51,643 nucleotides of DNA from Ilumatobacteraceae bacterium (GTDB lineage: Bacteria > Actinomycetota > Acidimicrobiia > Acidimicrobiales > Ilumatobacteraceae), in contig JAJTFJ010000008.1 of assembly GCA_021298435.1 (NCBI GenBank), positions 1 through 51,643 of the forward strand. The letters are read 5' to 3'. The stretch's first letter is position 1; every line of letters begins with the position of its first letter. Positions 1-51,643 of this stretch are shown piece after piece. The notes under the pieces are model-generated. The model made no database searches. It saw only the letters and a program-made list of their open reading frames with translations, and was not told where the DNA came from. A program made the position numbers and the translations under genes.

Positions 1-672
1 CTGAGCATGGGCCTTCCAGCCATTTTCAACAATGGTCCAGTCGGCTTCGTAGCGGTCCATCGTCACGATCATGCGACCGCCGCCCGAGCCCACGACCGCG
101 GTGCAGCGATGGGTGGAGGCAGTCTCAGCCAGGAATGTCTCGAGATCGGCGAGATACGCCTCGGCCGTGCCGTCGATGACATCACGACCATCAAATAGGG
201 GGTGAATCACGATCTTTTGGGCGCCTGCGGTGGCAGCAGCGGTGACCAAAGCCTTGAGATGGCGAATATGGGAGTGCACATTGCCGTCGGACAAGAGACC
301 GACGAAATGGATCTGGTTCTGCTGGCGAGCCATGACCATTTGCCAGGTTTCGCCCCAGATATCGCCATTACGGAAGGCTTCTTCGACTTGTTTGGCGCCC
401 TGGTCGAAGATGCGACCGGCACCCATGATGTTGTGGCCCACCTCTGAATTACCCATGTCGGCATCGGTGGGGAGGCCCACTGCTACGCCATGGGCATGAA
501 TAGGGAGCGAAACGACTGGCTGGCCATCAACCGTGCCCCCGATGGCGCCGAGAAGAAATGGTGCAGCCGCGGAGGTGACGGCATTGTCAGCGGTAGGGCC
601 TTCGAGCCCCACGCCATCAAGGATTGCGAGAACCAATGGAGAGGAAGCGGTGTTGGATTCGGGGGAAGCCAT
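1..672 (-). CDS. gpmI: 2,3-bisphosphoglycerate-independent phosphoglycerate mutase (partial, N-terminal part)
   Basis: Glycolysis/gluconeogenesis enzyme interconverting 3- and 2-phosphoglycerate, cytosolic, two-Mn alkaline-phosphatase fold. The reverse strand from 672 reads open to the window edge, giving 224 codons of a family of about 510. The N-terminal LAILDGVGL carries the first metal-binding Asp, GNSEVGHNIMGAGRI holds the nucleophile Ser, and LLSDGNVHSH and HPLFDGRD belong to the inserted transferase domain. The ATG at 672 has no Shine-Dalgarno but sits 6 bases after a TAGTCT box, which suggests a leaderless transcript. It is divergent from dnaK. The C-terminal half lies outside the window. 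Identification is secure. Confidence 0.93.
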   Translation of the reverse strand, partial: MASPESNTASSPLVLAILDGVGLEGPTADNAVTSAAAPFLLGAIGGTVDGQPVVSLPIHAHGVAVGLPTDADMGNSEVGHNIMGAGRIFDQGAKQVEEAFRNGDIWGETWQMVMARQQNQIHFVGLLSDGNVHSHIRHLKALVTAAATAGAQKIVIHPLFDGRDVIDGTAEAYLADLETFLAETASTHRCTAVVGSGGGRMIVTMDRYEADWTIVENGWKAHAQ

Positions 673-678
673 CCCGTC

Positions 679-684
679 AGACTA
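679..684 (-). promoter_or_regulatory. -10 box for leaderless gpmI transcript
   Basis: TAGTCT on the minus strand lies 6 bases before the gpmI ATG (672), matching the actinobacterial TANNNT -10 with transcription starting at or next to the start codon. No convincing -35 box is seen. Confidence 0.45.
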
Positions 685-707
685 AACGCCAAACGGCCTT
701 CCTCAAA

Positions 708-728
708 GTTGAGTGTACTTATATCAAG
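708..728 (+). promoter_or_regulatory. HAIR operator (HspR binding site) before dnaK
   Basis: GTTGAGT-N7-TATCAAG, compared with the HspR consensus CTTGAGT-N7-ACTCAAG: TTGAGT matches fully in the left arm and TCAAG in the right arm, with the correct 7-base spacer. The hspR gene is the fourth gene of the downstream operon, so autoregulation with DnaK as co-repressor is expected from the family. Confidence 0.85.
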
Positions 729-756
729 TTTCTTGTCACGTTGGTTGCAACAGGGA

Positions 757-783
757 TTAGCACTCCCTTATCCTGACTGCTAA
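757..783 (+). promoter_or_regulatory. CIRCE element (HrcA operator) before dnaK
   Basis: TTAGCACTC-N9-GACTGCTAA, differing from the CIRCE consensus TTAGCACTC-N9-GAGTGCTAA by one base in the right arm. It lies 29 bases downstream of the HAIR site and ends 31 bases before the dnaK ATG. A tentative promoter is TTGCAA (745-750) plus TTATCC (768-773), which the CIRCE element would overlap. No hrcA gene is in the window. Confidence 0.88.
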
Positions 784-814
784 CCCCCAACCTCTTCACT
801 TGAAGGAGTCCACC

Positions 815-2647
815 ATGGCAAAAGCAGTCGGTATCGACCTCGGAACAACCAACTCCGTCGTATCTGTTCTTGAAGCAGGCGAACGAGTTGTCATTCCCAA
901 CGCAGAAGGTGCTCGCACCACACCATCAATTGTCGCTTTCTCAAAGACCGGCGAGGTCTTGGTTGGCGAAGTTGCCAAGCGTCAGGCAATCACTAACCCT
1001 GATCGCACCTTCCGCAGCATCAAGCGCGAGATGGGCAAGTCCTGGATGTCAGAAGACATCGATGGCAAGAAGTATTCACCGCAGGAAATCAGCGCACGCA
1101 TCCTCATGAAGTTGAAGCGCGACGCAGAGGCCTACTTGGGCACGACAGTGACCGACGCAGTCATCACTGTTCCTGCATATTTCAATGACGCAGAGCGCAC
1201 CGCAACAAAAGAAGCTGGCGCAATCGCCGGCCTCAATGTGTTGCGCATCATCAACGAGCCCACCGCAGCAGCACTTGCATATGGTCTCGATAAGTCTTCA
1301 CAAGACGAAACCATTTTGGTCTTCGACCTTGGCGGCGGAACATTCGACGTTTCTGTTCTTGAAATTGGCGACGGCGTTTTCGAAGTGAAGAGCACCCACG
1401 GTGACACTCACCTTGGTGGCGACGACTGGGACCAGCGCATCATCGATTGGTTAGTGCAGCAGTTCAAGGGTGCACACAATGTTGATCTCTCACAAGATCG
1501 CATGGCTTTGCAGCGTCTCAAGGAAGCAGCAGAGAAGGCAAAGATCGAGTTGAGCCAAACTCAGCAGACACAAATCAACTTGCCGTTCATCACCGCAACT
1601 GCAGAAGGCCCATTGCACCTTGACGAGCAGTTGTCACGCTCAAAGTTCCAGGAAATGACTGCAGATCTTGTTGAGCGTTGCCGCGTCTCTTTCGAGAAGG
1701 CGTTGTCCGATGCAGGCATGAAGAAAGACCAAGTGAATCACGTGATTCTTGTTGGCGGTTCGACACGTATGCCAGCTGTGCAAGACCTTGTATTCAGCCT
1801 TACCGGCAAAGAGCCAAACAAGACAGTGAACCCCGACGAAGTTGTTGCCGAAGGCGCAGCAGTGCAGGCCGGTGTTCTCAAGGGTGAAGTGAAGGACGTT
1901 CTTCTTCTTGACGTGACTCCGTTGTCACTTGGTATTGAGACCAAGGGTGGCGTGATGACCAAATTGATTGAGCGCAACACGACAATTCCTACTCGTCGTA
2001 CCGAAGTGTTCACTACTGCAGATGACAATCAGCCATCAGTAGAGATCAAGGTCTTGCAAGGCGAGCGTGAAATGGCTGCGTACAACTCAGAGCTCGGAAC
2101 ATTCACGTTGTCCGACTTGCCAGCAGCACCACGCGGTGTACCTCAGATTGAAGTCACCTTTGACATTGATGCCAACGGCATTGTTGTTGTGTCCGCGAAA
2201 GACCGTGCCACCAACAAAGAAAACAAGATGCAAGTGCAGAACGCTTCTTCGTTGAGCAAGGACAAGATCGAAGAGATGATTCGCGATGCCGAAGCACACG
2301 CCGAAGACGATCGTCGTCGCCGTGACGAAGCAGAGATTCGCAACAACGCCGATGCGCTTGTGTACCAAACAGAAAAGACATTGCGTGAACAGGGCGAGAA
2401 CGTCTCCGCAGAAGAGAAGGACGCTGTTGAAGGTCCGTTGTCAGCTTTGAAGGCAGCGATTGCCGGAAATGATCTTGAACAGATCAAGTCAGCAACGGAA
2501 ACGTTGATGGGCGCAAGCCAGGCATTCAGCCAGAAGTTGTACGAAGCAGCAGCGCGTGACAGCGGTGCAGCGGGAACTTCAGCATCTGGCGCATCGGCTC
2601 CATCCGATGATGACATCGTCGATGCTGAAATCGTTGACGAGCAATAA
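815..2647 (+). CDS. dnaK: Molecular chaperone DnaK (Hsp70)
   Basis: ATP-dependent Hsp70 chaperone working with DnaJ and GrpE in the cytosol. It has 610 residues, normal for actinobacteria. The N-terminal [15 protein letters not shown] phosphate loop, [18 protein letters not shown] phosphate-2 motif and [11 protein letters not shown] adenosine motif define the ATPase domain (about 1-355). The linker [13 protein letters not shown] leads to the substrate domain, and the C-terminal tail ends in an acidic [12 protein letters not shown] stretch. The ATG at 815 is preferred over an in-frame TTG at 800 because GAAGGAG (802-808) is a proper Shine-Dalgarno for it. First gene of the heat-shock operon under HAIR and CIRCE. 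Confidence 0.98.
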
Positions 2648-2650
2648 GCC

Positions 2651-3136
2651 ATGACGGACGAAACTGTCGAACAGCCCGAAGAGGGCGCGACCGACATTGT
2701 CGAGGAAGTCGCGGTTGAGCACGACATTGAGGCTCTGCTTGCGGAGCGCAATGAGTTCAAAGACATTGCGCTGCGTTTACAAGCTGACTTCGAGAACTAC
2801 AAGAAGCGCATGACACAAACGCAATCTGATGAGATTGCGCGCGCAACTGGTCGTCTCGCTGAATCTCTTCTGCCAGTGCTTGATGCTTGTGAAGCAGCTT
2901 TTGCACACGGTGCCGAAGGTGTGGAGCCAATCTGGTCGTCGCTCATGGGTGCTTTGAAGTCTCAAGGTCTTGTGGCGATGGATTTGTTGGATCAGCCTTT
3001 CAATCCAGAACTTGCAGAAGCAGTGATGACAGAACCTGGCGATGGTGACGAACCAATCGTGAGCGAAGTGTTGCGCACTGGGTACGAGTGGAAGGGCCGC
3101 GTCTTGCGTGCGGCCATGGTGAAGGTAAAGGGATAA
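2651..3136 (+). CDS. grpE: Nucleotide exchange factor GrpE
   Basis: Releases ADP from DnaK. It has 161 residues with an acidic disordered N-terminus (about 1-35), a coiled-coil region containing LRLQADFENYKKRM, and the C-terminal beta domain signature ending GRVLRAAMVKVKG. It starts 3 bases after the dnaK stop and 3 bases before dnaJ, so translation is coupled. The length is slightly short but all domain parts are present. Confidence 0.95.
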   Translation: MTDETVEQPEEGATDIVEEVAVEHDIEALLAERNEFKDIALRLQADFENYKKRMTQTQSDEIARATGRLAESLLPVLDACEAAFAHGAEGVEPIWSSLMGALKSQGLVAMDLLDQPFNPELAEAVMTEPGDGDEPIVSEVLRTGYEWKGRVLRAAMVKVKG

Positions 3137-3139
3137 GCC

Positions 3140-4237
3140 TTGGCTGCCCAACGTGATTGGTTTGAAAAGGACTACTACGCAGTCCTTGGCGTCTCGAAAG
3201 AAGCCACCGACAAAGACATCACGAAGGCGTACCGTCGCTTAGCGCGACAGTTTCACCCTGACACCAACCCTGGCAACAGAGAAGCAGAGGAGAAGTTCAA
3301 GGACATCTCTGCTGCGTATGACGTTGTCGGTGATTCAGCAAAGCGCGCGGAGTATGACGAAGTGCGTCGAATGGGACCATCAGCGGGTTTCCCTGGCGGA
3401 GGGATGGGCTTTGATACCGGTGGTGCTGATTTTGGCGACATCCTTGGGCAGATGTTCGGCGGCCGTGGTCGTCGCGGCGGTGCCAGTGGTGTTGGACCAC
3501 AACGCGGCGCTGATATCGAATCGACGTTGAATCTTTCTTTCGAAGAAGCAGCGCATGGTCTCACGACATCGTTGCACCTCACTGCTGATGCAGTGTGTTC
3601 ATCGTGCACTGGTTCTGGCGCACGTCCCGGCACGTCACCAAAGATGTGCAGTGCATGTGGCGGTCGTGGATCTGTTGCAAATAACCAAGGTCCGTTCGCG
3701 ATGTCTTCGCCATGTCGCTCGTGTGGCGGCAAGGGCAACATCATCGAATACCCGTGCAGTACATGTCGTGGCAATGGCATTGAACGGCGCCCACGTGAAG
3801 TCAATGTTCGTATTCCTGCCGGAGTCGACAATGGTCAACGGATTCGTTTGAAGGGTCGCGGAACGCCTGGTCGTAACGGTGGGCCACCTGGAGATTTGTT
3901 TGTTGAGTGTCGCGTTGCGCCGCATGCTGTCTTTACACGTGAAGGATTGACCTTGCTGGTGCGGGTTCCGATCTCGTATACGGAGGCAGTTCTTGGAGCA
4001 ACTATTTCCGTTCCCACCTTGAGCGAAGGCGAAGTGACACTCCGTTTGAAGCCCGGCACGCAGTCGGGTTCCCGTCATCGTGTCAAAGGGAAGGGAATCG
4101 CCAATTCAAAAACTGAAGGCGACCTCATCGTCACCGTTGAGGTGTCTGTACCGACGGACCTCAATAAAGAAGAACAAGCTGCTGTTGAAGCGCTCCATGA
4201 TGTCTTGCGTCCACCTCGTCAGCAGGGGAACTCGTAA
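3140..4237 (+). CDS. dnaJ: Chaperone DnaJ (Hsp40, type I)
   Basis: Stimulates the DnaK ATPase and binds unfolded proteins. It has 365 residues: a J domain at about 10-75 with the HPD triad (RQFHPDTNPG), a Gly/Phe-rich linker (about 78-120), four CxxCxGxG-type zinc repeats (CSSCTGSG, CSACGGRG, CRSCGGKG, CSTCRGNG), then the two beta C-terminal domains. The start is a TTG at 3140, giving MAAQRDWFEKDYY, which matches the family N-terminus; no ATG fits. It overlaps hspR by one base (TAATG). Confidence 0.96.
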   Translation: MAAQRDWFEKDYYAVLGVSKEATDKDITKAYRRLARQFHPDTNPGNREAEEKFKDISAAYDVVGDSAKRAEYDEVRRMGPSAGFPGGGMGFDTGGADFGDILGQMFGGRGRRGGASGVGPQRGADIESTLNLSFEEAAHGLTTSLHLTADAVCSSCTGSGARPGTSPKMCSACGGRGSVANNQGPFAMSSPCRSCGGKGNIIEYPCSTCRGNGIERRPREVNVRIPAGVDNGQRIRLKGRGTPGRNGGPPGDLFVECRVAPHAVFTREGLTLLVRVPISYTEAVLGATISVPTLSEGEVTLRLKPGTQSGSRHRVKGKGIANSKTEGDLIVTVEVSVPTDLNKEEQAAVEALHDVLRPPRQQGNS

Positions 4238-4629
4238 TGCCTCCGCAGCATCAAGCGGTGTATGTCATCTCGGTGGCAGCGGAACTCGCCGGCATGCACC
4301 CACAAACATTGCGCATCTACGAGCGCCGTGGACTGCTGACACCCGCACGAACAACCGGTGGCAATCGTCGCTACAGCGATTTCGACATCATGCGCTTGCG
4401 GCGCATTGCCGAACTTGCTTCCACCGGCATGAATCTTGAAGGCATCCGACACGTGATGTCTTTAGAAGAAGAAGTCATTCGACTTCGAACAGAAGTGGCA
4501 GAACTGCGCCAGGGACTTATCGATGCAGTGAACGCACTTGAACAGCGATCTTCGGGAGCATTGGTGCCACTTCGTCGTGCCATCACGCTCTACAACGATC
4601 GCCCCAGCATTTTTGATCCCAACCGATAA
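4237..4629 (+). CDS. hspR: Heat shock repressor HspR (MerR family)
   Basis: MerR-type transcriptional repressor of the dnaK operon. It has 130 residues. The winged helix-turn-helix spans about 8-75, with the family string HPQTLRIYERRGLLTPART and the wing GNRRYSDFDIMRLRRI, followed by a coiled coil (about 85-108) of Glu/Leu-rich heptads for dimerisation. A matching HAIR operator stands before dnaK (708-728), which supports the HspR call over a generic MerR regulator. Start ATG overlaps the dnaJ stop. Confidence 0.94.
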   Translation: MPPQHQAVYVISVAAELAGMHPQTLRIYERRGLLTPARTTGGNRRYSDFDIMRLRRIAELASTGMNLEGIRHVMSLEEEVIRLRTEVAELRQGLIDAVNALEQRSSGALVPLRRAITLYNDRPSIFDPNR

Positions 4630-4649
4630 CCACATAGGAGGCCACCAAC

Positions 4650-7145
4650 ATGGCAATCGATCCGAAAAAGTGGACAACGAAGACGCAAGAGGCTGTCGCT
4701 GCTGCTGGCGATATGGCACGCAGTAACGGCAACCCCGAAGTCACAGTTGACCATGTTCTCTCTGCAGTCCTGAATCAGCCCGAAACAATTGTTCCGCCAT
4801 TGCTACAGAAACTTGGTGTTGCACCAGGCATGTTGCGCGCGAAAGCAGATGAAAATCTCGGACGCCTCCCTCGTGCAGAAGGCGGTGCTGAACCACGAAT
4901 GAATCGCGAACTCAGCAATGTGCTGGAGAACGCAGATGCTGTTCGTAAAGATTTACGTGACGACTACTTGTCGGTGGAACACCTTGTTCTGGCGATGAAC
5001 CAACGTGTTGGTATTGGCAGTGAAGAAATGCTGCAAGCGTTGCGAGATGTTCGCGGTTCACATCGCGTGACAACACCAGATCCGGAATCACAATTCGCTG
5101 CCCTTGAAAAGTACGGACAAGATCTCACCGCTCGGGCACGTGCAGGCAAGATCGACCCTGTTATTGGTCGCGACGAGGAGATTCGCCGTGTGATTCAAGT
5201 GTTGTCTCGTCGTACGAAGAACAACCCTGTGCTTATTGGTGAACCCGGAGTCGGCAAGACAGCAATTGTTGAAGGTCTTGCACGACGAATCGCAGATGGT
5301 GACGTGCCTGAAGGATTGAAGAACAAGCGACTCGTTTCGCTTGATATTGCTTCGATGTTGGCGGGAGCGAAGTATCGCGGTGAATTTGAAGAACGCTTGA
5401 AGGCGGTCTTGAAAGAGATCACTGACTCCAATGGCGAAGTGATCACGTTTGTTGATGAGATGCATACGTTGGTGGGTGCCGGCGGTGGTTCTGAAGGCGC
5501 CATTGACGCAGGCAACATGATTAAGCCCATGTTGGCCCGTGGCGAACTGCGCATGGTGGGTGCCACCACGCTTGATGAGTTCCGCAAGTATGTGGAGAAA
5601 GACCCAGCTTTAGAGCGTCGCTTTCAACAGGTGTATGTCGGTGAGCCCACCGTGCCCGACACGATTGCGATTCTTCGCGGATTGAAAGAGCGATACGAAG
5701 TTCACCACGGTGTACGTATTCAAGACTCAGCCCTCGTCAGTGCTGCTGTGTTGTCGAATCGATATCTTACGAATCGCTTTTTGCCGGATAAGGCCATCGA
5801 CCTCATGGACGAAGCTGCAAGCAAGCTGCGAATTGAGATTGACTCGCTACCAACAGAGATCGACGTTGTTCAACGACGCATTCTTCAGTTGGAGATTGAA
5901 AAGGTCGCTCTTGAGAAAGAAACCGACAGCGCTTCCATTGAGCGCCTGAGCTCTTTGCAGGATGAACTTGATGATCTGCAATCGCAAGTTGACGTCATGA
6001 AGACTCATTGGGAAGCAGAACGTGAAGCGATTTCAGCGATTCGTACTTTGAAAGAAGAACTTGAAAATCTCCGCACGCATGTCGAGCGTGAGACTGACCT
6101 GGAAATAGCTGCAGAGATTCGATACGGACGCATTCCTGAACTGGAGCGTCGTATTGATGAAGCGACTCAACACTTAGACGTGCTGCAAAAAGACAATCGC
6201 ATGTTGAAGGAAGAAGTCGACGCAGAAGACATTGCAGAAGTGGTGTCGAAGTGGACAGGCGTTCCTGTAAGTCGTCTTCTTGAGGGTGAGATGCAGAAGC
6301 TTGTTCACTTGGAAGCGCTTCTTCACAAGCGAGTGATTGGTCAAGATGCAGCGGTCACTGCAGTGGCAAATGCGATTCGACGCAGTCGCGCTGGCCTGTC
6401 GGATCCGAATCGACCCATCGGTTCCTTTATGTTCCTCGGACCAACAGGCGTGGGAAAGACAGAACTTGCTCGCGCACTTGCTGAGTATTTGTTTGACGAC
6501 GAAAAGGCCATGGTGCGTATCGACATGGCGGAGTACATGGAGAAGTACTCCGTGAGTCGCCTCATTGGTGCACCTCCGGGCTACGTGGGGTACGACGAAG
6601 GTGGTCAGTTAACAGAACTTGTTCGTCGTCGCCCGTACAGCGTTGTTTTGCTTGATGAAGTAGAAAAGGCACACCCTGATGTGTTCAACGTGTTGTTGCA
6701 GGTACTTGACGATGGTCGCCTAACAGATGGACAAGGTCGCACTGTTGACTTCACCAATGTCGTGTTGATCATGACAAGCAATCTTCCGGGTGAACCAATC
6801 GAATACTTCCGTCCAGAGTTTGTGAATCGCATTGATGAGATTGTGCGCTTCCGTTCTCTCACTGAAGAAGACCTCGCTCATATCGTTGAGATTCAGTTGG
6901 AGCATCTCGTTGCGCGAATGGCAGAGCGACGTATTTTGTTGCAAGTCACTCCGGCTGCTCGCTTGATGTTGGGCGCAAAGGGCTTTGATTCATCCTTTGG
7001 TGCACGACCTCTGAAGCGGTTGATTCAGCGTGAAATTGCTGACAAAGCGGCAATCATCATTCTTGAAGGCGGTGTCGCTGAAGATGGAATCATTCGCGTT
7101 GATGTTGTCAATGACGAACTATCCGTGACAACGGTGACGCAGTAG
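4650..7145 (+). CDS. clpB: ATP-dependent disaggregase ClpB (Hsp100)
   Basis: Hexameric AAA+ disaggregase that works with DnaK. It has 831 residues: N domain (about 1-145), first AAA+ module with GEPGVGKT (about 197-204) and Walker B ITFVDEMH, middle coiled-coil domain (about 400-530) that distinguishes it from ClpA/ClpC, and second AAA+ module with GPTGVGKT (about 597-604) and [11 protein letters not shown]. The segment between the second sensor-1 strand (IMTSNL) and [15 protein letters not shown] is only about 8 residues, some 20-25 shorter than in E. coli ClpB. The Shine-Dalgarno is TAGGAGG. There is no own HAIR site, so it is probably read from the dnaK promoter. Confidence 0.96.
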
Positions 7146-8471
7146 TTAACTGAAGCGACGGCGAATCGCATTGCCGTGCGCAGAGAAACCTTCATGGTCT
7201 GACATCGACACGATTGTTTGCGCCATCCGACGCAATGCAGGTTCATTTGCTTTTGCAATTGCTGTGCGCTTGAGGAAAGCATCAACAGTGATGCCCGACG
7301 ACACGTGAGCGAATCCACTTGTGGGCAGTGATGCAGGAGCACCGATCACAAAGTTGCCTGCACTGAATGGTGTGTTCTGCCCAATGAGAATTTCGCCGGC
7401 ATTAATCAAGAGGTCGAGCAACTGTTCTTCATGTTGAGGATCAACTGCAATCTGTAAATGTTCCGGCGCGTACATGTTGGACACTTCAGCCGCTTCGGTG
7501 AGGTTCTTCACCAGAATGGCTCCACCGTTTGGCCCGAGTGATGATCGAGCTGCAGTCGCACGCACTTGCGGCAGATCATCAAGCTGAAGTGCAAGTTCTG
7601 CATCAACGGCTTCGATGACTTCTTCCGACGTGCACACCAGAACAACACTTGAATCAGTGCCGTGCTCGGCCTCGATCAACAGGTCTGCTGCCAACTTGCC
7701 GATGTGCGCTGTGTGATCAGCGATGACAAGGCTCTCGGTGGGACCGAGCAGCATCATCGTGGCCAAGCCATGGCGCTGCATCTCAACTTGGGCGATGGTG
7801 ACAGCAGGACTTCCTGGCCCCATCACCTTGCGAACCTTTGGAATGGTGGCAGTGCCAAACCCCTATGCGGCAATGCCGGCGGGGCCATTCACTCGGAAAA
7901 CGTTCGTGATGCCGAGGAGTCGACACACGACCAACACGGCGGGGTCGACTTCGCCCTGACCACCAGGGACTGGCGGGACAATCAAGGTGATGTTCGGTAC
8001 CCCTGCAACCACTGCGGGAACACCCAATTGGTACGCCACTGATGGATAACTGGCTTTCCCGCTGGGCACAAAAAGGCCAACACTGGAAATGGGAGTGATC
8101 TTCTCGCCAGCAATCAGACCGTTCTCAATCTCCATTTGCCAGTCGCTATTGCGCTCGAGAACCTGATCATTAAAGGCTCGAAGGTGGGAAATGGCGTCGA
8201 TGATGGCATTTTCGACTGCGGGGTCGATCTGTGCCGAAGCAATTTCTTCCTCAGTGACACGCAATTGGTCGGGGGTAAGGCGAATTCCGTCGAATTTCGC
8301 CAAAGCATCACAGACTGCTTCGTCGCCACGCACTCGTACATCGTCAATCAGAAGATTGATGGAGGCTCGCAAGGTGGGCTCAAAGATGTCATCAAGGCCA
8401 CGACGACAGAGGTCATCGCGTTGCTGGGGGGTCATGGAAGACCACTGCTGGCGCCTAAGGACTGCACTCAC
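7146..8471 (-). pseudogene. Histidinol-dehydrogenase-family gene interrupted by one in-frame amber stop
   Basis: One open frame of 441 codons (normal HisD length) is broken only by TAG at 7863-7865. The first part (8471-7863) ends VFRVNGPAGIAA; after the stop the same frame continues GFGTATIPKVRKVMGPGSPAV and runs to 7146. Family alignments usually have Leu at the stop position, so TTG to TAG is a simple explanation. Zinc ligands of true HisD are altered: Gln of QAEH is Glu (IEAEHG), and the Asp in the SAGDY motif is Asn (SAGNF). The catalytic Glu-His pair (APEHLQ) and the last His (FSAHGNA) are kept. It is therefore more likely a HisD-like alcohol dehydrogenase paralogue than histidine biosynthesis. 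Start GTG, leaderless box at 8479-8484. A sequencing error would make it intact. Confidence 0.75.
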
Positions 8472-8478
8472 ACCTAGA

Positions 8479-8484
8479 AACCTA
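8479..8484 (-). promoter_or_regulatory. -10 box of the HisD-like gene
   Basis: TAGGTT on the minus strand lies 7 bases before the GTG at 8471, with no Shine-Dalgarno: a leaderless-type arrangement. Confidence 0.45.
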
Positions 8485-8506
8485 CCCGTGAGGCACTATT
8501 CACGGG
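8485..8506. repeat. Inverted repeat between the HisD-like gene and purA
   Basis: CCCGTGA-N8-TCACGGG, a perfect 7-base inverted repeat that abuts the -10 box of the HisD-like gene on its upstream side. Its place between divergent genes suits an operator, but no regulator can be assigned. Confidence 0.4.
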
Positions 8507-8561
8507 GCTTGTATTAGCAAGAACAAGTAGTGTCAATACACGTTCCGAAAGGGGAGCGTTC

Positions 8562-9833
8562 ATGGCTGTCACCGTTGTTGTAGGTACCCAGTGGGGCGAT
8601 GAAGGCAAGGCCAAGGTCATTGACCTCCTCGCCGCATCGCACAGCATCGTTGCTCGCTATCAAGGCGGACACAATGCGGGTCACACAGTTGTTATTGGCG
8701 ACCAAAAATACGCTTTGCAGTTGACGCCCAGTGGTGTCTTCTATGACACCGTCACGCCAGTGATTGGCAACGGAGTTGTCGTTGACCTCCCCACACTCTT
8801 CAAAGAAATTGACTCGCTTGAATCTCGGGGCATCTCAACCGCACGTTTGAAAGTGTCGAGCCTGGCGCACCTCATCTTCCCGTGGCATCAAGCCATCGAC
8901 GCTGCGTTGGAAGCTGCACGTGGTGAGGGAAAGATCGGAACAACGCTGAAGGGCATCGGACCTGCGTACGTTGACAAGGTCAAGCGTTCGGGCATTCGTG
9001 TCGGAGAAGTTCTCAACCCCGCAACGTTTGAAACAAAAGTGCGTGAGCGAGCAACTGCTGCTCGTCGTGAAGTGAGCGACATTGGTGGCGACACCTTTGA
9101 TGTCGAACAAGTTGTTGCAGAGTTTGTGGCCTACGCGGCACGACTTGTTCCGTATGTTGCTGACACAGTGAACCTGTTGCACGATGCGCGTGAAAAAGGT
9201 GAACACATTCTGTTGGAAGGTGCACAAGCAACATTCCTTGACGTTGATCACGGAACATACCCGTACGTCACTTCTTCGAACCCCACGAGTGGTGGCGCTG
9301 CAGTGGGTTCTGGTCTCGGACCACGCCACATTGATCGCGTAGTCGGAATTGCAAAGGCGTACACAACACGTGTGGGAATGGGACCTTTCCCTAGCGAACT
9401 CACTGATGCACTCGGCGAAGCACTCGTTGACATCGGCCGAGAGTACGGCACTGTCACCGGTCGTCGCCGTCGCACAGGATGGCTCGACACGGTGATGCTT
9501 CGTCACGCAATGCGCCTGAATTCCTTAACTGAAATTGCACTCACCAAGTTGGATGTTCTTGACACCTTTGATGAAGTCAAGGTGTGTGTTGGTTACAAAA
9601 TCAATGGCGAGATCGTGAAGAACTACCCGGACACTGTGGAGCGTCTGGCTCAAGTGGAACCAGTGTGGGAGTCGCTGCCGGGCTGGAAGAGCAGCACAGA
9701 AGGCATTACTTCTTTTGATGCATTACCCGAGAGCGCGCAACGCCTAGTTGCCATTGTTGAGCGTGAAACAGGAATTCCTGTCACGATGGTGGGCACTGGT
9801 CCTTCCCGAGATGCGATGGTGGTTCGTTCATGA
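8562..9833 (+). CDS. purA: Adenylosuccinate synthetase
   Basis: First step from IMP to AMP: IMP + Asp + GTP gives adenylosuccinate. It has 423 residues. The N-terminal GTQWGDEGKAK keeps the catalytic Asp and the Lys of the family loop GDEGKGK but has Ala for the second Gly. GHNAGHTV holds the catalytic His, and TTLKGIGPAYVDK, GMGPFPSE and GRRRRTGWLD are family motifs. Shine-Dalgarno AAAGGGGAG precedes the ATG. It overlaps purB by 4 bases (ATGA), so the two AMP-branch enzymes are co-translated. Confidence 0.97.
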   Translation: MAVTVVVGTQWGDEGKAKVIDLLAASHSIVARYQGGHNAGHTVVIGDQKYALQLTPSGVFYDTVTPVIGNGVVVDLPTLFKEIDSLESRGISTARLKVSSLAHLIFPWHQAIDAALEAARGEGKIGTTLKGIGPAYVDKVKRSGIRVGEVLNPATFETKVRERATAARREVSDIGGDTFDVEQVVAEFVAYAARLVPYVADTVNLLHDAREKGEHILLEGAQATFLDVDHGTYPYVTSSNPTSGGAAVGSGLGPRHIDRVVGIAKAYTTRVGMGPFPSELTDALGEALVDIGREYGTVTGRRRRTGWLDTVMLRHAMRLNSLTEIALTKLDVLDTFDEVKVCVGYKINGEIVKNYPDTVERLAQVEPVWESLPGWKSSTEGITSFDALPESAQRLVAIVERETGIPVTMVGTGPSRDAMVVRS

Positions 9834-11134
9834 TTCAGCGCTACTCAACTCCTGAAACCGATGCACTGTTCTCCGAAGTGGGGAAGATGACGCGCTGGTT
9901 GGAAATTGAGTTGTGTGTTGCAGAAGCAATGGCTGATGCCGGTGTTGTGCCTGCAGATGCCGCAAAAGCATGTCGCTCTAATGCGCCGGCGATCACAGAA
10001 GCGTTCGTTGCAGAAGTTGAAGCGCGTGAAGCAATCACGAATCATGATGTTGCAGCGTTTGTTGATGTGGTGCAGGCAGCGATTGGTTCGCCCGCCGGAT
10101 CATGGATTCACTACGGACTCACCAGTACCGATGTTGTGGACACCGGATTGTGCTGGGCACTGCGTGATGCATGCCAATTGATTGATGCAGCACTCACCGA
10201 CCTTGTGGGTGTGGTGACAAAGATGGCAACGGCTCATCGTGGATCAGCAATGATCGGCCGTACTCACGGCATTCATGCAGAGCCAACAACCTTCGGTGCA
10301 AAGATCGCATTGTTCGGATTGCAGTTGTTGCGCGATCGTGATCGTTTGCGTCATGCTGCTACCAATATTTCGGTTTGCAAGCTGTCGGGTGCAGTCGGAA
10401 CATATTCAAACATTTCGCCCGCAGTAGAAGCAGCTGTTGCCCAGCGCCTTGGGCTTGTGCCAGTGCCTGCAACACAAGTGGTCTCGCGTGATCGCCACGC
10501 TGAATTCCTGTATGCATGCGCAAGTATCGGTACAACATTGGAAACAATTGCAGTAGAACTTCGGCATCTTCAGCGCACAGAAGTGAATGAAGTACGTGAA
10601 GGTTTCAGTGCCGGACAAAAGGGTTCTAGTGCGATGCCACACAAGCGCAACCCGATTAGTGCTGAAACAATTACAGGCTTGTCACGTGTGTTGCGTGCCA
10701 ATGCACAAGTGGGCTTGCAAGACGTACCGCTGTGGCACGAACGCGATATCTCACATTCGTCTGCTGAAAGAATTGTGCTTCCCGATTCCGCATCACTCGC
10801 GTTGTACATGGTGAAGCGCATGTCGCGCTTGCTGGGAAATCTTGAAGTCGACACCGATCAGATGGTCAAGAATCTCAATTCCTTACACGGCGTGGTGTTC
10901 TCGCAGTCGATTCTTCTCGCACTGGTGGAATCAGGAATGACTCGTGATGATGCGTATCGCATTGTTCAGAGTGCGGCGCGGACAGCTATTGAAACGTCGA
11001 CGCCATTGCGCGATGTTTTGATTGCCGACAAGGCAGTCACACTTGATGCATCACAAATTGATGCTGCGTTTGACCTCGATCGTGTCTTGCAACATGCAGG
11101 CAGGGCAGTTGACGCCCTGATTGCGGCTCAGTAG
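9830..11134 (+). CDS. purB: Adenylosuccinate lyase
   Basis: Cleaves SAICAR and adenylosuccinate with release of fumarate, so it serves both the purine pathway and the AMP branch. It has 434 residues of the fumarase/aspartase superfamily. Seen: the N-terminal IQRYSTPETDALFS typical of PurB, HYGLTSTDVVDT, GRTHGIHAEPTTFG with the general-acid His, and the superfamily signature GSSAMPHKRNP holding the catalytic Ser loop. Start overlaps purA. Its TAG stop is followed at once by the stop of a convergent gene. Confidence 0.97.
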   Translation: MIQRYSTPETDALFSEVGKMTRWLEIELCVAEAMADAGVVPADAAKACRSNAPAITEAFVAEVEAREAITNHDVAAFVDVVQAAIGSPAGSWIHYGLTSTDVVDTGLCWALRDACQLIDAALTDLVGVVTKMATAHRGSAMIGRTHGIHAEPTTFGAKIALFGLQLLRDRDRLRHAATNISVCKLSGAVGTYSNISPAVEAAVAQRLGLVPVPATQVVSRDRHAEFLYACASIGTTLETIAVELRHLQRTEVNEVREGFSAGQKGSSAMPHKRNPISAETITGLSRVLRANAQVGLQDVPLWHERDISHSSAERIVLPDSASLALYMVKRMSRLLGNLEVDTDQMVKNLNSLHGVVFSQSILLALVESGMTRDDAYRIVQSAARTAIETSTPLRDVLIADKAVTLDASQIDAAFDLDRVLQHAGRAVDALIAAQ

Positions 11135-11554
11135 TTAATCGCGCTCGATACCAGCGCGCTTGAGCACTGCTGGCGTCACGCCAAACTCACGCCATGCGTC
11201 GTAGGTGATCTCGTTACGCACACTGAATGAACGTGCCACTTTGATGAAACGAGCTTCTGCGGTACCGACTTCAGTCTTTGTCTTCATGCCGGCGAGTTCT
11301 GTCCGCAAGTTGAGGCGCTCTTGAATGAGGCGCACTTTGGTGACAGGGTCAGCCGTTTTCAGTTCGGTTGCAATAACGGCCAGGCGCTTCGTAATTGATT
11401 CGGGAGTGCGACGACGTCCGCGTTTTGGTTTGATGGCTTCCACAATCTCGAGATACTCGCGAATGACACGTCCCTCGGTGCGCCCGTTAGCAAGAGCGTT
11501 CTTGTGAGAAGCGCTCATTGTGGATGTTTTTGGGGAACTTTTTTTGGTGGCCAT
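11135..11554 (-). CDS. Conserved hypothetical actinobacterial protein, basic, coiled coil
   Basis: Function not recognised. The 139 residues have a Lys/Ser-rich start (MATKKSSPKTSTMS), a very basic segment with KPKRGRRRTPESITKRL (about 45-65), a helical Leu/Glu-rich middle likely to form a coiled coil (about 65-100), and a C-terminal YDAWREFGVTPAVLKRAGI that looks like a short helix pair. I believe similar proteins of unknown role occur in other actinobacteria. No metal or catalytic motif is seen; nucleic-acid binding is possible from charge alone. The ATG at 11554 is chosen; a GTG at 11572 is an alternative. Convergent with purB, divergent from pyrE. Confidence 0.7.
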   Translation of the reverse strand: MATKKSSPKTSTMSASHKNALANGRTEGRVIREYLEIVEAIKPKRGRRRTPESITKRLAVIATELKTADPVTKVRLIQERLNLRTELAGMKTKTEVGTAEARFIKVARSFSVRNEITYDAWREFGVTPAVLKRAGIERD

Positions 11555-11572
11555 ATCAACTCTTTGCTCCAC

Positions 11573-11586
11573 AGTAACTAGTTACT
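11573..11586. repeat. 14-base perfect palindrome upstream of the hypothetical gene
   Basis: AGTAACTAGTTACT is self-complementary and lies 19 bases before the ATG at 11554. The rest of the divergent spacer to pyrE (11587-11683) is AT-rich and repeats GCAAC/GTTGC half-sites near 11618, 11640 and 11664. This looks like operator material, but the regulator is unknown. Confidence 0.4.
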
Positions 11587-11683
11587 CACGAAGATTCATA
11601 GTCGTAAGTTTTATTGTGCAACTTTATGGTTTCTATTGGTTGCAAGCATCAAATAGTTTGTATCGCAACTAGTGTCGCATGTG

Positions 11684-12277
11684 ATGACGAATTTGTATCC
11701 GCACACACCGACTGGCCTTCGTGAACTATCTCCCACACTGGCGAAATTGCGCGATCACGTATTTCAGTACTCCGTGAAACCTGGTGACTTCACCTTGAAA
11801 TCCGGGCGCAAGAGCACATGGTTTCTCGACACAAAACAAACAATGTGTCGACCCGACGGAATGTTGTTGGTTGCACAGGCCGCTCTAGATGTAATTCCTA
11901 GTGACGTCACTGCCATTGGTGGGCTGACAATGGGTGCTGATCCGGTGGCGTACGGCATCGCGGCCATAGCTGCAACACAGGGAAGAAATCTCCGAAGCTT
12001 CAGTGTGCGCAAAGAAGCAAAAGACCATGGTGTCACTGGCCGCATTGCTGGGGCATTACAGGTGGGCGACAAAGTTGTCATCACCGAAGACACCGTGACT
12101 CGTGGAACCAGTCCACTCGAGGCCGTCGAAGTTGTTCGAGCATTCGGTGCTGACCCGGTTCTCATCACAGTGATTGTGGACAGAGGCGGCACATGCGGAG
12201 CCATGGCGAAAGAAGCGGGACTTACATTTGTCCCACTTCTCACAGCAGAAGATTTGGGCTTCGATTTCGGTTCATAG
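11684..12277 (+). CDS. pyrE: Orotate phosphoribosyltransferase
   Basis: Makes OMP from orotate and PRPP in pyrimidine synthesis. The PRPP loop is VVITEDTVTRGTSPLEAVE (about 135-153), with Glu-Asp acidic pair and the Thr-rich loop; GDFTLKSGRKSTWFLD is the substrate-binding N-terminal part, and SVRKEAKDHGVTGRIAG is the flexible catalytic loop with its Lys residues. About 197 residues. Possible starts are GTG 11672, GTG 11681 and ATG 11684; ATG is taken because a TAGTGT box at 11670-11675 would put transcription just before it. No Shine-Dalgarno is seen. Confidence 0.93.
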   Translation: MTNLYPHTPTGLRELSPTLAKLRDHVFQYSVKPGDFTLKSGRKSTWFLDTKQTMCRPDGMLLVAQAALDVIPSDVTAIGGLTMGADPVAYGIAAIAATQGRNLRSFSVRKEAKDHGVTGRIAGALQVGDKVVITEDTVTRGTSPLEAVEVVRAFGADPVLITVIVDRGGTCGAMAKEAGLTFVPLLTAEDLGFDFGS

Positions 12278-12327
12278 TCACAGCAGAGACTTTCTGTGCG
12301 TTTGAACAGTTCTGAAAGAATGGACAG

Positions 12328-12717
12328 ATGAAGAAGATTGCTTTTGCTGCTCTCGCAGTATTCGCGTTGTCATCCTGTGGTGATGCAACCACAACTGACT
12401 CAACGTCAGTAGCGCCAACAACCGTCGCTACAAATTCATCTGATGAGTCGAACACGGAGACTTTTACGTTGACCGTCGGTGAGAACTCTGGCGCCAAGAA
12501 CATCGTCTCGTTTACAAAAGGTTCCAATGTTGAACTAACCATCGTGAACCCCAATGCAGACGATGAAGTGCATCTTCATGGGTATGACCTCACAACCGGA
12601 GATTTACCAAAAGGTGAAAAGGGAGTTATCAGCTTTATTGCTGATGAAGCCGGTGATTTTGAGATCGAGAGCCACATCACCGAAGAGGTTCTCTCCATCA
12701 TTCGAATTTCTGAATAA
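12328..12717 (+). CDS. Secreted lipoprotein with cupredoxin-like domain
   Basis: A 129-residue protein with a lipoprotein signal peptide: MKK start, hydrophobic core and lipobox ALSSC with Cys at about 17. A Thr/Ser-rich spacer (about 22-47) follows, then an about 80-residue beta domain with VELTIVNPNADDEVHLHGYDL and a C-terminal ISFIADEAGDFEIESH. The His residues of VHLHGYD resemble a cupredoxin copper site, but the usual Cys-His-Met loop is not evident, so copper binding is uncertain. Stop overlaps the start of the next gene (TAATG). Confidence 0.72.
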   Translation: MKKIAFAALAVFALSSCGDATTTDSTSVAPTTVATNSSDESNTETFTLTVGENSGAKNIVSFTKGSNVELTIVNPNADDEVHLHGYDLTTGDLPKGEKGVISFIADEAGDFEIESHITEEVLSIIRISE

Positions 12718-13535
12718 TGGGTATTGCACAACTGTTTGAACTCACGGACCATGGCACGGATGTCATGGTGGGCGAAGGATTCGCATATCCCTGGGGCGGC
12801 TTGTATGGCGGCCACATCGTTGCGCAATCGTTGCGTGCTGCATCGCACACTGTTGAAGAAGGTTTTCTTCCGCACTCTGTTCGTGCGTACTTCATTCGAC
12901 GCGGTGACAACACCGAAACAGTGCGTTACGAAGTTGATCGAATTCGCAATGGCCGTAGTTTCTCCACACGTCGTGTTGTCGCTCGTCAATCAAATGGCGC
13001 CATCTTGAACTTGGAAGCCAGCTATCAACTGCCAGAACCATCGGCAGAAGTGACAGTGGTGTCAATGCCATCGGATATTCCTCGTCCTGATGATCTCGCA
13101 CCGACAGATACGTGGTCGCCACACATTGAGCAGCGTGAAATTCCTATCGACTTCGTTTCGAAAGATGCTCGTGATGGTTCGGGACGACTGATGAGTTGGT
13201 ATCGCACAAAGGAGGACTTTGGCGACGATCAACTCATGCACCGGTGTGCATTGGCGTATTTGTCCGACGACTTGCCAACGGGTGCCGTCATTCGAGGCGT
13301 TCCGGAATTGCGCAAGAAGTGGAACGTAGAGAACGCGTTCTTCTCAGCAAGCCTTGATCACACGATCTGGTTCCATCGTGATATCGATTCCAGCAAGTGG
13401 CATTTGTACGAAATGAACTGTCATTCGTATCGCAACAGCCGCGGTTTGGCTTTCGGGTACGTGTTCGCTGAAGACGGAACACACGTAGCGACGGTGGCGC
13501 AAGAAACACTGGTTCGTCTCAGCGACTCCAAGTAA
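12717..13535 (+). CDS. tesB: Acyl-CoA thioesterase II (TesB family)
   Basis: Hydrolyses acyl-CoA to free acid and CoA. It has 272 residues and two hotdog domains: the first holds FAYPWGGLYGGHIVAQSLRA and SVRAYFIRRGD, the second holds SLDHTIWFHRD, which carries the catalytic Asp of the family, then SRGLAFGYVF and HVATVAQETLVR with the catalytic Gln. Start overlaps the stop of the lipoprotein gene by one base, so the two are probably co-transcribed, although no functional link is obvious. Confidence 0.92.
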   Translation: MGIAQLFELTDHGTDVMVGEGFAYPWGGLYGGHIVAQSLRAASHTVEEGFLPHSVRAYFIRRGDNTETVRYEVDRIRNGRSFSTRRVVARQSNGAILNLEASYQLPEPSAEVTVVSMPSDIPRPDDLAPTDTWSPHIEQREIPIDFVSKDARDGSGRLMSWYRTKEDFGDDQLMHRCALAYLSDDLPTGAVIRGVPELRKKWNVENAFFSASLDHTIWFHRDIDSSKWHLYEMNCHSYRNSRGLAFGYVFAEDGTHVATVAQETLVRLSDSK

Positions 13536-13563
13536 ACAAAAACGACGACCCGAAGGTCGTCGT
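13534..13563 (-). terminator. Rho-independent terminator of the tRNA cluster
   Basis: ACGACGACC-N4-GGTCGTCGT (13542-13563) is a perfect 9-base stem with a tetraloop. On the minus strand it is followed by TTTTTGTTT, so it ends the tRNA-Glu-Asp-Phe transcript a few bases after tRNA-Phe. In the plus direction, after tesB, there is no T run. Confidence 0.85.
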
Positions 13564-13566
13564 AGA

Positions 13567-13642
13567 TGGTGGTCGAGACCGGCGTCGATCCGGTGACCCC
13601 ACGCTTTTCAGGCGTGTGCTCTGCCAACTGAGCTACTCGACC
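13567..13642 (-). tRNA. tRNA-Phe (GAA)
   Basis: The cloverleaf folds with acceptor GGTCGAG/CTCGACC, D arm AGCTC...GAGC and anticodon loop CTGAAAA between CACGC and GCGTG arms, giving anticodon GAA. The CCA end is encoded (13567-13569). Third of three tRNAs in the same direction. Confidence 0.97.
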
Positions 13643-13699
13643 GTGCAGACCGCCGGATTGCTCCGGCTGATCAACAAGACAATGACGATCCGCCATTGA

Positions 13700-13776
13700 T
13701 GGCGGTCCCGACGGGACTCGAACCCGCGACCTCCGGCTTGACAGGCCGGCGTGAACTCCAACTTCACCACGGGACC
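13700..13776 (-). tRNA. tRNA-Asp (GTC)
   Basis: Acceptor GGTCCCG/CGGGACC, anticodon arm CCGGC-CTGTCAA-GCCGG giving GTC, T arm GCGGGTTCGAGTCCCGT, discriminator G and encoded CCA (13700-13702). Confidence 0.97.
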
Positions 13777-13801
13777 TAGTGGAAACCACTTGGTCACTTT
13801 G

Positions 13802-13874
13802 CACCCCCAACGGGATTCGAACCCGTGCCGCCACCTTGAAAGGGTGGTGTCCTAGGCCACTAGACGATGGGGGC
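13802..13874 (-). tRNA. tRNA-Glu (TTC)
   Basis: Acceptor GCCCCCA pairs with TGGGGGT (one G-T pair), anticodon arm CCACC-CTTTCAA-GGTGG gives TTC, T arm has GGGTTCGAATCCC. The discriminator is G, followed by CAA, so CCA is not encoded, unlike its two neighbours. Glu-Asp-Phe is a common actinobacterial order. Confidence 0.96.
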
Positions 13875-13950
13875 TAGAACGACTCCGGTTGAGAGCAATA
13901 AAACACTATCGGCAGGAGTGCGCTAATGCGCCCCTTGAATCTAGGGACTT

Positions 13951-14436
13951 TCAGCCGTTAGACAACGTGTCAACTGTCCATTCCAGTAACCAGCCCAAAT
14001 ATCCATACAGCTGAGCCTGACCAAAAGTGGGGTCGTCGTCTTCAATATCGTCAGTGTCTTCGTCCTCAGAAACTCCCAAGAGCGTGCCCAGCACCAATCT
14101 CAGGCTGTTGAGCACCATCATGAACGCATACAGCTGGGACTCAGAAATTGGCTCCTGAGTACCAAGGACCTCTCGCACGGTCGCGATCGATGAGGCTCGC
14201 GATGCGCTGAGTTCGTCGCGCATGTAGCCCTGATACTCAGCATCAAGGTCGGGGTTCTCGTGATACGCGGTGGGAAAGAGACGGCGCAGGCGCGGGTCGG
14301 TGTGCTCAGCAGTCAGAACTTCTTCCAACTGATCGACAAAAGCGAGCATCGTTTCGCGTTCGGAGTCGGTCAGGTTGATGCGAAAGACACCATCGCCTAG
14401 TGCCTCAACAGGCCCGGTTTTCTTGCGCTTTCTCAT
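13951..14436 (-). CDS. DUF2017 family protein, partner gene of clpS
   Basis: Function unknown; this family is regularly found next to clpS in actinobacteria. It has 161 residues, a basic start (MRKRKK), [24 protein letters not shown], an acidic stretch [14 protein letters not shown] (about 125-140) and a C-terminal [15 protein letters not shown]. The ATG at 14436 is preferred over an upstream in-frame GTG because AGAAGGATT stands just before it and it overlaps the clpS stop by 4 bases (ATGA). A role in ClpS/ClpCP-dependent proteolysis is inference from context only. Confidence 0.85.
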
Positions 14437-14774
14437 GAATCCTTCTGCGAGTCTTTTTGCATGGTTGCCCACAAACCGTGCTCATGCAGACGAAAGACAT
14501 CAATTTCAGCGTGCTCACGTGTGCCACTAGAGACAACAGCTCGACCCTTCTCATGAACATCGAGCATCAACAGATCAGCTTTTTCCTTGGAATAACCAAA
14601 GAGTTTCTGAAAAACAAAAGAGACATACGACATCAGATTGATGGGGTCATTCCAGACCAAAACAATCCAAGGAAGATCGGTATCCGTCGTCTCTTGAATG
14701 TCGGGTTCGGCCACCTGGGTGTCAGAAGCACGGGTGTCCCCTGGCCTGAGGAGGGGGTCTGTGGTGAATGGCAC
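14433..14774 (-). CDS. clpS: ATP-dependent Clp protease adaptor ClpS
   Basis: Delivers N-end-rule substrates to the Clp AAA+ unfoldase. It has 113 residues with an extended N-terminal tail (about 1-33), then the ClpS core: [20 protein letters not shown] (Asn-Asp substrate-pocket residues), [23 protein letters not shown] and GLWATMQKD. The start is GTG at 14774, divergent from ctaB. No ClpA/ClpC or ClpP gene is in the window. Translationally coupled to the DUF2017 gene. Confidence 0.93.
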
Positions 14775-14825
14775 TGAAACATTGTGCTGCCGATTGGTCG
14801 TCTTTGCTTACCAGCCATACGATGA

Positions 14826-15764
14826 ATGACTGTGCCCCTCAATGTTCGTCCCGTCGTCCCCTCGCGCCTGACTAGCCGCGGACACAACTCTGGTCGTGCT
14901 CCCCGGTCCGTTGTTGGTGGCTACATTGCTCTCACAAAGCCCCGAATCATTGAGTTGTTGCTCATCACCACGGTTCCAACAATGGTGGTGGCAGAGGGCG
15001 GTTGGCCTGCACTCAGCCTTATTTTGATCACGTTGCTTGGTGGCTCATTGGCAGCTGGCGGAGCGAACGCAATCAACATGTACATCGATAGGGACATTGA
15101 TGCCCTCATGGAACGCACCAAGACCCGTCCCCTGGTGACTGGCTTGATCGCCCCAAGAAATGCCCTGATTTTCGCTATTTCTCTGGAAGTACTGGCTTTT
15201 GCCGTTTTGTGGGCTGGCGCCAACTTCTTGTCGGCGTGTTTGGCACTGTCGGCCACTTTCTTCTACGTGTTCGTCTATTCCTTGTGGCTGAAGCGCACGA
15301 GTAAGCAGAACATCGTTATTGGCGGCGCCGCTGGGGCTGTTCCCGTCCTTGTGGGCTGGGCTGCGGTCACCAATTCGTTGTCCTGGACCCCTTGGCTTCT
15401 GTTTTTGCTCATCTTCTTGTGGACCCCTCCACACTTCTGGGCATTGGCCATTAAGCACCGCGAGGACTACACCGCAGCCGGAGTTCCCATGCTTCCCGTG
15501 GTGGAGAGCCACGAAAAGGTCATCCGGTCGATGATTCTGTACACAATCGCACTAACTATTTCCAGTTTGGTGATTATCCCGGTGGGAGACATGGGTTGGG
15601 TTTACGGCATCTCGGCCGCAGTGCTTGGCCTGGGATTCTTGTGGGGCACAATCGCACTAGGTCGATCCGATAGTCCAGCGGCATCTATGAAGCTGTTTTC
15701 GTTCTCCATTTCGTACATCACGGTCCTCTTCGTCGCCCTGACCGTCGATGTCTTTGTTCGTTAA
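14826..15764 (+). CDS. ctaB: Protoheme IX farnesyltransferase (heme O synthase)
   Basis: Integral membrane UbiA-family prenyltransferase that farnesylates heme B for the heme A of the downstream oxidase. About 310 residues with eight or nine hydrophobic helices. The substrate motif INMYIDRDIDALMERTKTRP carries the Asp-rich NxxxDxxxD site, and TPPHFWALAIKHREDY is the second family motif. The ATG at 14826 is annotated, but TACGAT at 14818-14823 suggests transcription starts near a GTG at 14832, two codons in. It leads the respiratory block. Confidence 0.95.
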   Translation: MTVPLNVRPVVPSRLTSRGHNSGRAPRSVVGGYIALTKPRIIELLLITTVPTMVVAEGGWPALSLILITLLGGSLAAGGANAINMYIDRDIDALMERTKTRPLVTGLIAPRNALIFAISLEVLAFAVLWAGANFLSACLALSATFFYVFVYSLWLKRTSKQNIVIGGAAGAVPVLVGWAAVTNSLSWTPWLLFLLIFLWTPPHFWALAIKHREDYTAAGVPMLPVVESHEKVIRSMILYTIALTISSLVIIPVGDMGWVYGISAAVLGLGFLWGTIALGRSDSPAASMKLFSFSISYITVLFVALTVDVFVR

Positions 15765-15909
15765 TAATGCGCAATTGCACTAACTAAAAGCCTTCCAAGG
15801 ATTTACCCACCGAGTGGGGGCGGTGGTTAGTGTTAGAGCGTTACATCTAGGCGAAATCACCCCGGAAGTTCGCAAGGGCCATGGGGTGTCACCAGGAGAC
15901 CATCCGAAA

Positions 15910-17520
15910 ATGACCACCAACGACACTCATGTCGGCGCATCGACCAAGAGCTCTGGCTCGTCCGTTGTCGCCTCAGTTGGCCAATGGATGACCAGTAGCG
16001 ATCATAAAAAGATCGGAAGACTGTTCATCGGTTGGTCTCTTGTTCATGCAATAGAGGTTGCCGTCATCGGCATCATCTTTGGCTTGGAGAGAATGAGCCC
16101 ATCCAGCATGCAGATCTTTGATGGTGATGCTGCGCTTCAGCTTTCATGGTTGTTCCGTCACGTCCTGGTACTCGGATTACTGGCACCACTCTTTATTGGC
16201 ATTGCAATTGCAGTTGTTCCCATGCAGGTCGGTTCAAAAGCAATCGCGTTCCCTCGCCTGGCGCAATACGGATTCTGGGCATGGTTCTTCGGATCCGGTC
16301 TTGTCCTAATTTCACTCATCGCTAACGGCGGTCCTAATGGTGGTAACGCCGACATGGGTGACCTCTTCCTGATGGGTGTCGGACTTCTTCTTGTGGGCCT
16401 TTTGTCAGCAAGCCTTTCTGTGGCAACCACAATTCTCACGTCACGTGCTCCTGGCATGTCACTCGACATGATTCCTGCGTTCTCGTGGTCTGCCCTCATC
16501 GCATCAATCGCAACATTGCTCACTGTGCCAGTCGCAATGAGCAACATCATCTATCTCTATGTAGACCACACCTACGCACAGAACGCATTCGGTGGCGGCA
16601 AGGGCATGGAGACATGGCTTGGTTGGATCTACTCAGCCCCTCATACCTTCGTGTTCGTCATCATGGCACTCGGAGTTCTTGCGGAAGTTGCTCCTGTGGC
16701 AGCACGTGTTCGCCAGCCATTGCGCCCCGTCTTGCTCGGCGGCATTGCATTGATTTCCACTGCGACCATCGGCGCAGTCACACAGACCAATCATGTTCTT
16801 GATCTCTCCGGCACAAACGGCGACAAGTTGTCCAGCACTGTGCTGTTCCTTCTGACAAACGGTTTGCCGCTTCTCGGAATGCTCGTTGCTCTTGCAGTCG
16901 CAATGCTTTCCTTCAAGGAAGGCAAGCCAACAGTGAATGCAGCTTTTGCGTTCTCCATTCTTGGAGTGCTCATGATTCTTGCTGGCGCTACTGGTTCATT
17001 CCTCGCGAACATCAAGGACGCAGGGTTGCAGGGAACATCATTCTCTGAAGGCGTCACGCTGTATCTCGCGTACGGCGGCGTGTTGGTTGCACTTGGTGCA
17101 TTGACGCACTGGGCACCAAAGTTGTGGGGCGTTGTTCTTGACGACAAAAAAGTTCTTGGCCTTGCCGGTCTTGGCTTGATCGGAACAGTTCTTTCATCGC
17201 TTCCGCTGTACATCGCCGGCTTTGCTGATCAGCCAGCCAACATTGTCACCGGTTTTGATTACGACGGTCCCGTTGCACTGTGGAACGTTCTTGCCGCAGC
17301 AGGCTCTGCGCTGATTGCTCTTGTCGTCCTCGCGTACGTTGGTCTTCTGGTCGCAGCAGTGAGCGCAGGTGCCGGAGCAAAAGACGACCCATGGGACGCA
17401 CACACACTTGAGTGGTCGATTCCTTCACCAGCACCAGCAAACAACTTCGCTTCACTCGCAACGGTTTCTTCAAGCGAACCACTTCTCGACGCGAAGCCTT
17501 CTCAGGAGGTACCGGCATGA
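15910..17520 (+). CDS. Heme-copper oxidase subunit I paralogue lacking metal ligands
   Basis: About 536 residues with about 12 membrane helices, clearly homologous to CtaD: SSDHKKIGRLF, VPMQVGSKAIAFPRL, SRAPGMSLDMIPAFSW and the C-terminal DPWDAHTLEWSIPSP all have direct counterparts in the real CtaD of this window. The active site is gone. The helix VI copper motif GHPEVY reads SAPHTF (Ala 243 for the CuB His, Phe 247 for the cross-linked Tyr). The His-His pair has no counterpart, and the helix X AHFHY motif with both heme-iron ligands is replaced near LYLAYGG (384-390). Only one His (84) lies near helix II. It cannot bind CuB or heme a3 as usual. Start ATG 15910 follows AGGAGA. Role unknown; possibly structural or regulatory in the oxidase. 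Confidence 0.82.
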   Translation: MTTNDTHVGASTKSSGSSVVASVGQWMTSSDHKKIGRLFIGWSLVHAIEVAVIGIIFGLERMSPSSMQIFDGDAALQLSWLFRHVLVLGLLAPLFIGIAIAVVPMQVGSKAIAFPRLAQYGFWAWFFGSGLVLISLIANGGPNGGNADMGDLFLMGVGLLLVGLLSASLSVATTILTSRAPGMSLDMIPAFSWSALIASIATLLTVPVAMSNIIYLYVDHTYAQNAFGGGKGMETWLGWIYSAPHTFVFVIMALGVLAEVAPVAARVRQPLRPVLLGGIALISTATIGAVTQTNHVLDLSGTNGDKLSSTVLFLLTNGLPLLGMLVALAVAMLSFKEGKPTVNAAFAFSILGVLMILAGATGSFLANIKDAGLQGTSFSEGVTLYLAYGGVLVALGALTHWAPKLWGVVLDDKKVLGLAGLGLIGTVLSSLPLYIAGFADQPANIVTGFDYDGPVALWNVLAAAGSALIALVVLAYVGLLVAAVSAGAGAKDDPWDAHTLEWSIPSPAPANNFASLATVSSSEPLLDAKPSQEVPA

Positions 17521-18122
17521 CATTGGCATTGCCTTCCGCACCCTCACAGACATCACGTCGTCAGGTTCTTGTCGGCACAGCGTTAGTCGCTGCTGCAGCA
17601 GGAATGTTGATTGCCGGCATGCTCGCAATGTGGATGAAGTTCCGCGCTGGTGCGCCGACTCGTGAATCTGCTGATGGTCTGAAGATCATCAAGGACTGGA
17701 TGTCGAAGGACATCATCGTTCCTGAAGTAGCTGCTAACACAATGTTTGCAACATTCCCATTTGCAGCGTTGATGGCTCAGTGGGCTGTGTATGCCGCAAA
17801 GCGTCGCGATGGTCAGCACCGCTCACTTGCGCTTGTGATTTTGTTTGGCATTGGTATCGCAATTGTGAATGCCCAAGTTGCCATCTACGCCCAGATGGAA
17901 GTTGTTGTGGCAGAAGGCGCATTTGGTGCCATGTTCTACGCAATCACCGGCACCATGTTGGCGTTGATTGTGAGCGGCATGGCCTTCACTGCAGTTGCTT
18001 TCTTCCGTTCCGTCGGCGGACGCGATGATGACCTGCAGGTCATTTCAGCGAATGCGTTGTATTGGTACTTCCTCACCGCGGCATTCACCGCAGTGTGGTT
18101 CTTCGTGTACGTGCAGAAGTAG
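17517..18122 (+). CDS. Oxidase subunit III-like paralogue
   Basis: 201 residues with five hydrophobic helices. The second half matches the CtaE layout: AFGAMFYAITGTMLALIVSGM against FYTLTGFHGIHVSVG, and NALYWYFLTAAFTAVWFFVYV against GLYWHFVDVVWIIIFTLVYL. The His residues of the true subunit III are replaced (YWHF reads YWYF, and the GFHGIH pair is absent). Start ATG 17517 overlaps the stop of the subunit I-like gene (ATGA) and has a strong AGGAGGT; an upstream in-frame extension to 17412 is rejected. Forms a set with its two neighbours. Confidence 0.78.
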   Translation: MTLALPSAPSQTSRRQVLVGTALVAAAAGMLIAGMLAMWMKFRAGAPTRESADGLKIIKDWMSKDIIVPEVAANTMFATFPFAALMAQWAVYAAKRRDGQHRSLALVILFGIGIAIVNAQVAIYAQMEVVVAEGAFGAMFYAITGTMLALIVSGMAFTAVAFFRSVGGRDDDLQVISANALYWYFLTAAFTAVWFFVYVQK

Positions 18123-18128
18123 GTCGAG

Positions 18129-19253
18129 ATGATTACTCCAGGCTCAAAATATTTCCTCGGCCTCACAGGCCTTGGTCTTGTGTCCGCAGTCTTGTACTGC
18201 TTCCTCGTTAATCCTTCAGACCTTGGTGCATATGCGTTATTTGGTTTGTTTATCAGCGCTGCACTCATCGCTGGTTTTTCGATCTTCACTTCCGACGGCG
18301 ACACAGACTCTGTTGCTGAAGCAGTAGAGGCAAACACGGAAACAACGGCTCCTTCTTTCTGGCCAATCGTTTTTGCACTTGGTGGTGCGTTGACACTTTT
18401 GGGAATTGCAACAAACGAGATTGTTTTTGTTCTCGGTCTTGCTGTCCTTGTCGGTGGCGCCGTGGAATGGGTCATTGACGACTGGGCTGAAAAGGCATCT
18501 GCTGATACCGAGTTCAACTCATTTATTCGTCATCGCGCAATTGGTGCACTTGATTACCCAGGCATTGCTGCTGTGGTGCTCGGTGTTGTTGCGTTCTTGT
18601 TCTCACGAATCATGCTCACTGTCTCGAAGGACGAAGCATCAATCATCTTCATCATTGTGTCCGCCCTGATTTTCGTAACAGGATTTCTTCTTGCAGCGAA
18701 ACCAGCTTTGCGTGGCAAGTCCACAGCCATCATCTCGGTGGTAGGAGCGCTCGTTCTTGCAGTCGCTGGAGTCACCAGCGCTCTCAATGGAGAGCGCAAG
18801 GAACTTGTGAAGTACGCGAAGGAAGATCCGTACTCGATTTCTCATCGTGAGTGTGGCAAAGAAGCGGGCGAGCATTACGACCACGAAGCCAATGGCTCCG
18901 TGTCATTGCGCTCTGGCGTCATTGCAACAATTTTCGTTGAAGGCGGCAAGATTCGTGCTCAAGAAGTCGGACTGAAGCGTGACGTTCAGGCCATCACTAT
19001 TCCGCGCTCGAACTCCACAACGATTTTGTTCCGCAATCTTGATTCCGAGGAATATCGCTTAGTAGCCAATTTGGGCGAAGCCAAGGTGGGAACCACCGAC
19101 GTAATGGAAAAGGTCGGAACCTGTACTCAGCTCACCGGTAAAAACGAAGAGCAAGCTTTGACCGTCACTATTCCTAAGCCTTCGAACCCTGAGGCTCCGT
19201 ACACGTTGACGGTGCCAGGGGCAACAGGCGAGATCAAGGTGGTGGTGCCGTGA
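18129..19253 (+). CDS. Membrane protein: CtaF-like subunit IV module plus extracytoplasmic beta domain
   Basis: 374 residues. The first about 120 resemble the small actinobacterial oxidase subunit CtaF: helices at about 8-27 and 33-52, then PSFWPIVFALGGALTLLG, which parallels the PSYWPILLSIGVGLLGLG tail of ctaD in this window. Three more helices follow (about 143-165, 170-190, 197-218). The last about 150 residues are soluble, probably outside the membrane, with AITIPRSNSTTILFRNLD and a terminal YTLTVPGATGEIKVVVP that recalls a cupredoxin fold; no copper site is evident. Stop overlaps ctaC by 4 bases (GTGA), so it is in the oxidase operon. Function unknown. Confidence 0.7.
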   Translation: MITPGSKYFLGLTGLGLVSAVLYCFLVNPSDLGAYALFGLFISAALIAGFSIFTSDGDTDSVAEAVEANTETTAPSFWPIVFALGGALTLLGIATNEIVFVLGLAVLVGGAVEWVIDDWAEKASADTEFNSFIRHRAIGALDYPGIAAVVLGVVAFLFSRIMLTVSKDEASIIFIIVSALIFVTGFLLAAKPALRGKSTAIISVVGALVLAVAGVTSALNGERKELVKYAKEDPYSISHRECGKEAGEHYDHEANGSVSLRSGVIATIFVEGGKIRAQEVGLKRDVQAITIPRSNSTTILFRNLDSEEYRLVANLGEAKVGTTDVMEKVGTCTQLTGKNEEQALTVTIPKPSNPEAPYTLTVPGATGEIKVVVP

Positions 19254-20506
19254 GCCACACCAATAAGCCCAAGACAACGGAGAAGGCAATGGATACCGTG
19301 AGCCCCGTGAAAAGTTTGACTCGTCGAATTTCGACCACCGTCGCAGGCGTCGCTGGCGCTGTCGTGTTGGCAGGTTGTGCTCAGAACGCACCGCAAGACA
19401 CCTGGAAGCCAAAGGGCGATAACGCCCAGATGATTTACTCACTCGACAAACTGGTGTTCCCCATCGCCGGCATCGTCGGTGTTCTTGTCTCGGCACTCGC
19501 TGGGTACATCTTCGTGAAGTTCCGCGACAAGGGTCAGGCAATTCCTGCTCAGTCGCATGGAAAGCCCATTGTCGAAATCGTTCTTACGATTGTTCCTGCT
19601 TTGATCTTGACCGTTGTCGGTGTTTTCACTTTCCGCACAATCATGGATCTTGCAGAAACGCAAGACACCGAAATGATTATCAACGTCACTGGTCAGCAGT
19701 GGTGGTGGGAATATGACTATCCCGCACAAGCAGATCAGGGCATCACGCAGCCGATTATCACGTCGGGTCAGTTGGTCATTCCTGAAGACACCAATGTTTT
19801 GTTGCGCGAGACAAGCCGCGACGTTATTCACTCATTCTGGATTCCAGCACTGAACGGCAAGAAGGATGCAGTTCCTGGTCGTATTCACCTGCTTCGTATG
19901 CAGGCTGATCAGCCAGGCATTTATGCCGGCCAGTGCACTGAGTTCTGTGGTCTCTCCCACGCAAACATGCGCATGGAAGCCATTGCGTTGTCGAAGGAAG
20001 ACTTTGCAAAGTGGGTGGCGAACCAGCAGAAGCCATACACGGCTCCTGCAGAAGGAACATTGGCGAAGGAAGGCGAAGGCGTCTTCATTAATCAGTGCGC
20101 ACGTTGTCACCAAGTCAATGGCATTAAAGATGCCAATGGCAAAGCAATCATCTCTGCTCCTGACGAGAACGTCTATTCCGGTGCTGCACCGAACTTGACG
20201 ACACTCATGACTCGCAACACATTTGCTGGTGCCATGTTCGACATGGTGAATCAGAAGTGCCGTGCAGATGTGTGGGATGCAAAGTCAGAAGACTTTGGCG
20301 CGAAGTATCTCGCCGGCGTTACTGAAGATTGCCTGAATGAGAAGAACTTGCGTGCGTGGTTGCGCAATGCACCGGCTATGAAGCCGATGTATGCCGACCC
20401 AGCAAAACTTGAAAAAACCAATGGTTTGTACCGCGGTATGCCAAATCTCGGCCTCACCGAAGACGACATTGACAAGCTCGTTGCCTATCTATTGACGCTG
20501 AAGTAA
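19250..20506 (+). CDS. ctaC: Cytochrome c oxidase subunit II fused to cytochrome c (caa3 type)
   Basis: 418 residues. The N-terminal signal ends in lipobox VLAGC (Cys 43), so the protein is lipid-anchored, followed by two helices. The CuA domain has VTGQQWWWEYDYP (aromatic electron entry), VIHSFWIP and QCTEFCGLSHANM, supplying the His, Cys, Glu, Cys, His and Met ligands. A C-terminal cytochrome c has the heme site CARCH (283-287) and the likely Met ligand in YRGMPNLGL. The fused heme c makes this a caa3-type enzyme. GTG start overlaps the upstream stop; an internal ATG at codon 14 is possible. Confidence 0.95.
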   Translation: MSHTNKPKTTEKAMDTVSPVKSLTRRISTTVAGVAGAVVLAGCAQNAPQDTWKPKGDNAQMIYSLDKLVFPIAGIVGVLVSALAGYIFVKFRDKGQAIPAQSHGKPIVEIVLTIVPALILTVVGVFTFRTIMDLAETQDTEMIINVTGQQWWWEYDYPAQADQGITQPIITSGQLVIPEDTNVLLRETSRDVIHSFWIPALNGKKDAVPGRIHLLRMQADQPGIYAGQCTEFCGLSHANMRMEAIALSKEDFAKWVANQQKPYTAPAEGTLAKEGEGVFINQCARCHQVNGIKDANGKAIISAPDENVYSGAAPNLTTLMTRNTFAGAMFDMVNQKCRADVWDAKSEDFGAKYLAGVTEDCLNEKNLRAWLRNAPAMKPMYADPAKLEKTNGLYRGMPNLGLTEDDIDKLVAYLLTLK

Positions 20507-20518
20507 TCGGAGAACGAC

Positions 20519-22504
20519 ATGGCGATCATCGAACGACCCGGAACAAGCACTACTCCAGTAGTGGTGACTCCACAACAGACTCTTGGTGCTGTGAAGCGCC
20601 CGGTTGCGACAAAGGGCTGGCGCGAGTGGCTCTTCACCGTTGACCATAAGAAGATCGGCATCATGTACGGCGTTGTCGCCATGGTGTTCTTCATTATTGG
20701 TGGTGTGGAAGCTCTGCTCATTCGTTTGCAGCTTGCGATGCCAGACGGCCAGATTCTTAGTGCCGACAAGTACAACCAAATGTTCACCATGCACGCCACC
20801 ACCATGGTGTTCTTGTTCGCCATGCCAATGGCCGGTGCGTTTGCGAACTACTTCTTGCCATTGCAGATTGGTGCGCGCGACGTTGCGTTCCCACGAATCA
20901 ACGCATTGTCATTGTGGCTTCTCATCATCGGTGGTCTTGTTCTCAACGCTTCGTGGTTCCTTGGCGGAGCTGCTGATGGTGGTTGGTTCATGTATGCACC
21001 AAACTCCGGTCCGATCTTCTCGCCATCACATGGTGTCGACTTCTGGGTCATCGGTTTGCAGATTGCTGGTGTGGCGTCATTGCTTGGCTCCATCAACCTG
21101 ATCGTCACAGTTCTCAACATGCGCGCTCCAGGTATGAGCCTTATGAAGATGCCAGTGTTCACGTGGATGATCCTCGTGGTGCAGTTCCTCTTGGTCTTCT
21201 CACTTCCCGTGATCACCGTGGCACTCGTTCTTCTGATGCTGCAACGATCGTATGGAGCAACGTTCTTCGATGTTTCCCAAGGCGCTGACCCGCTGTTGTG
21301 GCAGCACTTGTTCTGGATCTTCGGACACCCAGAGGTGTACGTGTTGATTCTGCCGGCCTTCGGCATCATCTCTGAAGTACTCCCAACGTTTGCTCGTAAG
21401 CCTCTCTTTGGATACCCATTCGTGGTGTTCTCCGGTGCTTCGATCGGACTCGTCGGATTTGGCGTGTGGGCTCACCACATGTTTGCCTCAGGTCTCGGGC
21501 CTGTATCAGTGGCGGTGTTCTCCGTTGCAACAATGGCGATTGCGATTCCAACCGGCGTCAAGATCTTCAACTGGTTGCTCACAATGTGGGGCGGCAAGAT
21601 TTGGTACACCACCGCAATGAACTTTGCGATTGGCCTCGTGGTGTTGTTCACCATTGGTGGCTTGTCAGGTGTTACTCACTCTGTTGCACCATCTGACACA
21701 CAGCAGACAGATACGTACTACATCGTTGCTCACTTCCACTACGTGTTGTTCGGTGGCATGGTGTTCGGTCTCTTCTCCGGTTTCTACTACTGGTGGCCAA
21801 AAGTGTTCGGCAAGATGCTGAACGAAAAACTTGGTGCGTGGAACTTCTGGTTCATGGTCATTGGTATGAACATGACATTTGGACCGATGCACATTCTTGG
21901 TCTTCAGGGCCAGCCACGTCGTATGTACGTGTGGACAGAAGCTCGTGCAGGTGAAGGTTTCTTCAACCTCGGTTTCTGGAACCTTGTTGCTTCGATTGGT
22001 TCATTCATCCTCGCGGTGGGCGTTCTGTTCTTCCTCATCAACGTGGTGATTACAGCTCGCAGCAAGCAGCAAGCGCCGCTTGACCCATGGGACGCTCGTA
22101 CCCTTGAATGGTTGACCACCAGCCCGCCAAAGGCTCACAACTTCGATCGCATTCCTGTTGTTCATCACTTGGATGAGTTCTTCCACCGTAAGTACGAGGA
22201 AGACACAGCAACACACACAATGAAGAAGGTTGCCGAAGGCGAAGATTTGGTTCGCGCAGAGGGTGATGCAGCGGATGCACACATCCACTTGCCATCGCCG
22301 TCGTACTGGCCAATTCTTCTCTCGATTGGCGTTGGTCTTCTCGGCTTGGGAGTCGTGTACGGCATTCCAATGATGGTCATTGGTTTCGCCATCACTTTGT
22401 TCTCTGCATACGGTTGGGTCCTCGAGCCATCCGTTGCTGAAGAGATTGATTTTGAGCCATCAGACAATGATGGCAACACGAAGGAGATTGCTCCCCTTGG
22501 CTGA
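20519..22504 (+). CDS. ctaD: Cytochrome c oxidase subunit I with C-terminal CtaF-like extension
   Basis: 661 residues; the catalytic subunit reducing O2 to water and pumping protons. All ligands are present: His 92 in FTMHATTM (heme a), GHPEVY at 269-274 (CuB His 270, Glu 272, Tyr 274), HH at 319-320 (CuB), and AHFHY with His 405 (heme a3) and His 407 (heme a). Glu 272 in HPEV marks an A1-family proton channel. After the normal end (about 570) come about 90 residues with two helices, PSYWPILLSIGVGLLGLG, like actinobacterial CtaF, so subunit IV is fused here. ATG 20519 follows GGAGAACGAC. Confidence 0.96.
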   Translation: MAIIERPGTSTTPVVVTPQQTLGAVKRPVATKGWREWLFTVDHKKIGIMYGVVAMVFFIIGGVEALLIRLQLAMPDGQILSADKYNQMFTMHATTMVFLFAMPMAGAFANYFLPLQIGARDVAFPRINALSLWLLIIGGLVLNASWFLGGAADGGWFMYAPNSGPIFSPSHGVDFWVIGLQIAGVASLLGSINLIVTVLNMRAPGMSLMKMPVFTWMILVVQFLLVFSLPVITVALVLLMLQRSYGATFFDVSQGADPLLWQHLFWIFGHPEVYVLILPAFGIISEVLPTFARKPLFGYPFVVFSGASIGLVGFGVWAHHMFASGLGPVSVAVFSVATMAIAIPTGVKIFNWLLTMWGGKIWYTTAMNFAIGLVVLFTIGGLSGVTHSVAPSDTQQTDTYYIVAHFHYVLFGGMVFGLFSGFYYWWPKVFGKMLNEKLGAWNFWFMVIGMNMTFGPMHILGLQGQPRRMYVWTEARAGEGFFNLGFWNLVASIGSFILAVGVLFFLINVVITARSKQQAPLDPWDARTLEWLTTSPPKAHNFDRIPVVHHLDEFFHRKYEEDTATHTMKKVAEGEDLVRAEGDAADAHIHLPSPSYWPILLSIGVGLLGLGVVYGIPMMVIGFAITLFSAYGWVLEPSVAEEIDFEPSDNDGNTKEIAPLG

Positions 22505-23111
22505 GACAGCAACACACACAGCTGACCACGCGTCAGAACACGGTCACGAAACGTCCACCGGCCTCACCAACAACAAGTTGGCGATGTGGCTGTTCTTGGG
22601 CTCAGAATGCCTTCTCTTTGGTGGCCTCATCTCCACCTACATGTTGTATCGAGGTCGTGTCTCCGACGGACCACATCCGATGGCGATCTTCGACATTCCT
22701 TTCACATCGGTCAGCAGCTTTGTGTTGCTGATGTCCTCTCTCACAATGGTGTTGGCCGTGTCGTCAGCACAGCGTGGCGATGACAGCCGTACAAACTTGT
22801 GGCTCACCATCACCGCAGTGTTGGGTGCGACCTTTGTTGGCGGCCAGGTCTACGAATTCACCGCTTTCATTCGTGAAGGCCTCGGATTCTCCACCAGCCT
22901 CTTTGGCTCGAGCTTCTACACATTGACTGGCTTCCACGGAATTCACGTGTCGGTTGGCGTGCTCATGTTGCTTTCCACCGTGGGCATTATTCGCAAGAAC
23001 AAGATCACCGGCAATAAGGCTGAGGTTGTTGAACTTGTAGGTCTTTACTGGCACTTCGTTGACGTGGTGTGGATCATTATCTTCACTCTCGTTTACCTGA
23101 TTCCATCCTGA
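22497..23111 (+). CDS. ctaE: Cytochrome c oxidase subunit III
   Basis: 204 residues and five helices, the shorter bacterial form. Motifs: KLAMWLFLGSECLLFGGLI (with the Glu of helix III), FYTLTGFHGIHVSVGVLML, and VGLYWHFVDVVWIIIFTLVY. The TTG at 22497 is chosen since AAGGAG lies 10 bases upstream and the next residues (LAETATHTADH) suit a cytoplasmic tail; the longer frame from 22380 lies inside ctaD. It overlaps ctaD by 8 bases. It binds subunit I and helps keep the proton uptake path and the active site stable. Confidence 0.95.
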   Translation: MAETATHTADHASEHGHETSTGLTNNKLAMWLFLGSECLLFGGLISTYMLYRGRVSDGPHPMAIFDIPFTSVSSFVLLMSSLTMVLAVSSAQRGDDSRTNLWLTITAVLGATFVGGQVYEFTAFIREGLGFSTSLFGSSFYTLTGFHGIHVSVGVLMLLSTVGIIRKNKITGNKAEVVELVGLYWHFVDVVWIIIFTLVYLIPS

Positions 23112-23125
23112 TAGCGAGGGACGTC

Positions 23126-23425
23126 ATGAGTACATCTACTGAACAGCACGAACACGGCATGACAGATGCCGGTTACATCAAGATTGCAATCATCTTGGCG
23201 GCGATTACGGCGCTTGAAGTCTCTACGTATTACGTCGACTTCGGGCCGCTCTTCATGCCCTCATTGATGATCATGATGGTGGTCAAGTTTGTGATGGTCG
23301 TGTCGTACTTCATGCACTTGAAGTTCGATAGCAAGATTTTCACTTTCTTGTTTTATACAGGCTTGGGCCTTGCGTTGTTTGTGTACATCACTGCACTCGC
23401 AACGTTTAAGTTCTTCATCTCCTAG
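23126..23425 (+). CDS. Small cytochrome c oxidase subunit IV (prokaryotic COX4/CyoD-like)
   Basis: 99 residues with three helices: YIKIAIILAAITALEVSTYY, PSLMIMMVVKFVMVVSYFMH (with HLKFD after it) and FLFYTGLGLALFVYITALAT. This is the pattern of the small CyoD/CtaF-type accessory subunit. Start ATG 23126 follows GCGAGGG. Because ctaD already carries a fused CtaF-like tail, the locus has two kinds of small subunit. Confidence 0.88.
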   Translation: MSTSTEQHEHGMTDAGYIKIAIILAAITALEVSTYYVDFGPLFMPSLMIMMVVKFVMVVSYFMHLKFDSKIFTFLFYTGLGLALFVYITALATFKFFIS

Positions 23426-23443
23426 TAGAGAGTTGGGTCGACG

Positions 23444-24379
23444 GTGTTCTTCGCCGCTATAGAACCCACGACAAACCCGGACCCCTGGCGGTACCAGTTC
23501 CACCCAGAAGTCTGGGTACTGATCATCGGGCTTATTGCTGCCTTTGTGTACACCGTGCGCGTTCTGGGGCCAAAGGTCGCCCCTGAAGGCAAGGTCATTA
23601 GTCGCCGGCAAAAGACCACATTCATTGTGATGATTGCGTTGTTGTGGTTGGCGAGTGACTGGCCCATGCACGACTTGGCGGAAGAGTATCTGTACTCCAT
23701 GCACATGGTGCAGCACATGATTCTTACGTACATCATTCCGCCGTTGGCCTTGTTGGCAACACCGGAATGGCTTTTCCGTTTGCTCATTGGCAAGGGGCTC
23801 ACGTACAAGGTGGTCAGAGTTCTTACGCGTCCGGTGGTCGGAGTCGTTGTGTACAACTGCACACTCATGATTACGCATATTCCCCAGATTGTGAATCGAA
23901 GTGCCGACGGTGGCCCGTTGCATTACTCGTTGCACGTTCTAGTGGTCTTTACGTCGTTGATGTTCTGGACTCCGGTGTGTGGACCAATTCGCGAATGGCG
24001 AATGTCTGATGGTGCGAAGATGATTTATCTCTTCGGCACCTCTTTAATTCCAACGATTCCTGCAGGGTGGCTGACCTTTGCCGAAGGCGCTGTGTACAAG
24101 CACTACGACACGATTGTGCGCGTCGGTGGCATCAGCGTTCTGAGTGACCAACAAGCTGCTGGTGGAATCATGAAGCTTGGTGGATCATCCCTCATGTGGG
24201 GAATCATCATCTACATCTTCTTCAAACGCTTTATGGGTTCGTTCTTTCAAGAACAGTCGTATGACCATGCTGATCAGATACCTGATGCAGAAGTCGTCGG
24301 TACAGAACCGCCACTGATGTATTCAGAAGTGGAAGCAGCGTTTGATCGCACTCGTCCAGCGAGTGAGCCGACGAACTAA
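23444..24379 (+). CDS. ctaG: caa3 oxidase assembly factor CtaG
   Basis: 311 residues, about seven helices, with the CtaG family strings HMVQHMILTYIIPPLALLATPE and HIPQIVNRS, conserved His residues, WTPVCGP and a basic loop. It assists assembly of caa3 oxidase, probably copper delivery (family knowledge). The GTG at 23444 starts the protein. It is the last oxidase gene; its stop overlaps the stop of the convergent ABC permease gene by 4 bases. Confidence 0.92.
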   Translation: MFFAAIEPTTNPDPWRYQFHPEVWVLIIGLIAAFVYTVRVLGPKVAPEGKVISRRQKTTFIVMIALLWLASDWPMHDLAEEYLYSMHMVQHMILTYIIPPLALLATPEWLFRLLIGKGLTYKVVRVLTRPVVGVVVYNCTLMITHIPQIVNRSADGGPLHYSLHVLVVFTSLMFWTPVCGPIREWRMSDGAKMIYLFGTSLIPTIPAGWLTFAEGAVYKHYDTIVRVGGISVLSDQQAAGGIMKLGGSSLMWGIIIYIFFKRFMGSFFQEQSYDHADQIPDAEVVGTEPPLMYSEVEAAFDRTRPASEPTN

Positions 24380-25098
24380 CTCCAGCGGAAACGTTTCGCG
24401 GCAAGTGCAGGGGCCAATGTGCCCCACACCGCAAGCACGATGAATGGTTGCAAGAGCGGACCACTGCCATTCAGAGTGGAACGTAAGAGGTCGGCCAGTC
24501 CGGTTGATGGCAACACTGATGCTGCAGAGCTGAGGAATCCGGGAAGTGAATCGCGTGGGATGATCATTCCACCGAGCAAAAGAAGCAGCAAATACAGACC
24601 GTTTTGAGCTGCCAGATTGATCTCAGCGCGTAGTCGACCTGCGAGGATGAGCCCGACTCCAGCAAATGATGCTGTACCGAGGAAGACCGCTGCGATTGCG
24701 AGTGGCCATGTGTTGCCTGCAGGATTCCATCCGAGGAGAAGACCAATCGGCAAGAGAACAGCTGCTTGTAAAAGTTCAACAACGAACACCGAGAGAATTT
24801 TTGCAATAACCAATTGCGATTTCGACAGTGGCGTGGCGCCGAGGCGTTTGAGAACGAGATATGACCGCTCAAAGCCAGTGGCGATTCCGAGGCTCACCAT
24901 TGAGGTACTCATGATGGCGACAGCGAGAACGCCGGGCACAAGGAAGTTCAATGGTTCTGTGTCACCACTGGGCAACACATCAACGGATCCAAAGAACGCC
25001 AGCAGGATGACGGGGATGATCAGCGTGAGAAGGAGTTGTTCACCATTTCGGGCGAGCAACATCAGTTCGGCGCGCAGTTGCAACATAATGCGCTTCAT
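24376..25098 (-). CDS. ABC-2 type exporter permease
   Basis: 240 residues with six helices of the ABC-2 permease family: the first helix LTLIIPVILLAFFG, NFLVPGVLAVAIMSTSMVSLG, and GMIIPRDSLPGFLSSAASVLPSTGLADLLRS, the family motif near the last helix pair. It forms an exporter with the ATPase encoded just upstream (4-base ATGA overlap). In mycobacteria a similar pair lies near ctaB, so a link to heme or oxidase assembly is possible but not shown; drug or lipid export is equally likely. Confidence 0.86.
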   Translation of the reverse strand: MKRIMLQLRAELMLLARNGEQLLLTLIIPVILLAFFGSVDVLPSGDTEPLNFLVPGVLAVAIMSTSMVSLGIATGFERSYLVLKRLGATPLSKSQLVIAKILSVFVVELLQAAVLLPIGLLLGWNPAGNTWPLAIAAVFLGTASFAGVGLILAGRLRAEINLAAQNGLYLLLLLLGGMIIPRDSLPGFLSSAASVLPSTGLADLLRSTLNGSGPLLQPFIVLAVWGTLAPALAAKRFRWS

Positions 25099-25991
25099 CG
25101 GCGACCGCCTGTCATCCGTCGGTATGCATCTTCCAAAGACTCTTGACCCATATCAACACTGAGGAGGGGGAGGCCTTGTTCTGCAAGCCACTGCGTGACG
25201 CGACCGACAAGACGTGGTGATGACTCTGCTGCAATCTCATAGACACCATCACCCATGTGGTGTGCGGGGCTGCCGGCTGCGCCTGCAAGCTCAGTGGTGT
25301 CGATAGTGGCAACCGATGTAAATCGGAAACGCTTGCGAACTCCGGTGAGATCGGCGATGGCACCTTGGGCAATCACGCGACCTTCCTGGAAAAGAACTGC
25401 ATGGCTGGCAACGCGTTCGGCCTCTGCCATGTCGTGAGAGGCGAGGACAACAGTGGTTCCTCGTTGTGCAAGATCCGCAATGATGTCGCGGATGGTGTCG
25501 CGTCCATCAATGTCGACGCCCGAAGTGGGCTCGTCGAGGAAGACAACCTGGGGGTCTCCAGCGAGGGCAAGGGCGAGCGACACCCGCTGCTGTTCGCCCC
25601 CAGAGAGGCGTCTCCAGGTGCTCTTCACTCGGCTCGTGAGCCCCACTTGTTCGATGAGGGCAGTGGCATCAACCTTCTTGCCGTACAGGGCACAGAAGTG
25701 GCGGATCACATCTCCGACACGAGCGCTGGGGTACACGCCCCCGCCCTGCAGCATGACCCCCATGAGGTGGGTGAGTTGTGGGTGTTGAGTACGCGGGTCT
25801 AATCCGAGCACCCGAATGGTTCCCTGCGCCGGCTCACGAAAGCCTTCACACACCTCAATGGTGCTGGTCTTTCCTGCGCCATTAGGCCCGAGAACCACAG
25901 TGACGGCCCCTGTGGGGGCTTCAAACGAGACATTGTCAACGGCCGTGAGACTGCCGTAGCGGACAGTGAGATTTTCAACGACAACGGACAC
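25095..25991 (-). CDS. ABC exporter ATP-binding protein
   Basis: 298 residues. Walker A GPNGAGKT (about 35-42), Q-loop MLQGGGVYP, signature LSGGEQQR, Walker B VVFLDEPTSGVD, and switch His in LASHDMAEA. A C-terminal extension of about 90 residues (VRKRFRFTSVATID to SLEDAYRRMTGG) is typical of CcmA/DrrA-like exporters. The GTG at 25991 follows GGAGGG too closely for a normal ribosome site and lies 6 bases after TAATGT, so the transcript may be leaderless. Partner of the permease. Confidence 0.92.
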   Translation of the reverse strand: MSVVVENLTVRYGSLTAVDNVSFEAPTGAVTVVLGPNGAGKTSTIEVCEGFREPAQGTIRVLGLDPRTQHPQLTHLMGVMLQGGGVYPSARVGDVIRHFCALYGKKVDATALIEQVGLTSRVKSTWRRLSGGEQQRVSLALALAGDPQVVFLDEPTSGVDIDGRDTIRDIIADLAQRGTTVVLASHDMAEAERVASHAVLFQEGRVIAQGAIADLTGVRKRFRFTSVATIDTTELAGAAGSPAHHMGDGVYEIAAESSPRLVGRVTQWLAEQGLPLLSVDMGQESLEDAYRRMTGGRR

Positions 25992-25997
25992 CCCTCC

Positions 25998-26003
25998 ACA
26001 TTA
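25998..26003 (-). promoter_or_regulatory. -10 box of the ABC exporter operon
   Basis: TAATGT on the minus strand, 6 bases before the GTG at 25991. Confidence 0.4.
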
Positions 26004-26044
26004 CGCCTGATGTATTCACCCCGACCCCGTAAAGGGCGGGCAGG

Positions 26045-26050
26045 TAGCCT
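26045..26050 (+). promoter_or_regulatory. -10 box of serS
   Basis: TAGCCT, 7 bases before the GTG at 26058, with no Shine-Dalgarno: leaderless-type start. Confidence 0.45.
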
Positions 26051-26057
26051 CATTTCT

Positions 26058-27353
26058 GTGATTGATGTTCGCCTACTGCGCACCAACGTTGATGTTGTGA
26101 GAGAAGCCTTGGCTCGTCGCGGCAAGCCCGAGCTGCTTGCCCAGGTAGATGAGGCTGTTGCCCTTGATTCCCGAGTTCGTGAGATCACAGTCGAGCGCGA
26201 TGCCATCCGTGCCGAGGTCAATGGCCTGTCTAAGCAAGTGGGCATGCTGCGCAGGGACAAGAAGAACGATGAAGCCGAAGAACTGATGGAGCGCAGCCGT
26301 GCATTGGGCGAGCGTGAGCGGGTTTTGCAGGGTGAGACCGAAGGTCTGCAAGACACATTGCATCAAGTGATGCTGCGGATACCGAACCTGCCACACCCAG
26401 ATGCACCTGATGGCTCGAGTGATGAGGACAACCCCATCATCAAGGGCCCCATCAACATGCCTGCAACTTTTGCAGACCATCAGCGTGTTGCTCATTGGGA
26501 CACCGCCCGTGAACTGGGCATTCTCGATAACGAACGGGCGACGAAGATTTCGGGTGCGATGTTCACCATGCAGCGTGGGCTTGGTGCAACGTTGTCGCGA
26601 GCACTGTGCCAGTACGCGCTGGACATGAACGCCGATGCATTCGAAGAGATTCGTCCGCCTTCATTGGTAACGACTGCAACATTGACTGCAACAGGTCAAT
26701 TGCCAAAGTTTGCTGATGATGCATACGCCATCGAGCGCGATGACTTGTGGGCGATTCCGACTGCTGAAGTGCCGTTGACATCGTTGTATGCAGGTGAAGT
26801 TGTTGACGAAGCAGATTTGCCTGCACGTTTTATGGCGTACAGCAGTTGCTACCGCCGTGAAGCAGGTTCTGCGGGTCGTGATACTCGCGGCATGTTGCGT
26901 GCACATGAGTTCGACAAAGTTGAAATTCTTGCCCTCGCAACACCCGAGCAATCGCCCGAGTTACTCATTGAACTACGTGATCGTGCAGAGCGTTTGATTG
27001 CTGGTCTTGGTTTGCCGTACCGCATCATTGAAATTTGCACAGGCGACATGGGCGGCAGCCATCACCGTAGTTTTGACATCGAGGTGTATGCACCTGGTTG
27101 CGATAACTGGCTTGAAGTCAGCAGTGTCTCGTGGTTCTCTGATTATCAAGCACGTCGCGGTGATATTCGTTTCAAGCGCACAGGACAAAAGGGCACAGAA
27201 GTGGCGAACACACTCAATGGTTCTGCTCTTGCAGTTCCTCGTGTGTGGGCTGCCATCTGTGAGAACTTCCGTCAAGCTGACGGCAGCGTGAAGATTCCCG
27301 ATGTGTTATTGCCATATATGCGCGGCGCAACACACATCACGCCAAAGGCGTAA
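26058..27353 (+). CDS. serS: Seryl-tRNA synthetase
   Basis: Charges tRNA-Ser; class II synthetase. 431 residues: the N-terminal long coiled-coil arm (about 25-110, rich in Glu/Lys/Arg/Leu) that holds tRNA, then the catalytic core. Motif 2 is FMAYSSCYRREAGSAGRDTRGMLRAHEF split over its loop, and motif 3 is LNGSALAVPRVWAAICENF. TAEVPLTSLYAGE binds serine. GTG 26058 (MIDVRLLRTN) matches the family N-terminus; a longer in-frame start at 26010 is rejected. Confidence 0.96.
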   Translation: MIDVRLLRTNVDVVREALARRGKPELLAQVDEAVALDSRVREITVERDAIRAEVNGLSKQVGMLRRDKKNDEAEELMERSRALGERERVLQGETEGLQDTLHQVMLRIPNLPHPDAPDGSSDEDNPIIKGPINMPATFADHQRVAHWDTARELGILDNERATKISGAMFTMQRGLGATLSRALCQYALDMNADAFEEIRPPSLVTTATLTATGQLPKFADDAYAIERDDLWAIPTAEVPLTSLYAGEVVDEADLPARFMAYSSCYRREAGSAGRDTRGMLRAHEFDKVEILALATPEQSPELLIELRDRAERLIAGLGLPYRIIEICTGDMGGSHHRSFDIEVYAPGCDNWLEVSSVSWFSDYQARRGDIRFKRTGQKGTEVANTLNGSALAVPRVWAAICENFRQADGSVKIPDVLLPYMRGATHITPKA

Positions 27354-27356
27354 TCA

Positions 27357-27992
27357 ATGGGTCTTGCTGATCGTCGCATTCAATATGAGACCGCTGGTCT
27401 TGAGATTGATGATCTATTGGCCAACCCCATTGACCAGCTGAATCTTTGGTATCACCAAGCTGAAGAAGCAGGTGCTGCTGAGCCCAATGCGATGGTGGTG
27501 TCCACCATCGCTGCTGATGGTTTTCCCGATGCCCGTGTGGTGTTGGCTCGCACCATCAACACCGATGGCATCACGTTCTTCACGAATCGCCAAAGCACGA
27601 AGGGTGTCCAGATTGCTGAGCATCCAGAAGCTTCCGCGACATTTGCATGGCTGCAGTTGCATCGTTCAGCTCGCATTCGCGGGTCTATTTCGTTAGCGAC
27701 AGAACAAGCAAGTGATGCATATTTCGCGTCACGGCCTCGTTCATCACAGATTGGCGCATGGGCGTCACCGCAATCTGAAGTCATTGGCAATCGTGATCAA
27801 CTCAATGACTTAGTCGAAGAGTTCACCGAGAAGTTCGACGGCATGGATGTGCCACGGCCACCACATTGGGGTGGGTATGTGTTGTCAATCGACAGTGCAG
27901 AGTTCTGGCAGGGTCGCCCCAGCCGTTTACATGATCGTTTTCGCTACACGCGTCACGGAGTTGTCTGGCGCGTCGAGCGCCTTGCGCCTTAA
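27357..27992 (+). CDS. pdxH: Pyridoxamine 5'-phosphate oxidase
   Basis: FMN enzyme making pyridoxal 5'-phosphate from PNP or PMP. 211 residues. Seen: PNAMVVSTIAADGFPDARVVL, the FMN-binding TFFTNRQSTKGVQI, LHRSARIRGSI, RPRSSQIGAWASPQS, and the C-terminal signature FWQGRPSRLHDRFRY with VVWRVERLAP at the end. It starts 3 bases after serS and is 8 bases from the next gene, so it probably belongs to the serS transcript. Confidence 0.95.
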   Translation: MGLADRRIQYETAGLEIDDLLANPIDQLNLWYHQAEEAGAAEPNAMVVSTIAADGFPDARVVLARTINTDGITFFTNRQSTKGVQIAEHPEASATFAWLQLHRSARIRGSISLATEQASDAYFASRPRSSQIGAWASPQSEVIGNRDQLNDLVEEFTEKFDGMDVPRPPHWGGYVLSIDSAEFWQGRPSRLHDRFRYTRHGVVWRVERLAP

Positions 27993-28000
27993 GGAGAAAT

Positions 28001-28642
28001 ATGTCGTATCTCGTACCAGCAGAAGAAGTTGTGAAGGCGTACGTTGAATTGCGTGAACGCATGATTGCATTGCTGCGCGAACTTCCAGAAGATGCTGCGC
28101 AGATCATTGTTCCGCATTGCCCGGAATGGACAGTGCAAGAAACGGTGTCACACATGATGGGTGTTCCCGAGGCGATCATGTTGGGTGACATGGAAGGCGT
28201 CGCCGGTGAAGAGTGGACGCAGCGCCAGGTAGAACGTCACCGCGGTGATTCACTGAAAGATCTTGCAGATGCGTGGGAAGCTCAATTCCCACAGTTCCTG
28301 CAGATTCTGCCCAACATTCCTCAGCCGACGTTGTCCCAGTTTGTGTTTGATGTGACGTCACATGAACATGACGTGCGACATGCTGTTGGCCAGCCTGGTG
28401 CACGCGACAGTGGTGCTGTGACGGTGGGGCTTGGCTTTATCAAGACAGTTATTGATTCACGTGACGGCATTGATATTGCAGTGGTGAATCAGTCGACCGT
28501 TTCTACCTTTGACTTATTTCGCTCTTTAGGCGGACGTCGTTCACTTGAACAGATTGCAGCGATTGGCCTGGATGTGGAATACGTCAAGAAGGCCATTGAC
28601 CCATTGCCGTACAGCATCCCCGCAATTCCTATTCCGGAATAG
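28001..28642 (+). CDS. Maleylpyruvate isomerase N-terminal (DinB-like, mycothiol-dependent) family protein
   Basis: 213 residues of the actinobacterial MDMPI/DinB-like four-helix fold. The N-terminal HCPEWTVQETVSHMMGVPEA has the first metal-ligand His, and TSHEHDVRHAVGQPGARD has the Glu and His that complete the site. Such proteins often use mycothiol; substrate unknown. AAGGAGAAAT stands before the ATG. Its stop is directly followed by the stop of the convergent gene. Confidence 0.83.
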   Translation: MSYLVPAEEVVKAYVELRERMIALLRELPEDAAQIIVPHCPEWTVQETVSHMMGVPEAIMLGDMEGVAGEEWTQRQVERHRGDSLKDLADAWEAQFPQFLQILPNIPQPTLSQFVFDVTSHEHDVRHAVGQPGARDSGAVTVGLGFIKTVIDSRDGIDIAVVNQSTVSTFDLFRSLGGRRSLEQIAAIGLDVEYVKKAIDPLPYSIPAIPIPE

Positions 28643-29251
28643 TTAGTCCTGAAGGTCGGGCCAGGTGGTGGCGCAGTCCACCAGTGCATCAATCAGTGAT
28701 TCTGTGTGAGGCGTGAGGCCTGGGCCTTCCCAGTCCCACCACAACGGGCTAGAACCACGCACGCGAGGTGGAAGCTCTAGCTGCACCCCCGCATGTTCAA
28801 CAGAGTTGACAGGATTGTCTTGGTGAAGGCCACGCAGGTTCTGCGGAATGTCGTCGAGTTCATCAACAATGCGATACGCCGGAAGATGATGCTGCAACGA
28901 TGTCGATAAGTGCGCAGCAAGCCGACGATTGCGACCACCCAACAGGAGCGACGTGAAGAACCCTGCGCGTCCGAAACCATGCACCGTAATCACGATGTTC
29001 ACGTGGCTCAAGAACTCGCCGAGGGCAGGGGATTGATCTGCGGTGACCTTGTGCGAAGGAATATGCCATTCGAGATTGTTGGGCAATTGAATGCCGTAAT
29101 ACGAAGCGCCGGCGCGTTCTGCTGCTCGCGACGCAACGATGTCGGTCATCTCTTCAAGGGCACCACCGTGGAAGGCCATGAAACCAAATGTGGAACGAAG
29201 CGTGGAGTGTTCTGACACGCCATCCATCGTGAGGAGATCTGATAACTCCAC
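28643..29251 (-). CDS. Poly-gamma-glutamate hydrolase family (YjqB-like) protein
   Basis: 202 residues resembling the zinc-dependent poly-gamma-glutamate hydrolase/YjqB family. FMAFHGGALEEMTDIVA carries the first His and Glu, ITVHGFGR the next His, LLLGGRNRRLAAHLS is a conserved loop, and EHAGVQLELPPRVRG ends the core with the catalytic Glu. Its GTG start (29251) touches the ccdA stop (TAAGTG). It is the last gene of the whiB operon. Natural substrate here is unknown; related phage enzymes degrade gamma-polyglutamate capsules. Confidence 0.8.
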   Translation of the reverse strand: MELSDLLTMDGVSEHSTLRSTFGFMAFHGGALEEMTDIVASRAAERAGASYYGIQLPNNLEWHIPSHKVTADQSPALGEFLSHVNIVITVHGFGRAGFFTSLLLGGRNRRLAAHLSTSLQHHLPAYRIVDELDDIPQNLRGLHQDNPVNSVEHAGVQLELPPRVRGSSPLWWDWEGPGLTPHTESLIDALVDCATTWPDLQD

Positions 29252-30097
29252 TTACATCTCCCGTTGTGGAGATCGACGGCTAACGATGACTGCGGTTGCG
29301 ATGATTGCGATGAACACAATTGCGAGCACATAAGCACCAGTGTTCTGGAGAAAAACTGCAACATCGGTTTGCAGTCTCTCCACTCGACCAATCACTCCGT
29401 CAGAGCCACGGTTTGTGATGGCGCCGAACCAGTACCAGGTGAGATATAGGCCGGTAAGAGCGACGGCGATTGCAGACACCTTGTCAAAGATGGGGAAACT
29501 CTTTTTGAGATTGCTCACGAATCCGAATCGTGCAAAAGCGAGAGCAACGGTGAGTGATGTGACGAGGAGCCCCATGCCTAATCCGTAGAGAGCAATGCTG
29601 ATCACACCTGATACGAAACCATGTCGCCCGACTGATCCGAGAATGACGGATACAAGAAGACCGATGGTGCAGCCAATGGAGGCAACTGCATAGACAATTC
29701 CGAAGAGAAACATGTTGCGCCATGTGCGTTGCTTCTGCATTGCCACGTTGGGTTGTGAGATAGGTAGTTTCCAACCACGAAACATCGCAATGCCCATTGC
29801 GACAAGTGCAACACCAATCACCAGTGCCGCATATTTAGCGTTGTCACGTATGACTGTGGTGAATGCTCTTGAGATGATCCCGACAACAATGAAAAGACCA
29901 ACAAAACCACTAGAGACTGCAACGCCCACGGTGAGACCTCGGCGCACAGTTGTTGCGGGTGATTCCTTCTCGCGATGTAGTTCGGTGCCGAGGTAATAGA
30001 GCAAATACGTGGGGAGAAGAATGAATCCGCAGGGGTTCACTGCTGCCAACACTCCGAGAATGAAGCTGTAGGCAAAGTCGCCCTCTAGTGCAATCAC
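29252..30097 (-). CDS. ccdA: Cytochrome c biogenesis protein CcdA
   Basis: Membrane thiol-disulfide conduit passing electrons from cytosolic thioredoxin to extracytoplasmic partners such as the TlpA-like protein encoded next to it. 281 residues, six or seven helices. The two redox Cys are in VNPCGFILLP (helix 1) and SIGCTIGLLV (helix 4). The C-terminal part adds one helix (about 255-275). It overlaps tlpA by 4 bases. Its function fits the CXXCH heme protein ctaC in the same window. Confidence 0.93.
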   Translation of the reverse strand: MIALEGDFAYSFILGVLAAVNPCGFILLPTYLLYYLGTELHREKESPATTVRRGLTVGVAVSSGFVGLFIVVGIISRAFTTVIRDNAKYAALVIGVALVAMGIAMFRGWKLPISQPNVAMQKQRTWRNMFLFGIVYAVASIGCTIGLLVSVILGSVGRHGFVSGVISIALYGLGMGLLVTSLTVALAFARFGFVSNLKKSFPIFDKVSAIAVALTGLYLTWYWFGAITNRGSDGVIGRVERLQTDVAVFLQNTGAYVLAIVFIAIIATAVIVSRRSPQREM

Positions 30098-30675
30098 TCG
30101 GTAACTCCGAGATCGTTCTTCAGAATTGATTCGATGTCTTCTGGCTTCAGTTCGCCCGATTGCATCTTGACGATGACACCGTCAGCATTAAGGAAATACG
30201 TGGTGGGGAAGGTTGCAACTTCGACTGCTGATAGTTGATCGCCGTCATCGATGTAGCTAGCGAAGTTGACACCGAGATTCTTCAAGAAGGCTTGGGCGAC
30301 GTCGCGAGAATCATTGGGGTTGACGCCGATGAATTGAACTTTGTCGCCGTATTTCTCTGCGGAATCAGAGAGAGCGGGCAATTCTCGGATACATGGTGCA
30401 CACGTTGAGTACCAGAAGTTGACCACCATGGGTTTGCCGGTCGGAACGATGGTGACATCTGCTCCGCTGGCAATGTCTTGCATCTCTACAAAGAGAAACT
30501 TTTTGCCCTTGATGTTTGCGTTGGTGCCGATTCCCGGGGTCAGGTTGACCCCGGGATCGGTGCGATTGGCGCCAGTGTCGTCGGAGGACGAACTACTTGA
30601 ACATCCTGCGATGACACTGGCAAACAGCACAATGAGTGAAGTCGTCACAACGACCTTTTTTCGACTCCACCGCAT
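30094..30675 (-). CDS. TlpA/ResA-like thioredoxin lipoprotein
   Basis: 193 residues. Lipoprotein signal with lipobox SVIAGC (Cys about 25) followed by a Ser-rich linker. The thioredoxin fold spans about 60-190, with the redox site NFWYSTCAPCIRELP and cis-Pro in ATFPTTYF. It is anchored outside the membrane and would reduce apocytochrome c heme-site cysteines or other disulfides, fed by CcdA from the next gene. It begins 4 bases after the whiB stop, so all share one transcript. Confidence 0.92.
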   Translation of the reverse strand: MRWSRKKVVVTTSLIVLFASVIAGCSSSSSSDDTGANRTDPGVNLTPGIGTNANIKGKKFLFVEMQDIASGADVTIVPTGKPMVVNFWYSTCAPCIRELPALSDSAEKYGDKVQFIGVNPNDSRDVAQAFLKNLGVNFASYIDDGDQLSAVEVATFPTTYFLNADGVIVKMQSGELKPEDIESILKNDLGVTE

Positions 30676-30679
30676 GTAC

Positions 30680-31030
30680 TCAGGCTACGAGATGCCGTGG
30701 GATCGGTACCTCTTGAACGGCTGTGACAGGTCTTGCCTTGACGGGTGGGCGGCCTCTTGGCCGACGCACTCCGACAATTCTTCCCATGTCAAGTTCTTCT
30801 CCACCCCAGACGCCCCAAGGCTCTTCGCGCTCAAGTGCGCCCGAGAGGCATTCCGATTGGTTAGAGCACTTTGAACAGATCGCCTTGGCGCGCTGAATGT
30901 CGACCCATTCTTCAGAGAAGAAGAGGTAGCTCAAGGTTCCGTTGCCGTCGGAGCAACGCTTTGCAGAAAGCACGAGTGGCTGTTCGACGAGGGCAACGCC
31001 CCCCATGTCTGTATTGATCTTGGTGTACAT
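30680..31030 (-). CDS. WhiB-family iron-sulfur regulator, WhiB7-like
   Basis: 116 residues. Four Cys for the Fe-S cluster: Cys at about 26 (AKRCSDG), then ICSKC and SECLSGAL; followed by the WhiB turn PWGVWGGE and a C-terminal basic RRPRGRPPVKARP that resembles the AT hook of WhiB7. WhiB7 controls intrinsic drug resistance and redox responses in mycobacteria; here the downstream genes encode a thiol-redox pair, so the regulon may differ. The ATG at 31030 follows GAAAGGAAAAGAG. Its leader holds a terminator-like hairpin and an upstream ORF, as in whiB7. Confidence 0.9.
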   Translation of the reverse strand: MYTKINTDMGGVALVEQPLVLSAKRCSDGNGTLSYLFFSEEWVDIQRAKAICSKCSNQSECLSGALEREEPWGVWGGEELDMGRIVGVRRPRGRPPVKARPVTAVQEVPIPRHLVA

Positions 31031-31083
31031 GTTCTTTCTCTTTTCCTTTCGGGTGTTTTTGGAGATCTGTGGTTGTGGGCGGA

Positions 31084-31123
31084 CAAAACAAAAAGGCCGC
31101 TCGGGGTGGAAACCCGGCGGCCT
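31084..31123 (-). terminator. Terminator or attenuator hairpin in the whiB leader
   Basis: On the minus strand AGGCCGCCGGG (31123-31113), a 7-base loop and CCCGAGCGGCCT (31105-31094) form an 11-base-pair stem with one bulge, followed by TTTTGTTTTG. It lies between the upstream ORF (ends 31147) and whiB (starts 31030). The 5' arm can alternatively pair with a segment inside the upstream ORF (31166-31175), so it may be conditional. Confidence 0.8.
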
Positions 31124-31137
31124 GTGGAGTGATTGGA

Positions 31138-31155
31138 CTGAACTAGCTAGTTCAG
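31138..31155. repeat. 18-base perfect palindrome spanning the leader ORF stop codon
   Basis: CTGAACTAGCTAGTTCAG is fully self-complementary and contains the TAG stop (31147-31149) of the leader ORF. In RNA it could form a 7-base stem with AGCU loop; as DNA it could be an operator. Confidence 0.6.
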
Positions 31156-31323
31156 AATCCCACGGGGCTGCCGGGAGCGACGCTTATTTGCGTGCTGTAC
31201 GACCGGGGTAGACCACATGGAGACTGCGTGATCGACCACTGTCGCGGCATAGGCAAACGCCACGGCTGTCGCCGTGGTGCCCATAAACGCGGTGGTAAAC
31301 GAGGTACGCATATCGGTGCCCAT
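31147..31323 (-). CDS. Leader ORF upstream of whiB (58 residues)
   Basis: Small protein starting MGTDMRTSFTTAFMG, with a hydrophobic middle TATAVAFAYAATVVDHAV and a basic end KRRSRQPRG followed by ILN. No family recognised. AGAAGGTGG lies at a good distance before the ATG at 31323, so it is probably translated. The RNA for RSRQPRG (CCCGGCAGCC, 31175-31166) is complementary at 9 of 10 positions to the 5' arm of the following terminator. This is the layout of a translation-controlled leader peptide, though at 58 residues it may also be a functional small membrane protein. A TTGACT box stands further upstream. Confidence 0.6.
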   Translation of the reverse strand: MGTDMRTSFTTAFMGTTATAVAFAYAATVVDHAVSMWSTPVVQHANKRRSRQPRGILN

Positions 31324-31396
31324 GAAACCACCTTCTGAGCGCCATTTCAACTGAATTAATGAAAGTCAATACCCATAAGGGTTTGAGACCTCCCGA

Positions 31397-31402
31397 TAGG
31401 GT
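31397..31402 (+). promoter_or_regulatory. -10 box of the acyl-ACP thioesterase gene
   Basis: TAGGGT, 6 bases before the ATG at 31409; no Shine-Dalgarno. Confidence 0.45.
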
Positions 31403-31408
31403 CGCGGT

Positions 31409-32176
31409 ATGGCCTTTCGTGACGCTGCTTTGTCTTTTGAGATGGTGTCTCGAACCTCGGTGGGCCGAGAGTTCACCGCCCGCCGTCGAGTTCGCCTGGG
31501 GGATGCCACCCCGAACGGTCGATTACGCCTGGACGCCTTAGCTCGGTACCTACAAGACGTGTCGAATGATGACACTCGCGTCTCTGAGTGGAGCGACCCC
31601 CACTGGTGGGTGGTGCGCAGAACAGTTGTTGACGTGCATGAGTTTCCGAAATACATGGAAGAGATTGATCTTGTGACGTGGTGCGGTGGACTTGGCTCGC
31701 ATTGGGCGGAACGACGCACACAACTGTTGGCTCTTGATGGACGAGTGCTTGTTGATGCTGCAGCGTTGTGGGTACACATTGATCAAGACACGATGCAACC
31801 AAGTCGTGTTCCGGATGATGTTGTTGAAACGCTGACGGAATCTTCAGGTGGCCGAGTTGTTGGCGCGCGTTTGTTGTTGCGCGACAAATTGTTTGATGCA
31901 ACACACGCGACGAGTTCTCCATGGCCTCTTCGTTTCAGTGACTACGACGCAGTCGGTCACATGAACAACGCTGCGTATTGGGAGATCGTGGAAGAGCATC
32001 TTGCGGAACATCGTGATCTTCGTGCACCATTACGCGCAGTAGTGGAACATGTAGTGCAGGTGGATCCGGGACAGAACCCTGTTCGCCAATCAGTGATTGT
32101 TGATAACGAGTTGGATCTCCAACTCACAGAGAACGACACAATGCATTCAGCAATGTGGTGTGGAGTTTTGTCCTAG
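31409..32176 (+). CDS. Acyl-ACP thioesterase-like protein (double hotdog)
   Basis: 255 residues with two hotdog domains of the FatA/FatB type found in bacteria. First domain: RVRLGDATPNGRLRLDALARYLQDVSND; second: PLRFSDYDAVGHMNNAAYWEIVEE, in which Asp, Asn and Glu match the family catalytic positions. It would release fatty acids from acyl carrier protein; substrate length unknown. Leaderless-type start. Its stop overlaps the stop of the convergent MBL gene by 4 bases. Confidence 0.87.
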   Translation: MAFRDAALSFEMVSRTSVGREFTARRRVRLGDATPNGRLRLDALARYLQDVSNDDTRVSEWSDPHWWVVRRTVVDVHEFPKYMEEIDLVTWCGGLGSHWAERRTQLLALDGRVLVDAAALWVHIDQDTMQPSRVPDDVVETLTESSGGRVVGARLLLRDKLFDATHATSSPWPLRFSDYDAVGHMNNAAYWEIVEEHLAEHRDLRAPLRAVVEHVVQVDPGQNPVRQSVIVDNELDLQLTENDTMHSAMWCGVLS

Positions 32177-33228
32177 TCGTGTAACACGTATTCGAACACG
32201 CCGTTGTTTTCGTGTCGATCAAAGTCACCAAGAAGTCGTAAGTGTTCAAGGTGCGCATATGCCTCACTGTCAGCCATGGAACCTTGTGCACGTGGCGAGA
32301 AGAGATGAGTGGAAAACTCCATCACGCTGGCGGGACGGCTGAGGTCATTGCTGACATCACGAAGTTTCTGCAGGCGCTCTTGGTGATGGTCTTTGATTTG
32401 TTGCACGCGTTCACCCACGTTGTGGAATGGAGTTCCATGTGCGGGAAGCGTGATGGACACTTCGTTTGCAAAGCGCCCAATCTTGTCGAGCGATTCAAAG
32501 AACAGCGTGAGTGGATCACCATGTGCGGTGAGGCCGCTGATGTGAGGAGTGATGCTCGGAAGAACATGGTCACCACTTAATAAAGTGCCTGTTTCTGGGT
32601 CGAAAAGGCACAAATGGTCATGTGTATGACCCGGTGTGTGGACTGCCATCCATTCGCGTTTCGCGAACTTCATGCGGTCTGTTTCGGCAAGCCGAATCGA
32701 TGGTTGAGGCACGCGCATGAGTTTGGGAAAAGTACGGCCAATGCGTAGACGCACGCGACGCTGCCAAGGAACATCCATTGCTGGTCCACCCCAAGGTGGT
32801 GCATCGAAAGGGCTGCGCATCATGAGTGCCAATTCTTCAGCATCGACATCAGGTGGGTCTGTTGGGTCGTAGAAAGTGCGGAAGAGCCGATGCGTGATGA
32901 TGTCAGCACCAGACTCCGAACGAATGCGTTCTGCGCCGCCGTAATGATCGGGATGACTATGCGTGACAATCACCGAGTGAACGCGACGAAGTGGCACACC
33001 GATACGAGAGAGCCGCTCTTGCACTGCAAGCCACGATTCTTTGGTTGGTAGACCTGGGTCAACAACGGCAACACCACGTTCGTCTTCCAATACGTACATG
33101 TTGACGTGACCAAGACCAGTGATGTTGGCAGGAAGTTGCGTGCGCAAAACTCCAGGCGCTACTTCAACAATTTCATCAGTCGCCTGCATCTGCTCCGACT
33201 TCACGGGACGAGGCGACTGTTCGTTCAC
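32173..33228 (-). CDS. MBL-fold metallo-hydrolase
   Basis: 351 residues. The metal-site motif VTHSHPDHYGGAERI (HxHxDH), HTPGHTHDHLCLFD, SGDHVLPSITP and a late His (LPAHGTPF) give the complete dinuclear site of the glyoxalase II-like branch. A C-terminal extension of about 80 residues (HHQERLQKLRD onward) resembles the winged-helix end of LACTB2-like proteins. Substrate unknown. GTG start overlaps the orn stop by 4 bases. Confidence 0.88.
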   Translation of the reverse strand: MNEQSPRPVKSEQMQATDEIVEVAPGVLRTQLPANITGLGHVNMYVLEDERGVAVVDPGLPTKESWLAVQERLSRIGVPLRRVHSVIVTHSHPDHYGGAERIRSESGADIITHRLFRTFYDPTDPPDVDAEELALMMRSPFDAPPWGGPAMDVPWQRRVRLRIGRTFPKLMRVPQPSIRLAETDRMKFAKREWMAVHTPGHTHDHLCLFDPETGTLLSGDHVLPSITPHISGLTAHGDPLTLFFESLDKIGRFANEVSITLPAHGTPFHNVGERVQQIKDHHQERLQKLRDVSNDLSRPASVMEFSTHLFSPRAQGSMADSEAYAHLEHLRLLGDFDRHENNGVFEYVLHD

Positions 33229-33782
33229 TTCTTCTTTGTCTCTTCTGCTGTGCGAAACACTTTGTCACGATAGAACTTCAACTCGGCCACACTGTCGCGA
33301 ATGTCATCCATCGCGCGGTGTGTAATGCCTTCACTCTTGGGACGAGCGTGTTCGAGGCCAGGGTTCCAACGCTTCACGAGTTCCTTGATGGTGGACACAT
33401 CAACACAGCGGTAGTGCAACCAGTTTTCAATCTCTGGCATGTACTTCGCGAGGAACGTGCGGTCAGTGCGAATGGAGTTGCCACACAGCGGAATCTTGTT
33501 CGGCTCTGGGCTGTGTTCCTTGATGAAGTCAAGAGTCTGCTGCATCGCATCTGCTTCAGAAATTGTTGAGGTCTTGATCTTTTCGAGAAGCCCAGAAACA
33601 GTGTGCATGTTGGTGACGAAGTCGTCCATCTCAGCCATCACCTCATCGGGCTGGTGAATGACGAGATTCGGGCCCTCGGCGATGATGTTCAGGTCATCAT
33701 CGGTGACCAAGGTGGCGATCTCCACGATGACGTGGCGGGACTCGTCGAGGCCGGTCATTTCTAGATCCATCCAGATCAACAT
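33225..33782 (-). CDS. orn: Oligoribonuclease
   Basis: 3'-5' exoribonuclease clearing 2-5 nt RNA including pGpG. 185 residues, DEDDh family: WMDLEMTGLD (Exo I), LCGNSIRTDRTFL (Exo II) and HRAMDDIRDSVAEL (Exo III with His and Asp), plus YRCVDVSTIKEL. A GAGGGGG ribosome site precedes the ATG at 33782. Identification is firm. Confidence 0.96.
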   Translation of the reverse strand: MLIWMDLEMTGLDESRHVIVEIATLVTDDDLNIIAEGPNLVIHQPDEVMAEMDDFVTNMHTVSGLLEKIKTSTISEADAMQQTLDFIKEHSPEPNKIPLCGNSIRTDRTFLAKYMPEIENWLHYRCVDVSTIKELVKRWNPGLEHARPKSEGITHRAMDDIRDSVAELKFYRDKVFRTAEETKKK

Positions 33783-33881
33783 GGCTGCCCCCTCATTGGG
33801 TCAAATCTAGTGTTGAGGGCACGAATGAGAGGCACTAAAGGCCGCATGGCAGGCTGTACAGAGTTCTACAAGGGGGAAATG

Positions 33882-34712
33882 ATGGCTGAATTGAACACGG
33901 GGCAGACCGATCTCATTGGGTGCATTGAAGGCAATGTTGCGATTCTCTCGTTCAATCGCCCAGAGGTGAGAAATGCGTTGTCGGAGGGTGTGTACGCAGG
34001 TTTTGAAGCTGCGTTGCCACAGATTGCAGCGAACCCCAATGTGCATGTCGTGATGGTGACTGGTGAAGGCGGAGCCTTTTGTGCTGGCGGCGATGTGAAG
34101 CAGATGAATGCCTCACATGTTGGCGGCGGTTCAGTTGTTGCTGGCTCCAGTATTGAAGACCGAGTGCAAGGTATTCGTCAACGACAGAACTCCGTGAGTG
34201 CAGCATTGCGTAAATTGCCGCAGCCAGTTGTTGCAGCATTGCCTGGCGCAGCGGCGGGTGCAGGTTTGTCGATTGCTCTTGCGGCTGACCTTCGTATTGC
34301 GGCAGAGCGCGCTGTTCTTGTCACCGCATTTTCCAACATTGGTGCAAGCGGCGACTTTGGGTCGTCGTGGTTCTTGCCGCGCTTGGTGGGAGAAGCAAAA
34401 GCGAAAGAACTCATGTTCATGTCGCCACGTCTCTCTGCAGAAGAAGCCTTTGAAATGGGGTTACTGAATGCAGTGTTACCTGATGACAACTTTGCAAGAG
34501 GTGCGCTCATGTGGTGTCAGGAATTGGCAGCACGTGCGCCGATTGCTCTTCGCTATATGAAGGAAAACATCAACCGCGCAGGTGATGTGCAATTGCAAGC
34601 AGCTCTCGATGCAGAAGGAACTGCGATGATTCGTACGATGTCAACTGCTGATCATCGCGAAGCTGCTGCCGCATTCGTGGAGAAGCGCGCTCCTCGCTTC
34701 ACTGGTCAATGA
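33882..34712 (+). CDS. Enoyl-CoA hydratase/isomerase family protein
   Basis: 276 residues of the crotonase fold. ILSFNRPEVRNALSEGVYAGF, the oxyanion segment GEGGAFCAGGDVKQM and PQPVVAALPGAAAGAGLSIALAADLRIA are clear. At the second catalytic region it reads IGASGDFGSSW, with Asp rather than the hydratase Glu, closer to PaaG-type isomerases. Start taken at 33882, 5 bases after GGGGG; 33879 (ATGATG) is equally possible. It overlaps the CoA-transferase gene by 4 bases, so both act in one acyl-CoA pathway. Confidence 0.9.
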   Translation: MAELNTGQTDLIGCIEGNVAILSFNRPEVRNALSEGVYAGFEAALPQIAANPNVHVVMVTGEGGAFCAGGDVKQMNASHVGGGSVVAGSSIEDRVQGIRQRQNSVSAALRKLPQPVVAALPGAAAGAGLSIALAADLRIAAERAVLVTAFSNIGASGDFGSSWFLPRLVGEAKAKELMFMSPRLSAEEAFEMGLLNAVLPDDNFARGALMWCQELAARAPIALRYMKENINRAGDVQLQAALDAEGTAMIRTMSTADHREAAAAFVEKRAPRFTGQ

Positions 34713-35938
34713 CCTCTTCGTCAGCAGCACGCCCACTTGAGGGCATTCGAGTCTTGGACTTCACTCGTGTTTTGTCGGGGCCTCATTGCACGCGCATGTT
34801 GTCAGATCTTGGGGCTGATGTCATCAAAGTAGAACCACCTGAAGGCGACCTCACCCGGTTTGCGTTTCCACGCGTGGGGTCGATGTCGACATACTTCGCA
34901 CAACAGAACATCGGCAAGAAGAACATCTCGATGGACTTGAAGAAGCCTGAAGCAGTCGAACTCATTAAGAAATTGGTGGCCGAGTGCGATGTTCTCGTCG
35001 AGAACTATCGCGGTGGTGTGATGGACAAACTGGGTCTTGGGTACTCGGTGCTGTCAGAAGTCAATCCACGGCTCATTTATGCAGCAATTAGTGGGTATGG
35101 GAACACGGGCCCGTGGAGTCATCGTCGTGCATACGCCACTGTGGTGAATGCAGAGACAGGTATGACGGGGTTGCAAGCACGTGCTCGTGGTGGACAAGCC
35201 ACAAATGATCCGCATAGCCATGCCGATGTGTACACCGGCATGGAGACCGCAGCAGCAGTATTGGCTGCGCTGTTTCAACGTGAGAAAACGAATGTTGGTC
35301 AATACATCGATGTCTCGATGGCGCAAACGATGTTGTACGTGAATGAACACGTGCAGAACGAATTGTTTGAACATGATGTTCCTGCGGATCAGATTCGTTC
35401 TTTCCAGCCGGGTGATTACCCTATTTTGCAAACCGGTGATGGAACGTATGTTGTTGTTAGTGGGCACCCGGCAGAGCGTGGAACGTTTGATCTCTTTGTG
35501 AATGCGATGCAGCGGCCGGCCATGTTGGAAGACCCACGATTCACAGATGTGGCAACACGACTACAGAATCTTGATGCGCTGGCACATGAGTTACGTGATT
35601 GGGCGCGTTCTATACCGACTGCACAAGAAATTGAAGATGTGATGGCAGAAGCAGGACTCGCAATGGGTGTTGTTCGCACAATGAGTGAACTTGCTGACAC
35701 GGAGTGGGCAGAAGATCGCAATGTGATTATTGATGCAGATGACAGATACGGCTCCACTTTCCGTGTTCCGAATGCACCGTGGGTGTTTTCAGGTTCCGAT
35801 GTCAGCACGCGCGGGATTCCAAAGTTCCGTGGTGAAGACAATGCTGAAGTGTTGCAACAACTTGCAGGTGTATCACCAGAAGAAGTGGAACAACTCACTG
35901 CTGTGGGTGTGTTGTCGATTCGGTTACCAAAGAAGTAG
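34709..35938 (+). CDS. Class III CoA-transferase (CaiB/BaiF family)
   Basis: 409 residues. Family strings: LEGIRVLDFTRVLSGPHCTRML, GADVIKVEPPEGD, KNISMDLKKPEAVE and SGYGNTGPW; the catalytic Asp is expected in HADVYTGMETAAAVL. Moves CoA between a thioester and a carboxylic acid; substrates unknown (succinyl-CoA donors are common). Paired with the upstream hydratase/isomerase, suggesting catabolism of an organic acid. Confidence 0.92.
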   Translation: MTSSSAARPLEGIRVLDFTRVLSGPHCTRMLSDLGADVIKVEPPEGDLTRFAFPRVGSMSTYFAQQNIGKKNISMDLKKPEAVELIKKLVAECDVLVENYRGGVMDKLGLGYSVLSEVNPRLIYAAISGYGNTGPWSHRRAYATVVNAETGMTGLQARARGGQATNDPHSHADVYTGMETAAAVLAALFQREKTNVGQYIDVSMAQTMLYVNEHVQNELFEHDVPADQIRSFQPGDYPILQTGDGTYVVVSGHPAERGTFDLFVNAMQRPAMLEDPRFTDVATRLQNLDALAHELRDWARSIPTAQEIEDVMAEAGLAMGVVRTMSELADTEWAEDRNVIIDADDRYGSTFRVPNAPWVFSGSDVSTRGIPKFRGEDNAEVLQQLAGVSPEEVEQLTAVGVLSIRLPKK

Positions 35939-35951
35939 TAACCGCAGGTCG

Positions 35952-36386
35952 CTAACGACCTGAATGGCCAAAGCCACCACCACGATTGTTTTCATCAAGT
36001 GAGTCAACTTCAGTCCAGGTGACTTCCTCGACACGCTGAATCACCAGTTGTGCAATGCGGTCACCGCGATGGACGTGATACGGACGTGATGCATCGGTGT
36101 TGATCAACACCACTTTCAACTCTCCGCGGTAATGCGAATCGATGAGGCCAGGGGCGTTCACAACGCTGATGCCGTTGTTGAGTGCGAGACCACTGCGAGG
36201 GAGTACAAAGCCCGCAAAACCAAGGGGAATCGCAATGGCGATACCGGTGGGCATGAGGGCACGTCCGCCGCTCGGTGCAAGGACAACATCTTCACGTGCA
36301 TACAAATCCACACCAGCGTCGCCCTCGTGGGCTTGGCGTGGCAAAGGGAGATCTGTGTCTAAACGTTGAACTGAAATCTCAGGCAC
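35952..36386 (-). CDS. dut: dUTP diphosphatase
   Basis: Hydrolyses dUTP to dUMP, keeping uracil out of DNA. 144 residues, trimeric family with all five motifs: [52 protein letters not shown] and the C-terminal [10 protein letters not shown]. The GTG at 36386 is 6 bases after TAAGGT, a leaderless-type start. Confidence 0.97.
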
Positions 36387-36392
36387 AACAAC

Positions 36393-36398
36393 ACCTTA
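36393..36398 (-). promoter_or_regulatory. -10 box of dut
   Basis: TAAGGT on the minus strand, 6 bases before the GTG at 36386. Confidence 0.45.
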
Positions 36399-36433
36399 GG
36401 TGTGGCGATGGGCGCGAGACAATTGAGCGAGTC

Positions 36434-37474
36434 CTAGAGCAGGAGGTCTGCGTAGAGTTCGAGAGTGTGGACTGGACCGCCGACAAGGAATGACGTGATG
36501 CAGGTATCACGCCACTTCGCAGCTTCTTCTTTGATCTTTGCAGGAGGGCCGACGAGGGCAACGTCTTCCACCATTGCAAGTGGAATTGCTGCAGCAGCCT
36601 CCGCCTTCTTTCCTGCGAGGTAGAGATCTTGCACTTTGAGTGCAACATCTTCGTAGCCCATACGTGCAAACACTTCGAAGTGGAAGTTGACATCGCGTGC
36701 ACCCATACCGCCGGCGTAGAGCGCCAAGAATGGTCGCACCATGTCAGCGCATTTCTCGATGTCGTCACCAGGAACAACGGTGAGAACAGCAGCAACTTCA
36801 AATCGATCTGCTTTGTTTGCTTCGCCGCTCTTTTCAAAACCTTTTGCAAGACACTCGCGATAGTACGCATCTTCTTTTGGACTAAAGAAGAGAGGAAGCC
36901 ATCCATCGCAAATCTCTGCTGAGAGCGCAACGTTCTTTGGCCCTTCAGCGCCGAGGTAAATCGGAATCTCTGTGCGACGCGGATGAATTGTGCTCTTGAG
37001 TGGTTTACCAAGTCCGGTGCCACCTTGATACGGCATGTTGTAGAACTCGCCTTGGAAATCAATGGGCGCCTCACGCTTAATGATCTGACGCACAATGTCG
37101 ACGTACTCGCGTGTACGTGCCAGTGGCTTCGGATACGGCTGGCCGTACCAGCCCTCCACTACTTGTGGCCCCGATGCACCGAGACCAAGAATGAATCGAC
37201 CGTTGCTGAGATGATCCATTGTCATCGCAGCCATGGCAGTAGCTGCTGGCGTACGTGCACTCATTTGCACAATGGATGTTCCTAAGCGAACGTTTTCTGT
37301 ATGTGCACCCCACCATGCAAGTGGTGTGAGCGAATCACTTCCGTAAGCCTCTGCAGTCCAGACACTGTCGTATCCGAGACGGTCAGCTTCCTTGATTGCT
37401 TCCAGTGCACCTTGAGGAGGGCCGCTGCCCCAGTAGCCAGTGTTGTATCCGAGTGTGACGTGACCGTTTGCCAT
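36434..37474 (-). CDS. LLM-class F420-dependent oxidoreductase
   Basis: 346 residues, TIM-barrel luciferase-like family. N-terminal LGYNTGYWGSGP, EADRLGYDSVWTAEAYGSDSL, RLGTSIVQMSARTP, LSNGRFILGLGASGPQVVEGWYG and TEIPIYLGAEGPKN are typical of F420-using actinobacterial members. Substrate unknown. A leaderless-type start: TAGGTT at 37481-37486, 6 bases before the ATG. Confidence 0.92.
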   Translation of the reverse strand: MANGHVTLGYNTGYWGSGPPQGALEAIKEADRLGYDSVWTAEAYGSDSLTPLAWWGAHTENVRLGTSIVQMSARTPAATAMAAMTMDHLSNGRFILGLGASGPQVVEGWYGQPYPKPLARTREYVDIVRQIIKREAPIDFQGEFYNMPYQGGTGLGKPLKSTIHPRRTEIPIYLGAEGPKNVALSAEICDGWLPLFFSPKEDAYYRECLAKGFEKSGEANKADRFEVAAVLTVVPGDDIEKCADMVRPFLALYAGGMGARDVNFHFEVFARMGYEDVALKVQDLYLAGKKAEAAAAIPLAMVEDVALVGPPAKIKEEAAKWRDTCITSFLVGGPVHTLELYADLLL

Positions 37475-37480
37475 CCCTTG

Positions 37481-37486
37481 AACCTA
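37481..37486 (-). promoter_or_regulatory. -10 box of the LLM oxidoreductase gene
   Basis: TAGGTT on the minus strand, 6 bases before the ATG at 37474. Confidence 0.45.
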
Positions 37487-37533
37487 ATTCACGGGTCCAT
37501 AGATTTAATTCATTGCGGGGAATCAGTAGCTGA

Positions 37534-37704
37534 AAACCTGATTACTATTCCTTCACGTCCACGATTGAGAACGAGCGCTCAAACCCATTTCTTGAGGGCA
37601 ATCTGGCCCCGTGTGCGCAAGCAATCACAGAAGACCCCATCGCAGTCGTTCATGTTCCGGTGCGAATCCCTAATGGATTCCACGGCAACTGGATTGCGGA
37701 CTAA
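37534..37704 (+). pseudogene. Relic of a carotenoid cleavage oxygenase N-terminus
   Basis: The plus frame between stops at 37531 and 37702 has no ATG, GTG or TTG start but reads ENERSNPFLEGNLAP, then PVRIPNGFHGNWIAD and TAA. This resembles the opening of carotenoid oxygenases (NPFLEGN-APV... PV-G-IP--L-G-YLRNGPN), truncated where the metal-binding core should begin. It fills most of the 233-base gap between two minus-strand genes. Likely a decayed fragment; chance similarity is possible given only about 40 residues. Confidence 0.4.
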
Positions 37705-37707
37705 GAA

Positions 37708-38577
37708 CTACGCCGAATAGAGCGGCGAGGAGTTCTTCAACAGCCTCGTCATCATTGTGAGACTCGCAATGGGTGCACTGTCTGGCTCACCTGCAACGCG
37801 CGCTTCCGTGGTGTACCACAGCACTTCTGTCTTGGGTGTGTCCGATACATCCAAGACACGACCGGTCACGGTGTATTCAGTGTCCAGCATCAAAGGGCCG
37901 TTGTGGTGGCGAATTTCAATTGCACCGTAGAGACCGACAAACTCACCGCATTCCTTCTCGATGGCTTCAGTCATTCCTGCCACGAGAACACGACACGATG
38001 TGAGTGGAGAACAGATAGGCCCGCCCCATGGCGAATCGCTGACATACCAATCAAGTGGTGATGTCATGACTCCGCGCGAGTGACGAAGAATCTGATCATT
38101 GCCGGGTGCGTGTCGTGTGATGGTTTCCAAGGGACGGCCAGGATTCGCATGACGCAACATCTTGAGAGTGGATGCATCAACGGAGCGTCGGTCGCGTGAA
38201 TACAAAGCTGTTGGCTGCGACGTGTTGCCCACACTCGCAGTTCCTTCTGCAACCGTGATTCCTTCGGGTGTGTGCATACGCGCAGCAATCTGAGCGTTGT
38301 GCAATGGAGTCTGTGACTCGCCAATGTCGAGTGTTGCCTCCACAGGTTCAGCATCTGCAGTTGCATGCATGAAATACATGCTGAGAGAACCGGTCTCGCA
38401 CCATTGCTGACCAAATGCAGAGTTCAAGATTCCCCCGAACTGTTCAAGGTGAATATCACCCGCAACTGTTCCAGCACGGAAACCCAACTCAGTTGCTGTC
38501 GCATCATCGTGGATACTGCCTTTGGAGTTGATGGAAAGATTGCGTGGATTGCACACGCCGCTTGTAATCAGTGTCAT
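37708..38577 (-). CDS. MaoC-like hotdog protein
   Basis: 289 residues. The N-terminal hotdog holds SIHDDATATELGFRAGTVAG, like the MaoC (R)-hydratase motif with Asp and His, followed by a second hotdog-like half (TEYTVTGRVLDVSDTPKTEVLWYTT in two strands). It may be an enoyl-CoA hydratase or an acyl thioester-binding protein. The ATG at 38577 lies one base after the stop of the acyl-CoA dehydrogenase gene; the longer frame to 38820 lies inside that gene and is rejected. Confidence 0.78.
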   Translation of the reverse strand: MTLITSGVCNPRNLSINSKGSIHDDATATELGFRAGTVAGDIHLEQFGGILNSAFGQQWCETGSLSMYFMHATADAEPVEATLDIGESQTPLHNAQIAARMHTPEGITVAEGTASVGNTSQPTALYSRDRRSVDASTLKMLRHANPGRPLETITRHAPGNDQILRHSRGVMTSPLDWYVSDSPWGGPICSPLTSCRVLVAGMTEAIEKECGEFVGLYGAIEIRHHNGPLMLDTEYTVTGRVLDVSDTPKTEVLWYTTEARVAGEPDSAPIASLTMMTRLLKNSSPLYSA

Positions 38578-38578
38578 G

Positions 38579-39805
38579 TCAGTTCTTTGGAATGTCTTTG
38601 AAAGGAGTCTTGGGATCGGTCTGAGCGTCTTTCGGCAAGCCGAGAGTTTTCTCACCAATGATGTTGCGTTGCACTTCGTCGCTGCCACCAGCGATGGATG
38701 CTGATGGCATGGAGAGAAAGAAATGTTGCACTTTGCCTTCAACGGGCAAGTCGTCGCCCGTGAGCATTCCATCGGCACCCAGAAGTTCCATTCCGAGGTC
38801 TCGTGAAATGCGCAAGCCATTCGTCCAGTGCAGCTTCATCGTGGAAGCCTCTGCGCCAGGGGATTGACCTTTCTTCATGGTGGAAGCAATACGTTCACGA
38901 GTCATCTCGGCAATGCGCTCGTTTATAGACAGATCAATCATCTTTTGCCGTTGTGTGGCGTTCAGTCCGTGAGGAAGATCAATCTTCTGCAGGGTGGAGA
39001 GAAGTCCACCGTATTCATCGGGGTGAGAACGCTTGGCTTTGACATATTCAAGAAGTTCTCCGACGGCGCGGTCGAGATAGCCAGCTTGTTTTCCTGCAGG
39101 CACACGGACTCCACCACCAGCACCTTCCGATAAACCACTTCGTTCGAATCCCAATGTCGCTGCAGTGATGGCCCAGCCATTGTTGATGTCGGACACACGG
39201 TCGGCATCACTCACACGTGCATCATTGAAAAAGACTTCGTTGAAATGCGCAGCACCATTCATTTGCTTGATGGGCCTGATCTCGACACCTGGCTGTTCAA
39301 GGTCAATGATGAAATATGTCAGGCCCTTGTGCTTTGGCTGATCAAAATCATTGCGAGCGACCAACATGCCGCGAGTTGAATGAAGTGCTCCCGATGTCCA
39401 GACCTTCTGACCATTGATAACCCATTCATCGCCATCACGTTCTGCTCGACACGACACGCTTGCCAAGTCGGACCCGGCACCAGGTTCGCTGAACAACTGG
39501 CACCACCCCTCGGTTCCATTTGCAAGGGAGGGAAGCCAGCGCTGCTTTTGTTCTTCGGTACCAAATGTCATTGTGACGGGTGCACCCATGAGCACGCCAA
39601 GTCCTGTGGGTGCACCGATGATTGCTCTCTTGGCGAAAGCGCGTGCAATGTCGTTTTGTTCCGCCTCGGTACAGTCGCGACCAAACCATGCACTCGGCCA
39701 TCGCGGAAACGACAGGCGTGCATCGTTCATCATCTGCCACCACTGGCGCAGTGTTAAGGAGTCATCCCAGTTCTCCTCAATCCAGTCGAGAGTGAACTGA
39801 TACAT
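38579..39805 (-). CDS. Acyl-CoA dehydrogenase
   Basis: 408 residues, FAD enzyme of beta-oxidation. WCQLFSEPGAGSDLASVSCRAERDGD and WVINGQKVWTSGA are the FAD/substrate signature; the C-terminal ASIAGGSDEVQRNIIGEKTLGLP is the second signature. The usual catalytic Glu position is not certain by eye. Start overlaps the M20 gene stop by one base (TGATG). Operon: M20 amidohydrolase, this gene, MaoC-like. Confidence 0.93.
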   Translation of the reverse strand: MYQFTLDWIEENWDDSLTLRQWWQMMNDARLSFPRWPSAWFGRDCTEAEQNDIARAFAKRAIIGAPTGLGVLMGAPVTMTFGTEEQKQRWLPSLANGTEGWCQLFSEPGAGSDLASVSCRAERDGDEWVINGQKVWTSGALHSTRGMLVARNDFDQPKHKGLTYFIIDLEQPGVEIRPIKQMNGAAHFNEVFFNDARVSDADRVSDINNGWAITAATLGFERSGLSEGAGGGVRVPAGKQAGYLDRAVGELLEYVKAKRSHPDEYGGLLSTLQKIDLPHGLNATQRQKMIDLSINERIAEMTRERIASTMKKGQSPGAEASTMKLHWTNGLRISRDLGMELLGADGMLTGDDLPVEGKVQHFFLSMPSASIAGGSDEVQRNIIGEKTLGLPKDAQTDPKTPFKDIPKN

Positions 39806-41058
39806 CAGCTGAGAGAAACGCCTAAATGGCGCAATGCCATTGCCGAATACACCGCAGTGCCACGTCGCATGTAGTCCTCTGCGTAAATCGCACGGTTGCT
39901 GTGGTTGGGTGCAGCCTTCATGATGTCCATTCCTTCAGGCATGAGACCAAGGAACATCATGGAGCCTTGCACGCGATTGAGAACGTAACTGAAGTCTTCA
40001 GCACCCATTACAGGATTGTCCATGATTCGCACGTTGCGATCACCCGACACTGCAGTTGCAACATCTGCTGCGAAACCTGCGAAGTCATGGTCGTTCACGG
40101 TGACATCATATCCGTACTGCAAATCAATGTCTGCATCCATGCCATGGGCGGCAACAATGCCTTCTGCAACACGGCGAATGCCATCGTGAATCAACGTACG
40201 TGTGCGCTCGCTGACTGCGCGCATGGTGCCGTTAATCATTGCGGTTTCAGGAATTACGTTGCTGGTGGTGCCGGTATGAATCTGCGTCACGGTGATCACG
40301 CCTGGGTCGAACACGTCAATGCGGCGCGTCACCAGTGTCTGCAACGCCTGGACAATTTCACACGCAACAGGAACAGGGTCAAGAGTGAAGTGTGGTGCAC
40401 TGCCGTGTCCGCCTTTGCCCTTGATAGTGATCATGAAGTTGTCGCTCGATGCCATCATCGTGCCACCCTTCAATCCGAGGAAGCCACCGGGGATGTTTGA
40501 TGCTGCGTGGATTGCGAATGCACCAGTGACAGGTGATTCAGTGCCAACATCGAGAAGGCCTTCGTTCAACATTTCCGAAGCGCCGTTGTAACCCTCTTCA
40601 CCGGGCTGGAACATGAAGAGCACGCGACCTGCAATGTCGGCCTTGCGTGCGCTGAGAATTTTGGCAGCGCCCATGAGCATTGATGTATGAGTGTCATGCC
40701 CACATGCATGCATCACATTCTCGACACGAGACTTGAATGCAACGTCGGTGTCTTCGGGCATGGGCAGCGCATCCATGTCGGCACGAAGAAGAACAGTGGG
40801 GCCTGGCTTGTCACCAGTGAGCATCGCTGCAATGCCACTTGTTGTTTGATGCAGTGTGATGTCGAGTGGTAATCCTTCGAGCGACTGCAACACGCGATCA
40901 CGCGTGCGTGGAAGATGGTTCGAGATTTCTGGCCATTCGTGCAAGTCGTGCCGCATCGCCACCATGTCGTCGAAAACGTCATTGGCCTGCTCAAGCAGGC
41001 CTGCCGGGTTGCCGTGCTGCTCGCGTGCATCGTCGGTGGTGAGAGTGTTTTTGGCCAT
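39805..41058 (-). CDS. M20-family amidohydrolase (aminoacylase/hippurate hydrolase-like)
   Basis: 417 residues. Di-zinc site: VMHACGHDTHTSMLMGAAKIL, FQPGEEGYNGASEM (catalytic Glu and ligand Glu), GAFAIHAASNIPGG, and the dimerisation domain after GKGGHGSAPHFTLDPV. GAEDFSYVL and a late His (APNHSNRAIY) complete the set. Cleaves N-acyl amino acids or similar amides; substrate unknown. The ATG at 41058 is used; the longer frame crosses the divergent Nudix promoter. TACCAT lies 5 bases upstream. Confidence 0.92.
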   Translation of the reverse strand: MAKNTLTTDDAREQHGNPAGLLEQANDVFDDMVAMRHDLHEWPEISNHLPRTRDRVLQSLEGLPLDITLHQTTSGIAAMLTGDKPGPTVLLRADMDALPMPEDTDVAFKSRVENVMHACGHDTHTSMLMGAAKILSARKADIAGRVLFMFQPGEEGYNGASEMLNEGLLDVGTESPVTGAFAIHAASNIPGGFLGLKGGTMMASSDNFMITIKGKGGHGSAPHFTLDPVPVACEIVQALQTLVTRRIDVFDPGVITVTQIHTGTTSNVIPETAMINGTMRAVSERTRTLIHDGIRRVAEGIVAAHGMDADIDLQYGYDVTVNDHDFAGFAADVATAVSGDRNVRIMDNPVMGAEDFSYVLNRVQGSMMFLGLMPEGMDIMKAAPNHSNRAIYAEDYMRRGTAVYSAMALRHLGVSLS

Positions 41059-41074
41059 GCCTAATGGTAGGCAG

Positions 41075-41605
41075 ATGGCAATGGTCACACCTACGGCGGC
41101 GCACCCGGAGAACTCACCCGATGAGTTAGTAGAAGAGGTGGATTCGTTGGGCACCGTGCTGCGACTGGTGACGCGACGCCAGATGCGCGCCGAGGCTTTG
41201 TGGCACCGAGCGGTGTTTATTGCGGTGCGATCCTCAACGGGACAGTTGCTTATTCATCAACGAGCGATGACAAAGGATGTATGGCCTGGCTGGTGGGATG
41301 TTGCCGTTGGCGGGGTGGTGTCTCCGGGGGAATCGTGGGAGCAAGCCGCAGAACGCGAACTGGCCGAAGAATTGGGGGTCTCGGGGGTGGAGCTACGGCC
41401 ATTGGGCGCCGGCGCGTATCGGGACGATGAAGTGAAGCTGGTGGCGGCCTGCTTTGAGGCTGTTTGTGATGGCCCCTTCACCTATTCGGACGGGGAAATC
41501 ACTACGACGCAATGGGTCTCGGCAGGTGACCTTCGGGTGCGAATTGGCCAGAATTCCTTCCTTCCTGACAGCATTGCGCTGATTTTGCCCCGAATCGGGC
41601 TGTAG
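41075..41605 (+). CDS. Nudix hydrolase (IPP isomerase-like/YfcD-like)
   Basis: 176 residues. The Nudix box is GGVVSPGESWEQAAEREL followed by AEELGVSG, matching GX5EX7REUXEEXGU. RAVFIAVRSSTGQLLIHQRA and WPGWWDVAVGG are shared with the YfcD/IPP-isomerase-like branch. Substrate unknown. Starts at ATG 41075; ATG 41057 is in frame but would overlap the divergent M20 start. The 17-base spacer between the two start codons must hold overlapping promoters. Confidence 0.88.
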   Translation: MAMVTPTAAHPENSPDELVEEVDSLGTVLRLVTRRQMRAEALWHRAVFIAVRSSTGQLLIHQRAMTKDVWPGWWDVAVGGVVSPGESWEQAAERELAEELGVSGVELRPLGAGAYRDDEVKLVAACFEAVCDGPFTYSDGEITTTQWVSAGDLRVRIGQNSFLPDSIALILPRIGL

Positions 41606-41624
41606 CGCCCTGAAATCAGTCCCT

Positions 41625-41630
41625 TAGGCT
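41625..41630 (+). promoter_or_regulatory. -10 box of the thiamine-binding-like gene
   Basis: TAGGCT, 7 bases before the GTG at 41638; no Shine-Dalgarno. Confidence 0.45.
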
Positions 41631-41637
41631 TCTAGAC

Positions 41638-41871
41638 GTGATCAAGGTCGAATTCACGATTGAGCCATTTGAAATGGGCGAGGCACCCGAGCGGGTCACT
41701 CGCGCCGTGGCGGCAGTCGAGGCCTTGGGCATCCCGGTCGAGATTGGGGTTTTTGGCTCGTCCTTCACCGCTGACGAATCGCAAGTGGGATCAGCCGTAA
41801 CGGCCCTGCTCGATACCGCCTATTCATTGGGCGCCACTCATGTCACGATCGATACCCAGGTCGTTAGCTAG
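41638..41871 (+). CDS. Thiamine-binding/UPF0045 (MTH1187, YkoF-like) family protein
   Basis: 77 residues with a ferredoxin-like layout: VEFTIEPFEMGEAPERVTRAV, then VEIGVFGSSFTAD and a C-terminal GATHVTIDTQVV. The family comprises small proteins thought to bind thiamine or its pyrimidine part. Not PurS, which it resembles in size. It overlaps the next gene by one base (TAGTG), so the two are co-translated. Confidence 0.72.
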   Translation: MIKVEFTIEPFEMGEAPERVTRAVAAVEALGIPVEIGVFGSSFTADESQVGSAVTALLDTAYSLGATHVTIDTQVVS

Positions 41872-42233
41872 TGGCATTTGTTCAGCACCCGTTGTTGACC
41901 GCTGTGAAGCCCATTCTTGATGCAGTGGGTGCACAACTGATTTCGGTGGACGACGCACGCATTAGTGACATGGCTTTGGAATGGGATGGCGAAATTATCG
42001 CCGCTGTTCGTTTGCCTCGTTTGCATGGTGCTCTTGAACGTTTGATTGAGCAAGTGGAAAAAGAACTCGGTGCACGTTTGCCGGATCTTTCGCGCAACGA
42101 CAAGCAGTTAGCTGTGAAGTTGTTGGATCAGCGTGGTGCATTCACATTGCGTCGTGCAGTGGAAGATGTTGCGGACGCGATGGGTGTCTCACGCATCACC
42201 GTGTACAACTACCTCAACGCGCTGCACCGCTAA
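41871..42233 (+). CDS. Small helix-turn-helix protein (YheO/DauR-type HTH)
   Basis: 120 residues. The C-terminal half, LSRNDKQLAVKLLDQRGAFT plus LRRAVEDVADAMGVSRITVY and NYLNAL, is the HTH_22-type DNA-binding domain of YheO/DauR regulators. The N-terminal half (about 1-60) is a short sensor-like segment, lacking the full PAS domain of those proteins. GTG start inside the upstream stop. Possibly a regulator tied to the thiamine-binding-like protein; that is inference from coupling. Confidence 0.72.
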   Translation: MAFVQHPLLTAVKPILDAVGAQLISVDDARISDMALEWDGEIIAAVRLPRLHGALERLIEQVEKELGARLPDLSRNDKQLAVKLLDQRGAFTLRRAVEDVADAMGVSRITVYNYLNALHR

Positions 42234-42306
42234 ACACAATTTTGCGTGGCGTGTTGGGAAGTTTGCTTACTAACCCTATAAATGTAAGTGTGATGACAAA
42301 GGAAAT

Positions 42307-42361
42307 TTTTATGTCCCTCAGGAATTGACCGTAAAGAGCGGTCTCTTTCACAGGAGACATA
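42307..42361 (+). promoter_or_regulatory. Hairpin and ribosome site in the leader of the unknown Cys-rich gene
   Basis: AAAGAG-CGGT-CTCTTT (about 42333-42348) is a perfect 6-base inverted repeat just before AGGAGA, and GACCG...CGGTC offers an alternative overlapping stem. Two mutually exclusive stems at the ribosome site suggest, weakly, translational control. The rest of the gap (42234-42332) is AT-rich with no other element seen. Confidence 0.35.
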
Positions 42362-42934
42362 ATGAAAAATCATTTCCCCGAGGGCTACTGCCCTCAACGT
42401 GAGAAAGTCCTTGACCTATCTCGCTCGGTATTGACGGGTAATCACCGTTTCGCGCGTCATCGCCGCAACCACGGTCGCTACATGGCAAAGGTCGAACGTC
42501 AAATCTCGCGCGATCAATTACGTAGAGCTGCTTCTTGGATGTGCATCTGTGGTGGCGACGCCACTATTGATTGCCCTCGCTGCTACAACGATGACATGCC
42601 CACCATCCGCGAGACTTGCGCTGGTATTCGGGCATTAAAGGTGATGGGTGTATGGGACTTATACGAGGGTCATGCGGATCACCTTGGTCAGATGTTCCGC
42701 TGGTTCCTCTGGCGCACAGAGGGCATGGATCATTACGAAGCGGAGGCGTACTTACGTGCGATGTTCTTGTGTTCGCCTTTTGGTCATTCGGTCAAGACCC
42801 GTCATGCGTTCGATCACTTATTTGACGAAATCGCCGCCTACCGTGTTAACAACTACGACCCGCCGCCGAGATTCCGCACCACCGTGGTTGAGAACTTGTG
42901 CCGTGTCAGCGAGGAAGGTTCGGTGGCGGCATAA
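42362..42934 (+). CDS. Unknown Cys-rich protein, possible zinc ribbon
   Basis: Not recognised. 190 residues, very basic N-terminal half (HRFARHRRNHGRYMAK), then WMCICGGDATIDCPRCYNDD, a CxC-x7-CxxC arrangement fitting a zinc ribbon (about 60-73), and an aromatic-rich C-terminal half (MFRWFLWRTEGMDHYEAEAYL). AGGAGACATA precedes the ATG at 42362. It uses TTA leucine codons more than its neighbours, which may point to recent arrival. No transposase or phage gene lies nearby. Confidence 0.65.
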   Translation: MKNHFPEGYCPQREKVLDLSRSVLTGNHRFARHRRNHGRYMAKVERQISRDQLRRAASWMCICGGDATIDCPRCYNDDMPTIRETCAGIRALKVMGVWDLYEGHADHLGQMFRWFLWRTEGMDHYEAEAYLRAMFLCSPFGHSVKTRHAFDHLFDEIAAYRVNNYDPPPRFRTTVVENLCRVSEEGSVAA

Positions 42935-42937
42935 GCC

Positions 42938-43009
42938 GTGACCGACGTAGTGAAGGTGCGAGAATCAGCGCAGATACCGCCAACAACTGTTGGAGAAATT
43001 GAAGCCTAA
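42938..43009 (+). CDS. Possible 23-residue ORF
   Basis: A GTG 4 bases after the preceding stop opens a frame reading [19 protein letters not shown] and ending EIEA, overlapping the coaA stop. Close spacing is the only support; it may not be translated. Confidence 0.2.
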
Positions 43010-43938
43010 AGGCGGCGAAGGTTTACTTTTGTAACGCGGTGATCCGCGCCCTTCTTCACCAACAACGATGCACGTGACTTTGTGGGCTCGATGTTTTCCA
43101 CCAAGTTCTTCCCGTTGATCTCGCGCCAGATGGTGCGAGCCATATCAACAGCCTCAGCGTCTGTGAGATGTGCATAGTGCTGGAAGAAACTGTCCGGGTC
43201 ACGGAACACTGTTTCACGCAATGCCTGGAAACGATCGATGTACCACTGTTCAATGTCCGCTTCTTCGGCATCTATATAAATGGAGAAATCGAAGTAGTCA
43301 GAGACGAATTCGTTTGATTCCGAACCCACTTGCAACACATTCAAACCTTCAAGAATCAGAATGTCTGGCTGATTGATCGTGACGCGTTCGTCATCAACAA
43401 TGTCGTACACAACGTGGCTATACACCGGTGCAGTGACTTCAGCTGATCCGCCCTTCACATCGCGGAGGAAAGAGAGCAACGCTTTTGTGTCGTAGCTTTC
43501 AGGAAAGCCCTTGCGATTCATGATGCCGCGATCTTCCAACACTTGGTTTGGAAAGAGGAAGCCATCAGTCGTGATGAGATCCACACGTGGGTGATCTGGC
43601 CAACGCGTGAGAAGTTCCTGCAAAATACGAGCAAACGTGCTCTTGCCTACTGCGACCGAACCAGCAATACCAATGACATAGGGAACCTTTGGCGCCATTG
43701 CACCAAGGAATGTTGCAGAGACTTTGTGCAGGTTTTGCGTTGCACTCACATACAGATTGATGAGACGTGTCAGCGGCAGATAAATCGCAGCGACTTCATC
43801 GAGGTCAATCTTTTCGTTAATACCGCGAAGCTCTTCAAGGTCACGCTCACGAATGGTGAGTGGAGTAGCTGCACGCAGGTCAGCCCATTCATCTCGGTCA
43901 AACGCCAAGTATCGAGACGAGTTGGGAGAATTAATCAC
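43006..43938 (-). CDS. coaA: Pantothenate kinase type I
   Basis: First step of coenzyme A synthesis: phosphorylates pantothenate. 310 residues. P-loop [12 protein letters not shown] (about 93-104), [45 protein letters not shown] and [10 protein letters not shown] are family motifs. GTG at 43938 is 6 bases after TAGCGT, leaderless type. It follows map by 23 bases. Confidence 0.96.
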
Positions 43939-43944
43939 GGTGGA

Positions 43945-43950
43945 ACGCTA
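43945..43950 (-). promoter_or_regulatory. -10 box of coaA
   Basis: TAGCGT on the minus strand, 6 bases before the GTG at 43938; it lies in the short map-coaA gap and would give coaA its own promoter. Confidence 0.4.
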
Positions 43951-43961
43951 CGAGCAAAAGG

Positions 43962-44939
43962 TCAGCGTTTCCACGGTGCACATGGCGATACTGCGCCATT
44001 TCCGCCCGTGAGAATCTCATATCCATCAGCAGTCACCACCAAAGTGTGCTCAAACTGGGCTGTTCGGCTGCCATCAGCGGTCACTGCGGTCCAGTCGTCA
44101 TCCCACATCTTGTGGCGTGTTTCGCCACTTGCGGTGATCATTGGCTCAATCGTGAAGGTCATTCCTTCGCGCAAGATCATCGTGTTGCGTGGGTCGTAGT
44201 AGTGCAACACCTGAATATCGGTATGGAAGTTCTCGCCGATGCCATGACCGATGAATGCGCGAACCACGCCGTACTTGTGCTTCTTTGCATGCACTTCAAT
44301 CGCACGACCAATTTCGTTAAGAGCAACACCGGGCTTCACAGCTTCGATACCAAGCCACATGCATTCTTCAGTGACCTTGATGAGGTTCTTATCTTCTTCA
44401 GAAATTGTGCCGACAGCAAACGATGCATTTGTGTCGCCGTGAACGCCATTGAGATAGATAGTGACGTCGATGTCGATGATGTCGCCATCAAGTAACACGC
44501 GATTGTCAGGAATACCGTGACAGATCACTTCGTTCACACTTGTGCACACGCTCTTTGGGTAGCCGTGATAATTCAATGGGCTCGGGTAACCACCCATTTC
44601 AAGTGTGAGGTCGTGCACGAAGATGTCAATCTCATCGGTGGTGATACCAGGGCGCACCATCTCGCCGGCACGACGAAGAATTTCTGCAGCAGCTACACCA
44701 GCAACACGCATGCGCTCGATGATCTCTGGTGACTTCACACGCGACTCTTCGTTGCGCGGCGGAACACCGGTTGCTGCATATGGCGGCTTGCCGATTGTGT
44801 CGGGCACGTAGCGCATGGGGCTGACAATGCCGGGCTGAATACGGCCCTCGGTGCCCTTGCAGCAACGCTTGTATTTACGGCTGCTTCCACACCAACACGG
44901 ATCATTCGAAGCGGGGAGCGTCTCAGGTACCTGACTCAT
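43962..44939 (-). CDS. map: Methionine aminopeptidase with SEC-C zinc motif
   Basis: Removes the initiator Met. 325 residues. An N-terminal SEC-C motif, DPCWCGSSRKYKRCCKG (about 13-29), is a zinc-binding ribosome/SH3-like add-on seen in actinobacterial MapA. The peptidase core has SVNEVICHGIPD (His), DIIDIDVTIYLNGVHGD (two Asp), FIGHGIGENFHTD, FTIEPM and QFEHTLVV (Glu ligands). The ATG at 44939 is used: TAGCCT stands 7 bases before it, leaderless. A longer upstream frame to 45098 lacks homology. Confidence 0.95.
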   Translation of the reverse strand: MSQVPETLPASNDPCWCGSSRKYKRCCKGTEGRIQPGIVSPMRYVPDTIGKPPYAATGVPPRNEESRVKSPEIIERMRVAGVAAAEILRRAGEMVRPGITTDEIDIFVHDLTLEMGGYPSPLNYHGYPKSVCTSVNEVICHGIPDNRVLLDGDIIDIDVTIYLNGVHGDTNASFAVGTISEEDKNLIKVTEECMWLGIEAVKPGVALNEIGRAIEVHAKKHKYGVVRAFIGHGIGENFHTDIQVLHYYDPRNTMILREGMTFTIEPMITASGETRHKMWDDDWTAVTADGSRTAQFEHTLVVTADGYEILTGGNGAVSPCAPWKR

Positions 44940-44946
44940 AGAGATA

Positions 44947-44952
44947 AGGCTA
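44947..44952 (-). promoter_or_regulatory. -10 box of map
   Basis: TAGCCT on the minus strand, 7 bases before the ATG at 44939; no Shine-Dalgarno. Confidence 0.45.
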
Positions 44953-45057
44953 CGGGGTGACTTGACAGGTTTTGGGCGACTGGCATTAGTCATCTGCCTT
45001 CCGTACGTTCCTCGCCCACACATAAGTGGATAGGTGTGAATCGAAAGGGAGTTACTC

Positions 45058-45582
45058 ATGCCAGATATCCCAGTAGGTCCAGGTCCGTCATCGGGCAATG
45101 ACCGCTTGCAGGCTCTTCGTCAGAATTCTCAGGGCCTTGCGGGTTTGTCAACCCCGCGGAGGATTCGCATCGATCTTCTTCTCGGTGTCATTGGAGTTCT
45201 TCTTGTTATTGCTTTCTTGTTTGTTGCCATTGGTTCGCCTTCGCCAGAGATGACCACCACAACGTCGATAGTCGCGCAGAAAGAAGAGAACGGGGGGCTG
45301 ATGAAAATCGGCGATGCCTTGATTGCAATCTCCGTTGAAGAAGGGGCTTTTCCGCCCGATGTTTCTGTAGGTGATCAGGTTCGGATCATTGTCACCTCCA
45401 ACACTGATGGAACCGATATTGCTCGAGGCTTGGATGCTGAGACCATTGTTCAGTCGATACGTGAAACATCAGCTGTTGGTGGGCGATTCGTTGTCACTGT
45501 TAGCGGAATTGAATCTGTTGCGGAGGAAGTTGCGGCCTCTGGTCCGGTGCATCTTGCAGTCATCAGGAAGGTTCAGCAGTGA
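45058..45582 (+). CDS. CpaB/SAF-like pilus assembly protein
   Basis: 174 residues: cytoplasmic N-terminus, one helix (LLLGVIGVLLVIAFLFVAIG, about 40-59), then an external domain. The GDALIAISVEEGAFPPDVSVG strand pair resembles the SAF/CpaB-type domain of Flp pilus assembly proteins (RcpC/CpaB). AAAGGGAG precedes the ATG. It opens the Tad operon and overlaps tadA by 4 bases (GTGA). Assignment rests mainly on this context. Confidence 0.68.
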   Translation: MPDIPVGPGPSSGNDRLQALRQNSQGLAGLSTPRRIRIDLLLGVIGVLLVIAFLFVAIGSPSPEMTTTTSIVAQKEENGGLMKIGDALIAISVEEGAFPPDVSVGDQVRIIVTSNTDGTDIARGLDAETIVQSIRETSAVGGRFVVTVSGIESVAEEVAASGPVHLAVIRKVQQ

Positions 45583-46868
45583 GTACTACATCATTGTCAG
45601 TCACTGAGATCGCGCGTGAGATTGCGAGCGCTTTGGCAGATGACAGAGTTCGACGCCATAACCAAGACCTTCCCGTCCCGTCGCTTGATGAAGAGCGGCA
45701 ACTCGCAAGGTTCACAGCAACGAATCATCTCGCACAAGTACGAAGTATTGATTCGTGGGGCTTTGGAGCTATTCCAGACGTTGACGACCGATCTCTTGTG
45801 GAAGAGGCAATCGCACAAGTACTTGGCTTAGGACGTCTCGAGCCGCTTCTTGAAGATGACGACATCTCAGATATTCACATCAGAGGCAATCGACCAGTGT
45901 GGATCAAGAAACGAAATGGAGAACGTGTTCAGCTCGCACCAATTGTCAACTCGGATGGTGAACTAATTGATCTGATTCGCCGAATTGCATCTCGTATGGG
46001 TCACCGCGAGCAGAGATTTGATCCATCTCATCCAGAGTTAAACCTTCAACTGCCTGATGGTTCACGTCTGTTCGCCGCTATGGAAGTGACTTCTCATCCG
46101 ACACTCATCATTCGTCGACACCGTTTTGAAATATCACATCTAGGCCAATTGGTTGAGCGAAATCTGATGAGCCGAGAGGTGGCTCAGTTTCTGGCAGCAG
46201 TTGTGCGTAGTCGGCGCAACATCGTGATTGCTGGTGGAACAGGATCAGGGAAAACAACCTTGTTGCGCGCACTCATGAATGAAGTTCCACGCCATGAACG
46301 AATCGTCACTATTGAGGATGCCTTTGAATTGGGAATTGAGCACTTTGAAGATGCACATCCTGACCATGATGCTTTGCAATCCCGCACAGCAAATATGGAA
46401 GGAAACGGGGAGATCACGATGGTTGATCTCACTCGCATGGCCCTTCGCATGGATCCCGACAGAGTCGTGGTGGGTGAAGTCCGAGGTGCAGAGGCCTTCC
46501 CGATGTTGTTGGCGATGAGTCAAGGCAATAACGGCTCGATGTGTACTTTGCACGCGGACAGTGCCCGCACCGTCTTCCCGAAACTTCTTGCCTACGTAGC
46601 TATGTCGGGTTCCGGCTTACCGAGCGACACGGTGAATTTGTTGATTGGTAGCGCAATACATTTTGTGATTCATGTGGGGATAGAAGAGAACACGCGTCGG
46701 GTGCTGTCAATCCACGAAGTGGTTGATAGTGATGGCATCTCAATTGTTTCCAATGAGATTTTCTCGTACCAGAAGTCCGGCAATCAGTTTCTGTCCCTAC
46801 GAGGGGGGACGTCGGATCTTCTTTCTGCACACGGATTCAGTTCTGCACGAGAACTGAGTTGGGTCTGA
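45579..46868 (+). CDS. tadA: Tad pilus assembly ATPase TadA/CpaF
   Basis: 429 residues; the hexameric secretion ATPase that powers pilus assembly. N-terminal domain with LGLGRLEPLLEDDDISDIHI; Walker A IAGGTGSGKTTLLRAL (about 212-227), Asp box TIEDAFELGIEH, Walker B RMDPDRVVVGEVRGAEA and His box GSMCTLHADSAR. Start GTG overlaps the stop of the preceding gene. Next genes supply the membrane platform. Confidence 0.95.
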   Translation: MSTTSLSVTEIAREIASALADDRVRRHNQDLPVPSLDEERQLARFTATNHLAQVRSIDSWGFGAIPDVDDRSLVEEAIAQVLGLGRLEPLLEDDDISDIHIRGNRPVWIKKRNGERVQLAPIVNSDGELIDLIRRIASRMGHREQRFDPSHPELNLQLPDGSRLFAAMEVTSHPTLIIRRHRFEISHLGQLVERNLMSREVAQFLAAVVRSRRNIVIAGGTGSGKTTLLRALMNEVPRHERIVTIEDAFELGIEHFEDAHPDHDALQSRTANMEGNGEITMVDLTRMALRMDPDRVVVGEVRGAEAFPMLLAMSQGNNGSMCTLHADSARTVFPKLLAYVAMSGSGLPSDTVNLLIGSAIHFVIHVGIEENTRRVLSIHEVVDSDGISIVSNEIFSYQKSGNQFLSLRGGTSDLLSAHGFSSARELSWV

Positions 46869-46869
46869 C

Positions 46870-47481
46870 ATGAAATTCAAGACTGACTCCAAACCGGCTG
46901 AAGATCAGAGAGTCTTGGTGGAAGCGATTGCGTCATGGACTGAAAGCTTGCGAGACACCATTTCTGCTGCTGCTGGTCTCGAGCAGGCAATCATCGCAAC
47001 CGAGAATCATTGCCCACGGGCCATTAATGAGCCGGTACAACGACTCGTTGCTTCATTGCGTTACGGGACACTGGAGGATGCACTCCGCCGTTTTGCGGAT
47101 GACATCGCACATCCAACGTGCGATTTCGTAGTTGCTGCACTTATTACAGCTTCTACGCATCACTCAAGAGATCTGACACAGCTATTGACCCACCTTGCTG
47201 AATGTTCACGTTCTGAGTGTGAGTTGTATTTACGAATCTGGGTGTCGCGAGCAAGAACAAGGACGTCTGTGCGAATCATCTCTGGAACCATATTTTGCTT
47301 TGGGCTCGGGCTTCTCCTTTTCAACATGAGCTACTTACGTCCATTCCTTTCTCAAGAAGGGGTTTTTGTTCTTCTGGCTATTGCAGTGTCCTTTGGTTGT
47401 TCTCTTTATTGGATGTCGCAGATTGCACGAGTGGAAGTTCCTGGTCGACTTCTTGCTCATCGTGTGGGGTCCAAATCATGA
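46870..47481 (+). CDS. tadB: TadB-like inner-membrane platform protein
   Basis: 203 residues, a T2SSF-type platform component. Cytoplasmic helical part (about 1-125: WTESLRDTISAAAGLEQAI and LRYGTLEDALRRFADDI, the GSPII_F pattern) then two helices (about 137-156 and 165-183). It is shorter than usual TadB, which has an added N-terminal helix pair. It begins one base after the tadA stop and overlaps tadC (ATGA). Confidence 0.85.
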   Translation: MKFKTDSKPAEDQRVLVEAIASWTESLRDTISAAAGLEQAIIATENHCPRAINEPVQRLVASLRYGTLEDALRRFADDIAHPTCDFVVAALITASTHHSRDLTQLLTHLAECSRSECELYLRIWVSRARTRTSVRIISGTIFCFGLGLLLFNMSYLRPFLSQEGVFVLLAIAVSFGCSLYWMSQIARVEVPGRLLAHRVGSKS

Positions 47482-48173
47482 GAGACACGAATTTCGTTCT
47501 TTCTCCGCAACATGTACATGTTCTTGGAATCAGTCCAGACCTCTTGAGTAGACGGTGTGCAACTCGTGCTGTGGTGGCCTGCGGAAGCGTGTTCTTGCTC
47601 GTTCTATTCCTACGAACACAAGGAATCAGCCTTTCTTTCTCTTTCGTTGTTGTCTTCATTGTCGGAGCACCTCTTGCCGCATGGACAATGACCATCTCCC
47701 AACTACGAAAGATGGCGACGAAACTTCAGCGAGACATGGATCTAGCAGTTGCAGTTTTTCTCGATCTCATCAATGTGCTGCTTGCAGGTGGAGCAGGAGT
47801 TGAGACAGCGATGATTGCGGCAGCCGGAGCTGGTGATGGTTGGGGTTTTGAACAACTTCGAACTGCAATGGCACGCGCGCAAAGTTCGCGCCGTTCTTAT
47901 TGGGAAGCCCTTCGAGAGACGGGTGAGGCATTCGGTATTGAATCTCTCGAGGAAGTTGCAAACAGTGTGCAACTTGCGGGAGAACATGGCGCCCGAATTC
48001 GTCAATCTCTTGCTGCTAAGGCTGCAAGTTTGCGCATCAGAAATCTTGCACGAATCGAACATGAGGCTGAGCAGCGCACTGAGCGCATGGGTATTCCGGT
48101 CGTGCTGTTGTTTATTGGATTCATCCTTCTCGTTGGTTATCCGGCTTTTGCTGGAACCGTTGCAGCTCTCTAA
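47478..48173 (+). CDS. tadC: TadC-like inner-membrane platform protein
   Basis: 231 residues. Two N-terminal helices (about 33-68), then the GSPII_F cytoplasmic domain with DMDLAVAVFLDLINVLLAGG, GVETAMIAAA, WEALRETGEAFGIESLEEVA and LAGEHGARIRQSLAAKA, and a final helix GIPVVLLFIGFILLVGYPAF. True start ATG 47478; the frame open upstream to 47295 lies inside tadB. It pairs with TadB to form the assembly platform. Confidence 0.87.
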   Translation: MRDTNFVLSPQHVHVLGISPDLLSRRCATRAVVACGSVFLLVLFLRTQGISLSFSFVVVFIVGAPLAAWTMTISQLRKMATKLQRDMDLAVAVFLDLINVLLAGGAGVETAMIAAAGAGDGWGFEQLRTAMARAQSSRRSYWEALRETGEAFGIESLEEVANSVQLAGEHGARIRQSLAAKAASLRIRNLARIEHEAEQRTERMGIPVVLLFIGFILLVGYPAFAGTVAAL

Positions 48174-48187
48174 ATAGAAAGGCAAAT

Positions 48188-48382
48188 ATGTCAACAATCA
48201 AGCAAATGTTTGAGTATTACGGGGTGCGATTCACAGCATCTCGTGAACGAGATAGGGATCGAGGTGAAGTGAGTGCCACAACAATCGTGATGGCGGCTGC
48301 ACTCGTCGCGCTTGCTATCTCAGTTGGTGCTGTTATCAGTTCACGAGTTCGCGATAAGGCCAACTCCCTGAATCTCGGATGA
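48188..48382 (+). CDS. Flp/pilin-like small membrane protein
   Basis: 64 residues: basic N-terminal part (FTASRERDRDRGEVSATT), then a single hydrophobic helix TTIVMAAALVALAISVGAVI and a short tail. A Gly-Glu junction just before the helix resembles a class III prepilin cleavage point, but the processing enzyme gene (tadV) is not in the window. AGAAAGGC stands upstream. Likely the major pilin. Confidence 0.72.
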   Translation: MSTIKQMFEYYGVRFTASRERDRDRGEVSATTIVMAAALVALAISVGAVISSRVRDKANSLNLG

Positions 48383-48783
48383 AGGCTGCCACCTTTCCGA
48401 GCAATGATCGGGGCGAGACCAGCATTCAAGTGGTGCTTCTCGTCCCGATCATCCTCTCGGTGTTCTTTACCTGCGTTCACGCTGCTGCCTTGGCTCATGG
48501 GGGACAAGTTGCCTCTCTTGCGGCGATGAGAGGTGCGCAAATCTCAGCTGCCAGTAATGGGTCATCTGATTCCAATGCTCTGATGAGGTTGGAGATACAG
48601 AGATCTGTTCAAGAAATGGGGAACAGACTTGAATCGGAACCTCAACTTTCAGTGTTTCAAGGAAATGTTCAAGTGACGGTGCGAGTTCTGGTTCCCGGAG
48701 TTGTGCCCTTTCTTCCAACATCTGTTCGTCGGTCAGCGACGGTTCCTGCGGAGCGGTTTATTGAGGAACAGGATCGCCAATGA
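48379..48783 (+). CDS. TadE-like minor pseudopilin (first copy)
   Basis: 134 residues: DRGETSIQVVLLVPIILSVF is the TadE signature (Glu five places after cleavage, then a hydrophobic helix), and the rest is a predicted extracytoplasmic domain ending in SVRRSATVPAERF. Start ATG overlaps the upstream stop (ATGA). It reads as a paralogue of the next gene. Confidence 0.83.
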   Translation: MKAATFPSNDRGETSIQVVLLVPIILSVFFTCVHAAALAHGGQVASLAAMRGAQISAASNGSSDSNALMRLEIQRSVQEMGNRLESEPQLSVFQGNVQVTVRVLVPGVVPFLPTSVRRSATVPAERFIEEQDRQ

Positions 48784-49178
48784 GAGGAGAACGTGGCTCT
48801 ATCGCAGTGGAGACGGTCATTCTTGCTCCGGTGTTCGTTCTCTTTATGGTCTTCGTGGCATATGCCGGGCGGATTGTTGCGGTGCAGTATGACCTCCACA
48901 GTGCAGCTGACGTTGCCGCGCGCACAGCATCTCAATCTCGCTCAGGGTCGATGGTGACGAGAGGAGTTCAATCGGCTCAGCAAGCGATGAATCTGAATCA
49001 AGCCCCGTGTAGTGATTTCAGTGCTCGTGTTGTGAAACGAACTACTGGTGGCGTATCTGAAGTTGAGGTAGTAACCCAGTGTCGTGTGAATGTCGTTGGC
49101 TTATCACTACTTGGCATTCGGTCACCAGTCCTCTCGGGGCAATCCCGAGAGGTGATTGATGTGTATCGCCGACCATGA
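48780..49178 (+). CDS. TadE-like minor pseudopilin (second copy)
   Basis: 132 residues with ERGSIAVETVILAPVFVLFM, the canonical TadE/TadF-like N-terminal helix, then a beta-rich domain with two Cys (APCSDF, TQCRVN) that may form a disulfide outside the cell, which the CcdA/TlpA system elsewhere in this window could serve (speculative). Overlaps neighbours on both sides by 4 bases. Confidence 0.85.
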   Translation: MRGERGSIAVETVILAPVFVLFMVFVAYAGRIVAVQYDLHSAADVAARTASQSRSGSMVTRGVQSAQQAMNLNQAPCSDFSARVVKRTTGGVSEVEVVTQCRVNVVGLSLLGIRSPVLSGQSREVIDVYRRP

Positions 49179-49558
49179 GTAATCAACGTGGATCTGTATC
49201 GGCACTAACAGTGTGCATTGTGATGTCTGCATTGACTTTGGTGGGTCTTGTTTTCGACGCGGGAACCTCCGTGAATGAGTACACGCGACTTTCGGATGTT
49301 GCTGAAAATGCAGCAAGAGCTGGTGCGCAGGAAGTCACGGGATTGCGAGCAGGCGACCTACGCATTGACAGTCGCAGTGCAGTGACAACGAGTCAGGCCT
49401 ACTTGCATTCTCATGGAGTCAGCGGTCGTGTTGAGGTGCATCAAGATTCTGTATCGGTGGAAGTTATTGGGTTACGTCGATATCAGATACTTGGAATTAT
49501 TGGACTCAGAAGCCAACGTTTGCACATCGTGCGCACAGCGCACATTGTCTCCGGTTGA
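49175..49558 (+). CDS. TadG-like pilus-associated protein
   Basis: 127 residues: NQRGSVSALTVCIVMSALTL is the N-terminal helix of putative Flp-pilus TadG-like proteins, followed by LSDVAENAARAGAQEVTGL, the typical DxAADAAALAGA-like strip of this family. It is short, lacking the von Willebrand-type domain of full TadG. Start ATG overlaps the previous stop. Confidence 0.8.
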   Translation: MSNQRGSVSALTVCIVMSALTLVGLVFDAGTSVNEYTRLSDVAENAARAGAQEVTGLRAGDLRIDSRSAVTTSQAYLHSHGVSGRVEVHQDSVSVEVIGLRRYQILGIIGLRSQRLHIVRTAHIVSG

Positions 49559-50808
49559 TTCATATGAGGCGACGTATTTTCTCCGGAGTTTTTGTTCTTG
49601 CTCCTGTTTTCAGTGCAGTGCATCTTGTGCGGGAGCGGTACGTCTTTCAACGTCGTAATCTCCTCGACCGAGATGTCACGTCAGTGGAATTGATAGCTGG
49701 GTGTCATCTATTGATTTGCGTGATCTCCTTGTGGGTGGTGTGTGAGGCCCTCATCGGATTAAAGAACGCGAGGGTGATCTCTCATGTTCCTGAGTCGTCT
49801 CATCATCGCCGGTTCTCTGCCCTGCTCTTGGGGGGACTTGCGATCATCGGACACAGCCAATCCGCAGAAGTGCATCGGGTAGACGTCGCCGAGGAAGCAG
49901 GGCTCCCAGCTGAACTGATGTTGACTCCGTCAATGGCGGCACTATTGATCCGGGACATCCTTCAACGCAGGAGAAATCAGATTCGGCGAGGAGTGATGCC
50001 GGATGTCCTGTGTGATGAGGAAATTGTGCTTTTGTCGCAGGTACAACGCAAGGCAAAGGAAGCCTTGCCCGCCATGGTTGTGGGTGAACTTGATGTTTCA
50101 CTTCCTGTTGTCAAAGTCTTGACAGATGTAGTGGAGCGAAAGGAGAAGACACGCCTTTGTAAGAGTGAAAGACCGTTGTTCATTGTGCGTCTGTATGGGT
50201 ATCCAGAGGTCAAGAGCAGGCAAGGTGCGAGAGCATTCTTTCGTAAGAAGCGAGCTTTGGAACTACTTGTCTGGCTTTCGCTCAATCGCGATCGGCCTCG
50301 AAGGTCTGCGGCAAGAACAGCACTGTGGCATATCGATGTGAGCGATGCGACATTCTCCACGGTTGTCTCCGATATGAGGCGCGGCCTCTCGGAATTAGAT
50401 TCCTCTTTGAATCGTGCAGAGTTTCTACCGACGACCTATTCGGACGAGCTATTACTGAGTCACCGCATTACAACTGACTACGAGTTATTGCGTGAAGCTT
50501 TGGATGCTTTTCGTACTGATTGTCTGAATCATCAGACACTTGCTGATCAGCTATCTGAGATTCGTGATGTTCCCTTTTCTGGAACTTCTTACGAGTGGGC
50601 TGACTTGGACGGCACAACGACACGACTCATCATCACAGCGATGCAGGCATCACAAGAACTTGCTGAGTTTGCAAGGTCAAAGGGTGATGTCGAGTTAATG
50701 ATGACCGCTGTCGCTGCTGGGCTCAGAGTGATGCCAGGCTGCGAAGAGTTGTTGCAGATTCAAGAAGAGTTCCTTGCAATGAAGACAACCTCTCGGTCTT
50801 TGGTTTGA
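49555..50808 (+). CDS. Membrane-anchored winged-helix/BTAD (SARP-like) regulator of the Tad locus
   Basis: 417 residues. Helices at about 7-24, 44-66 and 87-100 anchor it, followed by a long linker. A winged-helix domain (about 210-285) has FFRKKRALELLVWLSLNRDR and SVVSDMRRG-like FSTVVSDMRRGLSELDSSLN; a bacterial transcriptional activator domain follows (about 300-410: ITTDYELLREALDAFRTD). Similar LysM/BTAD proteins end actinobacterial Tad operons, though no LysM is seen here. Start TTG 49555 keeps the 4-base overlap habit; ATG 49564 is the alternative. Whether it binds DNA from the membrane is unknown. Confidence 0.77.
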   Translation: MIHMRRRIFSGVFVLAPVFSAVHLVRERYVFQRRNLLDRDVTSVELIAGCHLLICVISLWVVCEALIGLKNARVISHVPESSHHRRFSALLLGGLAIIGHSQSAEVHRVDVAEEAGLPAELMLTPSMAALLIRDILQRRRNQIRRGVMPDVLCDEEIVLLSQVQRKAKEALPAMVVGELDVSLPVVKVLTDVVERKEKTRLCKSERPLFIVRLYGYPEVKSRQGARAFFRKKRALELLVWLSLNRDRPRRSAARTALWHIDVSDATFSTVVSDMRRGLSELDSSLNRAEFLPTTYSDELLLSHRITTDYELLREALDAFRTDCLNHQTLADQLSEIRDVPFSGTSYEWADLDGTTTRLIITAMQASQELAEFARSKGDVELMMTAVAAGLRVMPGCEELLQIQEEFLAMKTTSRSLV

Positions 50809-50810
50809 GG

Positions 50811-51643
50811 CTATTCGTCGTCGTTGTCGATGACAGCGTTTGACTCTGCTTCAGTGAGTTCCGGAATTCCTTGGTTCTTGCGGAGCTTTTCGATGTCACG
50901 CACAGGAACATTCATCTTCTTGAAACGAGTGCCTTCGCTGCCGATGGATTCAATCTCGCCCTGAAGTTTTGTGAATGTCGCTTGCACTTGGTCAACAGCC
51001 TTGGCGTAATTGACCCACTCCTTCGAGAACTTATTGATCTGCTGCATGATGGTTGCTGCAGTTTGTTCTGTGTGGAAGCTGTCTGTTGCTTGACGAATAA
51101 CCACTAAGAACGCATACAACGTAAGTGGTGAACACAGCACCACTTTCTTTGACAATGCATAGTCAATGAGTGTGGGGTCTGCTTCGTGTACGAAACCGCT
51201 GATGCTCTCGTTCGGAACGAACATGAGAACATAGTCAAGAGCTTCTTCTTTGGAGTTCATGACATAGTCGCGTTTCGCGAGTGCATCAACATGGCCTTTG
51301 ACAGCCTTGACGAATTCAGTCTTTGACGATGCACGTAATGCATCAGTCTCAGCATTGAAGTGTGCGGAGTACTGATCGAGTGGGAACTTCACGTCCATAT
51401 ACAGAACGCGATTCGGCGGCATGTTGAACTTGAAGTCGGGTTTACCACCAGCAGCGTTGATGTCTTGTTTCGTGTAGTTCACACCATCGACAAAACCGGC
51501 AGCACGCAACATATCTTCTGCAAGACGCTCGCCCCATTGACCGCGCTTCTGTGAGTTAGAGAGAACTTCATTCAGATTCTCTGTACGGCGAGAAAGTGTG
51601 TCGACAGCTTTTCCAACATTGTCAAACTGTGAACGGTTGTTTT
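50811..51643 (-). CDS. rmuC: DNA recombination protein RmuC (partial)
   Basis: The reverse frame is open from the window edge to 50811, 277 codons; the N-terminal helix and coiled coil lie outside. The RmuC core is plain: KRGQWGERLAEDMLRAAGF, PDFKFNMPPNRVLYMDVKFP, LDQYSAHF, DYVLMFVPNESI and VVLCSPLTLYAFLVVIRQA, the PD-(D/E)XK-like region. It limits inversions and degrades aberrant structures in E. coli. The acidic tail ends AVIDNDDE. Convergent with the Tad operon, 2 bases apart. Confidence 0.92.
   Translation of the reverse strand, partial: NNRSQFDNVGKAVDTLSRRTENLNEVLSNSQKRGQWGERLAEDMLRAAGFVDGVNYTKQDINAAGGKPDFKFNMPPNRVLYMDVKFPLDQYSAHFNAETDALRASSKTEFVKAVKGHVDALAKRDYVMNSKEEALDYVLMFVPNESISGFVHEADPTLIDYALSKKVVLCSPLTLYAFLVVIRQATDSFHTEQTAATIMQQINKFSKEWVNYAKAVDQVQATFTKLQGEIESIGSEGTRFKKMNVPVRDIEKLRKNQGIPELTEAESNAVIDNDDE

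What the first reader, a model, noticed from the sequence alone, without database searches (positions are those of the whole stretch)
15910..18122. Full-length oxidase subunit I and III paralogues without metal ligands, in front of a normal caa3 oxidase
The subunit I-like protein keeps the CtaD framework (DHKKIG, VPMQVGSKAIAFPRL, DPWDAHTLEW) but the CuB/heme motifs are all changed: GHPEVY to SAPHTF, no HH pair, AHFHY replaced near LYLAYGG. The subunit III-like protein loses its His residues as well. Frames are intact, coupled by overlaps and have strong ribosome sites, so they look maintained, not decaying. They may form an inactive sister complex, a scaffold for caa3 assembly, or a supercomplex part.
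Basis: partly seen in the sequence, partly recalled or inferred. Interest (0 to 1): 0.8.

Follow-up and report, generated by a model that had tools for sequence, protein, structure and literature searches.

The report
Metal-free sister of a respiratory oxidase
Next to the genes for their oxygen-respiring enzyme, these bacteria keep a second, intact set of oxidase-like genes that has lost its metal-binding residues yet is preserved by evolution, so a dead copy of a respiratory enzyme seems to have a job that needs no metals.

Summary
Window 15910-19253 carries three genes, not two: paralogues of oxidase subunit I (psI), subunit III (psIII) and an unreported subunit-IV-like/cupredoxin protein (psIV), between ctaB and an ordinary caa3 operon. 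psI models as an oxidase subunit I fold but lacks the haem and CuB histidines; at most one alignment leaves a single His near CuB. Frames are open; dN/dS is 0.05-0.19. psI occurs in 46 of 69 sampled genomes of the order (plus loci), and 88 of 101 loci show the full ctaB-psI-psIII-psIV-ctaC-ctaD row. Of 101 psI frames none keeps two CuB histidines; 6 keep all three haem histidines, 6 only the low-spin pair. The tree needs three or more changes of the haem pair. Haem-keeping lineages usually also keep a blue-copper loop in psIV. Best reading: a former redox complex, stripped of cofactors stepwise, kept as a structural partner of caa3. Inactivity as an oxidase is near certain; physical association is inferred. 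Ten literature searches found no description.

The parts
15910..17520 (+). psI: ligand-less paralogue of cytochrome oxidase subunit I (CtaD-like), 536 aa, about 12 TM
   Evidence: PF00115 127.5 bits; six ligand positions non-His by MAFFT, one lone His by phmmer; AF2 pTM 0.87, Foldseek TM 0.83 to mycobacterial CtaD 9gy6
17517..18122 (+). psIII: paralogue of oxidase subunit III (CtaE-like), 201 aa
   Evidence: PF00510 30.7 bits; best NCBIfam hit actinobacterial aa3 CtaE, 36.6 bits, below cut-off
18129..19253 (+). psIV: CtaF-like 4 TM + 3 TM (SRxxL) + C-terminal cupredoxin-fold domain without a copper site, 374 aa
   Evidence: PF12270 16 bits, below cut-off; AF2 pLDDT 77, pTM 0.40; Foldseek hits to auracyanin/amicyanin, E 2e-4; no C-H-M copper loop in its sequence
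14826..15764 (+). ctaB, haem O synthase (UbiA family); usual upstream neighbour
   Evidence: PF01040 229.8 bits; synteny
19250..20506 (+). ctaC, caa3 subunit II with CuA domain and cytochrome c domain (start codon uncertain)
   Evidence: PF00116 81.5, PF00034 41.1 bits
20519..22504 (+). ctaD, ordinary catalytic subunit I with all six His, C-terminal CtaF-like part
   Evidence: PF00115 522 bits; TIGR02891 696.6 bits, over cut-off
22467..23111 (+). ctaE, ordinary subunit III (start codon uncertain)
   Evidence: PF00510 81.8 bits on 22497-23108
23123..23425 (+). small subunit IV (COX4_pro); start uncertain
   Evidence: PF03626 41.1 bits
23444..24379 (+). ctaG, caa3-type assembly factor family
   Evidence: PF09678 133.7 bits

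Best explanation
psI, psIII and psIV descend from an oxidase set (CtaD, CtaE, CtaF), probably of actinobacterial aa3 type, with a membrane-anchored cupredoxin module joined to the CtaF-like subunit. The early complex had lost CuB, so it could not reduce O2, but still bound one or two haems and a blue copper, probably as an electron-transfer partner of caa3. Cofactors were then shed step by step and in several lineages. In the window the complex is metal-free. What selection still keeps is the fold, above all the cytoplasmic face, and the operon position. Most likely it assembles in the membrane next to caa3 as a non-catalytic sister unit that stabilises, assembles or dimerises the active oxidase. 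Shown: homology, ligand loss, one psI clade, several changes of the haem pair, purifying selection, recurrent synteny. Inferred: the ancestral redox role, complex formation, contact with caa3, and the structural role.
For: (1) Ligands absent in the window; fold retained. (2) dN/dS of psI against five relatives 0.052, 0.057, 0.125, 0.162, 0.190; psIII 0-0.118; psIV 0.035-0.149; ctaD 0.030-0.082. (3) Full ctaB-psI-psIII-psIV-ctaC-ctaD row in 88 of 101 loci; the other 13 miss one or more members in the stretch held, mostly at its ends; 46 of 69 order genomes carry psI (with loci). (4) Of 101 psI frames, CuB His: 95 keep none, 6 keep one; haem His: 6 keep all three, 6 the low-spin pair, 89 lack the pair, though 28 in all keep the TM2 His. 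The CtaD beside it keeps all six in 88 of 89 frames over 540 aa; the exception is frame-broken (L212). (5) psI is one clade; the pair needs 4 changes, 3 forced by well-supported branches, or 5 losses if never regained. (6) psIV keeps a type-1 Cu loop in 11 of 94 scorable loci, 9 of them with the haem pair. (7) Conservation in psI is higher in the cytoplasmic half (0.544 against 0.449), the reverse of CtaD (0.794 against 0.835). (8) psIV's 3TM part is homologous to that of a 3TM-cupredoxin gene after ctaG in caa3 operons of other orders and classes; no such gene follows ctaG in any of 75 trio loci with ctaG in view.
Against: No protein evidence of expression or of contact with caa3. psI branches are several times longer than ctaD branches. 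Other orders of the class run caa3 without the trio (0 of 20 inspected loci, one cut at ctaC), so caa3 does not need it in general. The haem/copper association is not significant once shared ancestry is allowed for (3 independent pairs). One alignment leaves a lone His at the HH site. Descent from aa3 rather than another A-type is weak: the window psI scores equally against Bacillus QoxB and mycobacterial CtaD (121 bits each).
Confidence: 0.58

Rival explanations
1. Assembly factor: the trio mimics CtaD/CtaE/CtaF to hold haem A, chaperones or subunits during caa3 biogenesis and is not in the mature enzyme.
For: It follows ctaB (haem O synthase) in 99 of 101 loci, the other two starting too late to show it; non-catalytic homologues can act in assembly (general knowledge).
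Against: A three-subunit copy is larger than known assembly factors (recalled); ctaG and ctaB are already present; relatives in other orders have caa3 without it.
Confidence: 0.2
2. Supercomplex link: the trio bridges the b6-type bc complex and caa3.
For: 58 of 59 trio-positive genomes have a b6-type cytochrome b match (PF00033, 140 bits or more); 0 of 20 genomes taken as trio-negative do.
Against: 33 of 34 genomes of other orders have the same b6-type; in 15 of these 34 the locus of the best CtaD was inspected and held no trio. The link thus follows the caa3/b6 chain as a whole, which trio-negative families replaced by a QcrB-type chain.
Confidence: 0.12
3. The window's trio is a slowly decaying relic with no present function.
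For: Longer branches than ctaD; ligand loss; no long C-terminal psIV domain in many families (51 of 94 scorable loci).
Against: Open frames, dN/dS 0.05-0.19, retention in genomes of 1.3-2.5 Mb, recurrent order in 101 loci.
Confidence: 0.04
4. psI works with other ligands (Gln, Met, Cys) or as an ion or proton conductor without metals.
For: Gln is common at two former CuB positions in the family (55 and 75 of 101).
Against: The window itself has Ala at the first; residues at the haem positions vary (TM2: Y 30, H 28, S 11); the K-channel Lys and the PEVY Glu are not kept.
Confidence: 0.06

Closest known systems
Actinobacterial aa3 oxidase subunits CtaD/CtaE/CtaF (M. smegmatis and C. glutamicum III2IV2 structures 6adq, 7q21)
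   Same: Same fold (TM 0.83); the haem-keeping relative L045 hits 6adq best (261 bits); psIII best matches aa3 CtaE weakly; psIV resembles CtaF (PF12270, below cut-off)
   Different: No CuB in psI, no haem ligands in the window; no CtaC-like CuA subunit of its own; psIV carries 3TM + cupredoxin
caa3 oxidase of the same operon
   Same: Co-directional, adjoining genes; homologous subunits
   Different: caa3 CtaD keeps all six His and scores over the NCBIfam cut-off; psI does not
Membrane 3TM-cupredoxin encoded after ctaG in caa3 operons of other Actinomycetota
   Same: 3TM SRxxL segment and a C-terminal cupredoxin (Pfam)
   Different: 29 of 33 rows keep the Cu loop (28 of 32 genes, as L149 and L195 are one); in the window it is absent and the module is joined to a CtaF-like part
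Ligand-less CcoN-like (C-type) proteins of other Actinomycetota (L149, L197-L201, L204)
   Same: Oxidase subunit I relatives with the ligand positions replaced
   Different: C-type, separate origin; one is fused to an intact 3TM-cupredoxin before ctaC

Membership tests
Haem-copper oxygen reductase, A-type subunit I | PF00115 domain and subunit I fold | tested here: met
Haem-copper oxygen reductase, A-type subunit I | Six histidines for low-spin haem, high-spin haem and CuB | tested here: not met
   0 of 6 by MAFFT in the window, 1 of 6 by phmmer; none of 101 relatives has all
Haem-copper oxygen reductase, A-type subunit I | Active-site Tyr, K-channel Lys, Glu of the PEVY motif | tested here: not met
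   F, A and H at these positions
Haem-copper oxygen reductase, A-type subunit I | Oxidase activity | not testable with these tools
   sequence predicts none
Blue copper protein (cupredoxin), psIV domain | Cupredoxin fold | tested here: met
   (window protein)
Blue copper protein (cupredoxin), psIV domain | Type-1 Cu ligands (C..H..M loop) | tested here: not met
   absent in the window sequence; present in 11 of 94 scorable relatives
Structural subunit of caa3 or a III-IV supercomplex | Physical presence in the complex | not testable with these tools
   only synteny and co-occurrence
Caa3 assembly factor | Requirement for metal insertion | not testable with these tools
   only gene position next to ctaB

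The most novel reading that the evidence does not exclude
An entire respiratory complex was invented and then demoted. The deep lineages encode an undescribed complex, an oxidase core without CuB that still carries haem plus a blue-copper subunit, which passes electrons towards caa3. In the lineage of the window the same complex runs on no cofactor at all and survives as an obligate structural half of the caa3 holoenzyme, a pseudo-oxidase/oxidase hetero-complex.
Probability: 0.3. Interest if true: 0.9.

Novelty: new variant of a known kind. Interest (0 to 1): 0.75.

Why it matters
Haem-copper oxidases are recognised by six histidines, and at least one classification dropped sequences without them (PMC3084760, passages), so conserved oxidase pseudoenzymes would be missed. 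Here one can be followed through graded steps, from haem plus blue copper to no metals, in one operon slot. It gives a natural experiment on what an oxidase scaffold does without redox chemistry, and adds a possible component to the respiratory chain of a bacterial order that is largely uncultured (recalled).

Tried and rejected
Rejected: psI as a recent tandem copy of the neighbouring ctaD; on the 101-row tree it branches outside the 25 caa3 CtaD included, with the caveat of a long stem. Rejected: b6-type bc complex as the specific partner; other orders have it without the trio. Rejected: alternative complex III in the chain; its marker ActD was found in 0 of 80 genomes.

My own errors, corrected: I took it that the cupredoxin of haem-keeping families had lost its copper ligands. 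The display had hidden insert columns; searches show an intact Cu loop there.

Little use: promoter scan (4 found, 4.7 expected by shuffle); genome-contig scan gave 5 loci, all close relatives. Literature: (listings), and passages only of PMC3084760, PMC8239418 and PMC9145763; none describes the trio.

Dropped rows: the 101-frame count uses frames of 480 aa or more; shorter fragments (for example L030) are left out, and the window itself is not among the 101. The tree uses 80 of the 101 psI frames plus 6 CtaD, near-copies removed; that uses 68 of the 84 psI then held. Seven of 101 loci had no scorable psIV (one, L089, keeps the haem pair and by eye has no copper domain). Of the six frames with one CuB His, L219 has it in only one of two alignments. 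One search examined 80 of the 93 genomes first listed. Of its 59 trio-positive genomes 57 were inspected as loci (G130 and G071 by matches only); of the 20 taken as trio-negative, 8 by the locus of the best match and 12 by match lists, three of which (G144, G219, G270) were incomplete.

Full report
WHAT IS THERE. The window belongs to a 1.53 Mb, 76% complete genome whose near relatives are MAGs titled Actinomycetota, Acidimicrobiaceae or Ilumatobacteraceae (that their sample names are lakes and reservoirs is recalled). From 14826 to 24379 runs a co-directional set: ctaB, psI, psIII, psIV, ctaC, ctaD, ctaE, a small subunit IV, ctaG. psI (15910-17520) is a full-length COX1 relative, psIII (17517-18122) a COX3 relative. 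psI and psIII overlap by four bases and have good ribosome sites; psIV and ctaC overlap by four bases if ctaC starts at GTG 19250.

LIGANDS. In a MAFFT alignment with CtaD from the window and twelve relatives' loci, psI has F, A, Q, T, V, L at the six ligand positions, and has lost the K-channel Lys, the active-site Tyr and the Glu of the PEVY motif. A pairwise phmmer alignment with Bacillus QoxB differs at one place: it sets the His of TQTNHV on the second His of the HH pair. That His is kept in 19 of 20 genomes of the genus (Q in G005), and a TQxxH motif occurs in 17 of 101 psI frames. The His of LFRH and APH are not kept through the genus. A lone His cannot form a CuB site, so the reading stands. 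The AF2 model (pLDDT 82, pTM 0.87, 19-row alignment) matches oxidase subunit I structures at TM about 0.8.

MAINTENANCE. Pairwise NG86 dN/dS of psI against five relatives is 0.052-0.190, above ctaD (0.030-0.082) but far below 1; psI dS exceeds 1 in the three more distant pairs. 20 of 25 genomes of the genus have a long psI match (491 residues or more), one more has fragments, two show only the real CtaD and two show neither. In four of the 20 (G004, G005, G009, G012) the match stops near residue 494, and in G022 it runs past a TGA at about the same place, so the C-terminal tail is missing in some.

DISTRIBUTION. An even sample of 69 order genomes gave 46 with psI (each of the 46 inspected as a locus). 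Over all 101 psI loci held, 88 show ctaB, psI, psIII, psIV, ctaC and ctaD in a row; 13 lack one or more in the stretch held, mostly at contig or stretch ends. L077 has other genes between psIV and ctaC. In 20 loci from other orders of the class no A-type psI was seen; one of these ends inside ctaC. In a phylum sample of 296 genomes, psIV matched over its whole transmembrane part only in this order, while its 3TM part and its CtaF-like part are found separately elsewhere. Trio-positive genomes carry the b6-type cytochrome b (58 of 59, 140 bits or more); of 20 genomes of the order taken as trio-negative none does, their best being about 80-109 bits in longer QcrB-type frames. But 33 of 34 genomes of other orders also have the b6 type. 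The trio is thus best seen as an addition to the caa3/b6 chain within this order.

GRADED LOSS. 101 psI frames of at least 480 aa were aligned afresh. The haem and first CuB columns differ from the earlier alignment in 7 rows, none of which involves a His; the HH columns differ in 5 rows, one of them by a His (L219). CuB: 95 keep none of three His, 6 keep one. Haems: 6 keep all three (G030, G032, G033, G036, G037, G636), 6 only the low-spin pair (G207, G226, G626, G634, G637, G642), 89 lack the pair; 28 in all keep the TM2 His. psI is one clade on the tree with caa3 and aa3 CtaD. On the tree the haem-keeping rows lie mostly near the base, with exceptions such as L223, and the pair needs 4 changes (3 forced by well-supported branches), or 5 losses without regain. 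Parsimony cannot tell loss from gain; regain of two His at the exact places is judged unlikely. The real CtaD beside psI keeps all six His in 88 of 89 frames over 540 aa; the other is broken in its assembly (L212).

THE COPPER MODULE. In 12 of 20 loci of other orders a 3TM-cupredoxin-like gene follows ctaG on the same strand, and likewise in most of 20 loci from the phylum chosen for a match to psIV. 29 of 33 scored rows have a type-1 Cu loop (28 of 32 distinct genes); of the four without, three are short proteins on the other strand and one is cut off. The 3TM segment is homologous to the middle of psIV (47-64 bits). None of 75 trio loci with ctaG in view has such a gene after ctaG, as if the module had moved into psIV. 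In the trio, psIV has the Cu loop in 11 of 94 scorable loci; 9 of these also keep the haem pair, 2 do not, and 2 scorable loci keep the pair without the loop. Fisher p is 2.7e-9, but only 3 independent comparisons exist on the tree and they are not significant: the association may be shared ancestry only. Of 83 scorable loci without the loop, 51 have a short tail with no room for the domain and 32 a long one.

ORIGIN. The haem-keeping psI L045 finds mycobacterial CtaD first among solved structures (261 bits) ahead of Bacillus aa3-600 (231) and Thermus caa3 (171); the window's real CtaD finds aa3-600 first (528), mycobacterial CtaD second (514). psIII favours the actinobacterial aa3 CtaE model (36.6 against 18.7 bits in the window; 37.3 against 35.4 in L046). 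This suggests an aa3-type CtaD-CtaE-CtaF set, but weakly: the window psI scores the same against both (121 bits), and the long psI stem makes tree placement uncertain.

WHAT SELECTION KEEPS. Across 101 psI, column conservation is 0.544 in the cytoplasmic half and 0.449 in the outer half; in 88 CtaD from the same loci it is 0.794 and 0.835. Many near-invariant residues lie in the DHK motif, the PLQ...FPR loop, the RxxGM loop and the C-terminal TLEW...SP tail, assigned to the cytoplasmic side from the model's helices; some (P244, G255) lie in the outer half. That fits a role through the cytoplasmic face rather than at the old active site.

MECHANISM. Shown: homology, absence of ligands, one clade, several changes of the haem pair, purifying selection, synteny. 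Inferred: that the three proteins form one complex, that it touches caa3, that its role is structural, and that the ancestor moved electrons. Rivals (assembly factor, bc-caa3 bridge, conductor, relic) are scored separately.

LITERATURE. Ten searches of open-licence PMC papers returned no description of such a trio (listed in Tried and rejected). PMC3084760 (passages) states that sequences lacking the six His were discarded before classification. PMC8239418 and PMC9145763 (passages) treat oxidase evolution and assembly and do not mention it in the passages seen. Papers outside that library were not searched.

Noticed in passing
L149:9093-11237 (G052, another order), also L195: A 715-aa CcoN-like protein with the haem and CuB histidines replaced in the alignment, fused to 3TM plus an intact cupredoxin loop (CDVHPTM), directly before ctaC: possibly an independent pseudo-oxidase at the same place. 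A full-length match was found in no other of 246 phylum genomes.
   Followed up: partly
L197, L198, L199, L200, L201, L204 (other Actinomycetota): Further CcoN-like proteins with the ligand positions replaced in the alignment (L201 has a His one residue away from the first); L202, L203 and L207 keep them. L204 carries a CxxCH part and lies about 1.6 kb from a b6-type cytochrome b gene. A ligand-less C-type family seems to exist.
   Followed up: partly
L148, L150, L153, L156, L157, L163 and many of L176-L194: A 3TM plus blue-copper protein gene follows ctaG in caa3 operons of other Actinomycetota; the one tested (L150) has no NCBIfam match above cut-off.
   Followed up: partly
L077:8000-12600 (G226): Frames resembling a metal ABC importer (binding protein, ATPase, permease; by eye) sit between psIV and ctaC.
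   Followed up: no
window 12328-12717, + strand: Small lipoprotein-like frame that looks like a cupredoxin-type domain, about 2 kb upstream of ctaB; judged by eye only.
   Followed up: no
psI family, former CuB positions: Gln replaces His at the first CuB position in 55 and at the first of the HH pair in 75 of 101 frames; reason unknown.
   Followed up: no
G181 (same family code as the window, 96% complete): No subunit I match at E 1e-10, though it has b6-type cytochrome b.
   Followed up: no
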